The notes beneath the pieces were generated by a model, which was given only the letters and a program-made list of their open reading frames with translations, was not told where the DNA came from and made no database searches. From positions 2,564,001 to 2,628,000 of the forward strand of contig OY282368.1 in NCBI GenBank assembly GCA_958295725.1: a stretch of DNA of 64,000 nt, given 5' to 3'. A program made the position numbers and the translations under genes. The DNA is from an uncultured Alphaproteobacteria bacterium. Its GTDB lineage: Bacteria; Pseudomonadota; Alphaproteobacteria; UBA2966. The number at the start of each line of letters is the position of its first letter. Position 1 is the first letter of the stretch. Shown here one piece after another: positions 1 to 64,000 of this stretch.

Positions 1-1154
1 GCCGGGGCGACAAACCCTACCCGTTCTTTTCCGGTGAGTTCCGCCTGATTCCGACCGACGTCGACCCGGGCGAACTGGTCATGAGCCACATGTCGCCGAA
101 CTTCGACCGCACGGGGTTCCAGCAGGACATCAACGTGGTCATTCCCATCGAGCGTATGCGCGAGCTCGAGGCCGAGGGCGCCGTCGGGTCGGTGGCGAAG
201 TTCCACTACGCCTTCATGGGCGGGAGCAGTCCCCAGGACATGGAGCCCCACGTGCCGGAGCTGGCCCGACTGTTGCGCGGCGACGAGGTCGACACGGTGC
301 TGATGTGTCCCGTGTGACCTCGCTGTACGCGCGCCGTCGGCGCGCTCGGCCACTATCTGGAGCGCGAGGGGATCGCCACGGCGAGCATCAGCCTGATCCG
401 TTTTCAGACGGAAAGGATGAGGCCGCCGCGGGCACTGTGGGTGCCGTTCGAGTTGGGGCGTCCCTTCGGCGCGCCGAACGATCCGGAGTTCCAGACCCGG
501 GTGTTGAAGGCGCTGCTCGGGACGCTGGAAGCGGAGAGCGGCCCGGTCCTGGCGGACTTCGATGAGGACGCGCCGTTGTCGGCCGATGCCGACGACGACG
601 GGGAGGGCTGGGCCTGCCCGATCGAGCTCAAGGCCCCGCCGCCGCGGACGGAGGGCGACGCCGCCGCCCTGGAGCAGGCGCTGTTGCGCGAGATCGGCCA
701 GCTTCGTCCGTGGTACGAACTGTCGGTCGAGCGGCGCGGACGCACGACCGTCGGCGTCAGCCCCCTCGATATCGAGGGCAACGCCCGCTACGTCACGGCG
801 TTCCTCGGCGATGCGTGGCCCGAGTCCCCGTCGGAAGACATGGACGCCGCCGTGGCCCTCAAGCATGCCTTCGAGGACATGCGCGCCTGGTATTTCGAGG
901 CCGTCGCCGCGCAACCGGGACGGGCAGCGGGGACCTCGACCCAGGTCGTCGACTGGTTCTGGAACGAAACGACCGCCGGCGCCGTGCTCAGGAAGCTCGA
1001 CGAGGTCTGCCGCGGGAGCGACGACGAGGTGATGCAGGCCCTGGGCGGGTTCCTGCTCCTCCCCCGCCGCGTGACGGGTTCGGTCGGCGACGGGTCGGAC
1101 GGCCGCCTGAATTCGGAGTACGGGAACAACCCGGCGATCATGGCGGCGGAATGA
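1..1154 (+). CDS. Glycine/sarcosine/betaine/D-proline reductase-type selenoprotein B (PrdB/GrdB-like), 5' partial, with in-frame Sec UGA
   Basis: The gene enters from the left edge in the frame beginning at base 3. It reads VDTVLMCPV, meets TGA at 315-317, and continues without a frame change as PRCTRAVGALGHYLEREG to a TGA at 1152-1154. Sequence on both sides of the UGA matches the selenoprotein B family of glycine/betaine/sarcosine/D-proline reductases. The UGA falls at the family's redox selenocysteine, giving a CxxU motif (Cys-Pro-Val-Sec) and a further Cys three residues on. After it come the family-typical PPRALWVPFELGRPFG stretch and an acidic tail. In clostridia these proteins reductively cleave amino-acid C-N bonds. 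The substrate in aerobic proteobacteria is not established, so I assign only the family. A hairpin directly after the UGA supports Sec insertion. selA, selB, selC and selD are not in this window. The alternative, a nonsense mutation, is disfavoured by intact coding on both sides. Confidence 0.85.
318..345 (+). promoter_or_regulatory. Predicted bacterial SECIS element
   Basis: Eleven bases after the in-frame TGA (315-317) lies a 7-bp all-G/C stem, GCGCGCC (329-335) pairing with GGCGCGC (339-345), closed by a three-base GTC loop (336-338). Bacterial SECIS elements are short hairpins just 3' of the UGA, with a G-U-containing apical loop placed about 16-37 nt downstream. Here the loop begins 19 nt after the UGA. 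Position, stem and loop all fit, but the functional call is inference. Confidence 0.7.
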
Positions 1155-1170
1155 CGCTGCCGCCGCGGGT

Positions 1171-1213
1171 CTGAACGGCCCGCGATGTCGGGCGGCGGGC
1201 CTGAACGGCCCGC
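1171..1213. repeat. Short direct repeat, 13-bp match at 30-bp spacing
   Basis: CTGAACGGCCCGC occurs at 1171-1183 and again at 1201-1213, each followed by a near-identical ATG-containing stretch. It fills much of the 92-bp gap between the selenoprotein and the tautomerase gene. It looks like a local duplication of untranslated sequence. No function is evident. Confidence 0.5.
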
Positions 1214-1246
1214 AATGGCGAGGAGAACACGGGGGAGGCGCGAAGG

Positions 1247-1618
1247 ATGCCGATCGTCAGGGTGCAGATTCCGGAAGGATACTCGAACGAGGTCAAGGAC
1301 CGGGTCGCGAACGGGCTTCGCGACGCCATCAACGGGTCCATCGACCCCGGCCAGAACGACCGCTTCCCCGAGACGCGCAAGTGGATATATCCGGCGATCA
1401 CGGAGGCCTACGGCGAACTGGGCAAGGGCCTGCCGACGGTGACCATCGACACGCGGCCGGGGCGGACGCGGGAACAGAAGGACCTCTGCGCCAAGCTGAT
1501 CTGCGACCTCTTCGAGGAGGTCATGGGGACGCGCGACGTCTACGTCCTGCTGCGCACCACGGAGGCGGGCGACCACCTCGCCGGCGGGACGGCTCTGCCC
1601 GAGTGGAAGCCGGAATAG
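1247..1618 (+). CDS. 4-oxalocrotonate tautomerase-like protein
   Basis: A 123-residue protein starting Met-Pro-Ile-Val-Arg-Val. Removal of Met exposes Pro as the N-terminus, the general base of the tautomerase superfamily. The length is that of the fused or longer members (two beta-alpha-beta halves) rather than the 62-residue classical enzyme. Such enzymes move a proton between keto and enol forms of unsaturated or halogenated acids in the cytoplasm. The ATG at 1247 follows a GGAGG-like run (ggggaggcgcgaagg). The gene lies 92 bp after the selenoprotein on the same strand, so they may share a transcript. The substrate cannot be told from sequence. Confidence 0.75.
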   Translation: MPIVRVQIPEGYSNEVKDRVANGLRDAINGSIDPGQNDRFPETRKWIYPAITEAYGELGKGLPTVTIDTRPGRTREQKDLCAKLICDLFEEVMGTRDVYVLLRTTEAGDHLAGGTALPEWKPE

Positions 1619-1651
1619 GGGGCGCCCGGCGGCGCCTCGGTACGGCGCGCG

Positions 1652-2353
1652 TCAGAAATTCTCGACCCAGGGGCGGAGCTCGATCTCCCAGGCCCAGGCG
1701 CTGCGATCCTGCTTGAGGAAATGCAGATAGCTCCGGGCGATGGCGTCCGGGTCCAACATGCTGTCGGGATTGTCGGGCGGGTCCATCCGCTCGGTCCGGA
1801 GCGGGTTGCGGATACCGCCGTCGATGATGAAATGCCCGACGTGGACGCCTTGGGGGTGGAGTTCCCGCGCCATGCTCTGGGCGAGACCGCGCAGCGCGAA
1901 CTTGCCCATGGCGAACGAGGCGGACTGCACGTAACCCTTGACGCTGGCCGACGCCGCCGTGAACAGGATGGCGCCGTGGCCCTTGGGCGCCATGCGCCGC
2001 GCGGCCGCCTGGGCGACGAGGAACCCGCCGTAGGCCGTGACGAGGATGGCGTTCTTCGTGGCCTCGCGGTCGATCTCGACGAAGGGGCCGCGCACGCGGG
2101 CGCTCGGGTTGTAGACCACGACGTCCGGATCGTTCCCTTCCAGCGCCCCGAACAGCGCGTCCACGTCCTCCGGGGAGGTCGCGTCGCACGCGTGGGCCGT
2201 GGCGCCGGTTTCGGAGCAGAGTCCGGAGAGGTCGTCGATGCTCCGGGCGGCGAGCGACACCGCCATGCCCTCGGACGACAGCAGGCGGGCGAGAGAGGCG
2301 GAGAGACCGGGGCCTACCCCGACGATCAGGGCGTGCTTGTAGGTGGGAACCAT
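1652..2353 (-). CDS. Atypical short-chain dehydrogenase/reductase (catalytic Tyr replaced)
   Basis: A 233-residue protein with an N-terminal Rossmann strand and glycine-rich loop (ALIVGVGPGLSASLARLL, residues about 7-24), then VVYNPSA, where classical SDRs have NNAG. At the active site, the usual Ser...Tyr-x-x-x-Lys reads SASFAMGKFALRG: Lys is kept and the Tyr position is Phe. It therefore belongs to the SDR fold but may have altered or no oxidoreductase activity. An upstream in-frame extension is possible, but the ATG at 2353 places the Rossmann strand at the N-terminus and has GAGG about 11 bases upstream. It converges on the tautomerase gene. Confidence 0.75.
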   Translation of the reverse strand: MVPTYKHALIVGVGPGLSASLARLLSSEGMAVSLAARSIDDLSGLCSETGATAHACDATSPEDVDALFGALEGNDPDVVVYNPSARVRGPFVEIDREATKNAILVTAYGGFLVAQAAARRMAPKGHGAILFTAASASVKGYVQSASFAMGKFALRGLAQSMARELHPQGVHVGHFIIDGGIRNPLRTERMDPPDNPDSMLDPDAIARSYLHFLKQDRSAWAWEIELRPWVENF

Positions 2354-2403
2354 GACGGACGACCTCGTTCGGTTGGCGTTGGAGCGGACACAGTGGCCCC
2401 AAC

Positions 2404-2664
2404 TCATGCCATCCGGGCGCGGGCGCGGCAAGCCCTCTCCTCCGGCGGGCACATGGCCGGGAACCGGGACCTGTCAGGGCCCATCGCTCCCTCCGGTTGA
2501 AGAACCGGAACATAATCCATCGTAAGCGCCCCGCCACCGGGCGCAACGGCGATGGCGCCCTTGGCGCGCGGCGGGTTCCAGCGAATGTCCCGGTTCCGGA
2601 CCAAACGGACATACCCGTCCGGCGTCACTCCGCCCTTCGGCGTCGGCGCCTCGAATTCCGTCAT
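2404..2664 (-). CDS. Small hypothetical protein coupled to the NYN gene
   Basis: An 86-codon frame beginning MTEFEAPTPKGGVTPDGYVR. Its ATG (2664-2662) overlaps the stop of the upstream NYN-domain gene in an ATGA arrangement, suggesting translational coupling. The N-terminal half is polar with GGV and DGYVRL elements; the C-terminus is Arg/Ala-rich and could be spurious coding. I recognise no family. The start overlap is the main reason to take it seriously. High GC makes chance frames of this size common, so confidence is modest. Confidence 0.4.
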   Translation of the reverse strand: MTEFEAPTPKGGVTPDGYVRLVRNRDIRWNPPRAKGAIAVAPGGGALTMDYVPVLQPEGAMGPDRSRFPAMCPPEERACRARARMA

Positions 2665-3305
2665 GGGGCGAGGCGGTACCGCGGTCGAGGGCGATAATCC
2701 CGCTCGTCGAGACATGCGTCGTAGAACGTCCGGTCCATCCGATACCATTCCGCCCCGTCGATGCCACGTCTGGCCGTAGCCGCCGTGCTAACGGGATAAG
2801 CGGACACGACCTTGATCCACCTGCCGGTGTCGCGCGCAATGTCCTTGACCTCCTTGACGACCTCGGCCAAGTCCTGATCCTGGCTGAAGATAACCGCGAC
2901 ATCCAATTGGCCCATACGAGCCAGCCTAACGACATCCAGGCCGAGGCGCAGGTCTATGCCCTTCTCCTGCGGGATATATTTCGTCCCGACGGACCCGTCG
3001 GGCAGTTCAACATCGTACGGTTGATAGCGAATCCGTCTGCTTTCGACGACTATGCCCGCGCGGCGCATGGCAAGAAGCCGGTTGGCCCAGTAGCCGTGCC
3101 ACATCTCGCTGTGCCGACGGGCCGGTGTGCCCGTGTAGAACCGGACCCCGCGACCCTCCCAACCTTTGCGTGCGCAGACTGCCCCGAACAGCTCCTTCGG
3201 ATCATAGTTGGGGTGATGGTGCCCGAAGGCCTCCTTCGCATGGCGATAGAGGTTCTGCCCGTCGAAGAACGCAATAGCGCGCTTGACGGCGGGTTCGTCA
3301 ACCAT
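2661..3305 (-). CDS. NYN-domain (PIN-like, DUF88/LabA family) protein
   Basis: A 214-residue protein. The N-terminus reads AIAFFDGQNLYRHAKEAF, the hallmark first acidic motif of NYN domains. Mid-protein EKGIDLRLGLDVVRLA and late FSQDQDLAEVVKEV supply the other conserved Asp residues expected to bind a divalent metal. The family are predicted ribonucleases or nucleic-acid-processing enzymes of the PIN-like superfamily. The start at 3305 is preceded by GGGA at suitable spacing and gives a compact domain-only protein. It lies next to integrase and IS remnants, so it may have arrived with mobile DNA. The target RNA is unknown. Confidence 0.8.
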   Translation of the reverse strand: MVDEPAVKRAIAFFDGQNLYRHAKEAFGHHHPNYDPKELFGAVCARKGWEGRGVRFYTGTPARRHSEMWHGYWANRLLAMRRAGIVVESRRIRYQPYDVELPDGSVGTKYIPQEKGIDLRLGLDVVRLARMGQLDVAVIFSQDQDLAEVVKEVKDIARDTGRWIKVVSAYPVSTAATARRGIDGAEWYRMDRTFYDACLDERDYRPRPRYRLAP

Positions 3306-3431
3306 CGCGATCCCATGAACGAATAACCCCTCGGGGGCCGTTTCGGGACGATCTCGATCAATGATCGGAGATCCCGAGCAGGCAAGTCCCGAGGGGAGCA
3401 AGTTCACTCAACCTACGAGAAGCGTTATTCG

Positions 3432-3613
3432 CATGTCAACATTGTGTCCTGGTTCAGGGTATATGAGACGGGAGGGGTTCTTCGGCTGTGTGTCTGGCAA
3501 GGTGCTGGGCAGGGGTGTGTCCGCCAAGGGCTTGGTGCGGTCGGAAGGTGTCGATCGACCTGGATGACGTGGATGGGGAAGGGCATGTCGGCCTGGAGCT
3601 TGTCGAGGAAGCG
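3432..3613 (-). pseudogene. IS481-like transposase remnant with internal deletion
   Basis: On the minus strand 3613-3554 reads RFLDKLQADMPFPIHVIQVD, resembling the integrase-core segment of IS481-family transposases just before the conserved GGSEF. In a different frame 3543-3454 reads RPHQALGGHTPAQHLARH, the family's C-terminal signature. The intervening DDE core is missing, so an internal deletion joined the two pieces. TGTCAACATTGTGTCCTGG near 3435 may be the element's terminal inverted repeat. Non-functional debris. The family call rests on motif memory only. Confidence 0.55.
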
Positions 3614-4010
3614 GACCTGCCAAGCGTGCGCATCCACGATCTGCGACACACTTGGGCCTCTCAAGGTGTCATGAACGGCGTCGGGCTACCCACCGTCGGA
3701 CGGTTACTCGACCACAAGCGCCGGACTACCACCACCATCTACGCCCATCTCGACGACGCTACTCTGCAAAACGCCGCCGCCGTTATCGCAAAGGCCATGG
3801 GGTTCAAGGTTCAAGGGCAAGCCGCAGCCTCTGCCAGCCAATGTGGAAGCATCTGACGAGGAAGCGGAGTCGTGGGAAGTTACCAAGCCCACCACACAGA
3901 CGGTTCGTCCCGATCCATGGGACACGTCGCCTGACAAACGCGATGACCGGGAGCGCGAGGAAATGAGAAAATGGAGCGACGAGTTCATGGGCGAACTCAA
4001 TTGGATTTGA
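3600..4010 (+). pseudogene. Tyrosine recombinase (phage-type integrase) C-terminal fragment, frameshifted
   Basis: From about 3615 the plus strand encodes LPSVRIHDLRHTWAS, LLDHKRRTTTTIYAHL and AAAVIAKAMGF, which hold the H-x-x-R, H/D-x-K-like and catalytic Tyr elements of tyrosine recombinases. The N-terminal two thirds are absent, replaced by IS481-like sequence. A perfect 7-bp tandem duplication, GGTTCAA at 3801-3807 and 3808-3814, shifts the frame so that the protein stops at 3854-3856. Removing one copy restores a frame running through GKPQPLPANVEASDEEAE to a stop at 4008-4010. Dead integrase; it marks a former mobile island boundary. Confidence 0.7.
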
Positions 4011-4076
4011 AGCGAAGATTCCCGCAAACGGTCTTGAGAACGAATAATGAGCCAGAGAACCTCAAAAGGATAATTT

Positions 4077-4685
4077 TTATAGATTTTTCGTGAGCTTATA
4101 CATGTGGCGTTCTACTTTCTTTAATGCTTCTGCTATTACATACTCAGGAGACACAAGAGTACCACCCATGTTGGCGAAGTTAGACACATCTAACAAGTGG
4201 GTATTTGTATACGATTTACCTTCCAAATTCTGGTAGGATACAGTCACATTGAATGGTGGAAATGGTGACTTATAAGACTCGAATTCACTACCCCTCTGTC
4301 CGAAAAGATCACGAGTTCCAAAGACAACACTTATACGTTCCCCTTGGGGAAGAAAGGCAATCATGGGCTGGGAATTATTCTTTAAGAACTGAACGTTGTA
4401 TTGTTTAAAATTTTCTTCTTTCGCTTCAATACGATAAACTACATTCTGCGCTGGCCCCTGCCCAATATTAGCCACTACCAGATCGACATGAGGCACATAG
4501 CTTCCCAATTTTGGGGTAAGATAGGCTACAACCTTGGGTTCTGTTCCTGCTTTTCTCAGGAGGCGATTCTCTTGGGAGAGCGTTCTAGTGACCCGCCATG
4601 TGAGACACGCCATAATTGCGATAACAACGGTCGCAGCGGCGGTGATCTCTCTCTGATGCGTAGCGATCAAATCAAGTATTTTCAC
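4077..4685 (-). CDS. Hypothetical single-pass membrane protein in AT-rich DNA
   Basis: A 202-residue protein with an N-terminal hydrophobic helix (ITAAATVVIAIMACLTW, residues about 14-30), a charged linker (SQENRLLRK) and a beta-rich soluble domain containing VDLVVANIGQGPAQNVVYRI, an Ig-like or CARDB-like pattern, then a C-terminal helix. The topology suggests an inner-membrane anchor. The DNA is visibly AT-rich against its GC-rich neighbours, a sign of transfer. The start at 4685 lies only 16 bases after the stop of the MmeI-like gene on the same strand, so the two may form one operon. I do not recognise a family; function unknown. Confidence 0.75.
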   Translation of the reverse strand: MKILDLIATHQREITAAATVVIAIMACLTWRVTRTLSQENRLLRKAGTEPKVVAYLTPKLGSYVPHVDLVVANIGQGPAQNVVYRIEAKEENFKQYNVQFLKNNSQPMIAFLPQGERISVVFGTRDLFGQRGSEFESYKSPFPPFNVTVSYQNLEGKSYTNTHLLDVSNFANMGGTLVSPEYVIAEALKKVERHMYKLTKNL

Positions 4686-4701
4686 ACACTTTCCTTTGTT
4701 G

Positions 4702-7544
4702 TCATGGAACTATCGCGTTGAGAGTCAATAACTCTCCGAGTACATCATCATCGGATATGTCCGCATCCCACCCATAGGCCGCCGCCACGGCGGCGTCGAG
4801 ACTATCGTGCGCGTCGGCGAGCCATCGCGGGCGGGCGTTGTAGAGGGCGGTCAGGGTGCGGGTCTTGAGCGCCTTCGCCACCGTCTCGTCGCGGGGGACG
4901 GGGCGCTTGGGATAGCCAGGAACCGGCTCGTCCACCCATTCCACCCATTCGGGCGGATTGAGCCAGCGGTCGCGGAGCTCGACGAGTCGCCGCGCGGCTT
5001 CGGCGACGGCGACGGCGCGGGGATCGTCAGCGTAGTCGGCGGCGGGAATGTCGGGCGAGAGCCCTTCGGGGAAGGGGAAGGTCTCGAAGGTGGTGGTGGG
5101 GGTGTAGCGCGGATCGTTGCCCTTACCGAGCCACGTTCCGAGCCGCAGCGACCACGCCTCGTGGAACCTGCTGTGGAGAATGCCGAAGGTCGTATCGTCG
5201 TCGCGCACGATGACGGTCAAGGCGGAGTCGGGAGAAATCCGGGAATCGCACCAGACGAACAGCCGATGCTTAGCGACGCGAGGCGTGGCGATGTAGCGGT
5301 CGATCCCGTCCAAAACTTCGCGGAACTCCGCCACGAAACGGCGATGCCTCCACCAAGCGGTCCGGAGCGCCACCACCGGATTCCGCGACCGCGCCGGCTT
5401 GACGTGTTCCGCGAGATGCGCGAATGGCGCCTCGTAAAGCGCGGCCTCGGCCTCGCCCATTTCGTGGCCAAAGTCGACGATCCATTTATCGAGTGAACGG
5501 CGGGTTACGTCCAGACCGTTTATCCACGGCTTGAGTACATCGCTATTGAGCCGCCCGTTCGGGTTGGCGGGCAGGCGAAGCCACTCGCGCGCTAACTCGC
5601 CGGAAATATCGAACGCGCCTCCCTTTTCCCCGCACCGGAAGCACGCGTCCTGATTCGCTCGCAACCGGCGTGCCTGCGAACCCAGGGCCCGCGACGAAGA
5701 CGCCGCTAGGTCCGCGGAAATACCCGGTGCTGGCATCCCGTTCAGACGAGGTTTGGAAGCCTCGCCGTGACCGGCGAAACACACCAGAGATACCCGGACG
5801 GCAGCGCCGTCCACGACCCATGGTTCGTCAGACCATGCATCGAAAATGCAGCCGTGTTCGACGATCCAGTCGAGCACCGTGCGGCTGCGCCCGCCCCGGA
5901 TCGAGTTCGTCGCCACCAAGCCGGCGCGAGGGTGCCTTGGGCTACCAGCCGTCCCGCCTTGTGAAACCAGTAGCACACGAGATCCGCCGCACCGGGAACG
6001 CGATCCTCGTAAACCCTATGCAAGTCGTTCGTATAGGCGTCTCCGAGCGCCGACCGTATGCGCGAGCTGCCCAGGAACGGCGGGTTACCGATCACGACGT
6101 CGGCTTCGGGCCATTCCGGCTCCCCGCCGTCCGCCGTCAGGACCGCGTCGCGACATTCGATGGTCTCCAGAGGCTTCAGGACCGGGTCGTGCGACTCCCG
6201 GAACCCGTTGCGCCGCATCCACTGGATCTCGCCCACCCACACCGACACACGCGCCAGTTCCGCCGCATAGGCGTTGACCTCGATCCCGCGCACATTGGCC
6301 GGACCGACCGCCGGAAACTCCCGCGCGAGGCCCATCGCCTCGGCGTCCAACTGGACCCGGTGCTCCAGGTCCTTCAATGCGTGCAACGCCAGATAGAGGA
6401 AGTTCCCCGAACCGCACGCCGGATCGAGCACGACGAAGCCGCGCAGCCGTTCGAGAAACGCGCGGAAGCGCCGTTCGGCCTCGCCCCGCCGCCGCGTCCG
6501 CACCGCCCCCGGCCCGGCCGCCTCCGCCCGTTCGAGACCGGCGGCGATCTCCGCCTTCACCGCCTCCCACTCCGCCAGAAGCGGGCGGACGATCACCGGC
6601 TCCACGATCCGCATGATCTTGTCGCGGTCCGTGTAGTGCGCCCCGAGTTGCGAGCGCTTGTCCGGGTCCAGACCGCGCTCGAACAGCGTGCCCAGGATCG
6701 ACGGATCGATCTCCGACCAGTCGAGCGCCGCCGCCGCGAGCGCCGTCTCGATCTCTTCCTTCCCCAACGGCAACGCCGCGTCGTCGTCGAACAGACCGCC
6801 GTTGAACCGCGCCACAACCTCGAACCCCACGTCTCCGCCCCCGGACATCGCCCCGAACAGGCGGCCCGCCAACTCCGCGAAGCCTTCGGGCCGGCGCCGC
6901 GCGTGTTCGAGCATCCGCGTGAACATGCTGTCGGGCAGCAGGCCCACGTCCTCCGCGAACATGCAGAACACCAGACGGTTCACGAAGTGCGCCACCGCGC
7001 GCGCCTCGTGGCCGCGCCCGCGCAGCGACTGCGCCAGCGCCGCGAACGCCGATGCCGCCCGCTCCGTCAGCGCCTGCCGGCTCTCCCCCGGACGCAGCCG
7101 CTCCGGGTCCGACATCGCCCATTTGAGCTTGTCCCGTGCCGCCGCCTCCGCCAGGTCCTCCAGCGCGAACTCGTGGGTCGCGCTCACGCTGTTGGTCCAG
7201 TTGGTGCGGATGCGGAACCGCGCCATGTCCGAGACGATCAGCAGCGGCGGGTTCTCCAGCGCCAGCGCGTATTGCCGCAGCTGGTTGAACGCCGCGTCGA
7301 GGTCGGCGCGCCGGCCCTTGTACTCCCAGGCGAAGCAGCCCCGTTTCCACACGTCGGCCCAGCCCTCGCCGCCCGTGTCCTTGCGCGCCCCGCGCTCGAA
7401 ACAATAGGTCTCGCCCGCCGGGTCGGCTTCGGCCGGCGTCGGCTCTCCCAGCAGCCGGCACAGGTCGATGAAGTGCTCCTGACTCCCGGAGCGCTCCTTC
7501 AACGCCGACGCCCGCCACTTGGCGATGAACGCCCCCGGCGTCAT
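4702..7544 (-). pseudogene. MmeI-like (type IIL) restriction-modification enzyme, frameshifted
   Basis: Two overlapping frames (7544 to 5742 and 5976 to 4702) together make one protein of about 947 residues, the usual size for MmeI-like fused endonuclease-methyltransferases. In order: an N-terminal domain with ADVWKRGCFAWEYKGRRADL, a D...E-x-K nuclease motif; a helical linker; motif I DPACGSGNFL and motif IV NPPF of an N6-adenine methyltransferase; then a target-recognition domain and C-terminal region (LREWLRLPANPNGR-like, FETFPFPEGLSP). The frames switch near 5925-5935 between GTLA and RAGLVATNSIRGG, consistent with loss of one base. As sequenced, the methyltransferase is separated from its recognition domain, so it should be inactive unless this is a sequencing error. 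It probably shares a transcript with the following membrane-protein gene. Confidence 0.8.
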
Positions 7545-7870
7545 GCCGCTACCGACGCGATGGCATCGCTCCCGAATGATGTCACGACGTTCAAATGTCC
7601 CGGCCCCGGTTCGCGTCCTGTTCCCCGATCAAGATGCCTTGACGTCGCGCAACCGGCAAGAGAGCGCACGGCAGACGATCTTTAAGGGCAGAGCCCCAAC
7701 CACCACCGGCTCGCGAGCGCCGGCGACCGGACCCGTGCGCCACGTGTGATGCGACACAACGTCCGGCGCATCGTGGTCCGGTCGTCAAACCCTTGCGGCG
7801 CCGGCCTCCCGGGCCCGACGCGGTGTGTGCGGCATGAATGCCTGCAGGACTCCAGCAGGAGCTTCCATCG
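7545..7870. other. Intergenic, no gene recognised
   Basis: This 326-bp stretch separates the MmeI-like gene from the alpha/beta hydrolase gene; both are on the minus strand. It should hold the MmeI-like gene's promoter. I see no convincing gene, RNA structure or repeat. Confidence 0.4.
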
Positions 7871-8677
7871 TCACGCCCCAACCATCTCGTCGAGGCCATG
7901 ACGCAGGATGGCGTTGAACTCGTCGGGCGCCTCGACGTTGGGAAAATGGCGCTGGTTCTCGATGACGGTCAGCCGCGATCCCGCGATGCGTTCGTGGATC
8001 CCGCGGCTGCACGCGACCGGCGCCGCCGGATCGTCCTGGGATCCGATGATGTTGGTGGGCGCGGCGATCCTGTGCAGCGAGTCCCGGTAGTCGAGCGCCG
8101 CGACCGCCGACGTTCCACCGATATAGCCCTCGACCCTGGTGCCGACGAAGACCTCGCGTACCGCCCGATAGCCGGCATTGGCCGCTTCCGCGAAGGCATC
8201 GGTGAACCAGTATCTGTCCGTGGCATCCCAGACCGGTTGCATGCCCTCCGCGCGGACCAGCTTCTGGCGCTCGTCGATCCACTTCCGATGCTCGGGCTCC
8301 GTGTAGGAAAGCGTGCAGCAGAGGGACAGCGACAGAACCCTTTCCGGGTAATGGATGCCGAGACCCTGGCCGATCATGCCGCCGGTGGAGATGCCGATCC
8401 AGTGCACCCGGTCGAGGCCGAAGGCGTCCAGCAGCCCGACGGCATCGGCGTTGAATTGCGCCAGAGTATACGGCCCGGGCGGGGCGTCGGTGTCCCCCGC
8501 GCCGCGGAAGTCGTAGCGCAGGATGCGGTAGCGGTCCGCGAGCGCCGGCGCCTGCCAGTCCCACAGGCGATGACTCGTTCCCATGGCGTGGGCCATCACC
8601 ACGACGGGACCGTCCCCGGGACCGTCCCAGCGGCAGGCGATATCGATGTCGCCGACGCGGATCTTGTCGATGCTCAT
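7871..8677 (-). CDS. Alpha/beta hydrolase, 3-oxoadipate enol-lactonase (PcaD)-like
   Basis: A 268-residue alpha/beta hydrolase. It shows VVVMAHAMGTSHRLWD for the oxyanion strand, RYDFRGAGDT, the nucleophile elbow GISTGG (Ser), the late acid in SQDDPAAP and the His in NQRHFPNVEAP. The overall pattern matches enol-lactone hydrolases of the beta-ketoadipate pathway, but many related esterases share it. The start at 8677 (MSIDKIRVG) was preferred over an upstream ATG because it gives the standard N-terminal strand. It is divergent from the amidase gene, with a 137-bp promoter region between them. Confidence 0.8.
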   Translation of the reverse strand: MSIDKIRVGDIDIACRWDGPGDGPVVVMAHAMGTSHRLWDWQAPALADRYRILRYDFRGAGDTDAPPGPYTLAQFNADAVGLLDAFGLDRVHWIGISTGGMIGQGLGIHYPERVLSLSLCCTLSYTEPEHRKWIDERQKLVRAEGMQPVWDATDRYWFTDAFAEAANAGYRAVREVFVGTRVEGYIGGTSAVAALDYRDSLHRIAAPTNIIGSQDDPAAPVACSRGIHERIAGSRLTVIENQRHFPNVEAPDEFNAILRHGLDEMVGA

Positions 8678-8814
8678 GGTGGCGCGGACTATACAGCACA
8701 TACCGCGCGAGCCGCGCTTGCGGCCGCCTCCCTCCGGCGCGGTCTCCGCGGCGAGAAAACCCTGTGCCCCCTGAGGTAGACTCCGCTCCGGAAGACAGCA
8801 CAGGGAGAAATGCC

Positions 8815-10185
8815 ATGGCCTTCGACCCGTACTCCGACGCCGTCGCGCTGGCGCGCGCCTACCGGACCGGCGAGACCGCCGCGGCCGAGGCGGTCGACGC
8901 GCTCCTGGACCGGATCGAGACGCACGATCCGAAGCTCGGCGCGTTCCAGGCGCTCTACGCGGACGAAGCCCGCGCCGCCGCCGGCGCCGTCGACGGGGCG
9001 ATGCGGTCGGGACACGCCGTCGGCCCCTTTCACGGTATCCCCTTCGCCCTCAAGGACATCGTCGACGTCGAGGGACGAGTCACGACGGGCGGGTCGGCCG
9101 CCATGACCGACCGCGTGTCACCGTCCACGGCGACGGTGGCCCGGCGGCTGCTCGCCGCGGGCGGCATCCTCGTCGGCAAGACCAAGACAGTCGAGGTCGC
9201 CATGGGCGGCTGGGGCACCAACCAACGCATGGGCACGCCCTGGAACCCCTGGGACCTGGAGACCCACCGCGCGCCGGGCGGCTCGTCGAGCGGCTCCGGC
9301 GTCGCCGTGGCCGCGGGGTTCGTCCCCTGCGCCGTCGGCACGGACACGGGCGGGTCGGTCCGCGCGCCGGCGGGGTGGAACGGCATCGTCGGGCTCAAGG
9401 TCACCGAAGGGTTTCTGCCGACCGACGGGATCGTCCCCCTCTCGCACACGCTCGACACCCCGGGTCCGATGGTCCGCTCGGTGCGCGACGCCGCCTTCAT
9501 GCTCGACGTCATGGCGGGCCGTGAATCCCACGAGCTCGAGACGCACCTGGGCGAGGGCGAAGCGCCGGCGGGCATCGACGGCCTGCGCCTCGGCGTCTTC
9601 GCCGAAAGGGACCGGGAGCCCATCGACGCCGACATCCTGGCGCTCTACGACGCGGCGCTGGACCGCCTTCGCTCGCTCGGCGCGGAGACGGTTCCCTTCG
9701 AGCCGCCCGTCTCTTACGAGACCATGGCCGAGGCCAACGGCTTCATCTTCGCGGCGGAAGGGTACGCCCATCACGGCGAACTGATGCAGGACGCGAGCGC
9801 GCCGGTCGACGAGGACGTGCGCCCGCGCATCCTCCAGGGCGGGAAGGTCGCGGCCCACGAGTACATCGCCGCCATGCTGAAGCGCCGGGAACATATCGCC
9901 CGGTTCCTCGCGGCCATGCGGGGCCTCGCCGCCCTGGCCACGCCGACGCTGCGCACCGGCGCCGTCCCGGTCGCCGACATCGACCAGAAGGACATACCGG
10001 CCCACCTCACGCGCCCGTTCAACTATCTCGCCATGTGCGCGTTGTCGGCACCCATGGGGTCGACGCTCGCGGGGCTTCCGGGCGGATTGCAGATCGCGGC
10101 GCGCGGCGGCGACGAGGCGACGGCGCTCCGGATCGGCGCCGCGTTCGAGGCGTCGCTGGGGCCGTTCCGGCCACCGCCGCTATAG
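8815..10185 (+). CDS. Amidase (amidase signature family)
   Basis: A 456-residue cytoplasmic amidase. The catalytic Lys is K80 in PFALKDIVD, the glycine/serine-rich loop is GGSSSGSG (155-162) with the cis-Ser, and the nucleophile is S181 in GTDTGGSVRAPAG. Together these form the Ser-cisSer-Lys triad. The family hydrolyses amides, including aryl and aliphatic amides and glutaminyl-tRNA precursors. With no gatB or gatC neighbours and a catabolic context, a small-molecule amidase is likelier than GatA. The ATG at 8815 has GGGA ten bases upstream. A Rieske oxygenase follows 46 bp later on the same strand. Confidence 0.85.
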   Translation: MAFDPYSDAVALARAYRTGETAAAEAVDALLDRIETHDPKLGAFQALYADEARAAAGAVDGAMRSGHAVGPFHGIPFALKDIVDVEGRVTTGGSAAMTDRVSPSTATVARRLLAAGGILVGKTKTVEVAMGGWGTNQRMGTPWNPWDLETHRAPGGSSSGSGVAVAAGFVPCAVGTDTGGSVRAPAGWNGIVGLKVTEGFLPTDGIVPLSHTLDTPGPMVRSVRDAAFMLDVMAGRESHELETHLGEGEAPAGIDGLRLGVFAERDREPIDADILALYDAALDRLRSLGAETVPFEPPVSYETMAEANGFIFAAEGYAHHGELMQDASAPVDEDVRPRILQGGKVAAHEYIAAMLKRREHIARFLAAMRGLAALATPTLRTGAVPVADIDQKDIPAHLTRPFNYLAMCALSAPMGSTLAGLPGGLQIAARGGDEATALRIGAAFEASLGPFRPPPL

Positions 10186-10231
10186 CGATGCGGGCCGGAA
10201 AACCGGTGGGTGGCCGGAAGGGATCGGGAAC

Positions 10232-11260
10232 ATGACCTTCGTGAAAAACGCCTGGTACGTGGCCGGATGGAGCGACGAGTTCGGGCACCGGCTGCATCCA
10301 GTCAGGATCCTTGGCGAGGACCTGGTCATGTACCGGGCCTCGACCGGCGAGGTCGCGGCGCTGAAGGACCGCTGCCCACACAAGCTGTTGCCGCTGTCCA
10401 GGGGGCGGCTGATCGACGACCGGATCGAATGCGGCTATCACGGCACGACCTTCGGCGCCGACGGCAGATGCACGCGGATCCCCGGTCAGCCCCGGATTCC
10501 ACCCACGGCCCGTGTCCGAGCCTTTCCGGTCCACGAACGTCACGACATCGTCTGGGTGTGGATGGGCGACCCGGAGAAGGCGGACGCGAGCGCCGTATTC
10601 GACCTTCCGCAGATGTCGGATCCGGCCTGGGACAGCCACCGGGGCGACGCGCTGCACATCCGGTCCGGCTACATCAATGTGGCGGAAAATCTGGTCGATC
10701 CGGCGCACGTGACCTACGTCCACCCGACCACGCTGGGCAGCGCGGCTCATGCCGCCGTACCCGTGGAGTACGAGACCGACGGCGATCCGATCCTGGCCTA
10801 CCGCTGGATCCGCGACGCCCCCCCGATCCCGCTGTTCGCCCGGCTCGGCCTGTTCGAGGGGAACGTGGACCGCTGGCAGTATTTCCATCTCCACCTGCCG
10901 AGCACCGCCGTGATCGATTTCGGCAGCGCCGACGCCGATCCGGAGTCGACGGGAGACCGCCGGCGCGAGGGCGTCCGGATATTCGCCCTCCATTTCCTGA
11001 CGCCCGTCGCCGCGAACCACACGATCGACCGCTGGATGCACATCCGCAACACCAGGATCGGAGACGAGGAATTCGCCCGCGCGCTGGATGAATCCTTCCG
11101 CGTCGCCTTCGCCGAGGACAAGAACATCCTCGAGGCGGTCCAGATCGAGGAGGAAAAGCCGCGGGACGACGAGTTCCGGCTCCAGTTGGCCATAGACCCG
11201 GCCTGTATCGCCTACCGGGCGCGCATCGACGAACTCGCGGAGGCCGAACGGCTCCCGTAG
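10232..11260 (+). CDS. Rieske [2Fe-2S] oxygenase, vanillate demethylase oxygenase (VanA)-like
   Basis: A 342-residue terminal oxygenase. The Rieske centre is C48-x-H50 and C67-x2-H70 (DRCPHK...ECGYHG). The mononuclear iron site is NLVDPAHVTYVH, with H159 and H164 and bridging D156. Length and the starting block MTFVKNAWYVAGWSDE match the VanA/PobA-type group that O-demethylates or hydroxylates aromatic ethers and acids with electrons from a separate reductase. No ferredoxin-reductase gene is nearby, so it must borrow one. It may be cotranscribed with the upstream amidase, suggesting amide then ring or ether attack on one compound; that is inference. Confidence 0.85.
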   Translation: MTFVKNAWYVAGWSDEFGHRLHPVRILGEDLVMYRASTGEVAALKDRCPHKLLPLSRGRLIDDRIECGYHGTTFGADGRCTRIPGQPRIPPTARVRAFPVHERHDIVWVWMGDPEKADASAVFDLPQMSDPAWDSHRGDALHIRSGYINVAENLVDPAHVTYVHPTTLGSAAHAAVPVEYETDGDPILAYRWIRDAPPIPLFARLGLFEGNVDRWQYFHLHLPSTAVIDFGSADADPESTGDRRREGVRIFALHFLTPVAANHTIDRWMHIRNTRIGDEEFARALDESFRVAFAEDKNILEAVQIEEEKPRDDEFRLQLAIDPACIAYRARIDELAEAERLP

Positions 11261-11271
11261 GGTGGCCGCGG

Positions 11272-12231
11272 TCAGCGGTTGCGAGGCAGAATGCGGCGGA
11301 CGCCGTTCCACTGGCCGTGAAGGGTCTCGCGGTAGAACACGTAGAGGCCGCCACCGACGATCAACGCCATGCCCGACATGGCGGTGGCGTCGGGCCAGTC
11401 TCCCCACAGCATGGCGCCCCAGAACAGGGAGAGCGGAAGCGCCGCGTACTCGAACGGCGCGAGGACGGCGGGCCGCGCCACCCGGTAGGCCTGGAACAGC
11501 AGATAGGCGCCGATGGAGGCCATGACTCCACAGCCCGACAAGAGCGCGACCTCCTGGCCGGCCGGCCACGACCACGCCCGCAGCAGGAAATCGATGCTCG
11601 GGTGATCGGAGCCGGCGAATCGGCCGTCGCCGATCGCCAGTCCGACGGCGACGCTGACGATCGCGAACGCGACGTGCACGTAAAACGCCATCGACGATGC
11701 CCGATCGGTGGCTCCGAGCCGCCGGGTCACGATCTGGAGAAACGCGTAGGCGAGCGCCGCGCCCGCGGGAAACAGAGCCACGGGGTCGAAGGTCTCCTCC
11801 GCCGGGCGAAGCATGACGATCATCCCCGCCATGCCCACGATAACGGCGGCCCAGCGTCGTACCCCGACCCGTTCCCCGAGGAGGGGAACGGACAATGCCG
11901 TGATGAACAGCGGGGCGAGGAAGAAAATGGCGGTCACCTCCGCCAGCGGCATGCTCGCCATCCCCATGAAGAAGCAGACGTTCGCCGTGATAAGGAGAAC
12001 GGCCCGGGTCGCGTGCAGGGCCGGCCGCCGTGTCCTGAGCAGGCCGAAGCCGCCTTCGAGCCGCATGATCGCCAGGGTGATCGCGACGGCGACGACCGAT
12101 CGGGCGAGCATGATCTCGTGGAGCGGAAGCGCGACGCTGAGCCATTTGATCAGGGCGTCCTGAAGGGTCAGCGCGAGGACGCCGCCGAATACGCAGACGA
12201 TTCCGAGCCGCGCCCGATGCGCGCGAGGCAA
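11272..12231 (-). CDS. EamA/DMT-family transporter
   Basis: About 319 residues with roughly ten hydrophobic segments in two repeated halves, typical of the drug/metabolite transporter superfamily (LGIVCVFGGVLALTLQDAL at the N-terminus, EYAALPLSLFWGAMLWGD late). It probably moves small metabolites across the inner membrane; the substrate is unknown. No ATG fits the first helix. I chose TTG at 12231, just ahead of PRAHRARLGIVCVF; another TTG at 12258, overlapping the stop of the amidohydrolase gene, is possible. It lies 19 bp after that gene on the same strand, suggesting an operon that imports or exports the amidohydrolase's substrate or product. Confidence 0.8.
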   Translation of the reverse strand: MPRAHRARLGIVCVFGGVLALTLQDALIKWLSVALPLHEIMLARSVVAVAITLAIMRLEGGFGLLRTRRPALHATRAVLLITANVCFFMGMASMPLAEVTAIFFLAPLFITALSVPLLGERVGVRRWAAVIVGMAGMIVMLRPAEETFDPVALFPAGAALAYAFLQIVTRRLGATDRASSMAFYVHVAFAIVSVAVGLAIGDGRFAGSDHPSIDFLLRAWSWPAGQEVALLSGCGVMASIGAYLLFQAYRVARPAVLAPFEYAALPLSLFWGAMLWGDWPDATAMSGMALIVGGGLYVFYRETLHGQWNGVRRILPRNR

Positions 12232-12250
12232 AGACGCGGAGCGCGGGGCG

Positions 12251-13522
12251 TCAGGCAAGCCGGTCCACGGCGACTTCGCCACCCTTGACCACCAGCTTGA
12301 TGCGCCTCTTGTCCTGAAGACGCGAGATGTCCTCGAGCGGATTGCCATCGACGGCGATGACGTCGGCGATCTTGCCGGTCTCGACGGTCCCCAGCTCGTC
12401 GACCATGTCGAGCGCGTCGGCGGCGTTCCGCGTCGCCGTCTGGATGGCTTCCATTTCGGTAAGGCCCAGGGACACGTAGATCGCCAGCTCCCGCGCGTTG
12501 GAGCCGAACGTGGGATGCCAGCACGTGTCGGTGCCCATGGCGAACCTGACGCCCGCCTCGCGATAGCGCTCGAAAGAGGAGAAGCAGTTGGCGGCGATCT
12601 CCCGGGCTTGGGAGAGGACGTACTCCTCGGTGCCGCGGCGGCGGCGTTCCTCGATGACCGACTCCTCCCTGAGCGCCAGGGTCGGCACGTTGTAGCGCCC
12701 CGAGGCCGCCAGCCGCGAGACGGCCTCGTCGTCCACGTAGGTGCAGTGCTCGATCGTGTCCACGCCCGCGTCGAGGGCCATCCTGACGGACAGCGGCGTA
12801 TGGCAGTGGGCGGCCACGGGCTTCTGGAAGGCGTGGCCCTCGTCGACGACGGCATCGAGCTCTTCCGCGGTCATGTTGCGGTCCCACAAATCGTCATGGC
12901 GGTCGAACGAGCACTGCCCGCCGGACACGCACGTCTTGAGGAAATCGGCGCCGTCGCGGAGGTTCCGGCGGGACGCGCGGCGGATGTCCCAAGGGCCGTC
13001 GCCGTAACGCTCCGGATCCCGGGGGACGACCCGCGGCTGCATCCGGTCGTGGTGGCTTCCGGTCGTCAGTACGAAACCGCCGGCGACGAGGCGGGGACCG
13101 GGGAGCTTTCCCGCCGCGATGGCGTCGCGCAGCGCGCCCATCTCCTGCACGAAGTTCCGGCCTTGCGCCGTCACCCAGTCCATGTCGCGCAATGTCGTGA
13201 AGCCGGACTCGAGCAGAACCCGCGCGTTCTTGGCGGCGTCGATCAACATCTCGGCCGGTGTGCGGATGACGTTCGCGAGCTCGAGGTGTGCGTAGTCGCC
13301 GTCGTTCGCCGCCGCGAGGTGGACGTGCAGGTCCATCATGCCCGGCATAAGGACGCAATCGCCGCAGTCGATCACGCGGGCCCCGGCGGTGCGGCCGACG
13401 CCGCCCTTACCCTCGACCCCGGTTATGCGCCCGTCCTCGATCGCGATCTCGGGATCCGGAACCGGTTCGCCTCCGTTGCCATCGATCAGCAAGCCGCCCT
13501 TGAGTATCAGCGTTTCCAGCAT
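12251..13522 (-). CDS. Metal-dependent amidohydrolase (imidazolonepropionase/prolidase-like)
   Basis: A 423-residue TIM-barrel amidohydrolase. Metal ligands are visible: H66 and H68 in MDLHVHL, the carboxylated-Lys candidate in FLKTCVSGG, His in AHCHT and IEHCT, and the catalytic Asp in MGTDTC. The N- and C-terminal beta-sandwich (LKGGLLIDGNGGEP, GKIADVIAVDGNPLEDI) is typical of the family that hydrolyses cyclic amides, lactones or dipeptides such as Xaa-Pro and Xaa-Arg substrates. It shares a strand and probable operon with the downstream EamA transporter. The precise substrate is not readable. Confidence 0.85.
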   Translation of the reverse strand: MLETLILKGGLLIDGNGGEPVPDPEIAIEDGRITGVEGKGGVGRTAGARVIDCGDCVLMPGMMDLHVHLAAANDGDYAHLELANVIRTPAEMLIDAAKNARVLLESGFTTLRDMDWVTAQGRNFVQEMGALRDAIAAGKLPGPRLVAGGFVLTTGSHHDRMQPRVVPRDPERYGDGPWDIRRASRRNLRDGADFLKTCVSGGQCSFDRHDDLWDRNMTAEELDAVVDEGHAFQKPVAAHCHTPLSVRMALDAGVDTIEHCTYVDDEAVSRLAASGRYNVPTLALREESVIEERRRRGTEEYVLSQAREIAANCFSSFERYREAGVRFAMGTDTCWHPTFGSNARELAIYVSLGLTEMEAIQTATRNAADALDMVDELGTVETGKIADVIAVDGNPLEDISRLQDKRRIKLVVKGGEVAVDRLA

Positions 13523-13556
13523 CGCCTTCCCCTCCGCGTCCGTGTCTGTCTCGGAA

Positions 13557-13697
13557 CCCGGCCACGCCGAACGCTACCTCGCCAGCTTCGCTTGGCGCTG
13601 CAACCGCCGCCGCCAACTCCGGACCACGATCCCCCGCTTCGTCCATAGCGCCGCGCGCACCCGGCCCATCCCCTATCGTATGCTCATCGTCGGATGA
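13557..13697 (+). pseudogene. Remnant of an ISXO2-like (IS1595-family) transposase C-terminus
   Basis: Read on the plus strand, this piece encodes AERYLASFAWRCNRRRQLR, then IPRFVHSAARTRPIPYRMLI and a stop at 13695-13697. It resembles the C-terminal YLAEFxxRFNRR...PMPYRLL tail of ISXO2-like transposases. No catalytic core precedes it. It occupies the 321-bp gap between the divergent amidohydrolase and aldolase genes, which otherwise should hold the aldolase promoter. The family call is from memory of the tail motif. Confidence 0.45.
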
Positions 13698-13843
13698 ATT
13701 TCAGGGATAAACAGGAAGCTGCTTTGGCATCGTCGCGGGATGTCGGTGCCGTCGCCGCCGCCGGCCCCGTATACTGTCCGTTATAGACTGTGGATACGGT
13801 CCACGGCGCCGCCGACCGGGCTTTCACCGCGGGAGACAATCCG

Positions 13844-14625
13844 ATGAGCGACACGGCGGTTTCACGGAAACAGGACGCCATGGACGAGGCGGCGGAACGA
13901 TACGCCGCGCAAAGTCGGGATCCGGGATGGACGCCGACCCAGAAGCTCGCGCTCGCGTGCCGCATACTGGCGCGCGAGGGGCATGGCGCTGGCCTGGCGG
14001 GACAGATGACCGCCCGGGGCGGCCCGCCGGGCACGATGTGGACGCACCCTTACGGACTCGGGTTCGACGAGATCAGGGCCGGCGACTACATGCTGGTCGA
14101 CGACGACCTAACGTCCTCGAAGGCGACGGCACGCCCAATCCGGCGAACCGCTTCCATCTTCACGTCTACAGGGTGCGCCCCGACGTCCAGGCCATCGTCC
14201 ACACGCATCCTCCTCATGTCTCGGCCCTGTCGATGATCGGCGAGGAACTGGCCGTGTCGCACATGGACACCGCGATCCTCTACGAGGACTGCGCGTTCCT
14301 GCCCGACTGGCCAGGCGTACCGTTCGGAGACGGCGAGGGGGAATTGATCGCTGGCGCCCTCAGGGACAAGCGGGCGGTGCTGCTCGCCCATCACGGGCAG
14401 TTGTGCGCCGGCCGTTCCGTGGAGGAAGCCACGGTACTGGGCGTCACCATCGAGCATGCGGCCAAGCTCCAGTTGCTGGCGCGCGGCGCGGGCGCGATCC
14501 GGCCGATCGTTCCCGAGCTGGGACGCGAGGCCCGCGGCTGGAGATCGCGTCCGGAACAGGTCGCCCTCAACTTCCAGTACCACGCGCGACGGGTGCTGCG
14601 GGACGGCGACGACTGCCTGAATTGA
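13844..14625 (+). pseudogene. Class II aldolase/adducin-family protein, single-base frameshift
   Basis: The start ATG at 13844 has GGGAG upstream. The first frame runs through TPTQKLALACRILAREGHG and HPYGLGFDEIRAGDYMLVDDDL. Near 14110, CTAACGTCCTC reads out of frame; adding one A would give DDDLNVLEGDG. The second frame continues as NPANRFHLHVYRVRPD with IVHTHPPH (zinc-binding His pair) and AHHGQL to the stop at 14625. The restored product is about 260 residues, normal for the family of fuculose-phosphate-type aldolases and decarboxylase-like relatives. It is either a recent pseudogene or a base-calling error. It converges with the CitE-like gene 12 bp away. Confidence 0.8.
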
Positions 14626-14637
14626 GCCATCGACGGC

Positions 14638-15561
14638 TCAACCGTCCAGCGCCGGTTCCGACTCCCGCTTGCGGCGGTCCTTCTCCGCGACCGCGGCGGC
14701 GCGCGCCAGCAGGCGACGGGCCCGTTCGACCACCGGCGCATCGACCATCTTGCCGTCCACGACGATGGCGCCGAGGCCTTGGCCCACCGCCTCCTCGTAC
14801 GCCGCCACGATCTTCCCGGCGTCGGCGACCTCGTCGGCCGTCGGCGTCAATTCCGCGTTGAGAACGGGAACGCCGGACGGATGCACGCAGGCGGCGCCCT
14901 CGAAACCGAACCGCCTGGAGCGGCGCACCGTCTCCGCGAAAGCGGCGGCGTCGGCGTAGTCCGCCACCGTGCCGATGAATCCGAGCGGCATGATGCCCGC
15001 GGCACGGGCCGCGAGATGGGCGGTCTGCTTGGGGACGTACAGGGTCTCGGCGTCGGGCGTCATGCCGGCCTCCAGCGCAAAGTCCTCCGAGCCCAACGCC
15101 ATGGCGACGACCCGGGGATCCGCTCGGGCGATCTCCCCGGCGCGGAACCAGGCGGCGGGGCTCTCCACGACGACGACGAGTTTCGTCGATCCGGGATCGC
15201 TTCCCTGTTCGCGCTCTACCTCGGAGACGACCTCGGCGAGCAGCCGGACATGCTCCGCCGACTCGGTCTTCGAGAGCCACAGCGCGGCGGCGCCCGCGCG
15301 AACGGCGCCTTCGATGTCGGCCAAGGCCATGCGCAGCGGCCGATTGACGCGCACCAGGACGTCGGCCCCTCCCCGGCCCGCCGTCGCCACGGACCGCGGA
15401 AGCGCCTCCCGCGCGGCCGCCTTCTCCGCCGGCGGCACGCTGTCCTCAAGATCGAGGATGATCGCGTCCGCGTCGCGCGCGTGCGCGCGGGCGACGAACC
15501 GCGGGTTGTTGGCGGGCACGTACAACAGGGACCGCCAGACGAGCGTCCCACCGGCCGTCAT
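14638..15561 (-). CDS. HpcH/HpaI aldolase / citrate lyase beta (CitE)-like protein
   Basis: A 307-residue CitE-like TIM barrel: SLLYVPANNPRFVARA at the N-terminus, DAIILDLEDSVPPAEK with the metal-binding Asp/Glu, VRVNRP, ALWLSKTESAEHV, VVVVESPAAWF and MALGSEDFALEAG. These enzymes cleave or form C-C bonds of (CoA-activated) hydroxy acids such as malyl-, citramalyl- or citryl-CoA. The ATG at 15561 overlaps the stop of the CaiB-type CoA-transferase gene (ATGA), so the pair is translationally coupled and plausibly acts in sequence: CoA activation, then retro-aldol cleavage. Confidence 0.85.
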   Translation of the reverse strand: MTAGGTLVWRSLLYVPANNPRFVARAHARDADAIILDLEDSVPPAEKAAAREALPRSVATAGRGGADVLVRVNRPLRMALADIEGAVRAGAAALWLSKTESAEHVRLLAEVVSEVEREQGSDPGSTKLVVVVESPAAWFRAGEIARADPRVVAMALGSEDFALEAGMTPDAETLYVPKQTAHLAARAAGIMPLGFIGTVADYADAAAFAETVRRSRRFGFEGAACVHPSGVPVLNAELTPTADEVADAGKIVAAYEEAVGQGLGAIVVDGKMVDAPVVERARRLLARAAAVAEKDRRKRESEPALDG

Positions 15562-16820
15562 GGGCTTCCGCCCCCGGCCAGCGCCTCGATGTCCTCGGGC
15601 GCGTAGCCGAGGGATTCCAGTATCTCCACGGTGTGCTCGCCGAGCCGGGGCGCCGGCCGGGCGAACCCGCCCGGAGTTTCCGAGAGCCGGGGGACGACGT
15701 TGTGCATCGGCAGCGCCCCGAGATCTTCGTCCGGCGTCTGGATCAGCACCTCCCGCTCGATGAAATGCGGGTCCCGCACGATGTCGCCGATGTCGTTGAC
15801 CGGCGCGACGGTCGCGCCCGCTTCGCGGAAGACGGCGAGACATTGGTCCCGGTCCCGCACGCCGATCCATGCGCCGATCGTCTCGTCGATCTCGTCCCGG
15901 TGGTCGAGGCGCGCCTCGTTCGTGGCGAAGCGCGGATCGTCGATCATGTCCGCCCTGCCGATGGCAGCGAATATGCGGGCGGCCAATGGTTGCGTGGATC
16001 CCGACATCGCCAGCCACTTGCCGTCCCTGGTCCGATAGACGTTTCTCGGCGCCGCCGTGTTCGACCGGCTGCCGACCCGCTCCCGCGCCTTGCCGGTGAC
16101 TTGGTGCCACGCCGCCTCGGGCCCGAGAATCGAGAAGACGGGTTCCAGCAACGAGAGATCGACGATCTGGCCCCGGCAGGCGCCGCGCTCGCGAGACCGG
16201 ACGGCGATCAGCGTCGCCATCGCCCCGTACAACCCCGTCACCATGTCCGCCATGTGGATGGGCGGCAGCACCGGTTCGCGGTCGGCGAACCCGTTCCGGC
16301 AGGCGAACCCCGACATCGCCTCGACCAGGGTGCCGAAGCCGGGCCACTCGCGGTAGGGTCCGGTCTGGCCGAACCCGGACACCCGCACCACGACGAGATC
16401 GGGGTTCCGCTCCATCAGGACGTCCGGACCCAGGCCCATCTTCTCGAGAGTGCCCGGACGGTAGTTCTCGATGAACACGTCGGCGGTCGCCACCAGCCTG
16501 AGCAGGGCCTCCCTGGCGGCGTCGGTCCGGAGATCGAGCGCGAGGCTCCTCTTGTTGCGGCCGTACACCTTCCACGACAACGAATGTCCCTCGACCAGCC
16601 AGGCCCGAAGGGGATCCCCGGTCGCGGGCGCCTCGACCTTGATCACGTCCGCCCCATGGTCGGCGAGTTGCAGGCTGATCATGTTGCCGGCGAGCACGCG
16701 CGAGAGGTCGACCACCCGAAGCCCCTTCAGCGGGCCGCTGAATTCCGGATCGAACGCGACATGCCGGATCGTCCGAGGCGGCGCCTCGTCCGCTTCCGGC
16801 CGGTCGACGGCGACGGTCAT
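15558..16820 (-). CDS. CaiB/BaiF (family III) CoA-transferase
   Basis: A 420-residue family III CoA-transferase. It shows LKGLRVVDLSRVLAGN and LQLADHGADVIKVEAP at the N-terminus, GRNKRSLALDL, DVFIENYRPGTLEKMGLG, and the HMADMVTGLYGAMA segment with the catalytic Asp. The enzyme swaps CoA between carboxylic acids through an aspartyl-CoA intermediate. Its start at 16820 overlaps the stop of the upstream DUF547 gene, and its stop overlaps the start of the CitE-like gene, giving a tightly coupled three-gene unit. The family is used in itaconate, mesaconate, oxalate, bile-acid and carnitine metabolism; the substrate here is unknown. Confidence 0.87.
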   Translation of the reverse strand: MTVAVDRPEADEAPPRTIRHVAFDPEFSGPLKGLRVVDLSRVLAGNMISLQLADHGADVIKVEAPATGDPLRAWLVEGHSLSWKVYGRNKRSLALDLRTDAAREALLRLVATADVFIENYRPGTLEKMGLGPDVLMERNPDLVVVRVSGFGQTGPYREWPGFGTLVEAMSGFACRNGFADREPVLPPIHMADMVTGLYGAMATLIAVRSRERGACRGQIVDLSLLEPVFSILGPEAAWHQVTGKARERVGSRSNTAAPRNVYRTRDGKWLAMSGSTQPLAARIFAAIGRADMIDDPRFATNEARLDHRDEIDETIGAWIGVRDRDQCLAVFREAGATVAPVNDIGDIVRDPHFIEREVLIQTPDEDLGALPMHNVVPRLSETPGGFARPAPRLGEHTVEILESLGYAPEDIEALAGGGSP

Positions 16821-17716
16821 CGACGCGCCCCCAGGTCCCGCGTCGCCCCGCGCGCCGCGTCGTTCAACGCCCAATCGTAGGCGTGGTCGTCGACCCGTTC
16901 GACGCGCGCCAGCCGCGCGCGGAGGCCCGGCGACGCATGGCGCCGGAGATGGTCGAGGACCCCGGCGTCGTCGCCGCCGAAATCCTCCGCGAACCAACGG
17001 TAGATGCTGGAGACGACCAGGGCGTCGCCCGCGAAACGGACGCCGCGCGGATGGTTGACGTAGTCGCGCGCCGCCGCCTCCAGGGCGGCATCCAGGCCGG
17101 CGCCGGTATAGGCCGACCGGCGCAGGTCGGGACAGCCGAGCGAGGCGCAGTTGAGGGCGTAGTGGACGCGCGGGTCCCGCCAGATCGGCCGCAGGATGCG
17201 GTGCTCGATGTCGTTCAGCGTCAGCTCCACGCCCTCCACCGGGATCAGCGCCCGGTCCCACGGCCCTCTGGCGAACAGGCCCGGCGAGATGTCGATCTCG
17301 CGGATGTCGGACACCGGATAGTGCGCGAGGACCACCTGGGCGGTGAGCGCGTTGTAGAGGTTGATCCAGAATGCGCGCTGCTCGTCCGGCGCGTAGCCGC
17401 CGATGACGACGCCGGAGAGCATGGCGAGATAGCCGTCGAGCGCCGCCTCGTCGCGTGTCGTCACGTCGGCGTAGGCCACACGGGCGATTCCGTCGGCGCC
17501 CGGCAAGACGTAGGCCTCGAGGAAGCGGTCCCAGGCGCCATGGTCAATGGTCCGCGAATCGTCGGGATCGTTGGCGAGCCAGCGCTCCCAGAGCTCGGCG
17601 CGTGGCGCCGGGAACACGTCGAACAACCCCGCCCCCGCTGGCGCGCCGGCGACGAGGGCCGCCGTGAACAGCAGGCCGACGAGAGGCGGGCACCACGGCC
17701 GCGTTCTCCCTTTCAC
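16817..17716 (-). CDS. DUF547-domain secreted protein
   Basis: A 299-residue protein from a GTG at 17716, chosen because GCGAGG lies at good spacing and it starts a clear signal peptide (PLVGLLFTAALVAGAPAGAG). The mature part has the DUF547 pattern: RAFWINLYNALTAQVV, ELTLNDIEHRILR, and the hallmark VHYALNCASLGCPDL, with a later YRWFAEDF. It probably acts in the periplasm. DUF547 has no firm biochemical role, although the conserved Cys and His suggest a papain-like or transglutaminase-like fold. It is odd in sharing an ATGA-coupled operon with cytoplasmic CoA enzymes. Confidence 0.8.
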   Translation of the reverse strand: MKGRTRPWCPPLVGLLFTAALVAGAPAGAGLFDVFPAPRAELWERWLANDPDDSRTIDHGAWDRFLEAYVLPGADGIARVAYADVTTRDEAALDGYLAMLSGVVIGGYAPDEQRAFWINLYNALTAQVVLAHYPVSDIREIDISPGLFARGPWDRALIPVEGVELTLNDIEHRILRPIWRDPRVHYALNCASLGCPDLRRSAYTGAGLDAALEAAARDYVNHPRGVRFAGDALVVSSIYRWFAEDFGGDDAGVLDHLRRHASPGLRARLARVERVDDHAYDWALNDAARGATRDLGARR

Positions 17717-17868
17717 CTCATGCCTCGCGTAAAACTCCCCGTTCGCACGCCCCGGCACCGGACGACCGGCGGCGACCATAACCGTCCGACAGACGCGTGT
17801 CCCGGTTCGGTATGGTCGTCGTAAGTACTTTGATAAGGACAAACAGGGAAATTATATTCGAAACCATC

Positions 17869-19130
17869 ATGATCCCGGACGAGTCATTGCCAAGTGACAG
17901 GCGTCGGCGTTGAAGGAACGCCCGGCTTCACAGGAGCATTTCATCGACCCGTGCCGGCTGCCGGGAGAGCCGACGCCGGCCGAGGCCGACCCGACCGGCG
18001 AGACCTGTTGCTTCGAGCGCGGGGCGCACAAGGACGCGGGCTTGTCCGCGCGCCTGAACGGAACGGATGTGTCGCGGATCGCCGCCGATCCGATGACGGA
18101 AACGGCGGACCTCACGAAGGCTCGGAAAATGACCCGCAACGAAGGCGGCGCGTTCATGGGCGATATCAAGGGCGGGCCGTTCGACGTTCCGGGCGATCTG
18201 GCGCGGGAGTGGCTGCGCCTCCCCGCCAACCCGAACGGGCGGCCCAATGCCGACGTCCTCAAGCCGTGGATGAACGGCATGGACGTGACCCGCCGTCCGG
18301 CGGGCAAGTGGGTCGTCGATTTCGGCTGGCGCATGTCGAAGGGAGAGGCGGCGCTCTATGAGGAGCCGTTCTGGCACGTGAAGGAACGGGTCCTTCCGAT
18401 GCTGCAACGCGGCCATCACAAGGCGCGGGCGCGTTCCTGGTGGCGGCATGTGTCGCCTGGCCCGGAGATCTGGAAGGCGCTGGACAGCTTGCGGCGCTAC
18501 ATCGTCACTCCCCGCGTCGCCAGGTATCGTCTGTTCGTATGGCTCGATAAGCGTGTCTGCCCCGGCCATCAACTCATCGTCGTCGCCCGCGACGACGACA
18601 CGACCTTCGGCATTCTCCACAGCAGGTTCCATGAAGCGTGGTCGCTGCGGCTCGGAACGTGGCTCGGTAAGGGCAACGATCCGCGCTACACCCCCACCGC
18701 CTTCGAGACCTTCCCCTTCCCCAAAGGGCTTTCCCCCGACATCCCGGCCGCCGACTACGCCGACGACCCGCACGCGACCGCCATTGCCGAAGCCGCGCGG
18801 AGACTCGTCGAGCTCCGCGACCGCTGGCTGAACCCGCCCGAATGGGTGGAGTGGATCGACGAGCCGGTTCCCGGCTATCCCAGGCGCCCCGTCCCCTGCG
18901 ACGAGACGGCGGCAAGGGAGCTCGAGAAACGCACCCTGACCGCCCTCTACAACGCCCGCCCGCGATGGCTCGTCGACGCGCACGCCGCCCTCGACGCCGC
19001 CGTGGCGGCGGCCTACGGCTGGCCGGAGGACATCGCGGACGATGACGCGCTACGCGAACTGCTGGAAATCGACAAGTGTCCTGGGACCGGAATACGTTCC
19101 GTTATCGGCAGAGGAAACTTGTGTCGTTAA
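17869..19130 (+). pseudogene. MmeI-like restriction-modification pseudogene lacking the nuclease and methyltransferase core
   Basis: This is a diverged second copy of the MmeI-like gene at 4702-7544. It keeps the ATG (17869) but loses one base near the tenth codon, and a Trp codon became TGA at 17895-17897 (AK-stop-QASALKER versus AKWRASALKER). The N-terminal SQEHFIDPCRLPGEPTPAEA block then joins in frame, after about residue 50, to the recognition-domain half (LAREWLRLPANPNGR, TPRVARYRLFVWLDK, FETFPFPKGLSP). The E-x-K nuclease motif, DPACGSGNFL and NPPF are gone. The last residues also differ from copy 1. A TTG at 17910 could still start a 406-residue recognition-domain protein. Confidence 0.75.
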
Positions 19131-19258
19131 GTTCCATCGGCATCGAGAAGTTCAATCGCCCGACAGAAGCATCGTCATGCGGCGAACTTCAGTTTCAGGA
19201 GACTGGATAGCTGGTGGGAAACGTCGCCGGGACGGCGGACGCTCGGGTCCGGCGACCG
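19131..19258. other. Intergenic between MmeI-like pseudogene and histidine-kinase gene
   Basis: A 128-bp convergent gap. I see no terminator-like stem with a T-run and no gene. It may contain further decayed 3' sequence of the restriction-modification pseudogene. Confidence 0.3.
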
Positions 19259-20677
19259 TCAGGCGTCACCGGCTCCGGGCAGCGCGACCGTCACCCTCAG
19301 TCCGCCGCCCTCGCGATTCTCCAACCGGATGTCGCCGCCGTGACCGCGGACGATGGTCCGCGCGATGGCGAGGCCCAGCCCCGTGCCTCCCGTGCCGCGG
19401 CTTCGCGATCCGTCGAGCCGGACGAAAGGTTCGAACACCCGCTCCAGATCGGCCTCCGGAACGCCGGGTCCTTCGTCCTCGATCACGACGCGCGGCCGCG
19501 CGTCGTCCTCGACGATCCACGCTCTCGCGCGGACTCCATGGATACCCGCGTTCTCCAGCAGGTTCCGAAAGGCGCGACGCAACGCCGCCGGGCGGCAGAC
19601 GATCAAAACCCGGCCGAACCCGGACTCCGACACCGCGATTTCATGCCCGAGGTCCGCGAGATCGGCGGCCACACTGTCAATCAGCGCATGGAGATCGACC
19701 GTCCGTGTCTCTTCCCGGCGCGCGTCTTCCCGGATGAACGCCAGGGTGTCCTCCGTCATCCGTTGCATCTCGTCCAGAGCGGCGACGATCCTGGTCCGCG
19801 TCTCCTCGTCTTCGACGAACTCGGCCTGAAGACGGAGACTCGCGATCGGGGTCCGAAGGTCGTGCGATATCGCCGCGAGCATGGCCGTGCGGTCGCGCAC
19901 GAAGCGATCGAGTCGCTCGCGCATGAGATTGAAGGCGCGGACGGTGCTTTGGCTTTCCAGGGAACCGGTTTCGGGCAGGTCGCCGACCTCCTCGCCCCGG
20001 CCAAGCCTGTCGGCGGCGGTCGCGAGACTCCGCATGGGTTTCGAGATACGTCGCCCCATCAGAACGGCGACGATGGCGACGCCGAGGGCCGAGAGCAGGA
20101 ACGAAAGCACGAAAGCCATGCCCCACGGCGGCGCGCCCGGCGGCGGGCCGGCGGCGACGTTCAACCAGCGCCCGTCCCGCATGGCCACGGACGCCGCGAG
20201 CCAGCGGTGCCGCCAGCGCCCCGGACCGCGATGGCGATCATGGACCCTGTCGCGGCCGCCGTCCCCGACCCGCCAATGCCCCTCGCCGTCGTCGCGCCCG
20301 TGCCGCCGCCAAAGGGGCGCCACCCTGACCCGCTCCCGCCCGACGTCGAGCGCGACGGAAAGATCGTAGGCGATGGCGGCCGCCCGCCCACCGGATCCGG
20401 TCTCGCCGACCAGAGGCTCCCGGGTCACGGAGAACCGCACGAGCCCGGTGCTCGCGGCCGCGACGACGGCGCCATGGAGCGCGCGCGGCGTGTCCTGGAG
20501 CATCCGACCTACGGCGCCCACGCGCGATACGAGGTTGTCCCGGTGCGCGTGACGCACCGCCGCGATACGTTCGCCGGCGAAGAGAAACACGGCGACGCCT
20601 TGCGCGACGAGGAGAGCGAGCAGCAACAGCAGCGTGAGCCGGCCCGCGAGGCTTCTCGGCGCGAGCCTCGGCCTCAT
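19259..20677 (-). CDS. Sensor histidine kinase (HAMP, HisKA, HATPase_c)
   Basis: A 472-residue inner-membrane kinase. One hydrophobic helix near residues 12-34 (LTLLLLLALLVAQGVAVFLF) and another before the HAMP (MAFVLSFLLSALGVAIVAVL) flank a periplasmic domain rich in His, Arg and Asp. The phosphoacceptor is about H272 in AISHDLRTPIASL. The ATPase domain shows NLLENA (N box), EDEGPGVP (G1) and GTGLGLAIA (G2). The start codon overlaps the stop of the response-regulator gene (ATGA), the usual regulator-sensor coupling. The divergent EF-hand gene next to the pair hints at calcium or another cation as signal; that is inference. Confidence 0.9.
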   Translation of the reverse strand: MRPRLAPRSLAGRLTLLLLLALLVAQGVAVFLFAGERIAAVRHAHRDNLVSRVGAVGRMLQDTPRALHGAVVAAASTGLVRFSVTREPLVGETGSGGRAAAIAYDLSVALDVGRERVRVAPLWRRHGRDDGEGHWRVGDGGRDRVHDRHRGPGRWRHRWLAASVAMRDGRWLNVAAGPPPGAPPWGMAFVLSFLLSALGVAIVAVLMGRRISKPMRSLATAADRLGRGEEVGDLPETGSLESQSTVRAFNLMRERLDRFVRDRTAMLAAISHDLRTPIASLRLQAEFVEDEETRTRIVAALDEMQRMTEDTLAFIREDARREETRTVDLHALIDSVAADLADLGHEIAVSESGFGRVLIVCRPAALRRAFRNLLENAGIHGVRARAWIVEDDARPRVVIEDEGPGVPEADLERVFEPFVRLDGSRSRGTGGTGLGLAIARTIVRGHGGDIRLENREGGGLRVTVALPGAGDA

Positions 20678-21393
20678 TCGCGCTCCACTTCGCCCGCGAA
20701 CCGGTAGCCGCCGCCCCAGACGGTGGCGACGATCTCCGGGTTTCCCGGATCCCGCTCGATTTTCCGGCGCAGGCGGCTTACCTGGTTGTCGACGGCGCGG
20801 TCGAACGGCGCGGCGCGGCGACCCCGCGTCAGGTCGAGAAGCTGGTCCCGGGAGAGCACCATCCCGGGACGCTCCAGCAGGGCCACGAGGAGTCGGAACT
20901 CTCCCGTCGAGAGGGGCGTCACGACGCCGGCCTCGTCCACCAGTTCATGCTTTCGGGGGTCCAGCGACCAGCGGTCGAACCGATACGTTCCCACCGGACG
21001 GGGTTCGCGCTCGGGCGGCAGACTCCGCGCGCGCCGGATCACCGCCTTGATACGGGCCAGCAACTCCCGGGGATTGAACGGCTTGGTCACATAGTCGTCG
21101 GCCCCCATCTCCAGCCCGACGATCCTGTCGGTATCCTCGGCCATGGCGGTCAACAGGATCACCGGGATCCGGGTGGTCTCCCGCAAATGCCGGCAAAGCC
21201 CGAGACCGTCCTCGCCCGGCATCATGATGTCGAGCACGACGAGGTCGACGGCCGCCGTCCGGAGCGCCCGGCGCGCGGCGGCGGCGGCGTCGGCGACGGT
21301 GACGCGCACACCGTGCTTCTCCAGATACCGGGCCAGGGACTCGCGAATATCCCGGCGGTCGTCGACCACGAGAACGTGCGGAGACGCTTCCAT
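20674..21393 (-). CDS. OmpR/PhoB-family response regulator
   Basis: A 239-residue regulator. The receiver domain carries VVDDRRD (acidic pair), phosphoacceptor Asp in LVVLDIMMPGEDG, Thr in LLTAMAED and Lys in YVTKPFNP. The C-terminal winged helix has LSTGEFRLLVALLERPG and VDNQVSRLRRKIERDPGNP with TVWGGGYRF. It is partner to the coupled histidine kinase. The ATG at 21393 was preferred over an in-frame TTG two codons upstream. The 171-bp gap to the divergent EF-hand gene probably holds promoters for both and may be autoregulated. Confidence 0.92.
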   Translation of the reverse strand: MEASPHVLVVDDRRDIRESLARYLEKHGVRVTVADAAAAARRALRTAAVDLVVLDIMMPGEDGLGLCRHLRETTRIPVILLTAMAEDTDRIVGLEMGADDYVTKPFNPRELLARIKAVIRRARSLPPEREPRPVGTYRFDRWSLDPRKHELVDEAGVVTPLSTGEFRLLVALLERPGMVLSRDQLLDLTRGRRAAPFDRAVDNQVSRLRRKIERDPGNPEIVATVWGGGYRFAGEVERE

Positions 21394-21564
21394 ACGCAAC
21401 AGCTAACGCGGCTTGTCATCGGACGCGGGGGAAAAAGTGTAACAAAGTTCGTCGCGTCCCCCCTCGGCCAAGGTCCGCGACACACCGGACGCGCCGACGA
21501 CGAGATTTCGCGGCATCGACCCCTTACATGATCCCCCATCGACATCCGACACGGGAGTGAAGCG

Positions 21565-22083
21565 ATGAGAACAAGGACGAAGGCACTGATCGGAATCGGC
21601 GTCGCCGCGGCGATTGGCGGGATCGCGCTCGTCTGGGCGAGCCACGCTGACCGCGGCCATGGCGCGCCCTGGGGCTTCCGCGCCCATCACGGGCATGGCC
21701 CGGGTTTCCTCGCCAAGGAGCAGTTCCGGCTGATGGCGATGGAGATGTTCGAGGCCATGGACACGGACGGCGACGGGAAGCTCACGCAGGCCGAGATCGA
21801 CAAGGCGCGGAACGACCGCCACGCCGCGCACGATGCCGACGGCGACGGCAACCTCGGCCTCGAGGAGTTCGCGGGCGTCTGGAGCGAAACCACGCGCCCG
21901 CTCACCGTGCGCGTTTTCCAGATGCTGGACACCGACGGCAACGCCGTCGTCACGCGCGCCGAGTACGATCGGCCGCTCGCCGACATCGTCGAACGGCTGG
22001 ACCGCGACGGCGACGGCGCCCTCTCGCCGCGCGACCGGTGGCGCCACCGTCATGGCGGCGGCAAGCGCGACAAGGACCGGTAG
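21565..22083 (+). CDS. Membrane-anchored or exported four-EF-hand calcium-binding protein
   Basis: A 172-residue protein with an N-terminal hydrophobic segment (ALIGIGVAAAIGGIALVW, residues about 7-24), a His/Gly-rich linker (GFRAHHGHGPGF), then four EF-hand loops at 66-77 (DTDGDGKLTQAE), 90-101 (DADGDGNLGLEE), 122-133 (DTDGNAVVTRAE, less canonical) and 146-157 (DRDGDGALSPRD). It is probably periplasmic, anchored or released by signal peptidase, and buffers or senses Ca2+. GGGAG precedes the ATG. It faces the two-component operon across a shared promoter region, a layout seen for regulator-target pairs. Its 3' end overlaps the convergent DUF523/DUF1722 gene by 34 bp. Confidence 0.85.
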   Translation: MRTRTKALIGIGVAAAIGGIALVWASHADRGHGAPWGFRAHHGHGPGFLAKEQFRLMAMEMFEAMDTDGDGKLTQAEIDKARNDRHAAHDADGDGNLGLEEFAGVWSETTRPLTVRVFQMLDTDGNAVVTRAEYDRPLADIVERLDRDGDGALSPRDRWRHRHGGGKRDKDR

Positions 22084-23180
22084 AGCGGCTCCGGTTCGAC
22101 CGGAGGCGCCGCGGGCCCGGCGCGCCGGTATCCCGGCCGGCGGCTCCTTCCCCCGGGGCCTCCGCCGGGATGCCGCGACGCGCCCTGGACGCGGTCGCGC
22201 GGCATCAGCTCCTCGGGACAGGGCGAGAGATACGTTTGTCCGGCAAGCCAGGCCACGTCGCGCCGCCGCGCGAAACGGCGGACCGCCGCGACGGGAACGG
22301 CGAGAGGCGCGCGCCCCAGACGATACTCCCCGATCGTCCGGTGAAGCTCCGCCCTGCTTCCGCGATCCAGCAGATTCTCCAGGTGTCCCGCCATGTGTCG
22401 AAGAACGTTGACGTGCTTGCGGACGGTCGCGGGCCGCGAGAGGGTGGCCATGAACAACGTCCGATAATCGCCGGCCAGACGTCCCCGGGGGATGCCTTTC
22501 GCACCCGCCGCGAGGCGGCCCAACTCCGCCTGGCCCCCCGGATCGTGCGCCAGCAGGAGGAATTTCTCCGCGGCGTGGAAGGCCGCGAGATCGCCGGTCC
22601 GCCAGTGGCCCGACAGCATGGCCTGGAGACGCCGGTACGCGAACACCCGTTCGAGGAAGTGCCCGCGCAAGGCGGGGATCTCGAGCCGCCCCTCTTCCTC
22701 CATGGGCAGCTCGGGGATCGCGTCCACGAGCGCGCCGGCGAACGATCCCCGGCCGTCGCGCGTGGGCGCGGCGCCCGGCCCGGCATCGGCGTCGAAGACC
22801 GGAACGTGGAACAACCCGCAGCTCGGCGAATCCTTCTTGAGGATGTAGCCGTGCAAATCGAGTTCGCGCAGCTCGACGGCCCGCCTCGCCGCGAACCGGC
22901 GCATGCGCGCGGAATGATCCTCGCCGCCGTCCACTCCCCGGAGGCGCGGCCCGTCTTCGCCGCGAACCAGGCGGATCGCCTCGCGCGGCGCACCCATGCC
23001 CATCTCGACCTCGGGACAGACCGCGACGTAGCGAACGAACGGCGCCAGCGTATCCGCGACGAAGACGTCGCGTTTGTGGCCGCCGTCGTAGCGAACGCCG
23101 TCCCCCAGCAGACACCTCGATACGCCGACGCGAACCTCCCCGTGGACCGCTTCGCCCGAGGCATGGTCTCGACATGGCAT
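22050..23180 (-). CDS. DUF523 (TudS-like) - DUF1722 (YbgA-like) fusion protein
   Basis: A 376-residue fusion. The N-terminal DUF523 half shows GVSRCLLGDGVRYDGGHKRD, VAVCPEVEMGMG and KDSPSCGLF, with C23, C55 and C121 suited to hold a [4Fe-4S] cluster. DUF523 includes thiouracil desulfurases (TudS). The C-terminal DUF1722 half includes HFLERVFAYRRLQAML, LMATLSRPATVRKHVNVLRH-like sequence and the typical end TYLSPCPEELMPRDRV. The last ~30 residues after that are basic, low-complexity and overlap the convergent EF-hand gene. ATG at 23180 was chosen because it sits just ahead of the first conserved Cys strand. Likely cytoplasmic; role in thiolated-base repair or salvage is inference from the family. 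Confidence 0.8.
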   Translation of the reverse strand: MPCRDHASGEAVHGEVRVGVSRCLLGDGVRYDGGHKRDVFVADTLAPFVRYVAVCPEVEMGMGAPREAIRLVRGEDGPRLRGVDGGEDHSARMRRFAARRAVELRELDLHGYILKKDSPSCGLFHVPVFDADAGPGAAPTRDGRGSFAGALVDAIPELPMEEEGRLEIPALRGHFLERVFAYRRLQAMLSGHWRTGDLAAFHAAEKFLLLAHDPGGQAELGRLAAGAKGIPRGRLAGDYRTLFMATLSRPATVRKHVNVLRHMAGHLENLLDRGSRAELHRTIGEYRLGRAPLAVPVAAVRRFARRRDVAWLAGQTYLSPCPEELMPRDRVQGASRHPGGGPGGRSRRPGYRRAGPAAPPVEPEPLYRSLSRLPPP

Positions 23181-23297
23181 GGCGTCGACAGGGTATGATG
23201 TCGGCGTGCGCCGGGGAACCGCGCGCGGACGCGGCGCGGGACGGGCGCCGTGGAGGAGTTCCGAGCCGAGTTTCGAACCAAGGAAAGGACAGGAAAA

Positions 23298-23783
23298 ATG
23301 CTCTCTTCCGATGCTCCGGAAGTCAAGGAATTCTGGGAGAAGGCGTGCGGCGAGATGGGGATCGACCCTTCTTCGACCTGTCATGCCTCGACGTTCGGCG
23401 ATCCCAAGTTCTTCGACGAAATCGACGAGATCACCGAGCTGGCGCTGCAGGGCCAGAAGCAGGCCACGTCGCACCTCGAAATCGACTTCGAGGTCAACAA
23501 CGTCCCGATTCGCAACGAGGGCGATTACTGGCTGATGCTGGACAAGTCGCTCGAGCCCCGGGGGATCGTCCAGCTCGCGACGGTCAGGATCACGCCCTTC
23601 AACGAGATCGACGAGGAGTACGCGGCCATCGAAGGCGAAGGCGATTCGAGCCTGCGCCACTGGAAGGAAGTCCACGAGGACTACTTCAAGCTGCAGCTCG
23701 GCGCCTGGGGCCGCGAGTGGAGGGAAGACCTGCCCGTGGTCTGCGAGATCTTCAAGCTGGTGTATCCGCCGTTGGAGAAATAG
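23298..23783 (+). CDS. ASCH-domain protein
   Basis: A 161-residue protein: helical start EVKEFWEKACGEMGI, SSTCHASTFGDPKFFDEI, then the ASCH-type beta-barrel EGDYWLMLDKSLEPRGIVQLATVRITPF with VHEDYFKLQLG near the end. ASCH domains are PUA-like and bind RNA or modified nucleosides; a relative, YqfB, is an amidohydrolase of N4-acetylcytidine. The ATG at 23298 follows AAGGACAGG, better than an upstream GTG. The gene is divergent from the DUF523/DUF1722 gene, and 23 bp separate it from the Rieske oxygenase gene downstream. Confidence 0.8.
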   Translation: MLSSDAPEVKEFWEKACGEMGIDPSSTCHASTFGDPKFFDEIDEITELALQGQKQATSHLEIDFEVNNVPIRNEGDYWLMLDKSLEPRGIVQLATVRITPFNEIDEEYAAIEGEGDSSLRHWKEVHEDYFKLQLGAWGREWREDLPVVCEIFKLVYPPLEK

Positions 23784-23806
23784 GCGGCAACGCGCGTCAT
23801 CCGCAC

Positions 23807-24967
23807 ATGACGAAGCCCCGATCGGACACGGCGGCCGCCGGCCTCCCTTCCGGACCGGACATCCGGGAGGAACTGTCCCGGACGCGGGTCCATCCCCGCT
23901 CCAGGGCCCGCCACCTTCCGGGCTGGATGTACACCTCGCCCGAGGTGTTCGCCCTCGAGACCGAGCGCCTGTTCCTGAAGGAATGGCTGGTCGTCGGGCG
24001 CGTCGAGGAGATCGCCGCTCCCGGGGACTACCTCACGTTCGATATCGTCGACGAACCCATTGTCGTCACGCGCGGAAAGGACGGCGGGCTCCACGCCTTC
24101 TCCAACGTTTGCCGGCACCGCGGCGCCAGGGTCGTGGAGGGCCGCGGCAACGCCAGGGCGTTCAGCTGCCCCTATCACGGCTGGACCTACGACATCGCGG
24201 GCAAGCTCGTCCAGACGACGTTCACCGACGACGTCGAGGGTTTCGATTTCGGCGATTGTCGGCTCGCACGGGTCGGGGTCGGAGAGTGGGGCGGTTGGCT
24301 CTTCGTCAATTTCGACGCGGACGCGGCGCCCCTCGCCGGGCACGTCGCCCCGTATCGGGAACGCCTCGGCTATTTCCGGCAGGAGGACTGCCGTCTCGGC
24401 GGCAAGCTGGATCTGGAAGCGGAGGTCAACTGGAAGCTGATTGCCGAAAACCTGATCGACGTCTACCACTTCCACGTGCTGCACGCGGCTTCGTTCGGCG
24501 GCGGCGGGAACCGGAACCGCATGCTCCCCTACCCGGAAAACGAGCTCGTCATCACGCGACCCGACTCGCGCTCGCTCACCCCGACCGGGGAAGCGTTGCT
24601 CGGCCGTCTCCCGTGGATCGACGAAGACGCGCCGGCCGCCGCGGGGCACATGCCGCCGAACGCCTATTTCACCTGCCATGGCGACAGCGTGAAGCTCTGG
24701 ATGAGCTGGCCGCTCGGCCCGACCCGCGCCAGGATCATCGTCTACTCCATCTACGCGCCGGAACAGATCGATCGCGACGACTTCGCCGAAAAAGCGAAGG
24801 CCTACGACGACTTCCTCGAGCGGATCGTCGACGAGGACATGGGAATGGTCACGGCGTTGCAGAAGAACATGGCCTCGCGCCATTTCCGACCGGGCCCGAT
24901 GGTCGGTCTCGAGTCGGGCGTGCACAGCACCGTCAACACCCTCATCGACCGCCTGCTCGACAGGTAG
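23807..24967 (+). CDS. Rieske aromatic ring-hydroxylating oxygenase, alpha subunit
   Basis: A 386-residue oxygenase. The Rieske centre is C102-x-H104 and C121-x2-H124 (NVCRHRG...SCPYHGW). The catalytic iron ligands are in NLIDVYHFHVLH (H221, H226; bridging D218). The block WMYTSPEVFALETERLFLKEW and overall length match ring-hydroxylating alpha subunits and the choline/carnitine monooxygenase-like branch. No beta subunit or reductase gene is adjacent, so a homomeric enzyme using a remote reductase is likely. The substrate is not determinable from this sequence. Confidence 0.87.
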   Translation: MTKPRSDTAAAGLPSGPDIREELSRTRVHPRSRARHLPGWMYTSPEVFALETERLFLKEWLVVGRVEEIAAPGDYLTFDIVDEPIVVTRGKDGGLHAFSNVCRHRGARVVEGRGNARAFSCPYHGWTYDIAGKLVQTTFTDDVEGFDFGDCRLARVGVGEWGGWLFVNFDADAAPLAGHVAPYRERLGYFRQEDCRLGGKLDLEAEVNWKLIAENLIDVYHFHVLHAASFGGGGNRNRMLPYPENELVITRPDSRSLTPTGEALLGRLPWIDEDAPAAAGHMPPNAYFTCHGDSVKLWMSWPLGPTRARIIVYSIYAPEQIDRDDFAEKAKAYDDFLERIVDEDMGMVTALQKNMASRHFRPGPMVGLESGVHSTVNTLIDRLLDR

Positions 24968-25072
24968 AACGGACGGTCGCCCGCGAACGGGAGACGCTGG
25001 ATAATTTCCCGGCGGCACGTATCCTTCGGGACCTCGACCTGCTATCGTCGACCATTCGCAAGAGGAAATCGG

Positions 25073-25204
25073 ATGTCGGAGCCAAACACACCTTCGAAGC
25101 TTGGAGAGCGATTACACAAGTGGATCGCCATCGTCTCCATTGGCGGCGTCGCCCTGTTGACCCTGGTGCTCGCCGTGGGGGGCGCGATCGCGCCCGCGGT
25201 CTGA
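25073..25204 (+). CDS. 43-residue single-pass membrane protein
   Basis: A short frame starting MSEPNTPSKLGERLHKW followed by the hydrophobic helix IAIVSIGGVALLTLVLAVGG and ending IAPAV. AGAGGAAA-type Shine-Dalgarno sequence (aagaggaaatcgg) sits seven bases before the ATG, and the soluble-helix plus transmembrane layout is typical of real bacterial membrane peptides. It follows the Rieske gene by 105 bp. No family recognised. The inner membrane is the likely location. Confidence 0.65.
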   Translation: MSEPNTPSKLGERLHKWIAIVSIGGVALLTLVLAVGGAIAPAV

Positions 25205-25359
25205 GGACCGCCCCGAAGAAACCGCCAAAGCGGCGGCGCGACGGACCATCGCCGCGCTTCTCCGCCGTTTCGTGATGGCCGGCCCCGGCTACATGGGTGG
25301 ACGGTCGTCCGCTTCGCTCGCGGCGCCGGATGGCGGCGTCTCGGGCCGGGCCTGAACCG

Positions 25360-25968
25360 TCAAGAAGGCTTCGTCCGGCCACGCACCTCCAGGATCACGC
25401 CGAAGCGTTTCCGCAGGTCGAGCTTCTCGAGATCGCCGCCACTGGCCTCGCCGTCCTCGACGTTCTTCAGGTCGCGCTTCGTTTCCTCGCTCATGACGAC
25501 GACGATGTTCGTCCGGTATTCCAGCGGAAACGGGAACTCGTGCCAGGCGCCGATGTCGAGACACAGGCCCGCCGATCCGTCGAAGGCGAACGCCTCGACC
25601 TTTTCCAGGTCCGGCGCGCGCGGCGCCGCGTCGTTCCATGAACCGTCGGGCCGCCGGCAGGTCGGACGGCCGAGCACCATCACGAACGGTTTGCCGTCGA
25701 GGGGGATGAAGGTCTGGGTATGCTTGTTGTGGTACTCCATCCACCGCACCTCCATGGGCCGGGGATCGAGCGTCGCGAGCGCCAGGGACATGCCGTCCCG
25801 GGACGTGAACGCCACGGGCTCGCTCAGGCGCACGGTCTCGGCGTAGAACCCCGACTCCCGCCCGTCCGCTCCTCGATCCGGGTCGAGGGACGGCGGCGCC
25901 AGCAGGCCGCCATAGCCCTTCAAGGAATCCGGCGTCGCCGGTTTCGGCGTCAGGACCTTGCGCTTCAA
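25360..25968 (-). CDS. Ureidoglycolate lyase (AllA)-family protein
   Basis: About 202 residues beginning KRKVLTPKPATPDSLKGYG, a typical AllA opening. It continues with VRWMEYHNKHTQTFIPLDGK, a cupin-like metal-site strand, PFVMVLGRPT, and WHEFPFPLEYRTNIVVVM near the end. AllA releases urea from ureidoglycolate in purine catabolism, but paralogues are frequent in alphaproteobacteria and no other allantoin gene is present, so the reaction is unproven. No ATG fits; TTG at 25968 is the nearest plausible start and its ribosome-binding site is weak. It follows the cupin gene by 59 bp on the same strand. Confidence 0.7.
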   Translation of the reverse strand: MKRKVLTPKPATPDSLKGYGGLLAPPSLDPDRGADGRESGFYAETVRLSEPVAFTSRDGMSLALATLDPRPMEVRWMEYHNKHTQTFIPLDGKPFVMVLGRPTCRRPDGSWNDAAPRAPDLEKVEAFAFDGSAGLCLDIGAWHEFPFPLEYRTNIVVVMSEETKRDLKNVEDGEASGGDLEKLDLRKRFGVILEVRGRTKPS

Positions 25969-26027
25969 GACGGTTCCGCCCGAACCGCCGGACGCCGCGC
26001 CGTCCCCGGAACCCGGGCGGTCGTCCC

Positions 26028-26558
26028 CTAACGGCAGAGGCGGTCGACGTAGTCGGCGCCGAGCCCGTTTTCGGCGTAGTGCTTCTTGTACGCCGCAATC
26101 CGGGTGAAGACGTCCTCGTAGCCGATCTGATCGCCGTTCTCGTCGACGTAGAGGATCGGCCCCATGTTGTGGAACAACGTCTTCATATGGCCCGCTTCCG
26201 GATGCACGACGAGCGTGTGGGTCTCTCCCGCCGGCTCGTAGATGAAGTCGCCCGGCCGGGCGATCCAGTCGCCCTCGAGATAGCCCCAGGCGCCTTCGAG
26301 GGTATATCCCAGGACGGGCGCCGGGTGCCGGTGCCGACCCACCAGCCCCTCGCCCTCGGCCCTGACGATATTGCACCAGGTGCCCTGGACGACGTTGAAC
26401 AGGAGCGGACGGATCCAGACGTTGTCGGCAAGCGGCATCCACACGCGCTCGTCGTCGTCGTCGCATTCATGGAAAAGTTCCCGCGACGCCTCCGCCGGCA
26501 GAGGGATGCCGAGGTGCTTGACGTGTTCGAACCCCGCGAGCCTGGCCATCTCGTTCAT
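26028..26558 (-). CDS. Cupin protein, 2,4'-dihydroxyacetophenone dioxygenase-like
   Basis: A 176-residue single-domain cupin. Metal ligands appear as VGRHRHPAPVLGYTLEG (His-x-His...Glu) and GETHTLVVHPE (His), separated by YLEGDWIARPGDFIYEP. This arrangement and length match the non-haem iron dioxygenases that cleave 2,4'-dihydroxyacetophenone, though many related acetylacetone-type dioxygenases look alike. The ATG at 26558 has AGGAG at ideal spacing. It is divergent from the aminotransferase gene and upstream of the AllA-like gene. Confidence 0.8.
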   Translation of the reverse strand: MNEMARLAGFEHVKHLGIPLPAEASRELFHECDDDDERVWMPLADNVWIRPLLFNVVQGTWCNIVRAEGEGLVGRHRHPAPVLGYTLEGAWGYLEGDWIARPGDFIYEPAGETHTLVVHPEAGHMKTLFHNMGPILYVDENGDQIGYEDVFTRIAAYKKHYAENGLGADYVDRLCR

Positions 26559-26732
26559 GTCGGTCTCCTGAGCTGATTCCGCGCGCCGCGCCGCACGACC
26601 CCACTTTACGGTCGCCCTCTCCCCCTTACAACCGCGGGTCCTCCGTTCCGCCGCCCCGCGGAGGAAAGCACGCTCTGCGCGCCGGGTCGGCCATGACGAA
26701 CTTCTCCCCGGGCATGGTATCCTCGGGAGGAT

Positions 26733-27860
26733 ATGACGGCGCAGACGGATCACGACACGGACGCGCGTTCCTGGCTTCGTCCGAGCGTTCGCGGCCTTCC
26801 GCCCTACGAAGGACCGAAGACGGCGGCCGATGTCGGCGCGGGCAAGGCGCGCCTCCTGCACCTGAACGAAAGTCCCTACCCCCCCTCGCCCAGGGCCATC
26901 GAGGCGATCCGGAATTTCGGCGACCGCCTCAACCGTTACCCGGACATCCATGCGCGAGCCCTGGCGGACGCCCTTTCGGCGCGGACGGGCATGCCCGCCG
27001 ACCGGATCGTCTTCGGAGCCGGCGCCGACGAACTCGTACAACTCGTCTGCGGGATAACCACCGGCCCCGGAGACGCCGCGGTCATGCCCTGGCCGACGTT
27101 TCCCCGGTACGCGTCGACGACCCGGATCGCAGGCGGCGCGGCGATCAAGGTGCCCCTCGACGATCGCGGCGCCAACGACGCGGAGGCCCTGGTCGCCGCG
27201 GTCGACGACCGGACGCGCGCGGTGTGGTGCTGCACGCCCAACCCGCCGTCCGGCGGCATGATGGACGCGCCGGCCCTGCGCCGGCTCGCGGCGGGCGTGC
27301 CGGAGAACGTGCTGCTCGCCGTCGACGAGGCCTATCACGAATACGGGCGACACGCGGGCGGACCGGACGTGCTGGCGGCGCTCGGGGACCGGCGCGGCCC
27401 GTGGCTGGTCCTGCGGACGTTCTCCAAGGCCTACGGCCTCGGCGCCGTGCGGATGGGGTATGCGCTCTGCGGTTCGACCGAGGTCGCGGAAGCGCTGCGT
27501 AAGACCAAGTTGCAGTACAACGCCAACGCGCCGGGCCAGGCCGCCGCCCTCGCCGCCCTGGAGGACGACGCCTATCTGCGCCGGACCCTGGACCTGACGG
27601 CCGCCGAGCGGACGCGGCTCGCGGACGGCCTCGCGGCCCTGGGCCTGAAACCCCTGCCGACCGCGGCGAACTTCGTTTCCGCGGAACTGCCTTGCGACGC
27701 GGCCGAGGCCATGCAGGCCCTCGCCGACCGCGGCATCCTGACGCGGAGCTGGCGCGACCCCGGTCATCCCCGCCACATCCGCGTCACCGTGGGCCTGCCC
27801 GACGATACCGACGCCGTGCTGGCGGCTCTGAAGGACATCCTGGAGGACCCGCGCCGATGA
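26733..27860 (+). CDS. Histidinol-phosphate aminotransferase-like class I/II aminotransferase
   Basis: A 375-residue PLP enzyme of fold type I. It shows LHLNESPYPPSP and NRYPD at the N-terminus, FGAGADELV, TPNPPSGG, VDEAYHEYG and the PLP Lys K232 in TFSKAYGLGAVRMGYA. This is the HisC/CobD-like group. Its stop overlaps the start of a split ThDP decarboxylase gene (ATGA), and no his gene is near, so it probably makes a 2-oxo acid for that decarboxylase rather than histidine. GGGAGGAT lies just before the ATG. Confidence 0.85.
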   Translation: MTAQTDHDTDARSWLRPSVRGLPPYEGPKTAADVGAGKARLLHLNESPYPPSPRAIEAIRNFGDRLNRYPDIHARALADALSARTGMPADRIVFGAGADELVQLVCGITTGPGDAAVMPWPTFPRYASTTRIAGGAAIKVPLDDRGANDAEALVAAVDDRTRAVWCCTPNPPSGGMMDAPALRRLAAGVPENVLLAVDEAYHEYGRHAGGPDVLAALGDRRGPWLVLRTFSKAYGLGAVRMGYALCGSTEVAEALRKTKLQYNANAPGQAAALAALEDDAYLRRTLDLTAAERTRLADGLAALGLKPLPTAANFVSAELPCDAAEAMQALADRGILTRSWRDPGHPRHIRVTVGLPDDTDAVLAALKDILEDPRR

Positions 27861-28378
27861 CCGCGGACGCCAACGGTTCGCTATCGGGCCGCGCCATCGT
27901 CGAGGCGATCAAGGCCGCCGGCGTCGAGTACGTGATTTCGGTCCCCGACATCGTGACCAGCGACGGCCTGCTCTGGCCGATTTCCCGCGACTCCGACCTC
28001 GCGCATATCCGGGTATGCAAGGAGGACGAAGGCGTGTCCATCTGCGCGGCGCTCGGCTATTGCGGCAAGCGCGCCCTGCTGCTGATCCAGAACACGGGAT
28101 TCTTCGATTCCATCAACGCCATCCGCGCCATCGCCGTGGAATACGGCAATCCGGTCTGCATGATGGTCGGGCTCCAGGGCAAGGAGCCGGACGTCCTCCC
28201 CGTCCGGTCGAACAAGGTGAGCGTGCGCATCGTCGAGCCCATGCTCGACGTCATGGGGATCGCGCGCCACTTCCTGCGGACGACGGCGGACGCGGACGCC
28301 ATCGCGCCGACGATCGGGGCCGCCTATCGGGACGACCGCCCCGTGTGCTTCGTCCTCGGACGAAGTCCCGCCGGATGA
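27857..28378 (+). CDS. ThDP-dependent decarboxylase, N-terminal (Pyr-domain) subunit, sulfopyruvate/phosphonopyruvate decarboxylase alpha-like
   Basis: A 173-residue protein equal to the pyrimidine-binding domain of ThDP enzymes: AIVEAIKAAGVEYVISVPD, VCKEDEGVSICAALGYCGKR with the catalytic Glu, and LLIQNTGFFDSINAI. Separate alpha and beta chains of this size occur in sulfopyruvate decarboxylase (ComD/ComE); phosphonopyruvate decarboxylase is the fused relative. The ATG overlaps the aminotransferase stop. It needs the beta chain encoded just downstream. Which 2-oxo acid is used is not known from sequence. Confidence 0.83.
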   Translation: MTADANGSLSGRAIVEAIKAAGVEYVISVPDIVTSDGLLWPISRDSDLAHIRVCKEDEGVSICAALGYCGKRALLLIQNTGFFDSINAIRAIAVEYGNPVCMMVGLQGKEPDVLPVRSNKVSVRIVEPMLDVMGIARHFLRTTADADAIAPTIGAAYRDDRPVCFVLGRSPAG

Positions 28379-28400
28379 GCCCGGGCGAACGGTGGTATCC

Positions 28401-28973
28401 ATGAAACGGATGAAACGCGACGCGGCGCTCGAGATCATCGCCGAACATGCGGGGGACAGCCTCGTGGTCGCGGCCTATCAGGCCGCCTTCGAGTGGATCG
28501 TCATCCGCCCGAGCGACCTCAACCTCGTCGCCACGGGCGCTATGGGCCAGGCCTCCTCGCATGGCCTCGGGCTCGCCATCGGCCGGCCCGACCGCAAGGT
28601 CCTCGTGCTGGACGGCGACGGCAGCCTGCTGATGAACCTCGGCTCCCTCGTGACCATCGCCGAGGCGGCGCCGGAGAACCTCTTCCATTTCGTGTGCAAC
28701 AACGGCGTCTACGAAGCCAACGGCAGCCATCCGACGCCCGGTTCCGGTACCGTCGATTTTCCCGGACTGGCCCGCGCGGCCGGCTATCGATCGGCGGCGG
28801 CCATCGACGACCTCGCCGATCTGGAATCGCGTATCGGCGACGTGCTCGGCGGGCGGGGCCCCGTGTTCGTCGACCTCCGGGTCGAACAGGGCGAAGCCTA
28901 CCCCCAGGATTACGCCTACATGCACGGCGCCGGGCACCGCGCCGCCTTCAAGGCCGCCCTTCGCGCCTCGTAG
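28401..28973 (+). CDS. ThDP-dependent decarboxylase, C-terminal (PP-domain) subunit, sulfopyruvate decarboxylase beta-like
   Basis: A 190-residue protein with ATGAMGQASSHGLGLAIG and the ThDP diphosphate/Mg2+ motif LDGDGSLLMNLGSL followed by FVCNNGVYEANG. It completes the active site with the preceding alpha chain, 22 bp upstream. Three consecutive genes (aminotransferase, alpha, beta) would turn an amino acid into the aldehyde one carbon shorter. Cysteate to sulfoacetaldehyde, or a phosphonate analogue, is a reasonable guess by family. ATG 28401 was preferred; a GTG three codons earlier is possible. Confidence 0.83.
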   Translation: MKRMKRDAALEIIAEHAGDSLVVAAYQAAFEWIVIRPSDLNLVATGAMGQASSHGLGLAIGRPDRKVLVLDGDGSLLMNLGSLVTIAEAAPENLFHFVCNNGVYEANGSHPTPGSGTVDFPGLARAAGYRSAAAIDDLADLESRIGDVLGGRGPVFVDLRVEQGEAYPQDYAYMHGAGHRAAFKAALRAS

Positions 28974-29060
28974 GACGGTTCCGGTCCGCCCGGAACGCTC
29001 CCGCGTTCCCCGCCGTCCGCGGCCCGTATCGTCCGCGGCCCCGACGCGGGCGCGGTCTCT

Positions 29061-29927
29061 CTACGCCAGACCCATCTGCGCCAGGATCGCCCCGGTCAGG
29101 GGATGCCTGGGGTCGGCCAGCCGGTCCGTGACGTCGAAATGGTTGTCGGCATCCATCTCCAGGTACTCGGTCTCGAGGCCGTGCTCCTGGCACTTTCGCG
29201 CGAAGTCTCTCGATTGCCGCCTGAACGACTCCGACTCGCCGCCGCCGACCGCGCAGACGACCGGCCCGTTGAAGCGCAGCGGCAGGTGCTGCGGACTGTT
29301 GGCGGCCGCGGTCTCGGCCGTGAGCCGGATATCCTCCTGAAGGTCCGTGTGGCGGTGTGGCTCGATGTCGAAAACGCCGCTGATCGGAACGGCGCCCCTG
29401 ACCAGATCCGCCGGAAGCCCGTGATCGGACGACCAGTCGGTCGCCATCATCATGCCGGTCAGGTGCCCCCCGGCCGAATGACCGCCGACATGAATGCGTC
29501 CCGGATCGCCGTTGTGATCAGCGATGTTGTCGAAGGTCCAGACAAGGGCGCGCCGCACCTGATCCACGATGTCCGGGATCGTGACGCCGGGGCACAACTC
29601 GTACTCCGGGAGCACCGCGGCGGCGCCGGCGGCGATCATCGGCTCCACCGCCTCGCTGTAGATGTTCTTGTCCATGGCCCGCCAGTAACCGCCATGAATG
29701 AAGAAGAACACCGGCGCCCCGGGCCGGGCCGCGGGAAAGACGTCGAGGACCTGCCGCAGCGTGTCTCCATAGGGGATGTCCAGATGGCAGTCCAGACGCT
29801 GGCGGACCGCGGCGCTTCGTCGATTGCCCCCGTCGATGTACCCGTCGACGTCGTCTACCGTCAGGCGCGGCAGCCATTCGAGGTTGAGCCGATGGCGCTC
29901 CTCCCCGGACATGTTCCCGTAATCCAT
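29061..29927 (-). CDS. Alpha/beta hydrolase, arylformamidase (kynurenine formamidase)-like
   Basis: A 288-residue hydrolase with the oxyanion-hole motif FFFIHGGYWRAMDK, where HGGYW is typical of kynurenine formamidases, and the nucleophile elbow VGGHSAGGHLTG. A late acid/His pair lies in LEMDADNHFDVTDRL. The N-terminal YGNMSGEERHRLNLEW also fits. Family members hydrolyse N-formylkynurenine or other esters. No kynureninase or tryptophan dioxygenase gene is in the window, so a general esterase role is equally possible. Confidence 0.82.
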   Translation of the reverse strand: MDYGNMSGEERHRLNLEWLPRLTVDDVDGYIDGGNRRSAAVRQRLDCHLDIPYGDTLRQVLDVFPAARPGAPVFFFIHGGYWRAMDKNIYSEAVEPMIAAGAAAVLPEYELCPGVTIPDIVDQVRRALVWTFDNIADHNGDPGRIHVGGHSAGGHLTGMMMATDWSSDHGLPADLVRGAVPISGVFDIEPHRHTDLQEDIRLTAETAAANSPQHLPLRFNGPVVCAVGGGESESFRRQSRDFARKCQEHGLETEYLEMDADNHFDVTDRLADPRHPLTGAILAQMGLA

Positions 29928-29980
29928 ATCGTCGTTTCCCCTGTCGTCGGCGAGCGCGATCGCCCGCTTTTGTTAGCGCA

Positions 29981-30418
29981 TCAGCCGCCGCCGAACAATT
30001 CGTCCGCCCGGCGCTCGAAGGCGTGAACCATGACCTTGACCGCCTCGCCGAAGACCCGTCCAACCAGGGCCTGAAGGACGCGGGACCGGAATTCGAAGTC
30101 GACGAAGAAGTCGATGACGCAGGAATCGGGACCTTCGGGGGCGAATGTCCAGTGATTGTTCAAATAGCGAAACGGCCCTTCCGCATAGGTCACGTCGATA
30201 CGGTCGGGACGGTTCAGCACGACCGTGGACGTGAAGCGTTCACGAAACATCCGGTACCCGATGACGAGATCGGCCACGATCAGGTCTCCCTCGCGCCGGC
30301 GGATCCGGGCATCCACGCACCAGGGGAGGAACTCCGGGTACTTCTCCACGTCCGCCACGAGATCGAACAGCTGCTCGGGCGGATGGTGGAGAACCCGCAC
30401 TTCCGCGTGCGTCGGCAT
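29981..30418 (-). CDS. ratA: RatA/COQ10-like polyketide cyclase (START-fold) protein
   Basis: A 145-residue START/SRPBCC-fold protein: LFDLVADVEKYPEFLPWC at the N-terminus is the hallmark of the RatA/COQ10 group, with GPFRYLNNHWTF and VIDFFVDFEFRS following. COQ10 homologues bind ubiquinone and aid its delivery to respiratory complexes; in E. coli RatA was reported to inhibit ribosome association. It lies six bases after lipA on the same strand, the usual alphaproteobacterial order. The ubiquinone-chaperone role is the likelier here. Confidence 0.87.
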   Translation of the reverse strand: MPTHAEVRVLHHPPEQLFDLVADVEKYPEFLPWCVDARIRRREGDLIVADLVIGYRMFRERFTSTVVLNRPDRIDVTYAEGPFRYLNNHWTFAPEGPDSCVIDFFVDFEFRSRVLQALVGRVFGEAVKVMVHAFERRADELFGGG

Positions 30419-30424
30419 CCAGGT

Positions 30425-31405
30425 CTAGGAAGGAGACGGGCCCGGCGGCCTCGTGTCTGCCGGCGTCCCGTCCCGCGACGCCCGCAACCTCTCGAAGTCG
30501 TCGCCCGCGTGATAGGACGACCGCGTGAGCGGCGAGGCCGACGCCATCAGGAATCCCTTGGCCCGGGCCGCGGTCTCGTAGCGCCGGAATTCCTCCGGCA
30601 CGACGAACCGGTCGACGGGCGCGTGCCGCGGGGTCGGCTGGAGGTACTGTCCGATCGTCATGAAATCGACGTCGGCGGACCGCATGTCGTCCATGACCTG
30701 CATGACTTCCGCGTAGTCCTCTCCGAGGCCGACCATCATTCCCGATTTGGTGAAGATCGACGGATCGAGCTGCCTGACCCGGTCCAGCAGCCTCAGCGAA
30801 TGGAAATACCGCGCGCCCGGCCGGATCGTCGGATAGAGGCGCGGCACCGTTTCCAGATTGTGGTTGTAGACATCCGGCCGCGCCGCCACGACCGCCTCGA
30901 CGGCGCCGGGCTTGCGCAGAAAATCGGGGGTGAGCACCTCGATCGTGGTATCCGGCGCATGATCGCGGATCGACCGGATGACCTTCACGAACTGGCTGGC
31001 GCCTCCGTCGTCCAGATCGTCCCGGTCGACGGACGTGATCACGATATGATCGAGCCCCAGGGCCGCCGCCGCGCGTCCGACGTTCTCGGGTTCCGCCGGG
31101 TCGACCGCGTGGGGTCGGCCGGTCGCGACGTTGCAGAAGGCGCACGCCCGCGTGCAGGTGTCGCCGAGAATCATCACCGTCGCGTGCCCTTGCGCCCAGC
31201 ATTCCCCGATGTTGGGGCAGGCGGCTTCCTCGCACACGGTGTTCAATCGCAACTCGCGCATCAGCGCGCGGGTCGCGCGGTACTCGGCGGACGTCGGCGC
31301 CTTCACCCGGATCCACGGCGGCTTGCGCGGGGACGGGCTCTCCCGACGGTCGCGCTTCTCCGGGCGTCGCGACGCGGCGACGTCGCCGTTCGTGTCGTTT
31401 GTCAT
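30425..31405 (-). CDS. lipA: Lipoyl synthase
   Basis: A 326-residue radical-SAM enzyme. The auxiliary cluster motif [12 protein letters not shown] and the radical-SAM motif [10 protein letters not shown] are intact, with [24 protein letters not shown] and SGMMVGLGE downstream. It inserts two sulfurs into octanoyl groups on lipoyl domains, here presumably those of the pdhB and pdhC products encoded immediately upstream. ATG at 31405 was chosen; a GTG four codons earlier is possible. The 16-bp gap to pdhC implies cotranscription. An lpdA gene, often found between pdhC and lipA in relatives, is absent. Confidence 0.95.
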
Positions 31406-31421
31406 GTCCGTTCGCACCCCG

Positions 31422-32708
31422 CTACAGGAGCATCGTCACGGGATCTTCGACGAACCCCTTGAACGCGGCCAGCAACCGCGCCCCCACCGCGCCATCGACC
31501 ACCCGGTGATCGCACGAAAGGGTACAGCTCGTCACGGTCGCCACGTTCAACGCCCCGTCCTTGACCACCGGACGCGGCTCGCCCGCGCCCACGGCGAGAA
31601 TCGCGGATTGGGGCGGATTCACGATCGCACTGAACTCCCGAACGCCGAACATGCCGAGATTCGAGATCGAGAACGTGCCGCCGCGATATTCCTCGGGCCT
31701 CAACCCGCCATTCCGCGCGCGGGCCGCGAGGTCCCCCATCTCCGCCGAAATCTCTCGCAGGCCTTTCCGGTCGGCGTTCCGGACGATGGGGGCGATCAAA
31801 CCCGCGTCGGTCGCCACGGCGACGGAGATGTCCACGGAGCCGTATCGGATCATGCCGTCGTCGGACCAGCTCGCGTTGGCGTCCGGGGTCTCGCGCAGCG
31901 CCAGGGCCGCGGCCCGAACGACGAAGTCGTTCACCGAGATCCTGTGGTCGGCGCCGTCACGCTCGTTGAATTCGCGCCGCATGGCCAGGAGGCGATCGAT
32001 CTCGCAGTCGACCGTCAGGTAGAAGTGGGGAACCGTCCGCTTCGACTCCGAGAGCCTGCGGGCGATCGTCTTCCGCATGGCGGTGTGCGGGACGATCTCG
32101 CTCTCGCCGGCGGGCGGCGACGGAGCCCGAGAGGGAGCCTCGTCCACGGTCGCCCGGGAGGCCGCGGCCCGAGGCGTCGGCGCGACCTGGGGCGCCCTCC
32201 CCGAAAGCGCCGCCTCGATGTCGGTCTTCACGATCCTGCCGCCGGGACCCGTCCCCTGGATCGCCGAGAGGTCGAGGCCCGCCCTTTCCGCCATTCGGCG
32301 CGCCAGCGGACTCGCGAGAATCCTTTTGGCGGAGCTCTCCGGACGGCTCCGCCGGGGAGTGGACCCGGGTGTCGCGGCGGGCGACGGAGCCGGCATCCGC
32401 CGTGCCGCCTCGGGCGCCGGCATCGCGGGCGCCGGCTGAAAACCGTCGAGCGCGGCGGCGTCCTCCCCATCTCCGAGCAGGACCGCGATCGGCTGGTTCA
32501 CCGGGACGCCTTCCGTCCCTTCGGCCACGAGAAGCCGTCCCACGAGACCCCCGTCCACGGCCTCCAGCTCCATCGCCGCCTTGTCCGTTTCGACCTCGGC
32601 GATGACGTCGCCCGCCGATACGCTGTCGCCTTCCTTGACGAGCCAGCGGGCGAGCGTCCCTTCCGTCATCGTCGGCGACAGGGCCGGCATGGCGACGGTC
32701 GTCGGCAT
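31422..32708 (-). CDS. pdhC: Pyruvate dehydrogenase E2, dihydrolipoamide acetyltransferase
   Basis: A 428-residue E2. The N-terminal lipoyl domain has the modified Lys K43 in [10 protein letters not shown] Pro/Ala linker leads to a peripheral-subunit-binding domain ([21 protein letters not shown]). The acyltransferase core ends with [16 protein letters not shown], giving the catalytic HxxxDG. It transfers the acetyl group to CoA and forms the complex core. It sits in pdhA-pdhB-pdhC-lipA-ratA order with gaps of 6-16 bp. Its lipoyl domain is strikingly like that of pdhB. Confidence 0.95.
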
Positions 32709-32717
32709 TTCGCTCTC

Positions 32718-34100
32718 TCAGGACCCGCGGAACACGGATCTGGCGGCCTCGGCGATACCCTCCGCCTGCGGCAGGGCGAGCCGCTCGAGATTGGCGGCGT
32801 AGGGCATCGGCACGTCCTCGCCGCTGACGCGCGCGACGGGCGCGTCGAGCCAGTCGAACGCCTGTTCCATCAGACGCGCGGAGATCTCGGCGCCGATCCC
32901 GCAGGTCCCCCAGGCCTCCTCGACGGTCACCAGCCGATTGGTCTTCTTGACGGAGTCGACGATGGTTCCGGTATCCATGGGACGCAGCGTCCGGAGGTCG
33001 ACGACCTCCGCGTCGATCCCCTCCGCCTCGAGCGCCGCCGCGGCCCGCAGGGACTTCTCCACTCCCATCGAATAACTCACGATCGTGACGTCCGCGCCTT
33101 CGCGGACCACGCTGCTCCGGCCGATGGGAACGACGAAATCGTCGAGGATCGGCACCTCTCCCGAACGCCCGTAAAGAAGCTCGTTCTCGAGGAAGACGAC
33201 GGGGTTGGGGTCGCGAATGGCCGCCTTCAACAACCCCTTGGCGTCCGCCGCGAAACAGGGCGCCACGACCTTGAGGCCCGGGACATGCGCGTACCAGGCG
33301 GCGTAGTCCTGGCTGTGCTGGGCGGCGACGCGCGACGCCGGGCCGTTGGGGCCGCGGAACACGATGGCGCAGGTCATCTGACCGCCGGACATGTACAGGG
33401 TCTTGGCGGCGGAATTCACGATCTGATCGATGGCCTGCATCGAGAAATTGAAGGTCATGAACTCGACGATGGGGCGCAGGCCGTTGAAGGCCGCCCCGAC
33501 GCCGACCCCGGCGAACCCCTGCTCCGTGATGGGCGTATCGATCACGCGCCGGGGGCCGAATTCATCGAGCAGGCCCTGGCTGACCTTGTAGGCGCCCTCG
33601 TACTCGGCGACCTCCTCGCCCATCAGAAACACCTTCGGATCCCGGCGCATCTCCTCCGCCATGGCATCGCGGAGCGCCTCGCGCACAGTGAGCGAGACGG
33701 TTTCCGTGCCCACCGGCACGCCGGCGTCGGGCGGCCGCGCCGCCTCGGGCCGCGCGGGCCTGGCCGTTCCCGGCTTTCCGGCCGGCGCGGACCCCTCGCC
33801 GGCTCTCGCCACGGTCGGGGCGGACGCGGGAACGGGAGTGAGAGCGGCCGCGCTCTCCCCTTCGGCCAACAGTATGGCGATGGGCTGGTTGACCCGGACA
33901 CCGTCCGTTCCTTCCGGGATCAGCAGTTCGCCGATCTCTCCGTCGTCGACGGCTTCGAGCTCCATCGTCGCCTTGTCGGTTTCGATCTCGGCGAGGACGT
34001 CGCCCGAGGTCACCGAGTCGCCTTCCTTGACGAGCCACCGCGCGAGGGTGCCTTCGATCATCGTCGGCGACAGGGCGGGCATCAGGAGCTCGGTAGGCAT
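32718..34100 (-). CDS. pdhB: Pyruvate dehydrogenase E1 beta with N-terminal lipoyl domain
   Basis: A 460-residue protein. Residues 1-80 form a lipoyl domain (K43 in IETDKATME) followed by a Pro/Ala/Gly linker to about 135, then the E1 beta transketolase fold ([72 protein letters not shown]). A lipoyl domain on E1 beta is characteristic of alphaproteobacterial complexes. With pdhA it decarboxylates pyruvate and acetylates lipoyl arms. Confidence 0.95.
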
Positions 34101-34106
34101 CGCCGC

Positions 34107-35180
34107 TCACCCGTGGCCCCGGGCCTCGACCAGGACATCGGCATGGAGTTCCGAGGGATCGGGTTCCGGACTCTCTTGCGCGAACGTCGCGGCCTCGGCC
34201 ACCACGTCCCTGACCTCCCTGTCGATGTCCCTCAAAGCGTCCTCGTCCGCCAGCCCCGCCTTCAGTATGAGATTCCGCGCATGATCGATGGGGTCCCGTT
34301 CCTCCCGGACCTTCCGCACCTCCTCGCGGGATCTGTACTTGGCCGGATCGGACATCGAATGGCCCCGATACCGGTACGTCTTCATCTCGAGGAGGATCGG
34401 TCCGTTGCCGTCCCGGCAATGCTTGACGGCCCGGTCGCCGGCTTCCTTGACAGCCAGCACGTCCATGCCGTCGACCTGCTCGCCCCGGATGGCGAAGCTC
34501 TCGCCGCGCCGATACAGCTCCGTTTGCGCGGAAGATCGCGTCACCGAAGTCCCCATCGCGTACTGGTTGTTTTCCACCACGAACACGACCGGCAGGCTCC
34601 ACAGCTCGGCCATATTGAACGATTCGTACACCTGGCCCTGGTTCGCGGCGCCATCTCCGAAATAGGTCAGGACGATGTTGTCGGTGCCGTTGTACTTCTC
34701 CGCGAACGCCAGACCCGTGCCCAGGGGAACCCAGGCGCCGACGACACCGTGCCCGCCGTAGAAATTCCTCTCCTGGGAGAACATGTGCATGGAGCCGCCC
34801 TTGCCCTTCGAGTAACCGCCGGCGCGCCCGGTGAGTTCCGCCATGACGCCCTTGGGATCCATGCCGCAGGCCAGCATGTGACCGTGGTCGCGATAGCCGG
34901 TGATGACGCGGTCGTTCTCCGAGATGGCCGCCTGAAGGCCCACCACGATCGCCTCCTGACCGATGTAGAGATGGCAGAACCCGCCGATCAGTCCCATGCC
35001 GTACAACTGACCCGCGCGCTCCTCGAAACGCCGGATCAGGAGCATCAAGCGGTAATGATCGAGCAGTTCGCCGGAGACCGCCGGCGACTTCCCGGAGCGA
35101 CGGGCGCCGCCGCGGCCCGCGCGCGTCGCGTTCGCGGCTTCCGCCCCGGCGTCGTTGTTCTTGGAGCGCGTCCGCGCCAT
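34107..35180 (-). CDS. pdhA: Pyruvate dehydrogenase E1 alpha
   Basis: A 357-residue E1 alpha. A basic N-terminal tail precedes LLDHYRLMLLIRRFEERAGQ. The ThDP motif is GDGAANQGQVYESFNMAELW...NNQYAMGTS, and the conserved phosphorylation-loop-like YRYRGHSMSDP is present. ATG at 35180 has GAGGGGGG directly upstream and was preferred over an ATG at 35201. First gene of the pdh operon, 64 bp after ftsB. Confidence 0.95.
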   Translation of the reverse strand: MARTRSKNNDAGAEAANATRAGRGGARRSGKSPAVSGELLDHYRLMLLIRRFEERAGQLYGMGLIGGFCHLYIGQEAIVVGLQAAISENDRVITGYRDHGHMLACGMDPKGVMAELTGRAGGYSKGKGGSMHMFSQERNFYGGHGVVGAWVPLGTGLAFAEKYNGTDNIVLTYFGDGAANQGQVYESFNMAELWSLPVVFVVENNQYAMGTSVTRSSAQTELYRRGESFAIRGEQVDGMDVLAVKEAGDRAVKHCRDGNGPILLEMKTYRYRGHSMSDPAKYRSREEVRKVREERDPIDHARNLILKAGLADEDALRDIDREVRDVVAEAATFAQESPEPDPSELHADVLVEARGHG

Positions 35181-35244
35181 GGCCCCCCTCAACCAGGACA
35201 TCCCGAAAAGCGCCGCCGACCGGCCCCATCGGTCGATCGCGCCC

Positions 35245-35556
35245 TCAACGAGTCAGGAATATGAGCTCGTCGGGATGCGCGAGGCCCAGGACGATACGGG
35301 CGCGTTCATCGAGCATATCACGGTCCAGACCGTCCGGGCGCAAGAGAGAGACCTGATGCTCCAACCGCTCTCGTGCCGCGCGCGCCGTGCGCAGTTCCAC
35401 TTCCACCCGGTCGATGCGCTGATTCAACAGGCTCCAGGCCGCGAGGCCACGGTCGCCCTGAACGGTGTGATACCCGATGTAGGCGATGGTCGCGACGCAC
35501 AGAAGCGGCATCGCGCAATGGCGAAGCCGGCGGGGCAGTTCGCGCGCGGGGATCAT
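35245..35556 (-). CDS. ftsB: FtsB/DivIC-family septum formation initiator
   Basis: A 103-residue bitopic protein: basic N-terminus, a transmembrane helix (CAMPLLCVATIAYIGYHTV), then a coiled coil (LNQRIDRVEVELRTARAARERLEHQVSLL) and the family-typical end LDERARIVLGLAHPDELIFL. It belongs to the divisome FtsQ-FtsB-FtsL complex. Location between eno and pdhA is conserved in alphaproteobacteria. Confidence 0.88.
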   Translation of the reverse strand: MIPARELPRRLRHCAMPLLCVATIAYIGYHTVQGDRGLAAWSLLNQRIDRVEVELRTARAARERLEHQVSLLRPDGLDRDMLDERARIVLGLAHPDELIFLTR

Positions 35557-35615
35557 GCCGTCACCGAATCACAGGCGATTCTTCGATGTCAAGGAAATTC
35601 CAGGTCGGCGGCCGA

Positions 35616-35672
35616 CTCCCCCGACAGGGGAACCGTTTACCCCCCTCGCAAGGGGAGGCCGGGAGGGGGGTG
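35616..35672. repeat. GC-rich double hairpin between eno and ftsB
   Basis: Two stems in tandem: TCCCC...GGGGA (35616-35632) and CCCCTCGCAAGGGG (35642-35655) followed by a G-run. Similar C-run/G-run hairpins recur at 41154-41205 and 55721-55761, always intergenic. They may be a dispersed repeat acting as a transcript 3'-end or pausing structure. No T-tract follows, so terminator activity is uncertain. Confidence 0.5.
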
Positions 35673-35692
35673 GATCGTCCCGGTCGCGCCCG

Positions 35693-37919
<2,227 letters not shown>

Positions 37920-38072
37920 ACGGCCTCCGTAACGAATTGTTTCAACTATATATTCTCGAACGCCGTCCGGGCCGCACCAACGCAAATCCCGACACTGCGA
38001 ACGGGAACGGACAGGAACAGGCGGGAACGTATCACACTTGCGGACGGGACCGCGACGGCCTACCTTCGGGGC

Positions 38073-38336
38073 ATGGTCACGACCGCACCCGCACCCGGCT
38101 TCGACACGCTGACCTACGCGCGCCGCCTCAAGGCGGCCGGAGTCGACGAAGCCCAGGCCGAAGCGCACGCCGAAGCCGTCCGCGACGCCATCACGGAAGG
38201 CTCCGCCACCAAGGCCGACATCGCCCGTCTCGAGGCGAAGATCGACACCATCGCGGACAAGTTGATGCTTCGCCTCGGCGGTTTGGTCATCGCCGTCGGC
38301 GGTTTGATCGTCGCCGCCATCAAGCTGCTTCCGTAG
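38073..38336 (+). CDS. DUF1640 (CCDC90-like) coiled-coil membrane protein
   Basis: An 87-residue protein: [27 protein letters not shown] is the typical DUF1640 head, followed by a coiled coil with [19 protein letters not shown] and a C-terminal membrane helix ([19 protein letters not shown]). Relatives are common in alphaproteobacteria and related to mitochondrial CCDC90/MCUR1; bacterial function is unknown. First of three small plus-strand genes inserted in the kdsA-pyrG interval. Confidence 0.8.
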
Positions 38337-38362
38337 GCCGCGCCCGACCGGCGACCAGCCGC

Positions 38363-38713
38363 ATGACCGGATTCGAAACCGCAAGCCTCGCCATCGCCGC
38401 CGCCAACGCCGCCGCCGCCGTCGTCGTGGCGTGCGGCATCTGGTACGGCATCCGCGCGATGGTCAGCGCCAACAAGGACCGCGCCGTCATCCTCGACCAG
38501 CAACGCCGGGCCGACGAACGCCGCCACGAGGAAACGATGGCCGCGTTCGCTCAACAGCATCGCGCCGACGAACGCCGCCACGAGGAAGCCATGCAGGCGC
38601 ACGCCGGCCAGCGCCGCGGCCTCGAAGCCCTGATCGCCGGCCTCGAACGCCAGACCGCCAGCCTGGAGACCGTCATCGAACGGACCGCGCCGACCGCCGG
38701 CCCTGCCGCATGA
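38363..38713 (+). CDS. Small membrane-anchored coiled-coil protein, tandem copy 1
   Basis: A 116-residue protein: N-terminal membrane helix ([22 protein letters not shown]), then a long charged helix with an 18-residue internal repeat ([18 protein letters not shown] and [18 protein letters not shown]) and a C-terminal heptad-like SLETVIERT. Its TGA overlaps the ATG of an almost identical second gene. I do not know a named family. It probably oligomerises at the inner membrane. Confidence 0.75.
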
Positions 38714-39039
38714 CCGAATTCGAAACCGCAAGCCTCGCCATCGCCGCTGCCAACGCCGCCGCCGCCGTCGTCGCGGCGTGCGGTATCTGGTACGGCATCC
38801 GCGCGATGGTCAGCGCCAACAAGGACCGCGCCGCCATCCTCGACCAGCAACGCCGGGCCGACGAACGCCGCCACGAGGAAACGATGGCCGCGTTCGCTCA
38901 ACAGCATCGCGCCGACGAACGCCGCCACGAGGAGAACATGGCCGCGCTCAAGGCGTTGATCGGCGGCCTCGAACGCCAGACCGCCAGCCTGGAGACCGTC
39001 ATCGAACGGACCGCGCCGGCCGCCGGCCCCGCCGCATGA
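38710..39039 (+). CDS. Small membrane-anchored coiled-coil protein, tandem copy 2
   Basis: A 109-residue near-duplicate of the preceding gene, starting [19 protein letters not shown]. It differs by a few substitutions and a shorter region after the second RADERRHEE repeat (NMAALKALIGG in place of [18 protein letters not shown]). Translation is probably coupled through the ATGA overlap. The two could form a heteromeric coiled coil. Confidence 0.75.
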   Translation: MTEFETASLAIAAANAAAAVVAACGIWYGIRAMVSANKDRAAILDQQRRADERRHEETMAAFAQQHRADERRHEENMAALKALIGGLERQTASLETVIERTAPAAGPAA

Positions 39040-39078
39040 CGGAGCGCGGTCGCGGCGCCCCCGTCTCCCCTTCCGCCG

Positions 39079-40707
39079 TCATACGAGCCTCGATTGCGCG
39101 ACCGCCGCCTTGATGAACGACGCGAACAACGGGTGGGGATCGAACGGTTTGGATTTCAACTCCGGATGGAACTGGACCCCGATGAACCACGGGTGGTTCG
39201 GAACCTCCAGGATCTCGGGAAGAAGCCCGTCCGGTGATTTGCCCGGAAATACGATGCCGGCCTTCGCCAGGACGTTTTCGTAGGCGAGATTGACCTCGTA
39301 GCGATGGCGGTGGCGCTCGCTGATCCGTTCCCGTCCGTAGATCCCGAAGACCTTGCTGGTCGGACTGATGACGCAGTCGTAGGCGCCGAGTCGCATCGTG
39401 CCGCCGACGTCGCCGGTTTCGTCGCGATATTCCGTCCGCCCGTCCTTCTCCCATTCCGTCATGAGGCCGATGACCGGATCCTCGCATTCGCCGAACTCGC
39501 TGGATCCCGCACCCGGCAGACCGGCCATGTTCCGGGCCGTTTCGATCACGGCCATCTGCATCCCGAGGCAGATCCCGAAATAGGGAATCCGGCGGTCCCG
39601 GGCGATCCCGGCGGCCGCGATCTTTCCCTCGATGCCGCGTTCGCCGAAACCGCCCGGCACCAGGATACCGTTGACTCCCTCCAGATGATGGAGGTCGCCG
39701 TCCCGCGCGAACGTCTCGGACTCGATCCACTCGACGTCGACGTCGACCCTGTTGGCGATGCCGCCGTGAACCAACGCCTCGTCGAGCGATTTGTAGGCAT
39801 CCTTGAGACCCGTGTACTTGCCTATCACGGCGATCTTCACCTCGCCCTCGGGCGCCGTGAGCCGTGTCGCGATGTCCTCCCAGACGCGAAGGTCCGGCTC
39901 CGGCGTTTCCGACATCCCGAAGGCCCGCAGGATTTGGCGGTCCAGTCCGGCCTGGTGGTAGCGGAGCGGAACTTCGTAGATCGAGTCCACGTCGAGAGCC
40001 GGGATCACGGCTTCGTCCCGAACGTTGCAGAACAGCGCGATCTTGGACCGCTCGTTCGCCGGAATTTCCCGATCGCACCGGCATAGAAGTATGTCGGGCT
40101 GAATCCCGATCCCCCGCAATTCCTTGACCGAGTGCTGCGTGGGTTTCGTCTTCAACTCGCCCGCCGACGGAATATAGGGAAGAAGGGTCAGGTGGACGAA
40201 GAGCGCCCGGTCGCGGCCGAGTTCGTTGCCGAGCTGCCTGATCGCCTCGACGAACGGCAGTCCCTCGATATCGCCGACCGTGCCCCCGATCTCGCACAGC
40301 ACGAAATCCCGATCCTCCACGTCGGCGCGGACAAACCCCTTGATCGCGTCCGTCACGTGGGGAATGACCTGGACGGTCGCTCCCAGATACTCGCCCTTCC
40401 TCTCCCGCGCGATGATGCGCTGATAGAGGCGCCCCGAGGTCACGTTGTCGCTCTGCCGCGCCGCGACCCCGGTAAAACGCTCGTAGTGGCCGAGATCGAG
40501 ATCCGTCTCCGCCCCGTCGTCGGTGACGTACACCTCGCCGTGCTGGTAGGGATTCATCGTTCCCGGATCGACGTTGAGGTAGGGGTCCAGCTTGCGCAGG
40601 CGCACCTTGAACCCACGCGCCTGAAGCACGGCGCCGAGCGCCGCGGAAGCGAGACCTTTTCCCAACGAGGAGACGACGCCGCCGGTAATAAAGATATACC
40701 GCGTCAT
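39079..40707 (-). CDS. pyrG: CTP synthase
   Basis: A 542-residue enzyme. The N-terminal synthetase has [38 protein letters not shown] and the allosteric/active-site region [17 protein letters not shown]. The C-terminal glutaminase has [12 protein letters not shown] (nucleophile Cys) and [17 protein letters not shown] (His/Glu). It makes CTP from UTP, ATP and glutamine. ATG at 40707 gives the canonical start; secG lies 83 bp upstream on the same strand. Confidence 0.97.
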
Positions 40708-40790
40708 GGACCGTGAACATACAACAGGAATACCGCGCCCCCAAGCGAAAGCGGGGCGGGGCGGCGACCCGGAGTCACCCGGCCGGCGGT

Positions 40791-41117
40791 CTATCGCGAC
40801 AGGGGAACGGACGGCCCGCCCGGCTGGCGCGGCGGAGCGCCCGACGCCGGCGCCTGGGGTTCGGTCTCGATCACCGACGACGGCCCCCGGGGCCCGCCGG
40901 AGAGGATGGCCAGAATGATGCTGGTCGCGATGAAACAGGTCGCGAGGATCGCCGTAGCCCGCGTCAGCAGATTGGCGGCGCCGCGGCTGGACATCATGCC
41001 GCCGCCGGCTCCGCCGCCGCCGATCCCGAGCGCGCCGCCCTCGCTGCGCTGCAAGAGGATGACTCCCACGAGCGTCAGCGCGAGAAGGATATGGGCCACG
41101 AGTATGACCATGATCAT
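40791..41117 (-). CDS. secG: Preprotein translocase subunit SecG
   Basis: A 108-residue protein with two transmembrane helices ([20 protein letters not shown] and [19 protein letters not shown]) joined by the Gly-rich SecG loop ([22 protein letters not shown]) and ending in a Pro-rich tail. It supports SecYEG-dependent export. Either of the first two Met codons may start it. The order tpiA-secG-pyrG is conserved among alphaproteobacteria. Confidence 0.92.
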
Positions 41118-41153
41118 GGCGCATTCGTAGACGAAGCGACGCGTCCAGGCAAT

Positions 41154-41205
41154 TCCCCCCTGCCGGGGGAAGGCCGTTTACACGCCTGCGCCCCCCACGG
41201 GGGGA
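41154..41205. repeat. GC-rich double hairpin between tpiA and secG
   Basis: CCCCCCTGCCGGGGG (from 41155) and CCCCCCACGGGGGG (about 41191-41204) form two short stems separated by GAAGGCCGTTTACACGCC. It is the second member of the intergenic hairpin set also seen at 35616 and 55721. Confidence 0.5.
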
Positions 41206-41238
41206 GGAGTACGGGCGGCCCCGGCGGACGGGCGCGGC

Positions 41239-42018
41239 TCAAGTCGGGCTCGAATCGTCGTGGAACGCCCGGACGATGGGCCAGAACGTCTCCGCCTTCA
41301 GGCTCGCGCCGCCGACCAGGGCCCCATCGACGTTCTCGATCGACGCTATCTCGGCCGCGTTGCCGGGATTCACGGAACCTCCGTAGAGAAGGCGAAGCGT
41401 GGCCGCGTCGGGGCCGAACCTCGCCGCGAGCAGGCGCCGCATCGCACCGTGCATCTCGTGGATTTCCCCTGGCGCCGGCGTCCGGCCGGTCCCGATGGCC
41501 CAGACGGGTTCGTAGGCGACTACCGCGTTCGACGCGCCGGCGCCGTCCGGAACCGAATTGACGAGCTGGTCTTCCACCGTCCGAAGCGCCCGTCCCGCAT
41601 CCCTCTGCGCTTCCGTTTCGCCGACGCACACGATGGGAACGAGACCGGCGCGCCGCGCCGCCGCAGCCTTCTCGCGCACGACGGAGTCGGTTTCTCCGTG
41701 GCCGGTCCTTCGTTCCGAATGACCGACGATGACGTAGGCGCAACCGGCGTCCCCGAGCATCTCGGCGCCGATGTCGCCGGTGTGCGCGCCATCCGGCCGG
41801 GCGTGGCAATCCTGGCCGCCCAGCGCGATCGGCGAGCCGGCGATGACGTCGAGAACCGGAAAGAGCTGGTGCGCCGGCGGGCACACGAGCACGTCGCAGG
41901 AGAGCCCGCCCTCCGCCGCCGCGCGATCGACCAGCGCGGATGCGAGCGCGACGGCGCCGGCCCGGGCGCCGTTCATCTTCCAGTTGCCCGCGACGAGCGG
42001 GCGGGACGCGCCTGTCAT
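41239..42018 (-). CDS. tpiA: Triose-phosphate isomerase
   Basis: A 259-residue TIM barrel: VAGNWKMNG (K14), YVIVGHSERR (His), VAYEPVWAIGTGRT (Glu) and LYGGSVNPGNA with VGGASLKAETF. It interconverts dihydroxyacetone phosphate and glyceraldehyde-3-phosphate. It is the last gene of the conserved minus-strand block before the accessory island begins. Confidence 0.97.
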   Translation of the reverse strand: MTGASRPLVAGNWKMNGARAGAVALASALVDRAAAEGGLSCDVLVCPPAHQLFPVLDVIAGSPIALGGQDCHARPDGAHTGDIGAEMLGDAGCAYVIVGHSERRTGHGETDSVVREKAAAARRAGLVPIVCVGETEAQRDAGRALRTVEDQLVNSVPDGAGASNAVVAYEPVWAIGTGRTPAPGEIHEMHGAMRRLLAARFGPDAATLRLLYGGSVNPGNAAEIASIENVDGALVGGASLKAETFWPIVRAFHDDSSPT

Positions 42019-42132
42019 GGCCGGGAGCTTCCAACGGTTCGTGTCGGCGGGGTGTTATAGGCGCGAACGTCCTTCATGGCCACAAGCCGCCGATCCCGGC
42101 CGCCGTTCGCCGCCGAGGCCACGAACGTGTCG

Positions 42133-42173
42133 GCGAAGGCCGTCCCGCCGGTCCGGGATCGGGGCGGGAGGCC
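42133..42173. repeat. Dispersed 36-bp repeat with palindromic core, copy 1
   Basis: Bases 42133-42168 (GCGAAGGCCGTCCCGCCGG onwards) recur at 46440-46475 with one mismatch. In this copy the arms extend: GGCC-GT-CCCGCC (42138-42149) pairs with GGCGGG-A-GGCC (42163-42173). It lies between the adhesin 3' end and tpiA and may end the adhesin transcript. Confidence 0.55.
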
Positions 42174-42247
42174 GCAATCGACCGGCCGCGGCTGCGGCAA
42201 CGGGCGCTACGGCGACCGCGCTCCGCGGTCTCCCGCCATGCGTTCCC

Positions 42248-45007
42248 CTACCACACGAAGCCCACGCCGGCGCGCCCGGCCGCCGAGGCGCCGCTGGAGG
42301 CGGCGATGCCCGCGTTGACGAAGACGTTGTTCATGTCTCCGACGCGGGCGCTCATGCCGATGGCGAGCGCGCTCTCGCCGCCGTACTGCCCGGCGCCGAC
42401 GCCGAGAAAGAACCGGCCGCTGTGCGGCACGATGTTGGGCAGCGCGGTGAGCGCCGACGCCATCGCCGTGGTCTTGTCGAGGCGCGTGTCGAGTTCGCCC
42501 ACACGCCGGTCGAGCGCGTTCAGGCGCCGGTCGGCGCCCGCCAGCTGGCTGAAGTCCAGGGTGCGCAGCCGCACCCGCCGCGCGTCGCCGTCCTGGTACA
42601 CGTCCTGCACCACGATCTTGCGCTCGACATCGTCCGGCGTCTCTTCGGCCTCGGTCACCGGGGCCTTCTCGAGCGCGCCGTCCGATCCCCGGGGGATGAA
42701 GCCGTCGATGCTGTCGAGGCGCCCGGCGATGCTGGCCGCGTGCGGGGCGTCGCTGTCGGTCGCCGCAGCGGCCACGCCCGTGGCGCCGTAGGGAACCCCG
42801 TACAGCGCCTGGAACAGGTAGGCGAACCGTTCCTTCGCCGACAGGGGCTGGCCCTTCGTCTCGTCCAGCGCCAGGAACTCGGTCATGGTCGTGCCCACCG
42901 GGTCGCCGCTCTCGTCCAGCGCCGGCGCGATCGACAGCCGCGTGTCGGTGAGCAGGGCGACCAGCGCCGTGATCTGCTCGTTGGTGGCGCCCTTGAGGGT
43001 CACGACCGTGCGGTCCGCGCCCGAACCCGTGCGGATCTTGGCGATGGCCACCCGGTCCTGGACGCCCCGGTCGACCTGATCGACGATCTCCCTGATCCTG
43101 CGCCCGTCGCCGGTCGCGTCCACCTCGCCGTCGTCGTCCGCGTCCGCGTCGAGGGACCGCGTGGCGTCCGTGACGGTCTGGATCACGTTGGCGCGCCCGA
43201 TGGCGGCGAATTCGGCGCTGCTGGCGGTGTCGAGGGTCTCCTGTACGGAGCGGATGCGCGCGTAGGCGTTGCCGTCCCGGCTGGCGGTGTCGGTGGCCAC
43301 GCCCACGAGGCCGTGCAGGTTCCCGCCGTCGGCGGAGAGTTCGCCGTCGGGGTTCACGGTGAGCACCTCCGGGTTCGCGGTCTGCGCGGCGGCGACCCCC
43401 GGCAGGCGGTAGGCGTGGCCGCTCCCGCCGATCACGACCTGGTTGGCGGCGGAAGCCGCGACCCCGGCGCCGATGGCGATGGCGTTGGCGCCGGTCGCCG
43501 ACGCCCCCCTTCCGAACGCGATGCTGTCCTGACCGGCAGCCCTAGAACCGGCGCCGACGGCGACGCCGCCCGACGTGGCGGCCACCGGGGTCGGAAGGTT
43601 GCTCCGCGAGAGGCCGCTGACGGCCTCCAGCGCGGAAACGGCATACACCTTGCCGCCGATGACGACGTTGTCCCCGCGCGTGGTCCGGGCCGAATCGGCC
43701 AGGTATTCCGCGACGCTGGTGTAGAGCCAGCCCGCGGACACGCCGCCGGCCTTGGCGTTCCGCCCCAGGGCGACGGTGTTCTCGCCGTGAGCATCGGCGT
43801 GCTCGCCGATGGCGATGGCATACCTGCCGGTCGCCCACGCGGCGGTGCCGAGGGCGGTGCTGCGTTCTCCCGAGGCGTCGCTGGCGCTGCCGAGAGCGGT
43901 GCTCCGACCGCCGGTCGCCTGGGCGTAATACCCCACGGCGGTAGCCCTCGTGTTCAAGGCCCGCGCATACGTCCCGACGGCGGTGGCGCGGCTCGTGGAC
44001 AGCGCGGTCAGGCGGCCCTGCAGGCGCGTCCGGATGCTTTGACGGAAGGCTTCCCCGGCCGCGTCGTCCTGGGCGAGCCTCGCGTCGGTCCTCTCACCGG
44101 CGGTCAGGAATTCGTCGCAGGCGTCAGTGAAAGCCTGGATGCCGCCGCCCATGCCCCAGCGCGTATCCCGGGCGCATTCGATCAAGCTTCCGACGTCGCC
44201 GCCGCTTACGGCGTCGCCGAGATATTGATCCGCGTCCAGATTCGCGGCGAGCGCCCAGCGGCCCAGGGCCGTGGTCCGCTCGCCCAGCGCGGTGGCGTCC
44301 TTCCCCAACGACGTGGCGCCCGAGCCGGCGCTGCTCGCGTGTTGACCCACGGCCGTGGCGCCGTCACCGGAGGTATGGGAGTACATCCCCATTGCGATGG
44401 AGTTGCCGTCGTAGGTGCGGGCGTGATCGCCGACGGACGTGGAACGGCTTCCGAAAGCGCCGGCGAACTGACCCACGGCGGTGGAGTGAACGCCGGAGGC
44501 GCGCGCTCCGGACCCCACGGCGGTGGCGTCGTAGGCTGTCGCCCGGGCGTCTTCGCCCACGGCGGTGGTGGCGTAACCGGGAATGACGGGATCCGGCAGG
44601 CTGCCGTCGGCGAGAGTGCCGGCGTTGTTGGCTAGCTCAAGCGCATTGGTGTCATAAACCTTGCCGTTGATCCCGGCATAGAGCCGACCCGCCCGGCCCG
44701 CGTCGGCGAGATACGCCGCGACGTTGGCGTAGCTCGCGATCAGGTTGCTGTTCGTCAGGCCGGTGTTGGAGTGGAATTGCTCAAGCTGCCACACTGGAAA
44801 GGCGTGCGCTCCGATCTTGACGGCGCCGTGGTCCGTCCGGTCCGAGTCCGCGAGGTACGCCGCGGCGTCGGCGTATTCCGGGACGCCGGCGGGCTCGTCG
44901 TCGGCGCCCGTGCCCGCCTTGTAGGCCAAGGCCGGCGGCGCCAGAAACAGCAGAAAGATCAGCGCGCCGAGGCTGGCGCGCGCCGAGGAGAAGATCGTGG
45001 TGCTCAT
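42248..45007 (-). CDS. YadA-type trimeric autotransporter adhesin
   Basis: A 919-residue surface protein. A signal peptide (SLGALIFLLFLAPPALA) precedes a passenger with two blocks of YadA-head repeats (ATAVGxxAxAxGxxS, e.g. TAVGQHASSAGSGATSLG). Three copies of a ~42-residue YLADS...IGGKVY...ALE...SNL module lie at about 48-89, 96-137 and 428-469. A calcium-loop-like DADDDGEVDATGD, a coiled-coil stalk (LNALDRRVGELDTRLDKTTAM) and the C-terminal YadA anchor (SGRFFLGVGAGQYGGESALAIG...AGVGFVW) follow. It trimerises in the outer membrane and mediates adhesion. ATG at 45007 has GAGGG upstream; an ATG at 45022 is possible. Confidence 0.92.
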   Translation of the reverse strand: MSTTIFSSARASLGALIFLLFLAPPALAYKAGTGADDEPAGVPEYADAAAYLADSDRTDHGAVKIGAHAFPVWQLEQFHSNTGLTNSNLIASYANVAAYLADAGRAGRLYAGINGKVYDTNALELANNAGTLADGSLPDPVIPGYATTAVGEDARATAYDATAVGSGARASGVHSTAVGQFAGAFGSRSTSVGDHARTYDGNSIAMGMYSHTSGDGATAVGQHASSAGSGATSLGKDATALGERTTALGRWALAANLDADQYLGDAVSGGDVGSLIECARDTRWGMGGGIQAFTDACDEFLTAGERTDARLAQDDAAGEAFRQSIRTRLQGRLTALSTSRATAVGTYARALNTRATAVGYYAQATGGRSTALGSASDASGERSTALGTAAWATGRYAIAIGEHADAHGENTVALGRNAKAGGVSAGWLYTSVAEYLADSARTTRGDNVVIGGKVYAVSALEAVSGLSRSNLPTPVAATSGGVAVGAGSRAAGQDSIAFGRGASATGANAIAIGAGVAASAANQVVIGGSGHAYRLPGVAAAQTANPEVLTVNPDGELSADGGNLHGLVGVATDTASRDGNAYARIRSVQETLDTASSAEFAAIGRANVIQTVTDATRSLDADADDDGEVDATGDGRRIREIVDQVDRGVQDRVAIAKIRTGSGADRTVVTLKGATNEQITALVALLTDTRLSIAPALDESGDPVGTTMTEFLALDETKGQPLSAKERFAYLFQALYGVPYGATGVAAAATDSDAPHAASIAGRLDSIDGFIPRGSDGALEKAPVTEAEETPDDVERKIVVQDVYQDGDARRVRLRTLDFSQLAGADRRLNALDRRVGELDTRLDKTTAMASALTALPNIVPHSGRFFLGVGAGQYGGESALAIGMSARVGDMNNVFVNAGIAASSGASAAGRAGVGFVW

Positions 45008-45030
45008 CAAAGGGGCCCTCATACGTCACC

Positions 45031-45100
45031 GTGAAGAGGCCCCGTGAAGAGGCCCCGTGAAGAGGCCCCGTGAAGAGGCCCCGTGAAGAGGCCCCGTGAA
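45031..45100. repeat. 13-bp tandem repeat in the adhesin leader
   Basis: Five perfect copies of GTGAAGAGGCCCC (plus strand), 45031-45095, plus five bases of a sixth. They begin 24 bp upstream of the adhesin start codon at 45007 and lie between it and the predicted promoter at 45200-45229. Perfect short tandem repeats are prone to slipped-strand change. Here copy number would alter leader length and structure, not reading frame. Confidence 0.9.
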
Positions 45101-45167
45101 GTTCGCAACCCTACCCTACCACGAACGACGCCGCAAGGTCAAAATCCGTCGCGCGCCCGAATTCGGT

Positions 45168-45300
45168 GCTCCGGGAATATGCGGCCCGACGGTGTGCGGA
45201 TTGTGCGGATCCTCCAGACCGGCGGTCAAATCACGGTATGGAAAAATTTTCCCTATCGCAGAATTTTTCTCTTGCCTCGTCCCGCGACCATTCCCATCAT
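45168..45300. repeat. Direct repeat A, copy 1 (about 133 bp)
   Basis: Begins GCTCCGGGAATATGCGGCCC and matches copy 2 at 46218-46350, exactly 1,050 bp away, at high identity for its first ~110 bases and more loosely to the end. It contains an AT-rich inverted repeat, GAAAAATT...AATTTTTC (45241-45269). Here the part equivalent to the LexA-regulated promoter of copy 2 has decayed (TTGCCT...CATCAT). Confidence 0.85.
45200..45229 (-). promoter_or_regulatory. Candidate sigma70 promoter for the adhesin gene
   Basis: On the minus strand TTGACC (45229-45224), an 18-bp spacer and CACAAT (45205-45200) resemble -35 and -10 boxes. Transcription would start near 45193, pass through the 13-bp repeats and reach the adhesin ATG at 45007. 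The match is moderate, especially at -10. Confidence 0.4.
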
Positions 45301-45303
45301 GCC

Positions 45304-45741
45304 TCAGAGAGTCTGTTGGCGAGCACTCACGGATTGCCGTCCTTGCGGGGATGTTTGATCCAAGAAAGTACGCGGGGACAGAATCACGACCGGTCCGTAT
45401 CGCGGTTCCGTGACGTCCCGACTGTTGCCGGTGATCAGAAACGCGCCGCCGGCCGCCGCGGTCGCCAAGTAGATTTCATCGTCAGGGTCGCGGAGACCGA
45501 ACTCCGCATCCTCCGGTTCGACCGCAGTGGCGACCCGCTCAAGCTCCTCGACGATGGCCAAGAGGCCGTCGCGGCACAACGCGTGTGCGGGCCGTTCCGC
45601 GATCCCCCTATACTCATCGACGATGGGTTCGGAGAGCACGACCTCATGATTACACGTCGCCTCGATGATGACCTCGGCACAGGTTCCTCCGGTGGACCGG
45701 GCCGCCGAAACAAGAACGTTGCAGTCGATGACGACTCTCAC
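45304..45741 (-). CDS. PIN-domain putative toxin (VapC-like, COG1569 type)
   Basis: A 145-residue PIN-fold protein. Acidic active-site residues are visible: Asp in VVIDCNVLVSAAR, Glu in SEPIVDEYRGI, Asp pair in RDPDDEIYLATA, with GNSRDV late. PIN toxins are Mg2+-dependent RNases. It starts with GTG at 45741, overlapping the antitoxin stop (GTGA), the coupling expected of a toxin-antitoxin pair. The C-terminal ~20 residues run into the repeat region. The RNA target is unknown. Confidence 0.8.
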   Translation of the reverse strand: MRVVIDCNVLVSAARSTGGTCAEVIIEATCNHEVVLSEPIVDEYRGIAERPAHALCRDGLLAIVEELERVATAVEPEDAEFGLRDPDDEIYLATAAAGGAFLITGNSRDVTEPRYGPVVILSPRTFLDQTSPQGRQSVSARQQTL

Positions 45742-46040
45742 GTTTCACGGTCGCGGCGCTCGCGGCGGGCCTGGGCGATGTCGGCAATGACATCTTCCAT
45801 GATTTCGTCCTCGGAACGGCCAGCGTCGTCGGGCAAGGGCTCGATCCGCGCGAGGATGGATGCAATTCGGTCGGCGGACGCATTGCGCTCCTTGCGCTCC
45901 ACCACCTCCTTGGGACGGAAGAGGATGCCGTCCCCGACAACGGTAGCCTCCAGGAGGCCGCCCTCGCGCAGATCGAGCTCTCTGCGCAGCTTGGCGGGAA
46001 TGGTGACCTGGAACTTCGGTTTCACGGTGACCAGGGGCAT
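45738..46040 (-). CDS. AbrB/SpoVT-type antitoxin
   Basis: A 100-residue protein with an N-terminal swapped-hairpin DNA-binding domain (LVTVKPKFQVTIPAKLRRELDLREGG) and an acidic C-terminal helix region (PLPDDAGRSEDEIMEDVIADIA) suited to mask a PIN toxin. ATG at 46040 gives the standard domain start. Antitoxins of this type usually repress their own promoter, here predicted at 46250-46279. Translationally coupled to the toxin gene. Confidence 0.82.
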   Translation of the reverse strand: MPLVTVKPKFQVTIPAKLRRELDLREGGLLEATVVGDGILFRPKEVVERKERNASADRIASILARIEPLPDDAGRSEDEIMEDVIADIAQARRERRDRET

Positions 46041-46217
46041 GGCGCGCCTCGCACGACGAAAATTGGAAAGTCGTTCTTTCTTACCATGGCGTATGCGAAG
46101 ATGCAATATCGGGTCGTCTGGAAGTGTCGCCAGCACACGATGTGTCCGGTTCAGGTAGCACAGGAGTTGTCCGGTCGGGTGTCTCCGCAAGGAGGCGCCT
46201 GGACGGACCGGACAGCC

Positions 46218-46350
46218 GCTCCGGGAATATGTGGCCCGACGGTGTGCGGATTGTGCGGATCCTCCAGACCGGCGGTCAAATCACGGCATGGAAAAATTTT
46301 CTCTATAATGGAATTTTTCACTTGACTCGCCCCGCAATTGTTCCTATATT
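46218..46350. repeat. Direct repeat A, copy 2 (about 133 bp)
   Basis: Begins GCTCCGGGAATATGTGGCCC, paralleling 45168-45300. The inverted repeat GAAAAATT...AATTTTTC spans 46291-46319. Unlike copy 1 it ends in an intact TTGACT-N17-TATATT promoter with a LexA operator. The two copies bracket the toxin-antitoxin pair. Confidence 0.85.
46250..46279 (-). promoter_or_regulatory. Candidate sigma70 promoter for the toxin-antitoxin pair
   Basis: TTGACC (46279-46274), 18-bp spacer, CACAAT (46255-46250) on the minus strand, the counterpart of the promoter ahead of the adhesin. It would give the antitoxin mRNA a leader of about 200 bases. Confidence 0.4.
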
Positions 46351-46354
46351 GTTC
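46322..46354 (+). promoter_or_regulatory. Strong sigma70 promoter overlapped by a LexA (SOS) box
   Basis: TTGACT (46322-46327), a 17-bp spacer and TATATT (46345-46350) are close to consensus. A perfect GTTC-N7-GTTC (46340-46354), the alphaproteobacterial LexA operator, covers the -10. The layout copies that of the lexA promoter in this window (55808-55836). Transcription would run rightward into the antisense strand of the GT2-GtrA gene; I see no convincing gene directly downstream. Confidence 0.7.
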
Positions 46355-46391
46355 CCCAATCGAAACGGGACGACGACGCCATGCGCCCCGA

Positions 46392-46424
46392 TTCGCCGCC
46401 CCCGCTACCGGACACCCGCGCGGG
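46392..46424. repeat. 33-bp direct repeat B, copy 1 (left of the glycosyltransferase)
   Basis: TTCGCCGCCCCCGCTACCGG and onward to GCGCGGG at 46424. It matches 47707-47739 at 29 of 33 positions. The two copies flank the GT2-GtrA gene and read in the same direction, as duplicated edges of an insertion might. Confidence 0.6.
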
Positions 46425-46439
46425 CGTGGCAATCCAGGC

Positions 46440-46475
46440 GCGAAGGCCGTCCCGCCGGTCCGGGACCGGGGCGGG
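46440..46475. repeat. Dispersed 36-bp repeat with palindromic core, copy 2
   Basis: Same sequence as 42133-42168 apart from one base (GGGAC for GGGAT). CCCGCC (46451-46456) can pair with GGCGGG (46470-46475). It lies just past the 3' end of the GT2-GtrA gene, so both copies sit downstream of minus-strand accessory genes, consistent with a transcript-end structure. Confidence 0.55.
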
Positions 46476-46515
46476 GCTTCCGTTTCCCGATCCCGTGGAT
46501 TCCCGCGAATCGCCG

Positions 46516-47637
46516 CTATTTCGGGGCCGTGTCGCGGAACGTCCAGTAGGAGTTCGTGAGGTAGTTGAGCGCCACGGCGGGGACGATGGCGCAGGCCTGG
46601 AGCAGCGCCGGCGAGGTGTGCGGGAAGGGGACCGACAGGCCGACGAAGGTGGCGTAGCTCAGGGCCAGCGTGGCCAGCGAGACGGCGTTGTACTTCAGGC
46701 CCCGGACGCGCTTGCGGCCGATCATGACCCGGCCGGCGAAGGTCCAGTAGTTGTGCATCAGGAAGTTCGAGACGATCGACAGCTCGATGGCGATCGGCGA
46801 CGCCAGGAACTTGTGCATCCCGAGCTCGAGCAGGGTCTGGAACGATCCGAGGTTGACCAGCGCGCCGACGAGGCCCGTCAGCCCGTACCTGAAGAGAACC
46901 CGGTGGCTCGTCAGGCGCAGCCACCAGATGGTGTAGAAGAACTCCAGGATGCTTCCGGCGCCGAGCTTCGTTCGCCCGCGCTCGCGGTCGCGGAAATGGA
47001 TCGGCTCCTCGACCACCCGTGCGCCGGCGTGGATCAGGCGATGCAGGAGCATTATCTGGAAGGTGTGGCCCCGCACCCGGATGTCCTCCACCCTCGCGGC
47101 CCCGAGCGCCTCCGCCCGGATCGCCTTGAAGCCCGAGGTGCAGTCGCGAACTCCCCGGATATCGGCGATATATCGGGCGAAGCGATTGCCCCAGCGGGAC
47201 AGCAGCCGCCGTCCGATGCGCCAGCGCGGATCGAGCGAGCCGCCGACGACGTAGCGGCTGCCGATCGCCACGTCGGCGCCGTCCGCGAGGCGGGTCAGCA
47301 GCCGCCGCGCGTCGGCGGGGTCGTGGGAGAAGTCGGCGTCCATCTGGACGACCGTGTCCGCGCCGAGGGTCTCCAGGGCATACGCCATCCCTCGCACGTA
47401 GGCCTGCCCGAGCCCGCGCCGCGGACCCTCGAGCAGGTGGACGCGGCCATCCGTCGCGGCGAGCTCCCGGACCAGCCGACCGGTACCGTCCGGGCTCTCG
47501 TCATCGACGACCAGGAACGCGGTGTCCGGATCCGGGTACAGCCCGGTCAGGCGCCGCAGCAGCGGAACGATGTTCGGCGCTTCGTTGTACGTGGGAACGA
47601 CGAAGCATACGCCGGCCCCGGAAATGTCCCGGCCCAA
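46516..47637 (-). CDS. GT2 family (DPM1/GtrB-like) glycosyltransferase fused to GtrA-type membrane domain
   Basis: About 373 residues. The N-terminal glycosyltransferase has VCFVVPTYNEAPNIVPLL, LVVDDESPDGTG, GRGLGQAYVRG-like, and QMDADFSHDP (DxD), with RVRGHTFQIMLLHRL: a dolichol/polyprenyl-phosphate mannosyl- or glucosyltransferase pattern. The C-terminal GtrA domain has four hydrophobic helices (RYGLTGLVGALVNLGSFQTL, NFLMHNYWTF, LNYLTNSYWTF). It would make and flip a lipid-linked sugar for surface glycans. TTG at 47637 was chosen: AGGAGG stands ten bases upstream, and the preceding in-frame sequence is low-complexity. Confidence 0.87.
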   Translation of the reverse strand: MGRDISGAGVCFVVPTYNEAPNIVPLLRRLTGLYPDPDTAFLVVDDESPDGTGRLVRELAATDGRVHLLEGPRRGLGQAYVRGMAYALETLGADTVVQMDADFSHDPADARRLLTRLADGADVAIGSRYVVGGSLDPRWRIGRRLLSRWGNRFARYIADIRGVRDCTSGFKAIRAEALGAARVEDIRVRGHTFQIMLLHRLIHAGARVVEEPIHFRDRERGRTKLGAGSILEFFYTIWWLRLTSHRVLFRYGLTGLVGALVNLGSFQTLLELGMHKFLASPIAIELSIVSNFLMHNYWTFAGRVMIGRKRVRGLKYNAVSLATLALSYATFVGLSVPFPHTSPALLQACAIVPAVALNYLTNSYWTFRDTAPK

Positions 47638-47965
47638 TGCGGCGGCCCCTCCTGGTCCCGAGAACGGCGTCGCGGCTCGGGACGAATTGTACCCGAAATC
47701 CGGGGCTTCGCCACCGCCGCTGCCGGACGCCCGCGCGGGAAAGCCGCCATGTTCCCGCCCGAAAGCCGCGCGACCGCCGGGCCCCGCGGCGCGCCGACCG
47801 CGCGGCCGACGGGATCCCGACGTATCCCGACGTCCCGGAGGCGGCGAACCGGAACAGGCGGTTGACAAAGGAGGCCGTTTGAGCCGCTATCCCCCTCCGA
47901 CGGCGTGTCGCGGCATCGCGCCCGGACGCCGCCGCGCGCGTCCGCGGGATACGAGATAGCGAACA
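47638..47965. other. Divergent intergenic region between GT2-GtrA and ppiD
   Basis: A 328-bp GC-rich gap that should carry promoters for both neighbours. Apart from repeat B copy 2 (47707-47739) I see no recognisable gene, RNA or operator. Confidence 0.4.
47707..47739. repeat. 33-bp direct repeat B, copy 2 (right of the glycosyltransferase)
   Basis: TTCGCCACCGCCGCTGCCGG and onward to GCGCGGG at 47739, the partner of 46392-46424. Four mismatches separate the copies. Confidence 0.6.
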
Positions 47966-49864
47966 ATGCTGGACCTACTTCGCAGACAGACGGGTTCCTG
48001 GATCGTCAAAGCGTTCCTCGGGGTGCTCATCCTGAGTTTCGCCGTATGGGGAATCGGTGACATCTTTCGCGGGCCGTCCGACGCGACGGTGGCCACGGTG
48101 GGCGACGTCGAGATAACGCGGTCCCAGTTCGGCGACGCCTACCGCCGGGAGCTGGACCGGCTGAACCGGCGCCTGGGGCGGCAACTCGACGCCGACCAGG
48201 CCCGCCAGCTGGGCGTCGAGAACCTCACGCTTCAGCGCATGATCAACAGGGCGCTGTTCGACCAGGTGGCGTCGGGCTACGGACTGACGGTATCGGACGG
48301 GGACCTCGCGGCGGACATCCGTTCCGACCCGGCGTTCCGGGGCGAGCTCGGGCGGTTCGATCCGCTGTATTACCGCGACGTGCTCCGCCAGCTGGGCTAC
48401 ACGCGCGAATACTTCGAGGACGTGCGCCGCGCGGACATGCGCCGCGGCCAGCTGATGGACGGCATCTCCCGGGGGGCAGAGACGCCCGAACCCGTCGTCG
48501 ACGCGATCTTCCGTTACAGAACCGAACGGCGCGTCGCCGACGTGGCCGTCGTTCCCGATTCGTCCATCCCGGAACCGCCGGCGCCCGACGGCGCGGCGCT
48601 GGAGCGGTATTACGAGGACTCGCTGCGACGCTACACGGCGCCGGAGTACCGGACGCTCACGTATGTCGCGCTGAGCCCCGAGCAACTGCTCGACGAAGTG
48701 ACGGTGACGGAAACCGAGATCGCGGACGAGTACGAGTCGCGCCTCGACGAGTTCGTCGAACCCGAACGGCGGGACCTGTCCCAGATCGTCGTCGACGACG
48801 AAACCTCGGCGCGGGACGCGCTGGAAAGGCTCAAGCAGGGCGAGGCCCTCGCGGATGTCGCCCGGGACGTGGCGGGACTGGAGCCGGAGGACACGGCGCT
48901 CGGCGTGCTGACGATCGAAGACCTCCCGCTGCCGCCGGAAACCGCGGAGGCGGTATTCGCGGCCGCCGAAGGACAGTATCCGGACCCCCAACAGAGCGAC
49001 TTCGGATGGCATGTCTATCGGGTCAACCAGGTCATCCCGGGCGAGACGACGTCGCTGGAGGAAGCCAGGGAGGAACTGCGCCGGGAGCTCGCCTTGCGGC
49101 GGGCCGCCGACAGCCTGTTCGAGCTCGCCAACAAGCTGGAGGACGAGCTGGCCGGCGGCGCGACCCTGGAGGAAGGCGCGAGCCGCCTCGACCTGAACGC
49201 CGGCAACATCCCGCGGATCGATGCCGACGGGCGGGCGCCGGACGGTGCGGACGTCGAAACCGCGCCGGCCTATCCCGAGTTTCTGCCGACCGCGTTCGCC
49301 ACCCCGGCCGGCGACGAGTCGGCGCTGACGGAAAGCGCCGACGGCGGCTACTTCATCGTTCGCGTGGACGGCATCGAACCGGCGGCGCCCCGGCCACTCG
49401 ACTCCGTTCGCGACCGGGCGGTCGCCGACTGGAAGGAGGCCGAACGCGCCCGGCTCGCCCGCGACCGGGCGGCCGGCATCGCCGGGCGCATACGCCAGGG
49501 CGAAAGCCTGGAGTCGCTGGCCGCGGCCGAGGGCCTGGAGGTTCGCTCGACGGAGGCGCTGACCCGCCGTGACGCGGGGCCCGACTCCGGCGTGTCGGGA
49601 GGATTGCTGGCGGAGATCTTCGCCTTGACCGATGTCGGCGGCGTCGCCGAGGGACCGGCCGCGGAGGGCGCTGGCCACGCGGTCGCGGTGCTGCGGCGCA
49701 TCGACCGGGCGGGCGGCGACGCGGACGACCGGCCCGAACGCGACGAGCTGCGGCGCGCTCTCGACGAGGCGCTCGCCGACGACATTCTGGCGCAATACAG
49801 GGTGGCGCTGAACCGGGAGTACGACGTCGAGGTGAACCAGCAGGCCATCGACAGCCTGTTCTAG
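47966..49864 (+). CDS. ppiD: SurA/PpiD-type periplasmic peptidyl-prolyl isomerase
   Basis: A 632-residue protein. A short cytoplasmic tail (MLDLLRRQTGSWIVK) leads to a membrane helix (AFLGVLILSFAVWGIGDIF), a SurA_N-like chaperone domain (ATVGDVEITRSQFGDAYRRE), a parvulin domain (RRDLSQIVVDDETSARDALERL...QSDFGWHVYRV) and a C-terminal chaperone part. It assists folding of proteins leaving the Sec translocon. Its stop is two bases from trpE, a coupling common in alphaproteobacteria. Confidence 0.93.
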   Translation: MLDLLRRQTGSWIVKAFLGVLILSFAVWGIGDIFRGPSDATVATVGDVEITRSQFGDAYRRELDRLNRRLGRQLDADQARQLGVENLTLQRMINRALFDQVASGYGLTVSDGDLAADIRSDPAFRGELGRFDPLYYRDVLRQLGYTREYFEDVRRADMRRGQLMDGISRGAETPEPVVDAIFRYRTERRVADVAVVPDSSIPEPPAPDGAALERYYEDSLRRYTAPEYRTLTYVALSPEQLLDEVTVTETEIADEYESRLDEFVEPERRDLSQIVVDDETSARDALERLKQGEALADVARDVAGLEPEDTALGVLTIEDLPLPPETAEAVFAAAEGQYPDPQQSDFGWHVYRVNQVIPGETTSLEEAREELRRELALRRAADSLFELANKLEDELAGGATLEEGASRLDLNAGNIPRIDADGRAPDGADVETAPAYPEFLPTAFATPAGDESALTESADGGYFIVRVDGIEPAAPRPLDSVRDRAVADWKEAERARLARDRAAGIAGRIRQGESLESLAAAEGLEVRSTEALTRRDAGPDSGVSGGLLAEIFALTDVGGVAEGPAAEGAGHAVAVLRRIDRAGGDADDRPERDELRRALDEALADDILAQYRVALNREYDVEVNQQAIDSLF

Positions 49865-49866
49865 GC

Positions 49867-51417
49867 ATGACGGTCTCCCCGGCAATCGACGATTTCCGCG
49901 CCGTCTACGACGCGGGCGGGAGTCAGGTCGTCTGGACCGACCTGGTCGCCGACCTCGAAACCCCCGTATCGGCCATGCTGAAGCTCGCCGACGGCACCCC
50001 CAACAGTTTCCTGCTCGAGTCCGTGGAGGGCGGCGACGTGAGGGGCAGGTACTCGATCATCGGCATGAACCCGGATCTCGTCTGGCGCTGTCATGGCGAC
50101 CGGGCGGAGATCAACCGGAACGCCTTGATCGACCCGGGCGCGTTCGAGGCCTGCGAGGAGGGTTCCCTCGACGCCCTGCGGCGGCTGATCGACGAATCGC
50201 GCATCGACCTGCCGGAGGAACTCCCGCCGATGGCCGCCGGCCTCGTCGGCTACATGGCCTACGACACGGTTCGCCTGATGGAGCGGCTGCCAGAGCCGAA
50301 CCCGGACGTCCTCGGGATCCCCGACGGCATCTTCGTCCGCCCGACGATCATGGCGATCTTCGATTCGGTCAAGGACATCGTCACGCTCGTCACGCCGGTC
50401 CGCCCGGCCCCGGGCGTCGACGCCGCCCGCGCCCGGCGGTCCGCCATCGACACGCTGTCCGAGGCGACGTCGGGCCTGGAGAAAAGTCTCCAGCACGCCC
50501 GCGGCCCGCGCGAGCCGGCCATCGAGCTGCCGGAGCCGGTCTCGAACATGAGCCGCCGGGACTATCGCGGGATGGTCGGGAAGGCCAAGGCGTACATCGC
50601 CGCGGGAGACATCTTCCAGACCGTGTTGTCCCAGCGCTTCAGTCTGCCCTTCGCGCTGCCGCCGTTCGCGCTCTACCGGGCGCTGCGCCGCACCAACCCC
50701 TCCCCGTTCATGTATTTCCTGCAACTGGACGGATTCTCGATCGTCGGGTCGAGCCCGGAAATCCTGGTAAGGCTGCGGGACGGCGCCGTGACGGTCCGGC
50801 CGATCGCGGGGACGCGCCCCCGAGGCGCCAACCGCGAGGAAGACGAGGCACTCGCGGCGGATCTGCTGTCGGACCCCAAGGAACTCGCAGAGCACCTGAT
50901 GTTGCTGGACCTCGGGCGCAACGACGTGGGGCGCGTGGCGAAAATCGGCACGGTCGGCGTGACCGAACGGATGGTCATCGAGAACTACTCCCACGTGATG
51001 CACATCGTTTCCAACGTCGAGGGCGTGATCGACGACCGGTTCGACGCCATGGACGCCCTGTGCGGCGCGTTTCCGGCGGGCACGGTAAGCGGCGCCCCGA
51101 AGGTTCGCGCCATGGAGATCATCGACGAACTCGAGTCCGAGAAGCGTGGCGTGTACGCGGGCGCGATCGGTTATTTCTCGGCGAACGGCAGCATGGACAC
51201 CTGCATCGCGCTCAGGACCGCCGTGGTGATGAACGGAACGATGTACGTCCAGGCCGGCGGCGGCATCGTCGCCGACAGCGACCCGGACGCCGAATTCGAG
51301 GAGAGCCGCAACAAGGCCGAGGCCCTGATCCGCGCCGCCGAGGAGGCCGTGCGTTTCGCCACGGAACCCGTGGCCGCCGACGGACCGGGGGACGGGGCCG
51401 AACGGGGCCGGACTTGA
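49867..51417 (+). CDS. trpE: Anthranilate synthase component I
   Basis: A 516-residue chorismate-utilising enzyme: GRYSIIGMNPDLVW and LLESVEGG near the N-terminus (feedback-site region), SRRDYRGMVGKAKAYIAAGD, QRFSLPFALPPFALYRALR, VRPIAGTRPRGANREEDEAL, DLGRNDVGRV, FPAGTVSGAPKVRAMEIIDE and GGGIVADSDPDAEFEE. With TrpG it makes anthranilate from chorismate and glutamine. No leader peptide or attenuator is evident upstream, since ppiD abuts it. Confidence 0.97.
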   Translation: MTVSPAIDDFRAVYDAGGSQVVWTDLVADLETPVSAMLKLADGTPNSFLLESVEGGDVRGRYSIIGMNPDLVWRCHGDRAEINRNALIDPGAFEACEEGSLDALRRLIDESRIDLPEELPPMAAGLVGYMAYDTVRLMERLPEPNPDVLGIPDGIFVRPTIMAIFDSVKDIVTLVTPVRPAPGVDAARARRSAIDTLSEATSGLEKSLQHARGPREPAIELPEPVSNMSRRDYRGMVGKAKAYIAAGDIFQTVLSQRFSLPFALPPFALYRALRRTNPSPFMYFLQLDGFSIVGSSPEILVRLRDGAVTVRPIAGTRPRGANREEDEALAADLLSDPKELAEHLMLLDLGRNDVGRVAKIGTVGVTERMVIENYSHVMHIVSNVEGVIDDRFDAMDALCGAFPAGTVSGAPKVRAMEIIDELESEKRGVYAGAIGYFSANGSMDTCIALRTAVVMNGTMYVQAGGGIVADSDPDAEFEESRNKAEALIRAAEEAVRFATEPVAADGPGDGAERGRT

Positions 51418-51513
51418 CGGCGCCGCCGCCGCCCTGTTTGTTGCGACTCTCGGCTCGCGGAGCGGACGTGCGTGCGAAACACGGCGAAACAGCGTTCTCC
51501 GCGACCGGTCGGA

Positions 51514-52140
51514 ATGCTGATCATCATCGACAACTACGACAGTTTCACCTACAACCTCGTCCACTTCCTGGGGGAACTGGGCGCGGACTCGCGCGTCTTC
51601 CGCAACGACGCGGTGACGCCGCGCGATGTCCTCGCTCTCCGGCCGGACGGGATCGTCCTCTCTCCGGGGCCTCGCGACCCCGACCGTGCGGGAATCTGCC
51701 TGGAGCTCGTCGAGAGGGCCGCGGGATCGGTCCCCGTCCTCGGCGTGTGCCTGGGGCACCAGTCCATCGGCCAGGCGTTCGGCGGACGCATCGTCCGGGC
51801 GCCCGAGATCATGCACGGAAAGCTCAGCGTCATACGGAACGACGGCACCGGCGTGTTCGCCGGCCTGCCCCCGGAGTTCCGGGCCACGCGCTATCACTCC
51901 CTGACCATCGACCGCGACTCCATGCCCGACTCCCTGCGCGTGACGGCGGAAACCGGCGACGGGACGGTGATGGGCATCGTGCACAGGGAGTTTCCGATCC
52001 ACGGCGTTCAATTCCACCCCGAGAGCATCGCGTCGGAGCACGGCCACGCCGTGCTGGCGAATTTCCTCGGGCTGACCGGAATGGACGGCATCCGGCCCGT
52101 GGCCGCCGCCTCCCCGGAGAACGCGCCGCCCCCTGGATGA
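51514..52140 (+). CDS. trpG: Anthranilate synthase component II (glutamine amidotransferase)
   Basis: A 208-residue class I glutaminase: [35 protein letters not shown], nucleophile C79 in [12 protein letters not shown], and [13 protein letters not shown] with the His and Glu of the triad. It supplies ammonia to TrpE. A 96-bp gap separates it from trpE. ATG at 51514 gives the conserved N-terminus; an in-frame GTG upstream at 51472 would add 14 basic residues. Confidence 0.96.
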
Positions 52141-52147
52141 CGCACCC

Positions 52148-53191
52148 ATGAGCGACGCCCGACCCGACATGAAGGAGGTCCTGGCCCTGGTGGCAGAAGG
52201 CGGTCGTCTGAGCGTCGACCAGACCCGCCGCGCGTTCGACATCATGATGTCCGGCGACGCCACGCCGTCGCAGACGGGCGCGCTCCTCATGGCGCTGCGC
52301 CTGCGCGGGGAAACCGTCGAGGAATTGACCGGCGCCGTCATGACCATGCGCGAAAAGATGACGCGCGTCGAATCTCCGGCGACGGCGATCGACGTGGTCG
52401 GTACCGGAGGCGACCGTTCCGGCACCTATAACGTATCGACCGCCGCGGCCATCGCGGTCGCGGGCTGCGGCGTTCCCGTCGCCAAGCACGGGAACCGCGC
52501 CGCGTCCTCCAGATCGGGCGCTGCGGACGTGCTGGCGGCGCTCGGCGTCGATATCGAGTGCGATTTCCCGCTGACGAGGAAGGCCCTGTGGGAGGTGGGC
52601 ATGTGCTTCATGTTCGCCCAGCGCCACCACGGCGCGATGCGCCACGTGGCCGGCGCCCGCGTCGAAATGGGCACCCGCACGATCTTCAACATGCTGGGAC
52701 CGCTCTCGAATCCGGCGGGCGTCGACAAGCATCTCGTCGGCGTCTTTTCACGGGAATGGGTGGAGCCGCTCGCACGGGTGCTCGGGAATCTCGGCTCCCG
52801 GCGCGTCTGGGTGGTCCACGGCGGCGACGGACTGGACGAGATCACCACCACCGGCCCCACCCTCGTCGCCGAACTGAAGGACGGCGAGATCCGGACGTTC
52901 GAAGTCACGCCGGAGGACGCCGGCCTGCCGCGCTCGGACGGCGAGGCGCTGAAGGGCGGCGACGCGGCCGCCAACGCGCTCGCGATCGACGCCCTCCTCG
53001 ACGGCCATCGAAGCGCCTTCCGCGACATCGTGCTCATAAACGCCGCCGGCGCGCTCATCGCCGCGGGAGAAGCGGACAACCTCGAGGACGGCGCGGCCAT
53101 GGCCGCGGACTCCATCGACGGCGGCAATGCGCGCGCCGTGCTCGACGGCCTGATCGCCATCACCAACGAGCCGGCGGCGACGGATGAGTGA
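52148..53191 (+). CDS. trpD: Anthranilate phosphoribosyltransferase
   Basis: A 347-residue protein: [19 protein letters not shown] (phosphoribosyl-diphosphate site), [47 protein letters not shown] and [11 protein letters not shown]. It adds a phosphoribosyl group to anthranilate. It starts seven bases after trpG and overlaps trpC by eight, so translation of trpG, trpD and trpC is probably coupled. Confidence 0.97.
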
Positions 53192-54002
53192 CATTCTCGA
53201 CAGGATCGTCGCCGACAAGCGCATTCACGTCGAGCGTCGGCGCGCCCAGGTCCCGGACGACCGGATCCTGGCGGCCGCCAAGACGGCGCCCGCGGCGCGC
53301 GGATTCGCCGAGGCGCTCCGGCGGGCCGCGCGGGGCGGCGGCTACGGCCTGATCGCCGAGATAAAGAAAGCCTCTCCGTCGAAGGGCCTGATCCGGGAAG
53401 ACTTCGATCCCGCGGCGCTGGCGCGCGCCTATGCCGCCGGCGGCGCGACCTGCCTTTCCGTCCTCACGGACGGACCCTATTTCCAGGGTTCGGACGGGTT
53501 TCTCGGACAGGCGCGCGATGCCGGACGCCTTCCCGTCCTGCGCAAGGACTTCATGATCGAACCGTACCAGATCGTGGAATCCAGGGCGCTCGGCGCCGAT
53601 TGCATCCTGTTGATCATGGCGGCGCTCGACGACGAACGGGCCGGCGCACTCGCCGCGGCGGCGCGGGGGCTGGGTATGGACGTGCTGTTCGAGATCCACG
53701 ACAGGGAAGAAATGGAGCGCGCGAAGGCCCTGGATCCCGAACTGGTGGGGATCAACAACAGAAATCTCCGGACCTTCGACGTCGATCTGGCGACGACCGA
53801 GACCCTCGTCCAGCACGCGCCGAAGGACGCCATCGTCGTCAGCGAGAGCGGCCTGTCCACGCCGTGGGACCTCCGCCGCCTGAGCGCGGCCGGCGTAAAC
53901 TGCTTCCTCGTAGGGGAATCGCTGATGCGGGCGGACGACGTCGCCCGGGCCACGTCGGAGTTGCTGGCGCCCGTCGAGGCCGGCGCGGACGCCGCCGCCT
54001 GA
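53184..54002 (+). CDS. trpC: Indole-3-glycerol-phosphate synthase
   Basis: A 272-residue TIM barrel: [79 protein letters not shown] and [12 protein letters not shown]. It closes the indole ring. The monofunctional form without TrpF matches alphaproteobacteria. The moaC gene follows 12 bp later, as is usual in this lineage. Confidence 0.97.
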
Positions 54003-54014
54003 GCGCCCGGAACG

Positions 54015-54491
54015 ATGGCCGGATCGACGCATTTTGACGACCGGGGAAACGCGCGAATGGTCGACGTGACCTCCAAGGACGAGACCGAGCGCATCGCGAC
54101 GGCGGAGGCGCGGGTGCGCATGAAGCCCGAGACCCTCTCCATGATCGTGGACGGGCGGGTGGGAAAGGGCGACGTGCTGGGTATCGCGCGGCTCGCCGGG
54201 ATCATGGCGGCCAAGCGCACGCCGGACCTGATCCCGCTCTGTCACCCGCTGCCGCTGACCGCCGTCGATATCGACCTGAGCTGCGATCCCGAGCGGAGCG
54301 CGGTGACGATCGTCTCGACTTGCCGGACCACCGCCCGAACCGGCGTCGAAATGGAAGCCCTGACGGCGGTGTCGCTGGCCGCGCTCACGGTCTACGACAT
54401 GTGCAAGTCGGTGGACCGCGCCATGACGGTGGAGTCGGCACGCCTGACGTTCAAGAGCGGCGGCAAGTCCGGCGTCTTCAGGGCGGAGTGA
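54015..54491 (+). CDS. moaC: Cyclic pyranopterin monophosphate synthase
   Basis: A 158-residue molybdopterin enzyme: [58 protein letters not shown] and [23 protein letters not shown], with [18 protein letters not shown] at the end. With MoaA it converts GTP to cyclic pyranopterin. Seven bases from moeA; the two form a cofactor module appended to the trp operon. Confidence 0.96.
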
Positions 54492-54498
54492 GCCGGCG

Positions 54499-55716
54499 AT
54501 GATTTCCGTCGCCGAGGCGCGGCGAAGGATACTCGATCCGCTCGCGCCCACGGGCGTCGAGACCGTGGGGCTGGCGGACGCCCTGGGCCGGATCCTGGCG
54601 GCGGAAGTGCGCGCGCGCGTCACCCAGCCGCCGGTCGCCGTCTCGGCGATGGACGGTTACGCGGTGCGCGCGGACGACGTCGCCCGGACGCCGGCCACGC
54701 TGCGCCAAGTCGGGGAGGCGCCGGCGGGCGGCGCGCACGACGGCGTCGTCGGTCCGGGCGAGGCGGTCAGGATCTTCACCGGCGGTCCGGTGCCGCGCGG
54801 CGCCGATACGATCGTCATCCAGGAAGACGCGGACGCGGACGGCGAGCGGATCGCCGTCAAGGCGGGCGCGCCGCCGGGGACCCATATCCGGCCCGCGGGC
54901 CTCGACTTCGGCGAAGGCGACGTCGGCCTGAAGCCCGGACGAATTCTGGGCGCCAGGGACATCGCACTGGCCGCGTCGATGAACTGTCCGTGGCTGCGCG
55001 TGCACCGTAAGCCGCGCATCGCCGTCCTGGCGACGGGCGACGAACTCGTCATGCCGGGCGAGCCCATGGGGCCCAACCAGATCGTGAGCTCCAACAACCT
55101 CGGCCTCCGCGCCTTCGTGGAGGAGTCCGGCGCCGAAGCCATCGATCTCGGCATCGCCCTCGACACCGAGGAGTCGCTCGAGACCCTCGCCGCCGGGGCG
55201 AAGGGCGCGGACATGCTCGTGACCATCGGAGGCGTGTCCGTCGGCGATCACGACCTCGTGCGGACCGTTCTCGGCGATATGGGACTCGACGTGGACTTCT
55301 GGCGCATCGCCATGAGGCCCGGAAAGCCGCTCATGTTCGGGCGCCTGGGCGAAACGGCGATGCTCGGCCTGCCGGGGAATCCCGTGTCCGCCCTCGTGTG
55401 CGGCCTGATCTTTCTGCGTCCCGCCATCGCGCGGATGCTGGGGCTGGGCGAAACGTCGGTGCGCCGCGGCAAGGCGGAACTCGGCCGCGACGTCGCCGCG
55501 AACGACCGCCGGGAAGATTACCTGCGCGCCACCCTCGCGAGAGACGAGTCGGGCGCCCTGATCGCCACGCCCTTCGAGATCCAGGACTCGAGCATGTTGT
55601 CCCGCCTGGCCCGCGCCGACTGTCTGATCGTCCGCGCCCCTCACGCGCCCGCCGCGCCGCGGGGGACGCCGGTGGACATCATTCCCCTGAACCCGCCGGG
55701 GCCGGACTCCCCATAG
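54499..55716 (+). CDS. moeA: Molybdopterin molybdenumtransferase
   Basis: A 405-residue protein: SAMDGYAVRADDV, RIFTGGPVPRGADTIVIQED, IAVLATGDELV, NQIVSSNNLGLRAF, VTIGGVSVGDHDLV, RPGKPLMFGRLGE and GLPGNPVSALV. It inserts molybdate into adenylylated molybdopterin. Such cofactor could serve formate dehydrogenases or other oxidoreductases elsewhere. A long hairpin (55721-55761) follows the stop. Confidence 0.96.
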   Translation: MISVAEARRRILDPLAPTGVETVGLADALGRILAAEVRARVTQPPVAVSAMDGYAVRADDVARTPATLRQVGEAPAGGAHDGVVGPGEAVRIFTGGPVPRGADTIVIQEDADADGERIAVKAGAPPGTHIRPAGLDFGEGDVGLKPGRILGARDIALAASMNCPWLRVHRKPRIAVLATGDELVMPGEPMGPNQIVSSNNLGLRAFVEESGAEAIDLGIALDTEESLETLAAGAKGADMLVTIGGVSVGDHDLVRTVLGDMGLDVDFWRIAMRPGKPLMFGRLGETAMLGLPGNPVSALVCGLIFLRPAIARMLGLGETSVRRGKAELGRDVAANDRREDYLRATLARDESGALIATPFEIQDSSMLSRLARADCLIVRAPHAPAAPRGTPVDIIPLNPPGPDSP

Positions 55717-55720
55717 CGGT

Positions 55721-55761
55721 CCACCCCCTCCCGACCTCTCCCGCGTCAGGGGGGGAGGGGT
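55721..55761 (+). terminator. Long GC hairpin downstream of moeA
   Basis: CCACCCCCTCCC pairs with GGGGGGGAGGGGTG across a loop containing GACCTCTCCCGCGTCA. It lies five bases after the moeA stop and ahead of the lexA promoter, a fitting place for transcription to end. No clear T-run follows the stem. Third member of the intergenic C-run/G-run hairpin set. Confidence 0.5.
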
Positions 55762-55807
55762 GTAACGACTCCCTCCCCTCCGCTCGCGCATTTTTTCGAC
55801 GCGGCGC

Positions 55808-55836
55808 TTGATTTTCGACGGGAACCAAACTAGAAC
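55808..55836 (+). promoter_or_regulatory. lexA promoter with autoregulatory LexA box
   Basis: TTGATT (55808-55813), 17-bp spacer and TAGAAC (55831-55836) form a plausible sigma70 promoter. A perfect GAAC-N7-GAAC (55822-55836), reverse complement of the alphaproteobacterial LexA operator GTTC-N7-GTTC, overlaps the -10. The leader to the lexA ATG is about 60 bases. Confidence 0.85.
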
Positions 55837-55902
55837 GGGTGCCGAGGTTTGGTTTTTGTTCCACATCTTGCGCCCTTGGGGCCGAAATCGGGGTCTGAAC
55901 CA

Positions 55903-56607
55903 ATGTTGACGCGAAAACAGCACGAACTCCTTCGATACATCAACGACCGCCTCGCGGAGGACGGTATCTGCCCATCGTTCGACGAGATGAAGGGTGCCTT
56001 GGGCCTCAAATCGAAATCGGGCGTCCATCGCCTGATCACCGCCCTCGAGGAACGCGGCTTCATCCGCAGGTTGCCGTATCGCGCGCGGGCGCTCGAGGTG
56101 CTCAAGTCTCCGGGGGACACCGTCCCCAGCCCGGCGAAGGCGCCGGAACCCGGCTTTTCCGCCAGCGTCATCCGGGGGAACTTCGCCGCCAGGACCGTGG
56201 AGTCCGTCGCCGCGCAAAGCATGGAAAGCATCGGCCTGCCGCTCTACGGCAGGATCGCCGCCGGTACGCCGATCGAGGCCTTGCGGGACCAGTCGAACTC
56301 GGTCGACGTGCCCGCCTCGCTGTTGGGGAACGGCGAGTACTACGCGCTGGAAGTGGCCGGGGACTCGATGGCGGACGCCGGTATCCTCGACGGCGATACC
56401 GTCGTCATCGAGCGCGCCGATGCCGCGGAGAACGGCGCCATCGTGGTGGCGCTGATCGACGGCGCGGAAGTCACGCTCAAACGGCTGCGCCGGAAAGGGA
56501 ACTCGGTCGCCCTGGAGGCCGCCAACGAAGCCCACGAGACGCGGATATTCGGCCCCGACCGGGTCCAGGTCCAGGGCCGTCTGACCGGTCTCCTCAGACG
56601 GTATTAG
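55903..56607 (+). CDS. lexA: LexA SOS repressor
   Basis: A 234-residue repressor. The winged-helix DNA-binding domain starts [19 protein letters not shown] and has [21 protein letters not shown]. The self-cleavage site is A120-G121 (GRIAAGTP). The Ser/Lys dyad is S155 ([10 protein letters not shown]) and K193 (EVTLKRLRR). It represses DNA-damage genes until RecA-stimulated autocleavage. Two operators of its expected type are in this window, one upstream of itself. It converges with comEC. Confidence 0.97.
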
Positions 56608-56683
56608 AGCGGGTCCGGTCCCTCCATCCGGTGCGGGCCGCCGCCGCCCCGGCCGCGACCGTTCCCCGCGGCGTCCCTGACGG

Positions 56684-58813
56684 TCAAGGAGACCACGGGC
56701 GATGCCCCCGGCGCCGCCCGACGGCGTCGACCCGCACCGCGCCGTCGTCGAGGTAGACGGCGTGTGCGCCGTGGCGCCACAGGTCGAAGCGGTCGATGAC
56801 GGCGCGCGGCGCGCGGCAGGGAACCCGTACCGGCCACGAGCTCACCAGTACGTCGGCGGTTTCGCAGTCTTCCGGGTGCGCGCGGGGATCGGTGGAAAAC
56901 GCGACGACCCGGCCCTTCAGTCTGAACAGGCAGCCCAGCGCGTCGCAGCGGCTCGTCGAGGCCGCGCGGGCGCCGGGCTTCGGCCAGGGCGCCGCTTCCG
57001 CGACCGCGAGCCGTCGAAGCCACGACTCGCGGACGAAGCCGGACCTCGTGGACGAAACCGCGACCCGGCCGTCGTCCAGCCGCACGGCGAACCGGCGCCC
57101 CCGCTCGTCCACGAGGACATCGGGAACGTCGACGAACGAACCGGTCGACAGGGCCGCCGCCAGACCCAGAACCCCGAACAGCCGCAGTTTCGTCGTCCAG
57201 ACGCAGAGCCAGAGACCGCCCAGGGCCGTCAGCGCGAGAAACGCCAGAGGCAGGGCGGGAACGAGCTGGACGGCCCCCGGCCAGGACGCCACCGAGCGGG
57301 CGATGTCCAGGACCAGTCCGATACCCCAGAGCATCGGAGCCAGGGACAGCTCCTGCCATCCGAGCGGAACGAGGAGATAGGTGACGACGGCCCACGGCAT
57401 GATCCACAGCGCCATGACGGGAACCGCCAGAAAATTGGACGCGAGACCGAAGGCCGCGACCCGGTTGAAATGGAACGCCGCGAACGGCGCCGTCGCGAGC
57501 CCGGCGATCAGGGTGGTCAGCACGACGCCGCCCATGTAAAGGCCCGCCCGCCGCCAGACACGCCCGCGGGAGCGGAAGTTCCGGGCGCGTCGCGCCAGGG
57601 TCTCGTAGGCGGAGATCAACGCGACCACGGCGGCGAACGACATCTGGAATCCGGCGGAGAGCAGGCTCTCCGGAGCGACGACCAGGATGCCGACGGCGGC
57701 CCAGGCGACGACGAACATCGACAACGCGACCCGTTCGCACACGACGGCCAGCAGACCGATCGAGATCATCAGGAACGCGCGCTGGGTCGGAACCGTCCCT
57801 CCCGTCATCAGGAGATAGGCGAACGCGCCGGCGAGACTGAACATCGCGGCCCATTTCTTGATCGGAAACCGGAGCGCCAGCGGCGCGACCAGCGCGAGTG
57901 CGCCGCGCGCGACCGCGAACAGCAGCCCGGCGAACAGCCCCACGTGCAATCCCGAAATGGCCAGCAGGTGGGCGAGCCCCGAATCCCGCATGTCGGCGAT
58001 GCTTCTTTCGGGAATCGAACCGCGGTCTCCCGTCAACAGGGCGACCGCGACGGCACGGCGCACGTCCGGAGACTCCCCGAGCACGGCCCGCCCAAACCCC
58101 ATCCGAAGGGCCGATATCCGGTGTCCGATGTCGCGAGGGAACCCGGCGGGCGCCCTCGACAGGATCCGGACCCGGCTCATGGAAAACCCGACGGCTCCGA
58201 ATCCCTGGAAAAAGGCCTGCCGCCCGAAATCGAACGCCCCCGGAAGGGCGGGTCCCGGCGGAGGGTTGAGCGCCGCGCGCATCGACACGCGATCGCCGGG
58301 CCGGAAGCCGCCGGACCCATGGACGGTGACGCGCACCCGCTCCGGCGTGGCGCTGCCGGGACGCCCGTCGATCGCGAGGTCGTCCAGGACAACCCGGACC
58401 CCGCGGGCATGAGTCTCCATCGAAACGACGCGGCCGACGATTCGCGCCGAGCGTACCGGCTCGGCCAGAACGAGAGCGCCGACCCGGTGAACGCGAAGCT
58501 GCGCCAGCGCGAAACCCGCGACCACCAACGCGATTCCGGCCGAAATCAGCAGGCCGCGCGGCTCCTTCCGCAAGGCCCACGCGAGGCCCGCCGCGCACGG
58601 GACGCCCGCCGGGCCGAGCCAGCCGGGCGGCTCGCCCGGCAACGAGAAATATCCCGCGATGCCGATACCCAGGAAGACCGGCATCCAGAGGGACCAGCGC
58701 TCCCGCTCCGCGATGAAGGCGTCGCGCGGGCGCCAGGCGCTGCGCACGCGGCGCGCCGCCGCGGCGAACCGCGAAAGCCCGGCGCGAACGGAATAGGGCT
58801 GTCCGCTCCACAT
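56684..58813 (-). CDS. comEC: ComEC/Rec2 family DNA-uptake channel protein
   Basis: A 709-residue polytopic inner-membrane protein. The N-terminal DUF4131-like part is followed by the Competence domain (ALLTGDRGSIPERSIADMRDSGLAHLLAISGLHVGL, abbreviated; TGGTVPTQRAFLM; GFQMSFAAVVALI). The C-terminal ~150 residues are soluble and lack the HxHxDH metallo-beta-lactamase motif found in Bacillus ComEC, as is usual for alphaproteobacterial members. It moves single-stranded DNA into the cytoplasm during transformation, although many carriers are not known to be competent. It lies downstream of the LpoA-like gene on the same strand. Confidence 0.9.
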   Translation of the reverse strand: MWSGQPYSVRAGLSRFAAAARRVRSAWRPRDAFIAERERWSLWMPVFLGIGIAGYFSLPGEPPGWLGPAGVPCAAGLAWALRKEPRGLLISAGIALVVAGFALAQLRVHRVGALVLAEPVRSARIVGRVVSMETHARGVRVVLDDLAIDGRPGSATPERVRVTVHGSGGFRPGDRVSMRAALNPPPGPALPGAFDFGRQAFFQGFGAVGFSMSRVRILSRAPAGFPRDIGHRISALRMGFGRAVLGESPDVRRAVAVALLTGDRGSIPERSIADMRDSGLAHLLAISGLHVGLFAGLLFAVARGALALVAPLALRFPIKKWAAMFSLAGAFAYLLMTGGTVPTQRAFLMISIGLLAVVCERVALSMFVVAWAAVGILVVAPESLLSAGFQMSFAAVVALISAYETLARRARNFRSRGRVWRRAGLYMGGVVLTTLIAGLATAPFAAFHFNRVAAFGLASNFLAVPVMALWIMPWAVVTYLLVPLGWQELSLAPMLWGIGLVLDIARSVASWPGAVQLVPALPLAFLALTALGGLWLCVWTTKLRLFGVLGLAAALSTGSFVDVPDVLVDERGRRFAVRLDDGRVAVSSTRSGFVRESWLRRLAVAEAAPWPKPGARAASTSRCDALGCLFRLKGRVVAFSTDPRAHPEDCETADVLVSSWPVRVPCRAPRAVIDRFDLWRHGAHAVYLDDGAVRVDAVGRRRGHRPWSP

Positions 58814-58941
58814 CGCCGGTGGCGTATGGAAAGTTCAGGCGCGGCTCCAGACGGCGCCGGGGATTCCCGCGCCGGGAGAGGACGGCGCGCGGGAGAAACC
58901 GGACCCGACTCCAGCCCGCCCGCGCCGCCGCCGCACCCGAC

Positions 58942-60396
58942 CTACGACGACGCGCCCGCCGACGCGAAGGCCTCCGGCGCCTCGTCGATCACGCGGCGCC
59001 CCCGAGGCCCGATTTCGATCACCGCCAGCCCCCGTTCGGCGACGCCATCGCGCCGGAAACGGAATATGCCGTCCACGCCGGCGAAGCCGCTGGGCTGGGT
59101 CAACGCGGGCGCGGAGAAGTCCGGCTCCGCCACGCCCCGCATGAGCGCCGCGGCGAGCGCCACCGCGTCGTAGGCGACGCTGGCTATCCGGGGCGGCGCG
59201 TAGCCGTGGAACTCCTCGAAGCGTTCCGCGAACGCCGCCGCCGCTTCCGGCGGCGGGCCCGCGAACCAGCCGCCGACCAGCGCGGGTTCCCGGCCCAGCA
59301 TGGGTTCGTCCCAGAGACCGGTCCCGAGGAACCTGACCTCGGCGGGATCGATGTCGTAGAAGGGAAGAAGGGGCGCGATGGCGCGCAGACGCGCGCCTCC
59401 GTCCGCCAGCATGACGGCCCGGCGCTCCGGGGGGGCGGCCGCGAGGCCCTCGCGCCGCGGGAGCGCCGGGTCCCGGCGCCAGCCGTGGCCGGCCAGACGG
59501 CGCACCGGTTCGAAATAGTCGTCCGCGTCCGGCGGATAGCGCTCGATCCGGGAGATCCGTCCGCCGTTCCTCAGGATCGAATCCTCGAACGCGGCGACGA
59601 CGGCCTCGCCGTAGGGTGTTTCCGGAGCCAGCGCGGCGAACGTCCGGATGCCACGCCGGGCGGCGAACCCGACCACCCGTTCGACCTGCTGGCCGGGCAT
59701 GAAACCGAGAAGATAAACCCCGTCCCCCGCCACGAGCGGGTCGGTGGAAAACGCGATGACGTTCACGCCGCGCTCCCGCGCCGGCCCGGCGGCGGCGGCG
59801 GCGGCGGCGGCGAACACCGGCCCGAGGACCAACCGGGCGCCTTCCCGCAGCGCGGCTTCGGCGGCGGCGCGGGCGCCCTCGGGAGTTCCGCCCGTGTCCC
59901 GGGGAAGGAGGATGAGCCGGGCATCGCCAACCTCGAACAGGGCGATCGACGCGGCGTCGAGCAGGGCCTGTCCGAGCGCACGCTCCCCGCCCGAAAGCGG
60001 CAGCAGAAGCGCGACGCGGACGGGTCCCCCGGCGTCGGGGGGCGGCGTCGGCGCGACGGCCGGGGGATCTTCCGCCGGCGCTTCCACGACGACCGGCGGG
60101 ACCGGCGGAACCGGCGGAACGGGCTCCGGCCCTCCCCGTGGACGGTTCCCGGCGTCGTCGTCCGCCGCGGGCGCCGGCTCGGGTTCCGGGACCGGCCGGC
60201 TCTGTCCGGGGTCTGGCCGATCGGACGCCTGGGCGGGTAGTTTGGGCTGCGCGCACGCTGAAACCGCGAGGGCTACGGCGACCCATGTCACGGCGAAGAA
60301 CCGGCGGGCGGTCCGGCGCCCGGACGTCGACGATCGGCGCAACCGAGAGTTCCTCCGCGGTCCCTGTTCCCGACCGCGAACGTACTCCCCGCGCAT
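58942..60396 (-). CDS. LpoA-like penicillin-binding protein activator lipoprotein
   Basis: A 484-residue lipoprotein. A basic head leads to RFFAVTWVAVALAVSACAQP, whose Cys is the predicted lipidation site. A long Pro-rich linker (VPPVPPVPP region) follows, then a type I periplasmic-binding fold: VRVALLLPLSGGERALGQA, LRLVLGPVFAAAA-like, GVNVIAFSTDP, and VAYDAVALAAALM. In E. coli LpoA activates PBP1A from the outer membrane. Gene context (rsmI divergent, yraN and a BON lipoprotein beyond) supports this assignment. ATG at 60396 overlaps the divergent rsmI start region. Confidence 0.82.
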   Translation of the reverse strand: MRGEYVRGREQGPRRNSRLRRSSTSGRRTARRFFAVTWVAVALAVSACAQPKLPAQASDRPDPGQSRPVPEPEPAPAADDDAGNRPRGGPEPVPPVPPVPPVVVEAPAEDPPAVAPTPPPDAGGPVRVALLLPLSGGERALGQALLDAASIALFEVGDARLILLPRDTGGTPEGARAAAEAALREGARLVLGPVFAAAAAAAAGPARERGVNVIAFSTDPLVAGDGVYLLGFMPGQQVERVVGFAARRGIRTFAALAPETPYGEAVVAAFEDSILRNGGRISRIERYPPDADDYFEPVRRLAGHGWRRDPALPRREGLAAAPPERRAVMLADGGARLRAIAPLLPFYDIDPAEVRFLGTGLWDEPMLGREPALVGGWFAGPPPEAAAAFAERFEEFHGYAPPRIASVAYDAVALAAALMRGVAEPDFSAPALTQPSGFAGVDGIFRFRRDGVAERGLAVIEIGPRGRRVIDEAPEAFASAGASS

Positions 60397-61313
60397 CGGC
60401 AAGTAAACGACCGGAGCGGGAGAGGCCGGAGCGGGGGCGGTCCGGCCCGGCGGTCGCGCCGGCCGGCCTGATCGTGACCGCGACGCCGATCGGCAACCTG
60501 GGAGACATCACCGTGCGGGCGCTGGAGACCCTGGAGCGGGTGGACGTCATCGCCTGCGAGGACACGCGCGTCACCCGCCGCCTCCTCGACCGCTACGGCA
60601 TCGGCGCGCCGACGCTCACCTATCACGAGCACAACGCGGAGCGCGTCCGGCCGCGCCTCGTCGCCCGGTTGACGAACGGGGACTCCGTCGCCCTGGTGGC
60701 GGACGCGGGAACGCCCCTGATCTCCGATCCCGGGTTCAAGCTGGTCCGCGCGGCCATCGACGCCGGCGTGCCGGTGACGACCCTGCCCGGGCCGACCGCC
60801 ATGGCCGCGGCGTTGGCCGTCGGCGGGCTGCCCACGAACCGGTTCATGTTCGCCGGGTTCCTGCCGAACAGGCCGGCGGCGCGACGGCGGGAGCTGGAAG
60901 GGTTGCGCGACGTCGACACCACCCTGGTGTTCTACGAATCGCCGCGCCGCCTCGCCGCGGCGCTGGCGGACATGGCCGACGTGCTGGGGCCGCGCGAGGC
61001 GGCTGTGGCGCGCGAGCTGACCAAGCGGCATGAGGACGTCGCGCGCGGCCCCCTCGGCGACCTGGCGCGGAGGGCGGCCGAGGCACCGCCGCCGCGGGGC
61101 GAGATCGCGGTCGTGGTCGGCCCGCCCGCGGAACGGGAGGTGGGAGACCGGGCGCTGGACGACGCGCTGCGGCGGGCGCTGGCGCGGTCCGGCCCGCGCG
61201 ACGCCGTCGACCGGGTGGCCGCGGACACGGGCGCATCCCGCCGTCGTGTCTACCGGCGGGCGCTGGAGCTCCGGAAACGGCTCCCGGGCACCTCCGACGC
61301 GGACGGCGCGTAG
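60285..61313 (+). CDS. rsmI: 16S rRNA (cytidine-2'-O)-methyltransferase
   Basis: Classical RsmI core: LIVTATPIGNLGDITVRALE, IACEDTRVTRRLLDRYGI, YHEHNAERV, LVADAGTPLISDPGF, LPGPTAMAAAL and FYESPRRLAAAL. It 2'-O-methylates C1402 of 16S rRNA. ATG at 60285 is the only ordinary start that keeps the first strand; it adds a ~63-residue basic, disordered extension and overlaps the divergent LpoA-like gene by 112 bp. A GTG at 60476 would delete part of strand 1. Its TAG shares a G with the GTG of yraN. Confidence 0.9.
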   Translation: MSRRRTGGRSGARTSTIGATESSSAVPVPDRERTPRASASKRPERERPERGRSGPAVAPAGLIVTATPIGNLGDITVRALETLERVDVIACEDTRVTRRLLDRYGIGAPTLTYHEHNAERVRPRLVARLTNGDSVALVADAGTPLISDPGFKLVRAAIDAGVPVTTLPGPTAMAAALAVGGLPTNRFMFAGFLPNRPAARRRELEGLRDVDTTLVFYESPRRLAAALADMADVLGPREAAVARELTKRHEDVARGPLGDLARRAAEAPPPRGEIAVVVGPPAEREVGDRALDDALRRALARSGPRDAVDRVAADTGASRRRVYRRALELRKRLPGTSDADGA

Positions 61314-61681
61314 TGCCGCGGGACGTGGCGGCGCGCCGCCGGCGGGAGCGATCCGGCCGCCTCGCGGAGTCGTTCTGCGCCTGGCACCTGAGGCTCCGGG
61401 GATACGCCATTCTGGCCAGACGGTTCCGGGGCCCGACCGGCGAGATCGACATCGTCGCCCGCCGGGGAAGCGCCGTCGTCTTCGTCGAGGTCAAGTTGCG
61501 GCGCACCCTGGCCGACGCGCTCGAGTCCCTGGGGCCGCAGCAACGGCGCCGGATCGCCGCGACGGCGGAGGTCTTTCTCGCCTCCCGGCCCCGGCTGTCC
61601 GGGCTCGACGCGCGCTTCGACGTCATGCTCGCGGTTCCGTGGCGGCTTCCCGTGCACATCGCCGACGCATGGCGTATATAG
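61313..61681 (+). CDS. yraN: YraN family (UPF0102) putative endonuclease
   Basis: A 122-residue protein starting with GTG. It shows RSGRLAESFCAWHLRLRGYAIL, RGPTGEIDIVARRG and VVFVEVKLRR, the E...GEID...EVK pattern of a Holliday-junction-resolvase-like nuclease fold. Overlap with rsmI by one base indicates coupling. The role is unproven; in E. coli it sits in the lpoA-yraN-diaA-dolP cluster. Confidence 0.9.
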   Translation: MPRDVAARRRRERSGRLAESFCAWHLRLRGYAILARRFRGPTGEIDIVARRGSAVVFVEVKLRRTLADALESLGPQQRRRIAATAEVFLASRPRLSGLDARFDVMLAVPWRLPVHIADAWRI

Positions 61682-61780
61682 GGGACGAGTCGGGCACGGG
61701 AGCGAGGCGCCGCCCGCCGCGACGGCGCGTCGCGGCCCCCATCGTCCGGAGCGGAACTTCAGCCGGAGCGGACCACCGCC

Positions 61781-62398
61781 ATGACGTCGCGCGCATCCCG
61801 CCGAACCCAGGCCGCCCTTCTGCCTCTTCTTCTGGCGATGGCGCTCGGCGCCTGCGCCGCCCCCCCCCTCATCGCCGGCGGCGCGGCGACCGTCGGGGTC
61901 GCCACCGTCCAGGAGCGTTCGGTGGGCGCGGCGATCGACGATACGGCCATCCAGTTGCAGATCAAGCACTACCTGTTGCAGGCCAGCGACGACCTTTTCG
62001 TCCGGGTGAGCAGCGAGGTCCACGAGGGACGGGTCCTGCTGACCGGCGCCGTCCCCACCCCGGAGGACCGGGTCGAGGCGATCCGGCTGGCCTGGCAGGC
62101 CGACGGCGTTCTGGAGGTCCTCAACGAGATCCAGGTCGCCGACCACGGCGGCGTCATCGAGTACCTGAGGGACGTGAAGATCACCCTGCAGTTGAGATAC
62201 CGGATGCTGCGCGATCGGGACATTTTCGACATCAACTTCTCGGTCGAGACGGTGAACGGGATCGTCTATCTCATGGGAATCTCCCGCACGGAGGCGGAGC
62301 TCGAGAAGGTCACGACGCACGCGCGGAACATCGCCGGCGTGCGAAAGGTGGTCAGCCATGTGCGCCTGAGCGGCGACCCGCGCCGCGGGAAGAGCTGA
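61781..62398 (+). CDS. Dual BON-domain lipoprotein (DolP/YraP-like)
   Basis: A 205-residue lipoprotein: LLPLLLAMALGACAAP provides the signal and lipobox Cys. Two BON domains follow (QIKHYLLQASDDLFVRVSSEVHEGRVLLTGAV-type first copy, shown partly; INFSVETVNGIVYLMG second copy). DolP homologues bind anionic phospholipid at the outer membrane and maintain envelope integrity. Position after rsmI-yraN matches the E. coli cluster. Confidence 0.87.
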   Translation: MTSRASRRTQAALLPLLLAMALGACAAPPLIAGGAATVGVATVQERSVGAAIDDTAIQLQIKHYLLQASDDLFVRVSSEVHEGRVLLTGAVPTPEDRVEAIRLAWQADGVLEVLNEIQVADHGGVIEYLRDVKITLQLRYRMLRDRDIFDINFSVETVNGIVYLMGISRTEAELEKVTTHARNIAGVRKVVSHVRLSGDPRRGKS

Positions 62399-62425
62399 CG
62401 CCCGGCGGCGCGGCGGACGGCGACA

Positions 62426-63253
62426 TTGGACCCGAACGAAGCCGAACGGATCCTGGCGGAGGCAGAGAGCGGCCCGGACCGGACCATCGACCTCGCGCTC
62501 ACGGCCCTGGCGCTGGCCGCCCTCGACCGCCCGCGAGTCTCGCTGGACCGCTACCGCCGGCATCTGGACGATCTCGCCAACGACACGGCGCGCCGTGCCC
62601 ACGAGGCGGACGACGCCGACACGCGCGTCGCGGTCCTGGCCGGGGTCCTGGGGCGCGAGTACGGGTACGAGGGCGACTCGGCGACCTACGACGACCCGCA
62701 GAACGCGAACCTGATGCGCGTGATCGACCGGCGCCGGGGACTGCCGGTCGCGCTCGGCATCCTCTATATCCACGCCGGGCGGGCCCAGGGGTGGCCGGTG
62801 GTCGGCATCAATTTCCCCGGCCACTTCCTTCTGCGCATGGAAGGAGTCGGCGGGCACGCGATCCTGGACCCGTTCGCCCCCGAGCGCAGACCGGGGGCGA
62901 ACGACCTGCGGGAGCTGTTCAAGCGGCTCGCGGGAGAGGACGCGGAACTCGAGGCGCGTTTCTTCGATGCCGTCGGCGACCGCGATATCCTGTTGCGGCT
63001 TCAGAACAACATCAAATCGCGCGCGCTCGGGTCGGGAGACGTCGTCCGCGCCGCGAACGTCGCGAGGTCGATGGTCCGGGTCGCGCCGGAACACGCGAAC
63101 GCCTGGTACGAACTCGGACTACTCGAGGCGCGGACGGACAATCTCCGGTCGGCCGTCGCGGCGCTCGAGGCGTTCCTGGAGAAATCCACCCGCGACGCCG
63201 TCAGGCACCACGCGGCGACGTTGATTCAGGAGCTGCGCACCAGGCTGAATTGA
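62426..63253 (+). CDS. SirB1-family transglutaminase-like/TPR protein
   Basis: A 275-residue protein from a TTG start. The SirB1 core appears as [45 protein letters not shown] and LDPFAP. A TPR-like pair of helices ([18 protein letters not shown]) ends the protein. The transglutaminase-like fold lacks an obvious catalytic Cys. Its function is unclear; this gene commonly neighbours gshB or hemK in proteobacteria. It lies 27 bp after the BON gene. Confidence 0.82.
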
Positions 63254-63308
63254 GCGCGGCCGGCGGCCGGCCCGCGACCGGCTCTCGAAACTGGCGAGGA
63301 GATCCCGG

Positions 63309-64000
63309 ATGAGCCTGACCGTCGCAATCCAGATGGACCCCATGGAGTCCATCGACATCGACGCGGACAGCACCTTCGCGCTGGCGCTGGAGGCCCAGGC
63401 CCGCGGCCACGCGCTCCATCATTACCTGCCGCGGGACCTGAGCCTCCGGGAAGGCCGGGTCGTCGCCACCGCCGCGCCGCTCGCCGTCCGCCGCGAGGCC
63501 GGCGACCATTTCTCCCTGGGTTCCGCCGGGTCCGTCGATCTCGCGACCATGGACGTGGTGCTGATGCGCCAGGACCCGCCGTTCGACATGGCCTACATCG
63601 CGGCCACCCACCTCCTCGAGCACATCCATCCCGCGACCCTGGTGGTCAACGACCCGGCGCATGTGCGCAACGCCCCGGAGAAGCTGTTCGTCACGCACTT
63701 CGGCGAGCTCATGCCGCCCACCCTGATCACGACGGACGCCGGGGAGGTCCGTGACTTCCGCGAGAGGCACGGGGATATCGTCATCAAGCCGCTGTTCGGG
63801 AACGGAGGCTCCGGCGTCTTCCACGTCGCCCCCGGGGACGAGAACCTCAACGCGCTCCTCGAGATGTTCGCCGCGTTCCACCGCGAGCCCATCATGGCGC
63901 AGAAGTACCTGCCGGCGATCCGCGAAGGGGACAAGCGCATCATCCTCGTGGACGGGGAAGTCGTGGGTGGCGTGACCCGGGTTCCCAAGGAAGGCGAGGC
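63309..64000 (+). CDS. gshB: Glutathione synthetase, 3' partial
   Basis: About 230 codons before the window ends. [19 protein letters not shown] is the standard GshB start. [16 protein letters not shown] and [14 protein letters not shown] follow, then the ATP-grasp elements [14 protein letters not shown] and [19 protein letters not shown]. It ligates gamma-glutamylcysteine with glycine. GAGGAG lies before the ATG. Confidence 0.95.

Follow-up and report, generated by a model that had tools for sequence, protein, structure and literature searches.

The stretch of DNA analysed here (the window) is 64,000 nucleotides long, corresponds to G000:C1:2564001-2628000 in genome coordinates and comes from an uncultured alphaproteobacterium. 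It opens inside a gene predicted to encode a selenoprotein related to the PrdB and GrdB subunits of proline and glycine reductases (Table 1). Positions 3-1151 form a single reading frame, the sole interruption of which is the TGA at 315-317, giving the product ...DTVLMCPV-U-PRCTRAVGALGHYL... The gene begins at an ATG 145 bases upstream of the first base of the window (L018:7857), and the full protein has 432 amino acids with selenocysteine (Sec) at codon 154. A preliminary description of this DNA, which placed the gene at 3-1154, was correct as to the frame, although not as to the start of the gene.

Table 1. Features of the selenoprotein locus, in window coordinates.
Feature	Position	Strand	Remarks
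PrdB/GrdB-superfamily selenoprotein gene, 3' part	3..1154	+	residues 50-432; PF07355 E 8.7e-07; full-length TIGR04483 108 bits
UGA predicted to be read as Sec154	315..317	+	67 TGA / 3 Cys / 0 other; selA, selB, selD and tRNA-Sec in genome
Cys151 codon (Cys three before Sec)	306..308	+	lineage-specific; 8/52 in family
Cys157 codon, invariant Cys of UxxC	324..326	+	52/52 conserved; resolving role inferred
SECIS-type hairpin, in-frame	329..345	+	7-bp stem, loop GUC; 14-30 nt after U of UGA
C-terminal helical domain, residues 253-407	612..1076	+	AlphaFold; absent from PrdB and short paralogue clade
Stop codon TGA of selenoprotein gene	1152-1154	+	
Fused 4-oxalocrotonate-tautomerase-like protein, neighbour	1247..1618	+	PF01361 E 3e-08
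Short-chain dehydrogenase/reductase (SDR), neighbour	1652..2452	-	PF00106 E 6e-23

Beyond the two neighbouring genes lies a region of different character. A gene for an NYN-domain protein (2661-3407, minus strand) is found near a C-terminal fragment of a phage-type integrase (PF00589; 3488-3856, plus strand), and the latter is close to a type IIG (MmeI-like) restriction-modification enzyme (4702-7544, minus strand) that appears to be split into two overlapping frames. Positions 5742-7544 match the N-terminal and methyltransferase part of a PADLOC model, the remainder of which is matched by 4702-5976; the gene is therefore either frameshifted or affected by an assembly indel. The setting of the integrase fragment suggests that a decayed mobile island has its edge here, immediately downstream of the selenoprotein cluster.

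Under translation table 11 the gene ends at TGA 315-317, and on this basis the codon might be taken as an ordinary stop, in which case the protein would have 153 residues and what follows would be another gene or the decayed remains of one. Such a reading is very unlikely. Among 70 distinct homologues spanning the site, TGA is present in 67 and a cysteine codon, TGC or TGT, in three (L080, L081, L083), with no other codon found, which is the alternation of Sec and Cys that the preliminary description had proposed to look for; in the tree, these Cys forms cluster as a single clade nested within the Sec forms. The frame, and purifying selection with it, runs on for 278 codons after the TGA. In comparisons of the gene with four close relatives, the rate of difference at third codon positions is approximately 2 to 6 times that at second positions, before the TGA as well as after it. 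For one relative (L085), the differences at codon positions 1/2/3 are 0.085/0.065/0.418 upstream and 0.137/0.086/0.442 downstream of the UGA. The third-position excess downstream points to the same protein-level selection after the TGA as before it, and bears out the original observation that one frame stays coding on both sides.

The UGA is followed by a SECIS-type hairpin. Over 65 distinct sequences aligned at the register of 14-30 nt, 88% of the stem cells are paired, and the loop is GUN or GGG in all (GTG 46, GTC 10, GTT 6, GGG 3). Compensatory pair types occur at positions 17/27 (CG 53, GC 8, AT 3, TG 1) and 14/30 (GC 48, TA 6, CG 5, AT 2). Under synonymous-codon resampling the hairpin has a mean z of -1.77 in Sec genes; control offsets give values between -0.50 and +0.45. 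It is absent from the Cys homologues, with a mean z of +0.36 in the three Cys genes. Folding of single sequences against dinucleotide shuffles did not give a significant hairpin; these shuffles were set aside, and the signal comes from comparing the genes with one another and from the control that preserves codons.

The machinery needed to decode the UGA is complete in the genome. All four genes proposed for a search were found: selA (564 bits), selB (417 bits) and selD (292 bits), each scoring above its cut-off, and selC, encoding tRNA-Sec, which lies just after selB. In a survey of 385 alphaproteobacterial genomes, selA accompanies the TGA form in 35 of 38 genomes and Cys-only forms in 0 of 12 (Fisher p 1.6e-31, a value that overstates independence as the genomes are related to one another). 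Of the three TGA-form genomes without selA, G025 is 77% complete and G276 has the gene on a contig of 6 kb; the third is G325. The selenoprotein gene has selA, selB or selD nearby, at a distance of up to about 6 kb, in 13 of the loci fetched. The shared TGA, the hairpin, the Sec machinery and the co-occurrence with selA thus uphold the initial claim, and Sec decoding of UGA 315-317 by a genuine selenoprotein gene is strongly supported by comparative sequence evidence. A true stop and a sequencing error were both excluded, given the 67 homologues, the constraint on the coding sequence to either side of the TGA and the SECIS hairpin.

The sel genes have some features of their own. At L021 the tRNA-Sec occupies positions 6610-6704 and selB ends at 6722, so that the tRNA starts 17 bases past the selB stop; in other alphaproteobacteria tRNA-Sec has been found nested in selB (PMC8124441), which is not the arrangement here. 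Six loci with selD near the PrdB-like gene (L094, L102, L103, L105, L107 and L112) have a long SelD protein of about 740-810 residues, with a putative N-terminal NADH-dehydrogenase-like domain named by sequence reading.

The redox centre of the window protein reads Sec154-Pro-Arg-Cys157. Cys157 is kept in all 52 long homologues examined, whereas Cys151 is present in only eight. As the upstream cysteine is not a feature of the family, the CxxUxxC motif put forward in the preliminary description was dropped, both as a conserved and as a functional motif; instead, the conserved centre, as judged from the alignment, is PVUPxCTR, and a UxxC centre is strongly supported. Residues that are invariant or nearly so in the 52 long proteins are R63, H78, S80, D84, R85, G111, H117 and P152 on the N-terminal side and, from the centre on, U/C154, P155, C157, T158, E169, G172, R192, G201, P203, Q213, E279 and T372. 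Those near the redox centre are R63, H78, D84, R85, H117, Cys157 and E169.

Sequence profiles place the protein in the PrdB/GrdB superfamily, as had been suggested from the window alone. The part encoded in the window scores 29 bits against PF07355 (GRDB; gathering cut-off 22), and a full-length relative with 88% identity scores 40.9 bits. The full-length protein gives 108.4 bits against the PrdB equivalog model TIGR04483, covering 20-219 of its 238 positions and thus nearly the whole model, although the cut-off is 300. GrdB-type models TIGR01917, NF040794 and NF040795 give 38-51 bits against cut-offs of 602-800, and the subfamily model TIGR01918 gives 44.7 against 65.45. A tree that included as references four PrdB proteins, from annotated or Stickland-organism plasmid records, resolved three groups: a long group with the window gene (58 rows, support 100/99), a short alphaproteobacterial group (94/94) and PrdB (100/100). 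The members of the long group, a branch common in alphaproteobacteria, come from Alphaproteobacteria, several Chloroflexota and one Burkholderiaceae MAG. The tree strongly supports its separation as a clade from authentic PrdB. At the centre, members of this clade usually have Sec and rarely Cys. The genome itself has three long members, including a tandem pair at C1:895302-897576, and one short member (C1:1964842), all four with the TGA. One contig filed as a Gammaproteobacteria MAG (L023) carries a gene 86% identical to that of the window, falling inside the same genus clade; this contig is probably mis-binned.

The likeness to PrdB is considerable. Homology extends over residues 28-225, Sec is at the same position within a UxxC centre, and the SH...D...N...FP and FMGG stretches are conserved in both. 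However, the window protein has UPxCTR in place of the UGTCHR of the PrdB sequences examined, scores far under the equivalog cut-off, belongs to its own clade, occurs without PrdA and carries a C-terminal helical domain of 155 residues. GrdB, GrdF and GrdH (PF07355) are homologous to it in their C-terminal half and also have Sec in UxxC, but the window protein is without the GrdB N-terminal half, and no GrdE or GrdA was found.

The C-terminal extension of about 155 residues is strongly supported as an extra domain and is predicted to be helical. Residues 253-407, when modelled alone with AlphaFold, form six helices with good confidence (pLDDT 84.5, pTM 0.82). No Pfam family matched this segment, and comparison with the PDB gave no significant fold; the best Foldseek E value was 2.2, and the best VIA-align Z of 4.8, to 14-3-3, is at background level for helical models. 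The missing PDB match does not show that the predicted fold is new. The full-length model is of moderate quality (pLDDT 67.6), with an N-terminal part that appears to be alpha/beta and Rossmann-like. A fold search with it returned only generic Rossmann-like matches (best Z 8.1), none of them decisive, and a search of the PDB by sequence gave nothing significant.

D-proline and glycine reductases act with a further subunit, PrdA or GrdE (PF09338). No member of PF09338 was found in the genome of the window or in any of the 385 genomes of the class that were searched. As a positive control, the search recovered prdA from two known prd plasmids, which gives weight to the absence at this level of sensitivity, although a very divergent pyruvoyl partner could have been missed. 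GrdA (PF04723) had no match in the genome, in a search without a positive control. The conclusion that the genome has no recognisable pyruvoyl partner is strongly supported at the level of sequence. That the protein might nevertheless be PrdB, or protein B of a glycine, betaine or sarcosine reductase engaged in Stickland-type reduction, is suggested by the near-complete alignment to the PrdB model and by UxxC at the same position. Against this stand the 108 bits for a PrdB cut-off of 300 and the 38-51 bits for GrdB types with cut-offs of 602-800, the separate clade, the altered residues around the centre and the missing PrdA/GrdE family, and the identification is highly improbable. Identity as a D-proline or glycine reductase was accordingly ruled out by score, tree and missing partner. 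The earlier expectation of a different substrate holds in that the substrate is probably neither D-proline nor glycine.

When 621 ORFs neighbouring the gene in the fetched loci were clustered, the sel genes emerged as the clearest recurrent link; SDRs also recur, at scattered positions. In loci of the genus, the fused tautomerase and the SDR come after the gene, and the tautomerase is found beside it in these loci only. The link to the tautomerase, which had been suggested as possibly processing the product, is thus confined to one genus, and the protein was dropped as a general functional partner. In one relative (L084), aldehyde dehydrogenase and GMC oxidoreductase genes, assigned by Pfam, precede the selenoprotein gene, and L085 has the same cluster members. 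Putative CoA-transferase, 2-hydroxyacid dehydrogenase or GST-like genes, named by sequence reading, recur in a few loci. As the neighbourhood is unconserved beyond the sel genes, it gives little guidance on function; the neighbouring genes fit a catabolic enzyme. Elsewhere, at L019:8150-10631, tandem long selenoprotein genes are directly followed by genes that read as a putative ABC substrate-binding protein, an ATPase and two permeases, and this transporter is a possible clue to the substrate.

The main rival to a reductase that removes a leaving group is a thiol-redox selenoprotein, acting in peroxide, disulfide or methionine-sulfoxide chemistry or in protection, with a thioredoxin-like UxxC and no cleavage of carbon-heteroatom bonds. 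UxxC is the common thiol-redox motif of marine selenoproteins (PMC1088965), the changing neighbourhoods resemble those of a housekeeping redox protein, and there is no pyruvoyl partner. However, the family is that of PrdB and GrdB rather than thioredoxin, the neighbours are often catabolic (SDRs, GMC oxidoreductase, aldehyde dehydrogenase), and the invariant His, Arg and Asp residues suggest a substrate pocket. Such a role appears rather unlikely.

A self-contained Sec/Cys reductase in aerobic catabolism is the most likely function. The chemistry of the superfamily is attack by a selenolate on a carbon bearing a leaving group, as in glycine and proline reductases and perhaps in fluoroacetate reductases. 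It is because of this chemistry, together with the proposal made for FarB (PMC10838667), that removal of a leaving group is the likeliest role. A role in monofluoroacetate reduction has been proposed for the GrdB-like proteins FarB and FarE of Synergistota (PMC10838667). As described, FarB resembles the window protein in being a Sec protein of the GrdB type, and its proposed reaction needs no pyruvoyl chemistry and has a substrate that is not an amino acid (PMC10838667), but it is anaerobic and acts with a GrdE-like subunit, FarE.

In the proposed mechanism, SelB and Sec-tRNA-Sec would decode UGA 315-317 as Sec, directed by the hairpin at 329-345, to give a 432-residue protein in which an N-terminal alpha/beta domain, which shares homology with PrdB and the GrdB C-terminal half, is followed by the helical domain of about 155 residues. 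The protein would act alone. The selenolate of Sec154 would attack a substrate atom, leading to reductive loss of a leaving group through cleavage of a C-N, C-halogen, C-S or C-O bond; Cys157 would then resolve the intermediate as a selenenylsulfide, which cellular thiols may reduce. On present analysis this reductive removal, with Cys157 as the resolving residue, is the most likely reaction. The helical domain may take over the substrate binding performed elsewhere by PrdA or GrdE, and the protein probably helps to break down small organic molecules aerobically instead of serving Stickland fermentation. Taken as a whole, the account of a Sec-decoded 432-residue protein of a distinct clade, serving as a partnerless reductase with a helical substrate domain in aerobic catabolism, is probably correct. 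A broader proposal is more tentative: it is possible that these proteins form a pyruvoyl-independent, single-polypeptide branch of PrdB/GrdB with its own helical substrate domain, cleaving a carbon-heteroatom bond reductively in aerobes, and that they are a main reason why many alphaproteobacteria keep Sec machinery.

The genome encodes heme-copper oxidase subunit I twice, which supports aerobic respiration. The preliminary description had regarded the host as probably aerobic and as unusual for such a protein; the first part agrees with the two oxidase subunits, but the second was overstated, as Sec 'PrdB' genes abound in metagenomes from the surface ocean. Sec 'PrdB' selenoproteins in oxygenated water are thus already known: 42 such genes with UxxC were reported from the Sargasso Sea in 2005 (PMC1088965), the GOS survey of 2008 listed 235 Sec and 110 Cys forms (PMC2398784), and in a later survey 'PrdB' made up 6.4% of selenoprotein genes (PMC9402790). 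The 2005 and 2008 reports make an aerobic setting less surprising. The Sargasso Sea and GOS proteins share with the window protein a Sec UxxC, PF07355, oxygenated surface water and Cys homologues, although the surveys listed them as PrdB; the marine 'PrdB' set probably includes the family of the window gene. A search of the literature for a 'selenoprotein B family' by name found none. In the searchable literature there was no account of a branch separate from PrdB, of its extra helical domain or of the lack of a pyruvoyl partner, and no biochemical work on this clade was found.

Reductive Sec enzymes of the glycine and proline reductase type are known from anaerobic Stickland metabolism, where each is paired with another subunit that usually bears a pyruvoyl group. 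The clade described here keeps the Sec centre but seems to be without the partner; it has an extra domain and occurs here in a genome that has terminal oxidases. If the family is the same, much of the 'PrdB' of the ocean surveys may belong to it. Discovery of its substrate would explain a widespread use of selenium in aerobic bacteria, perhaps one that currently goes under the wrong enzyme name.
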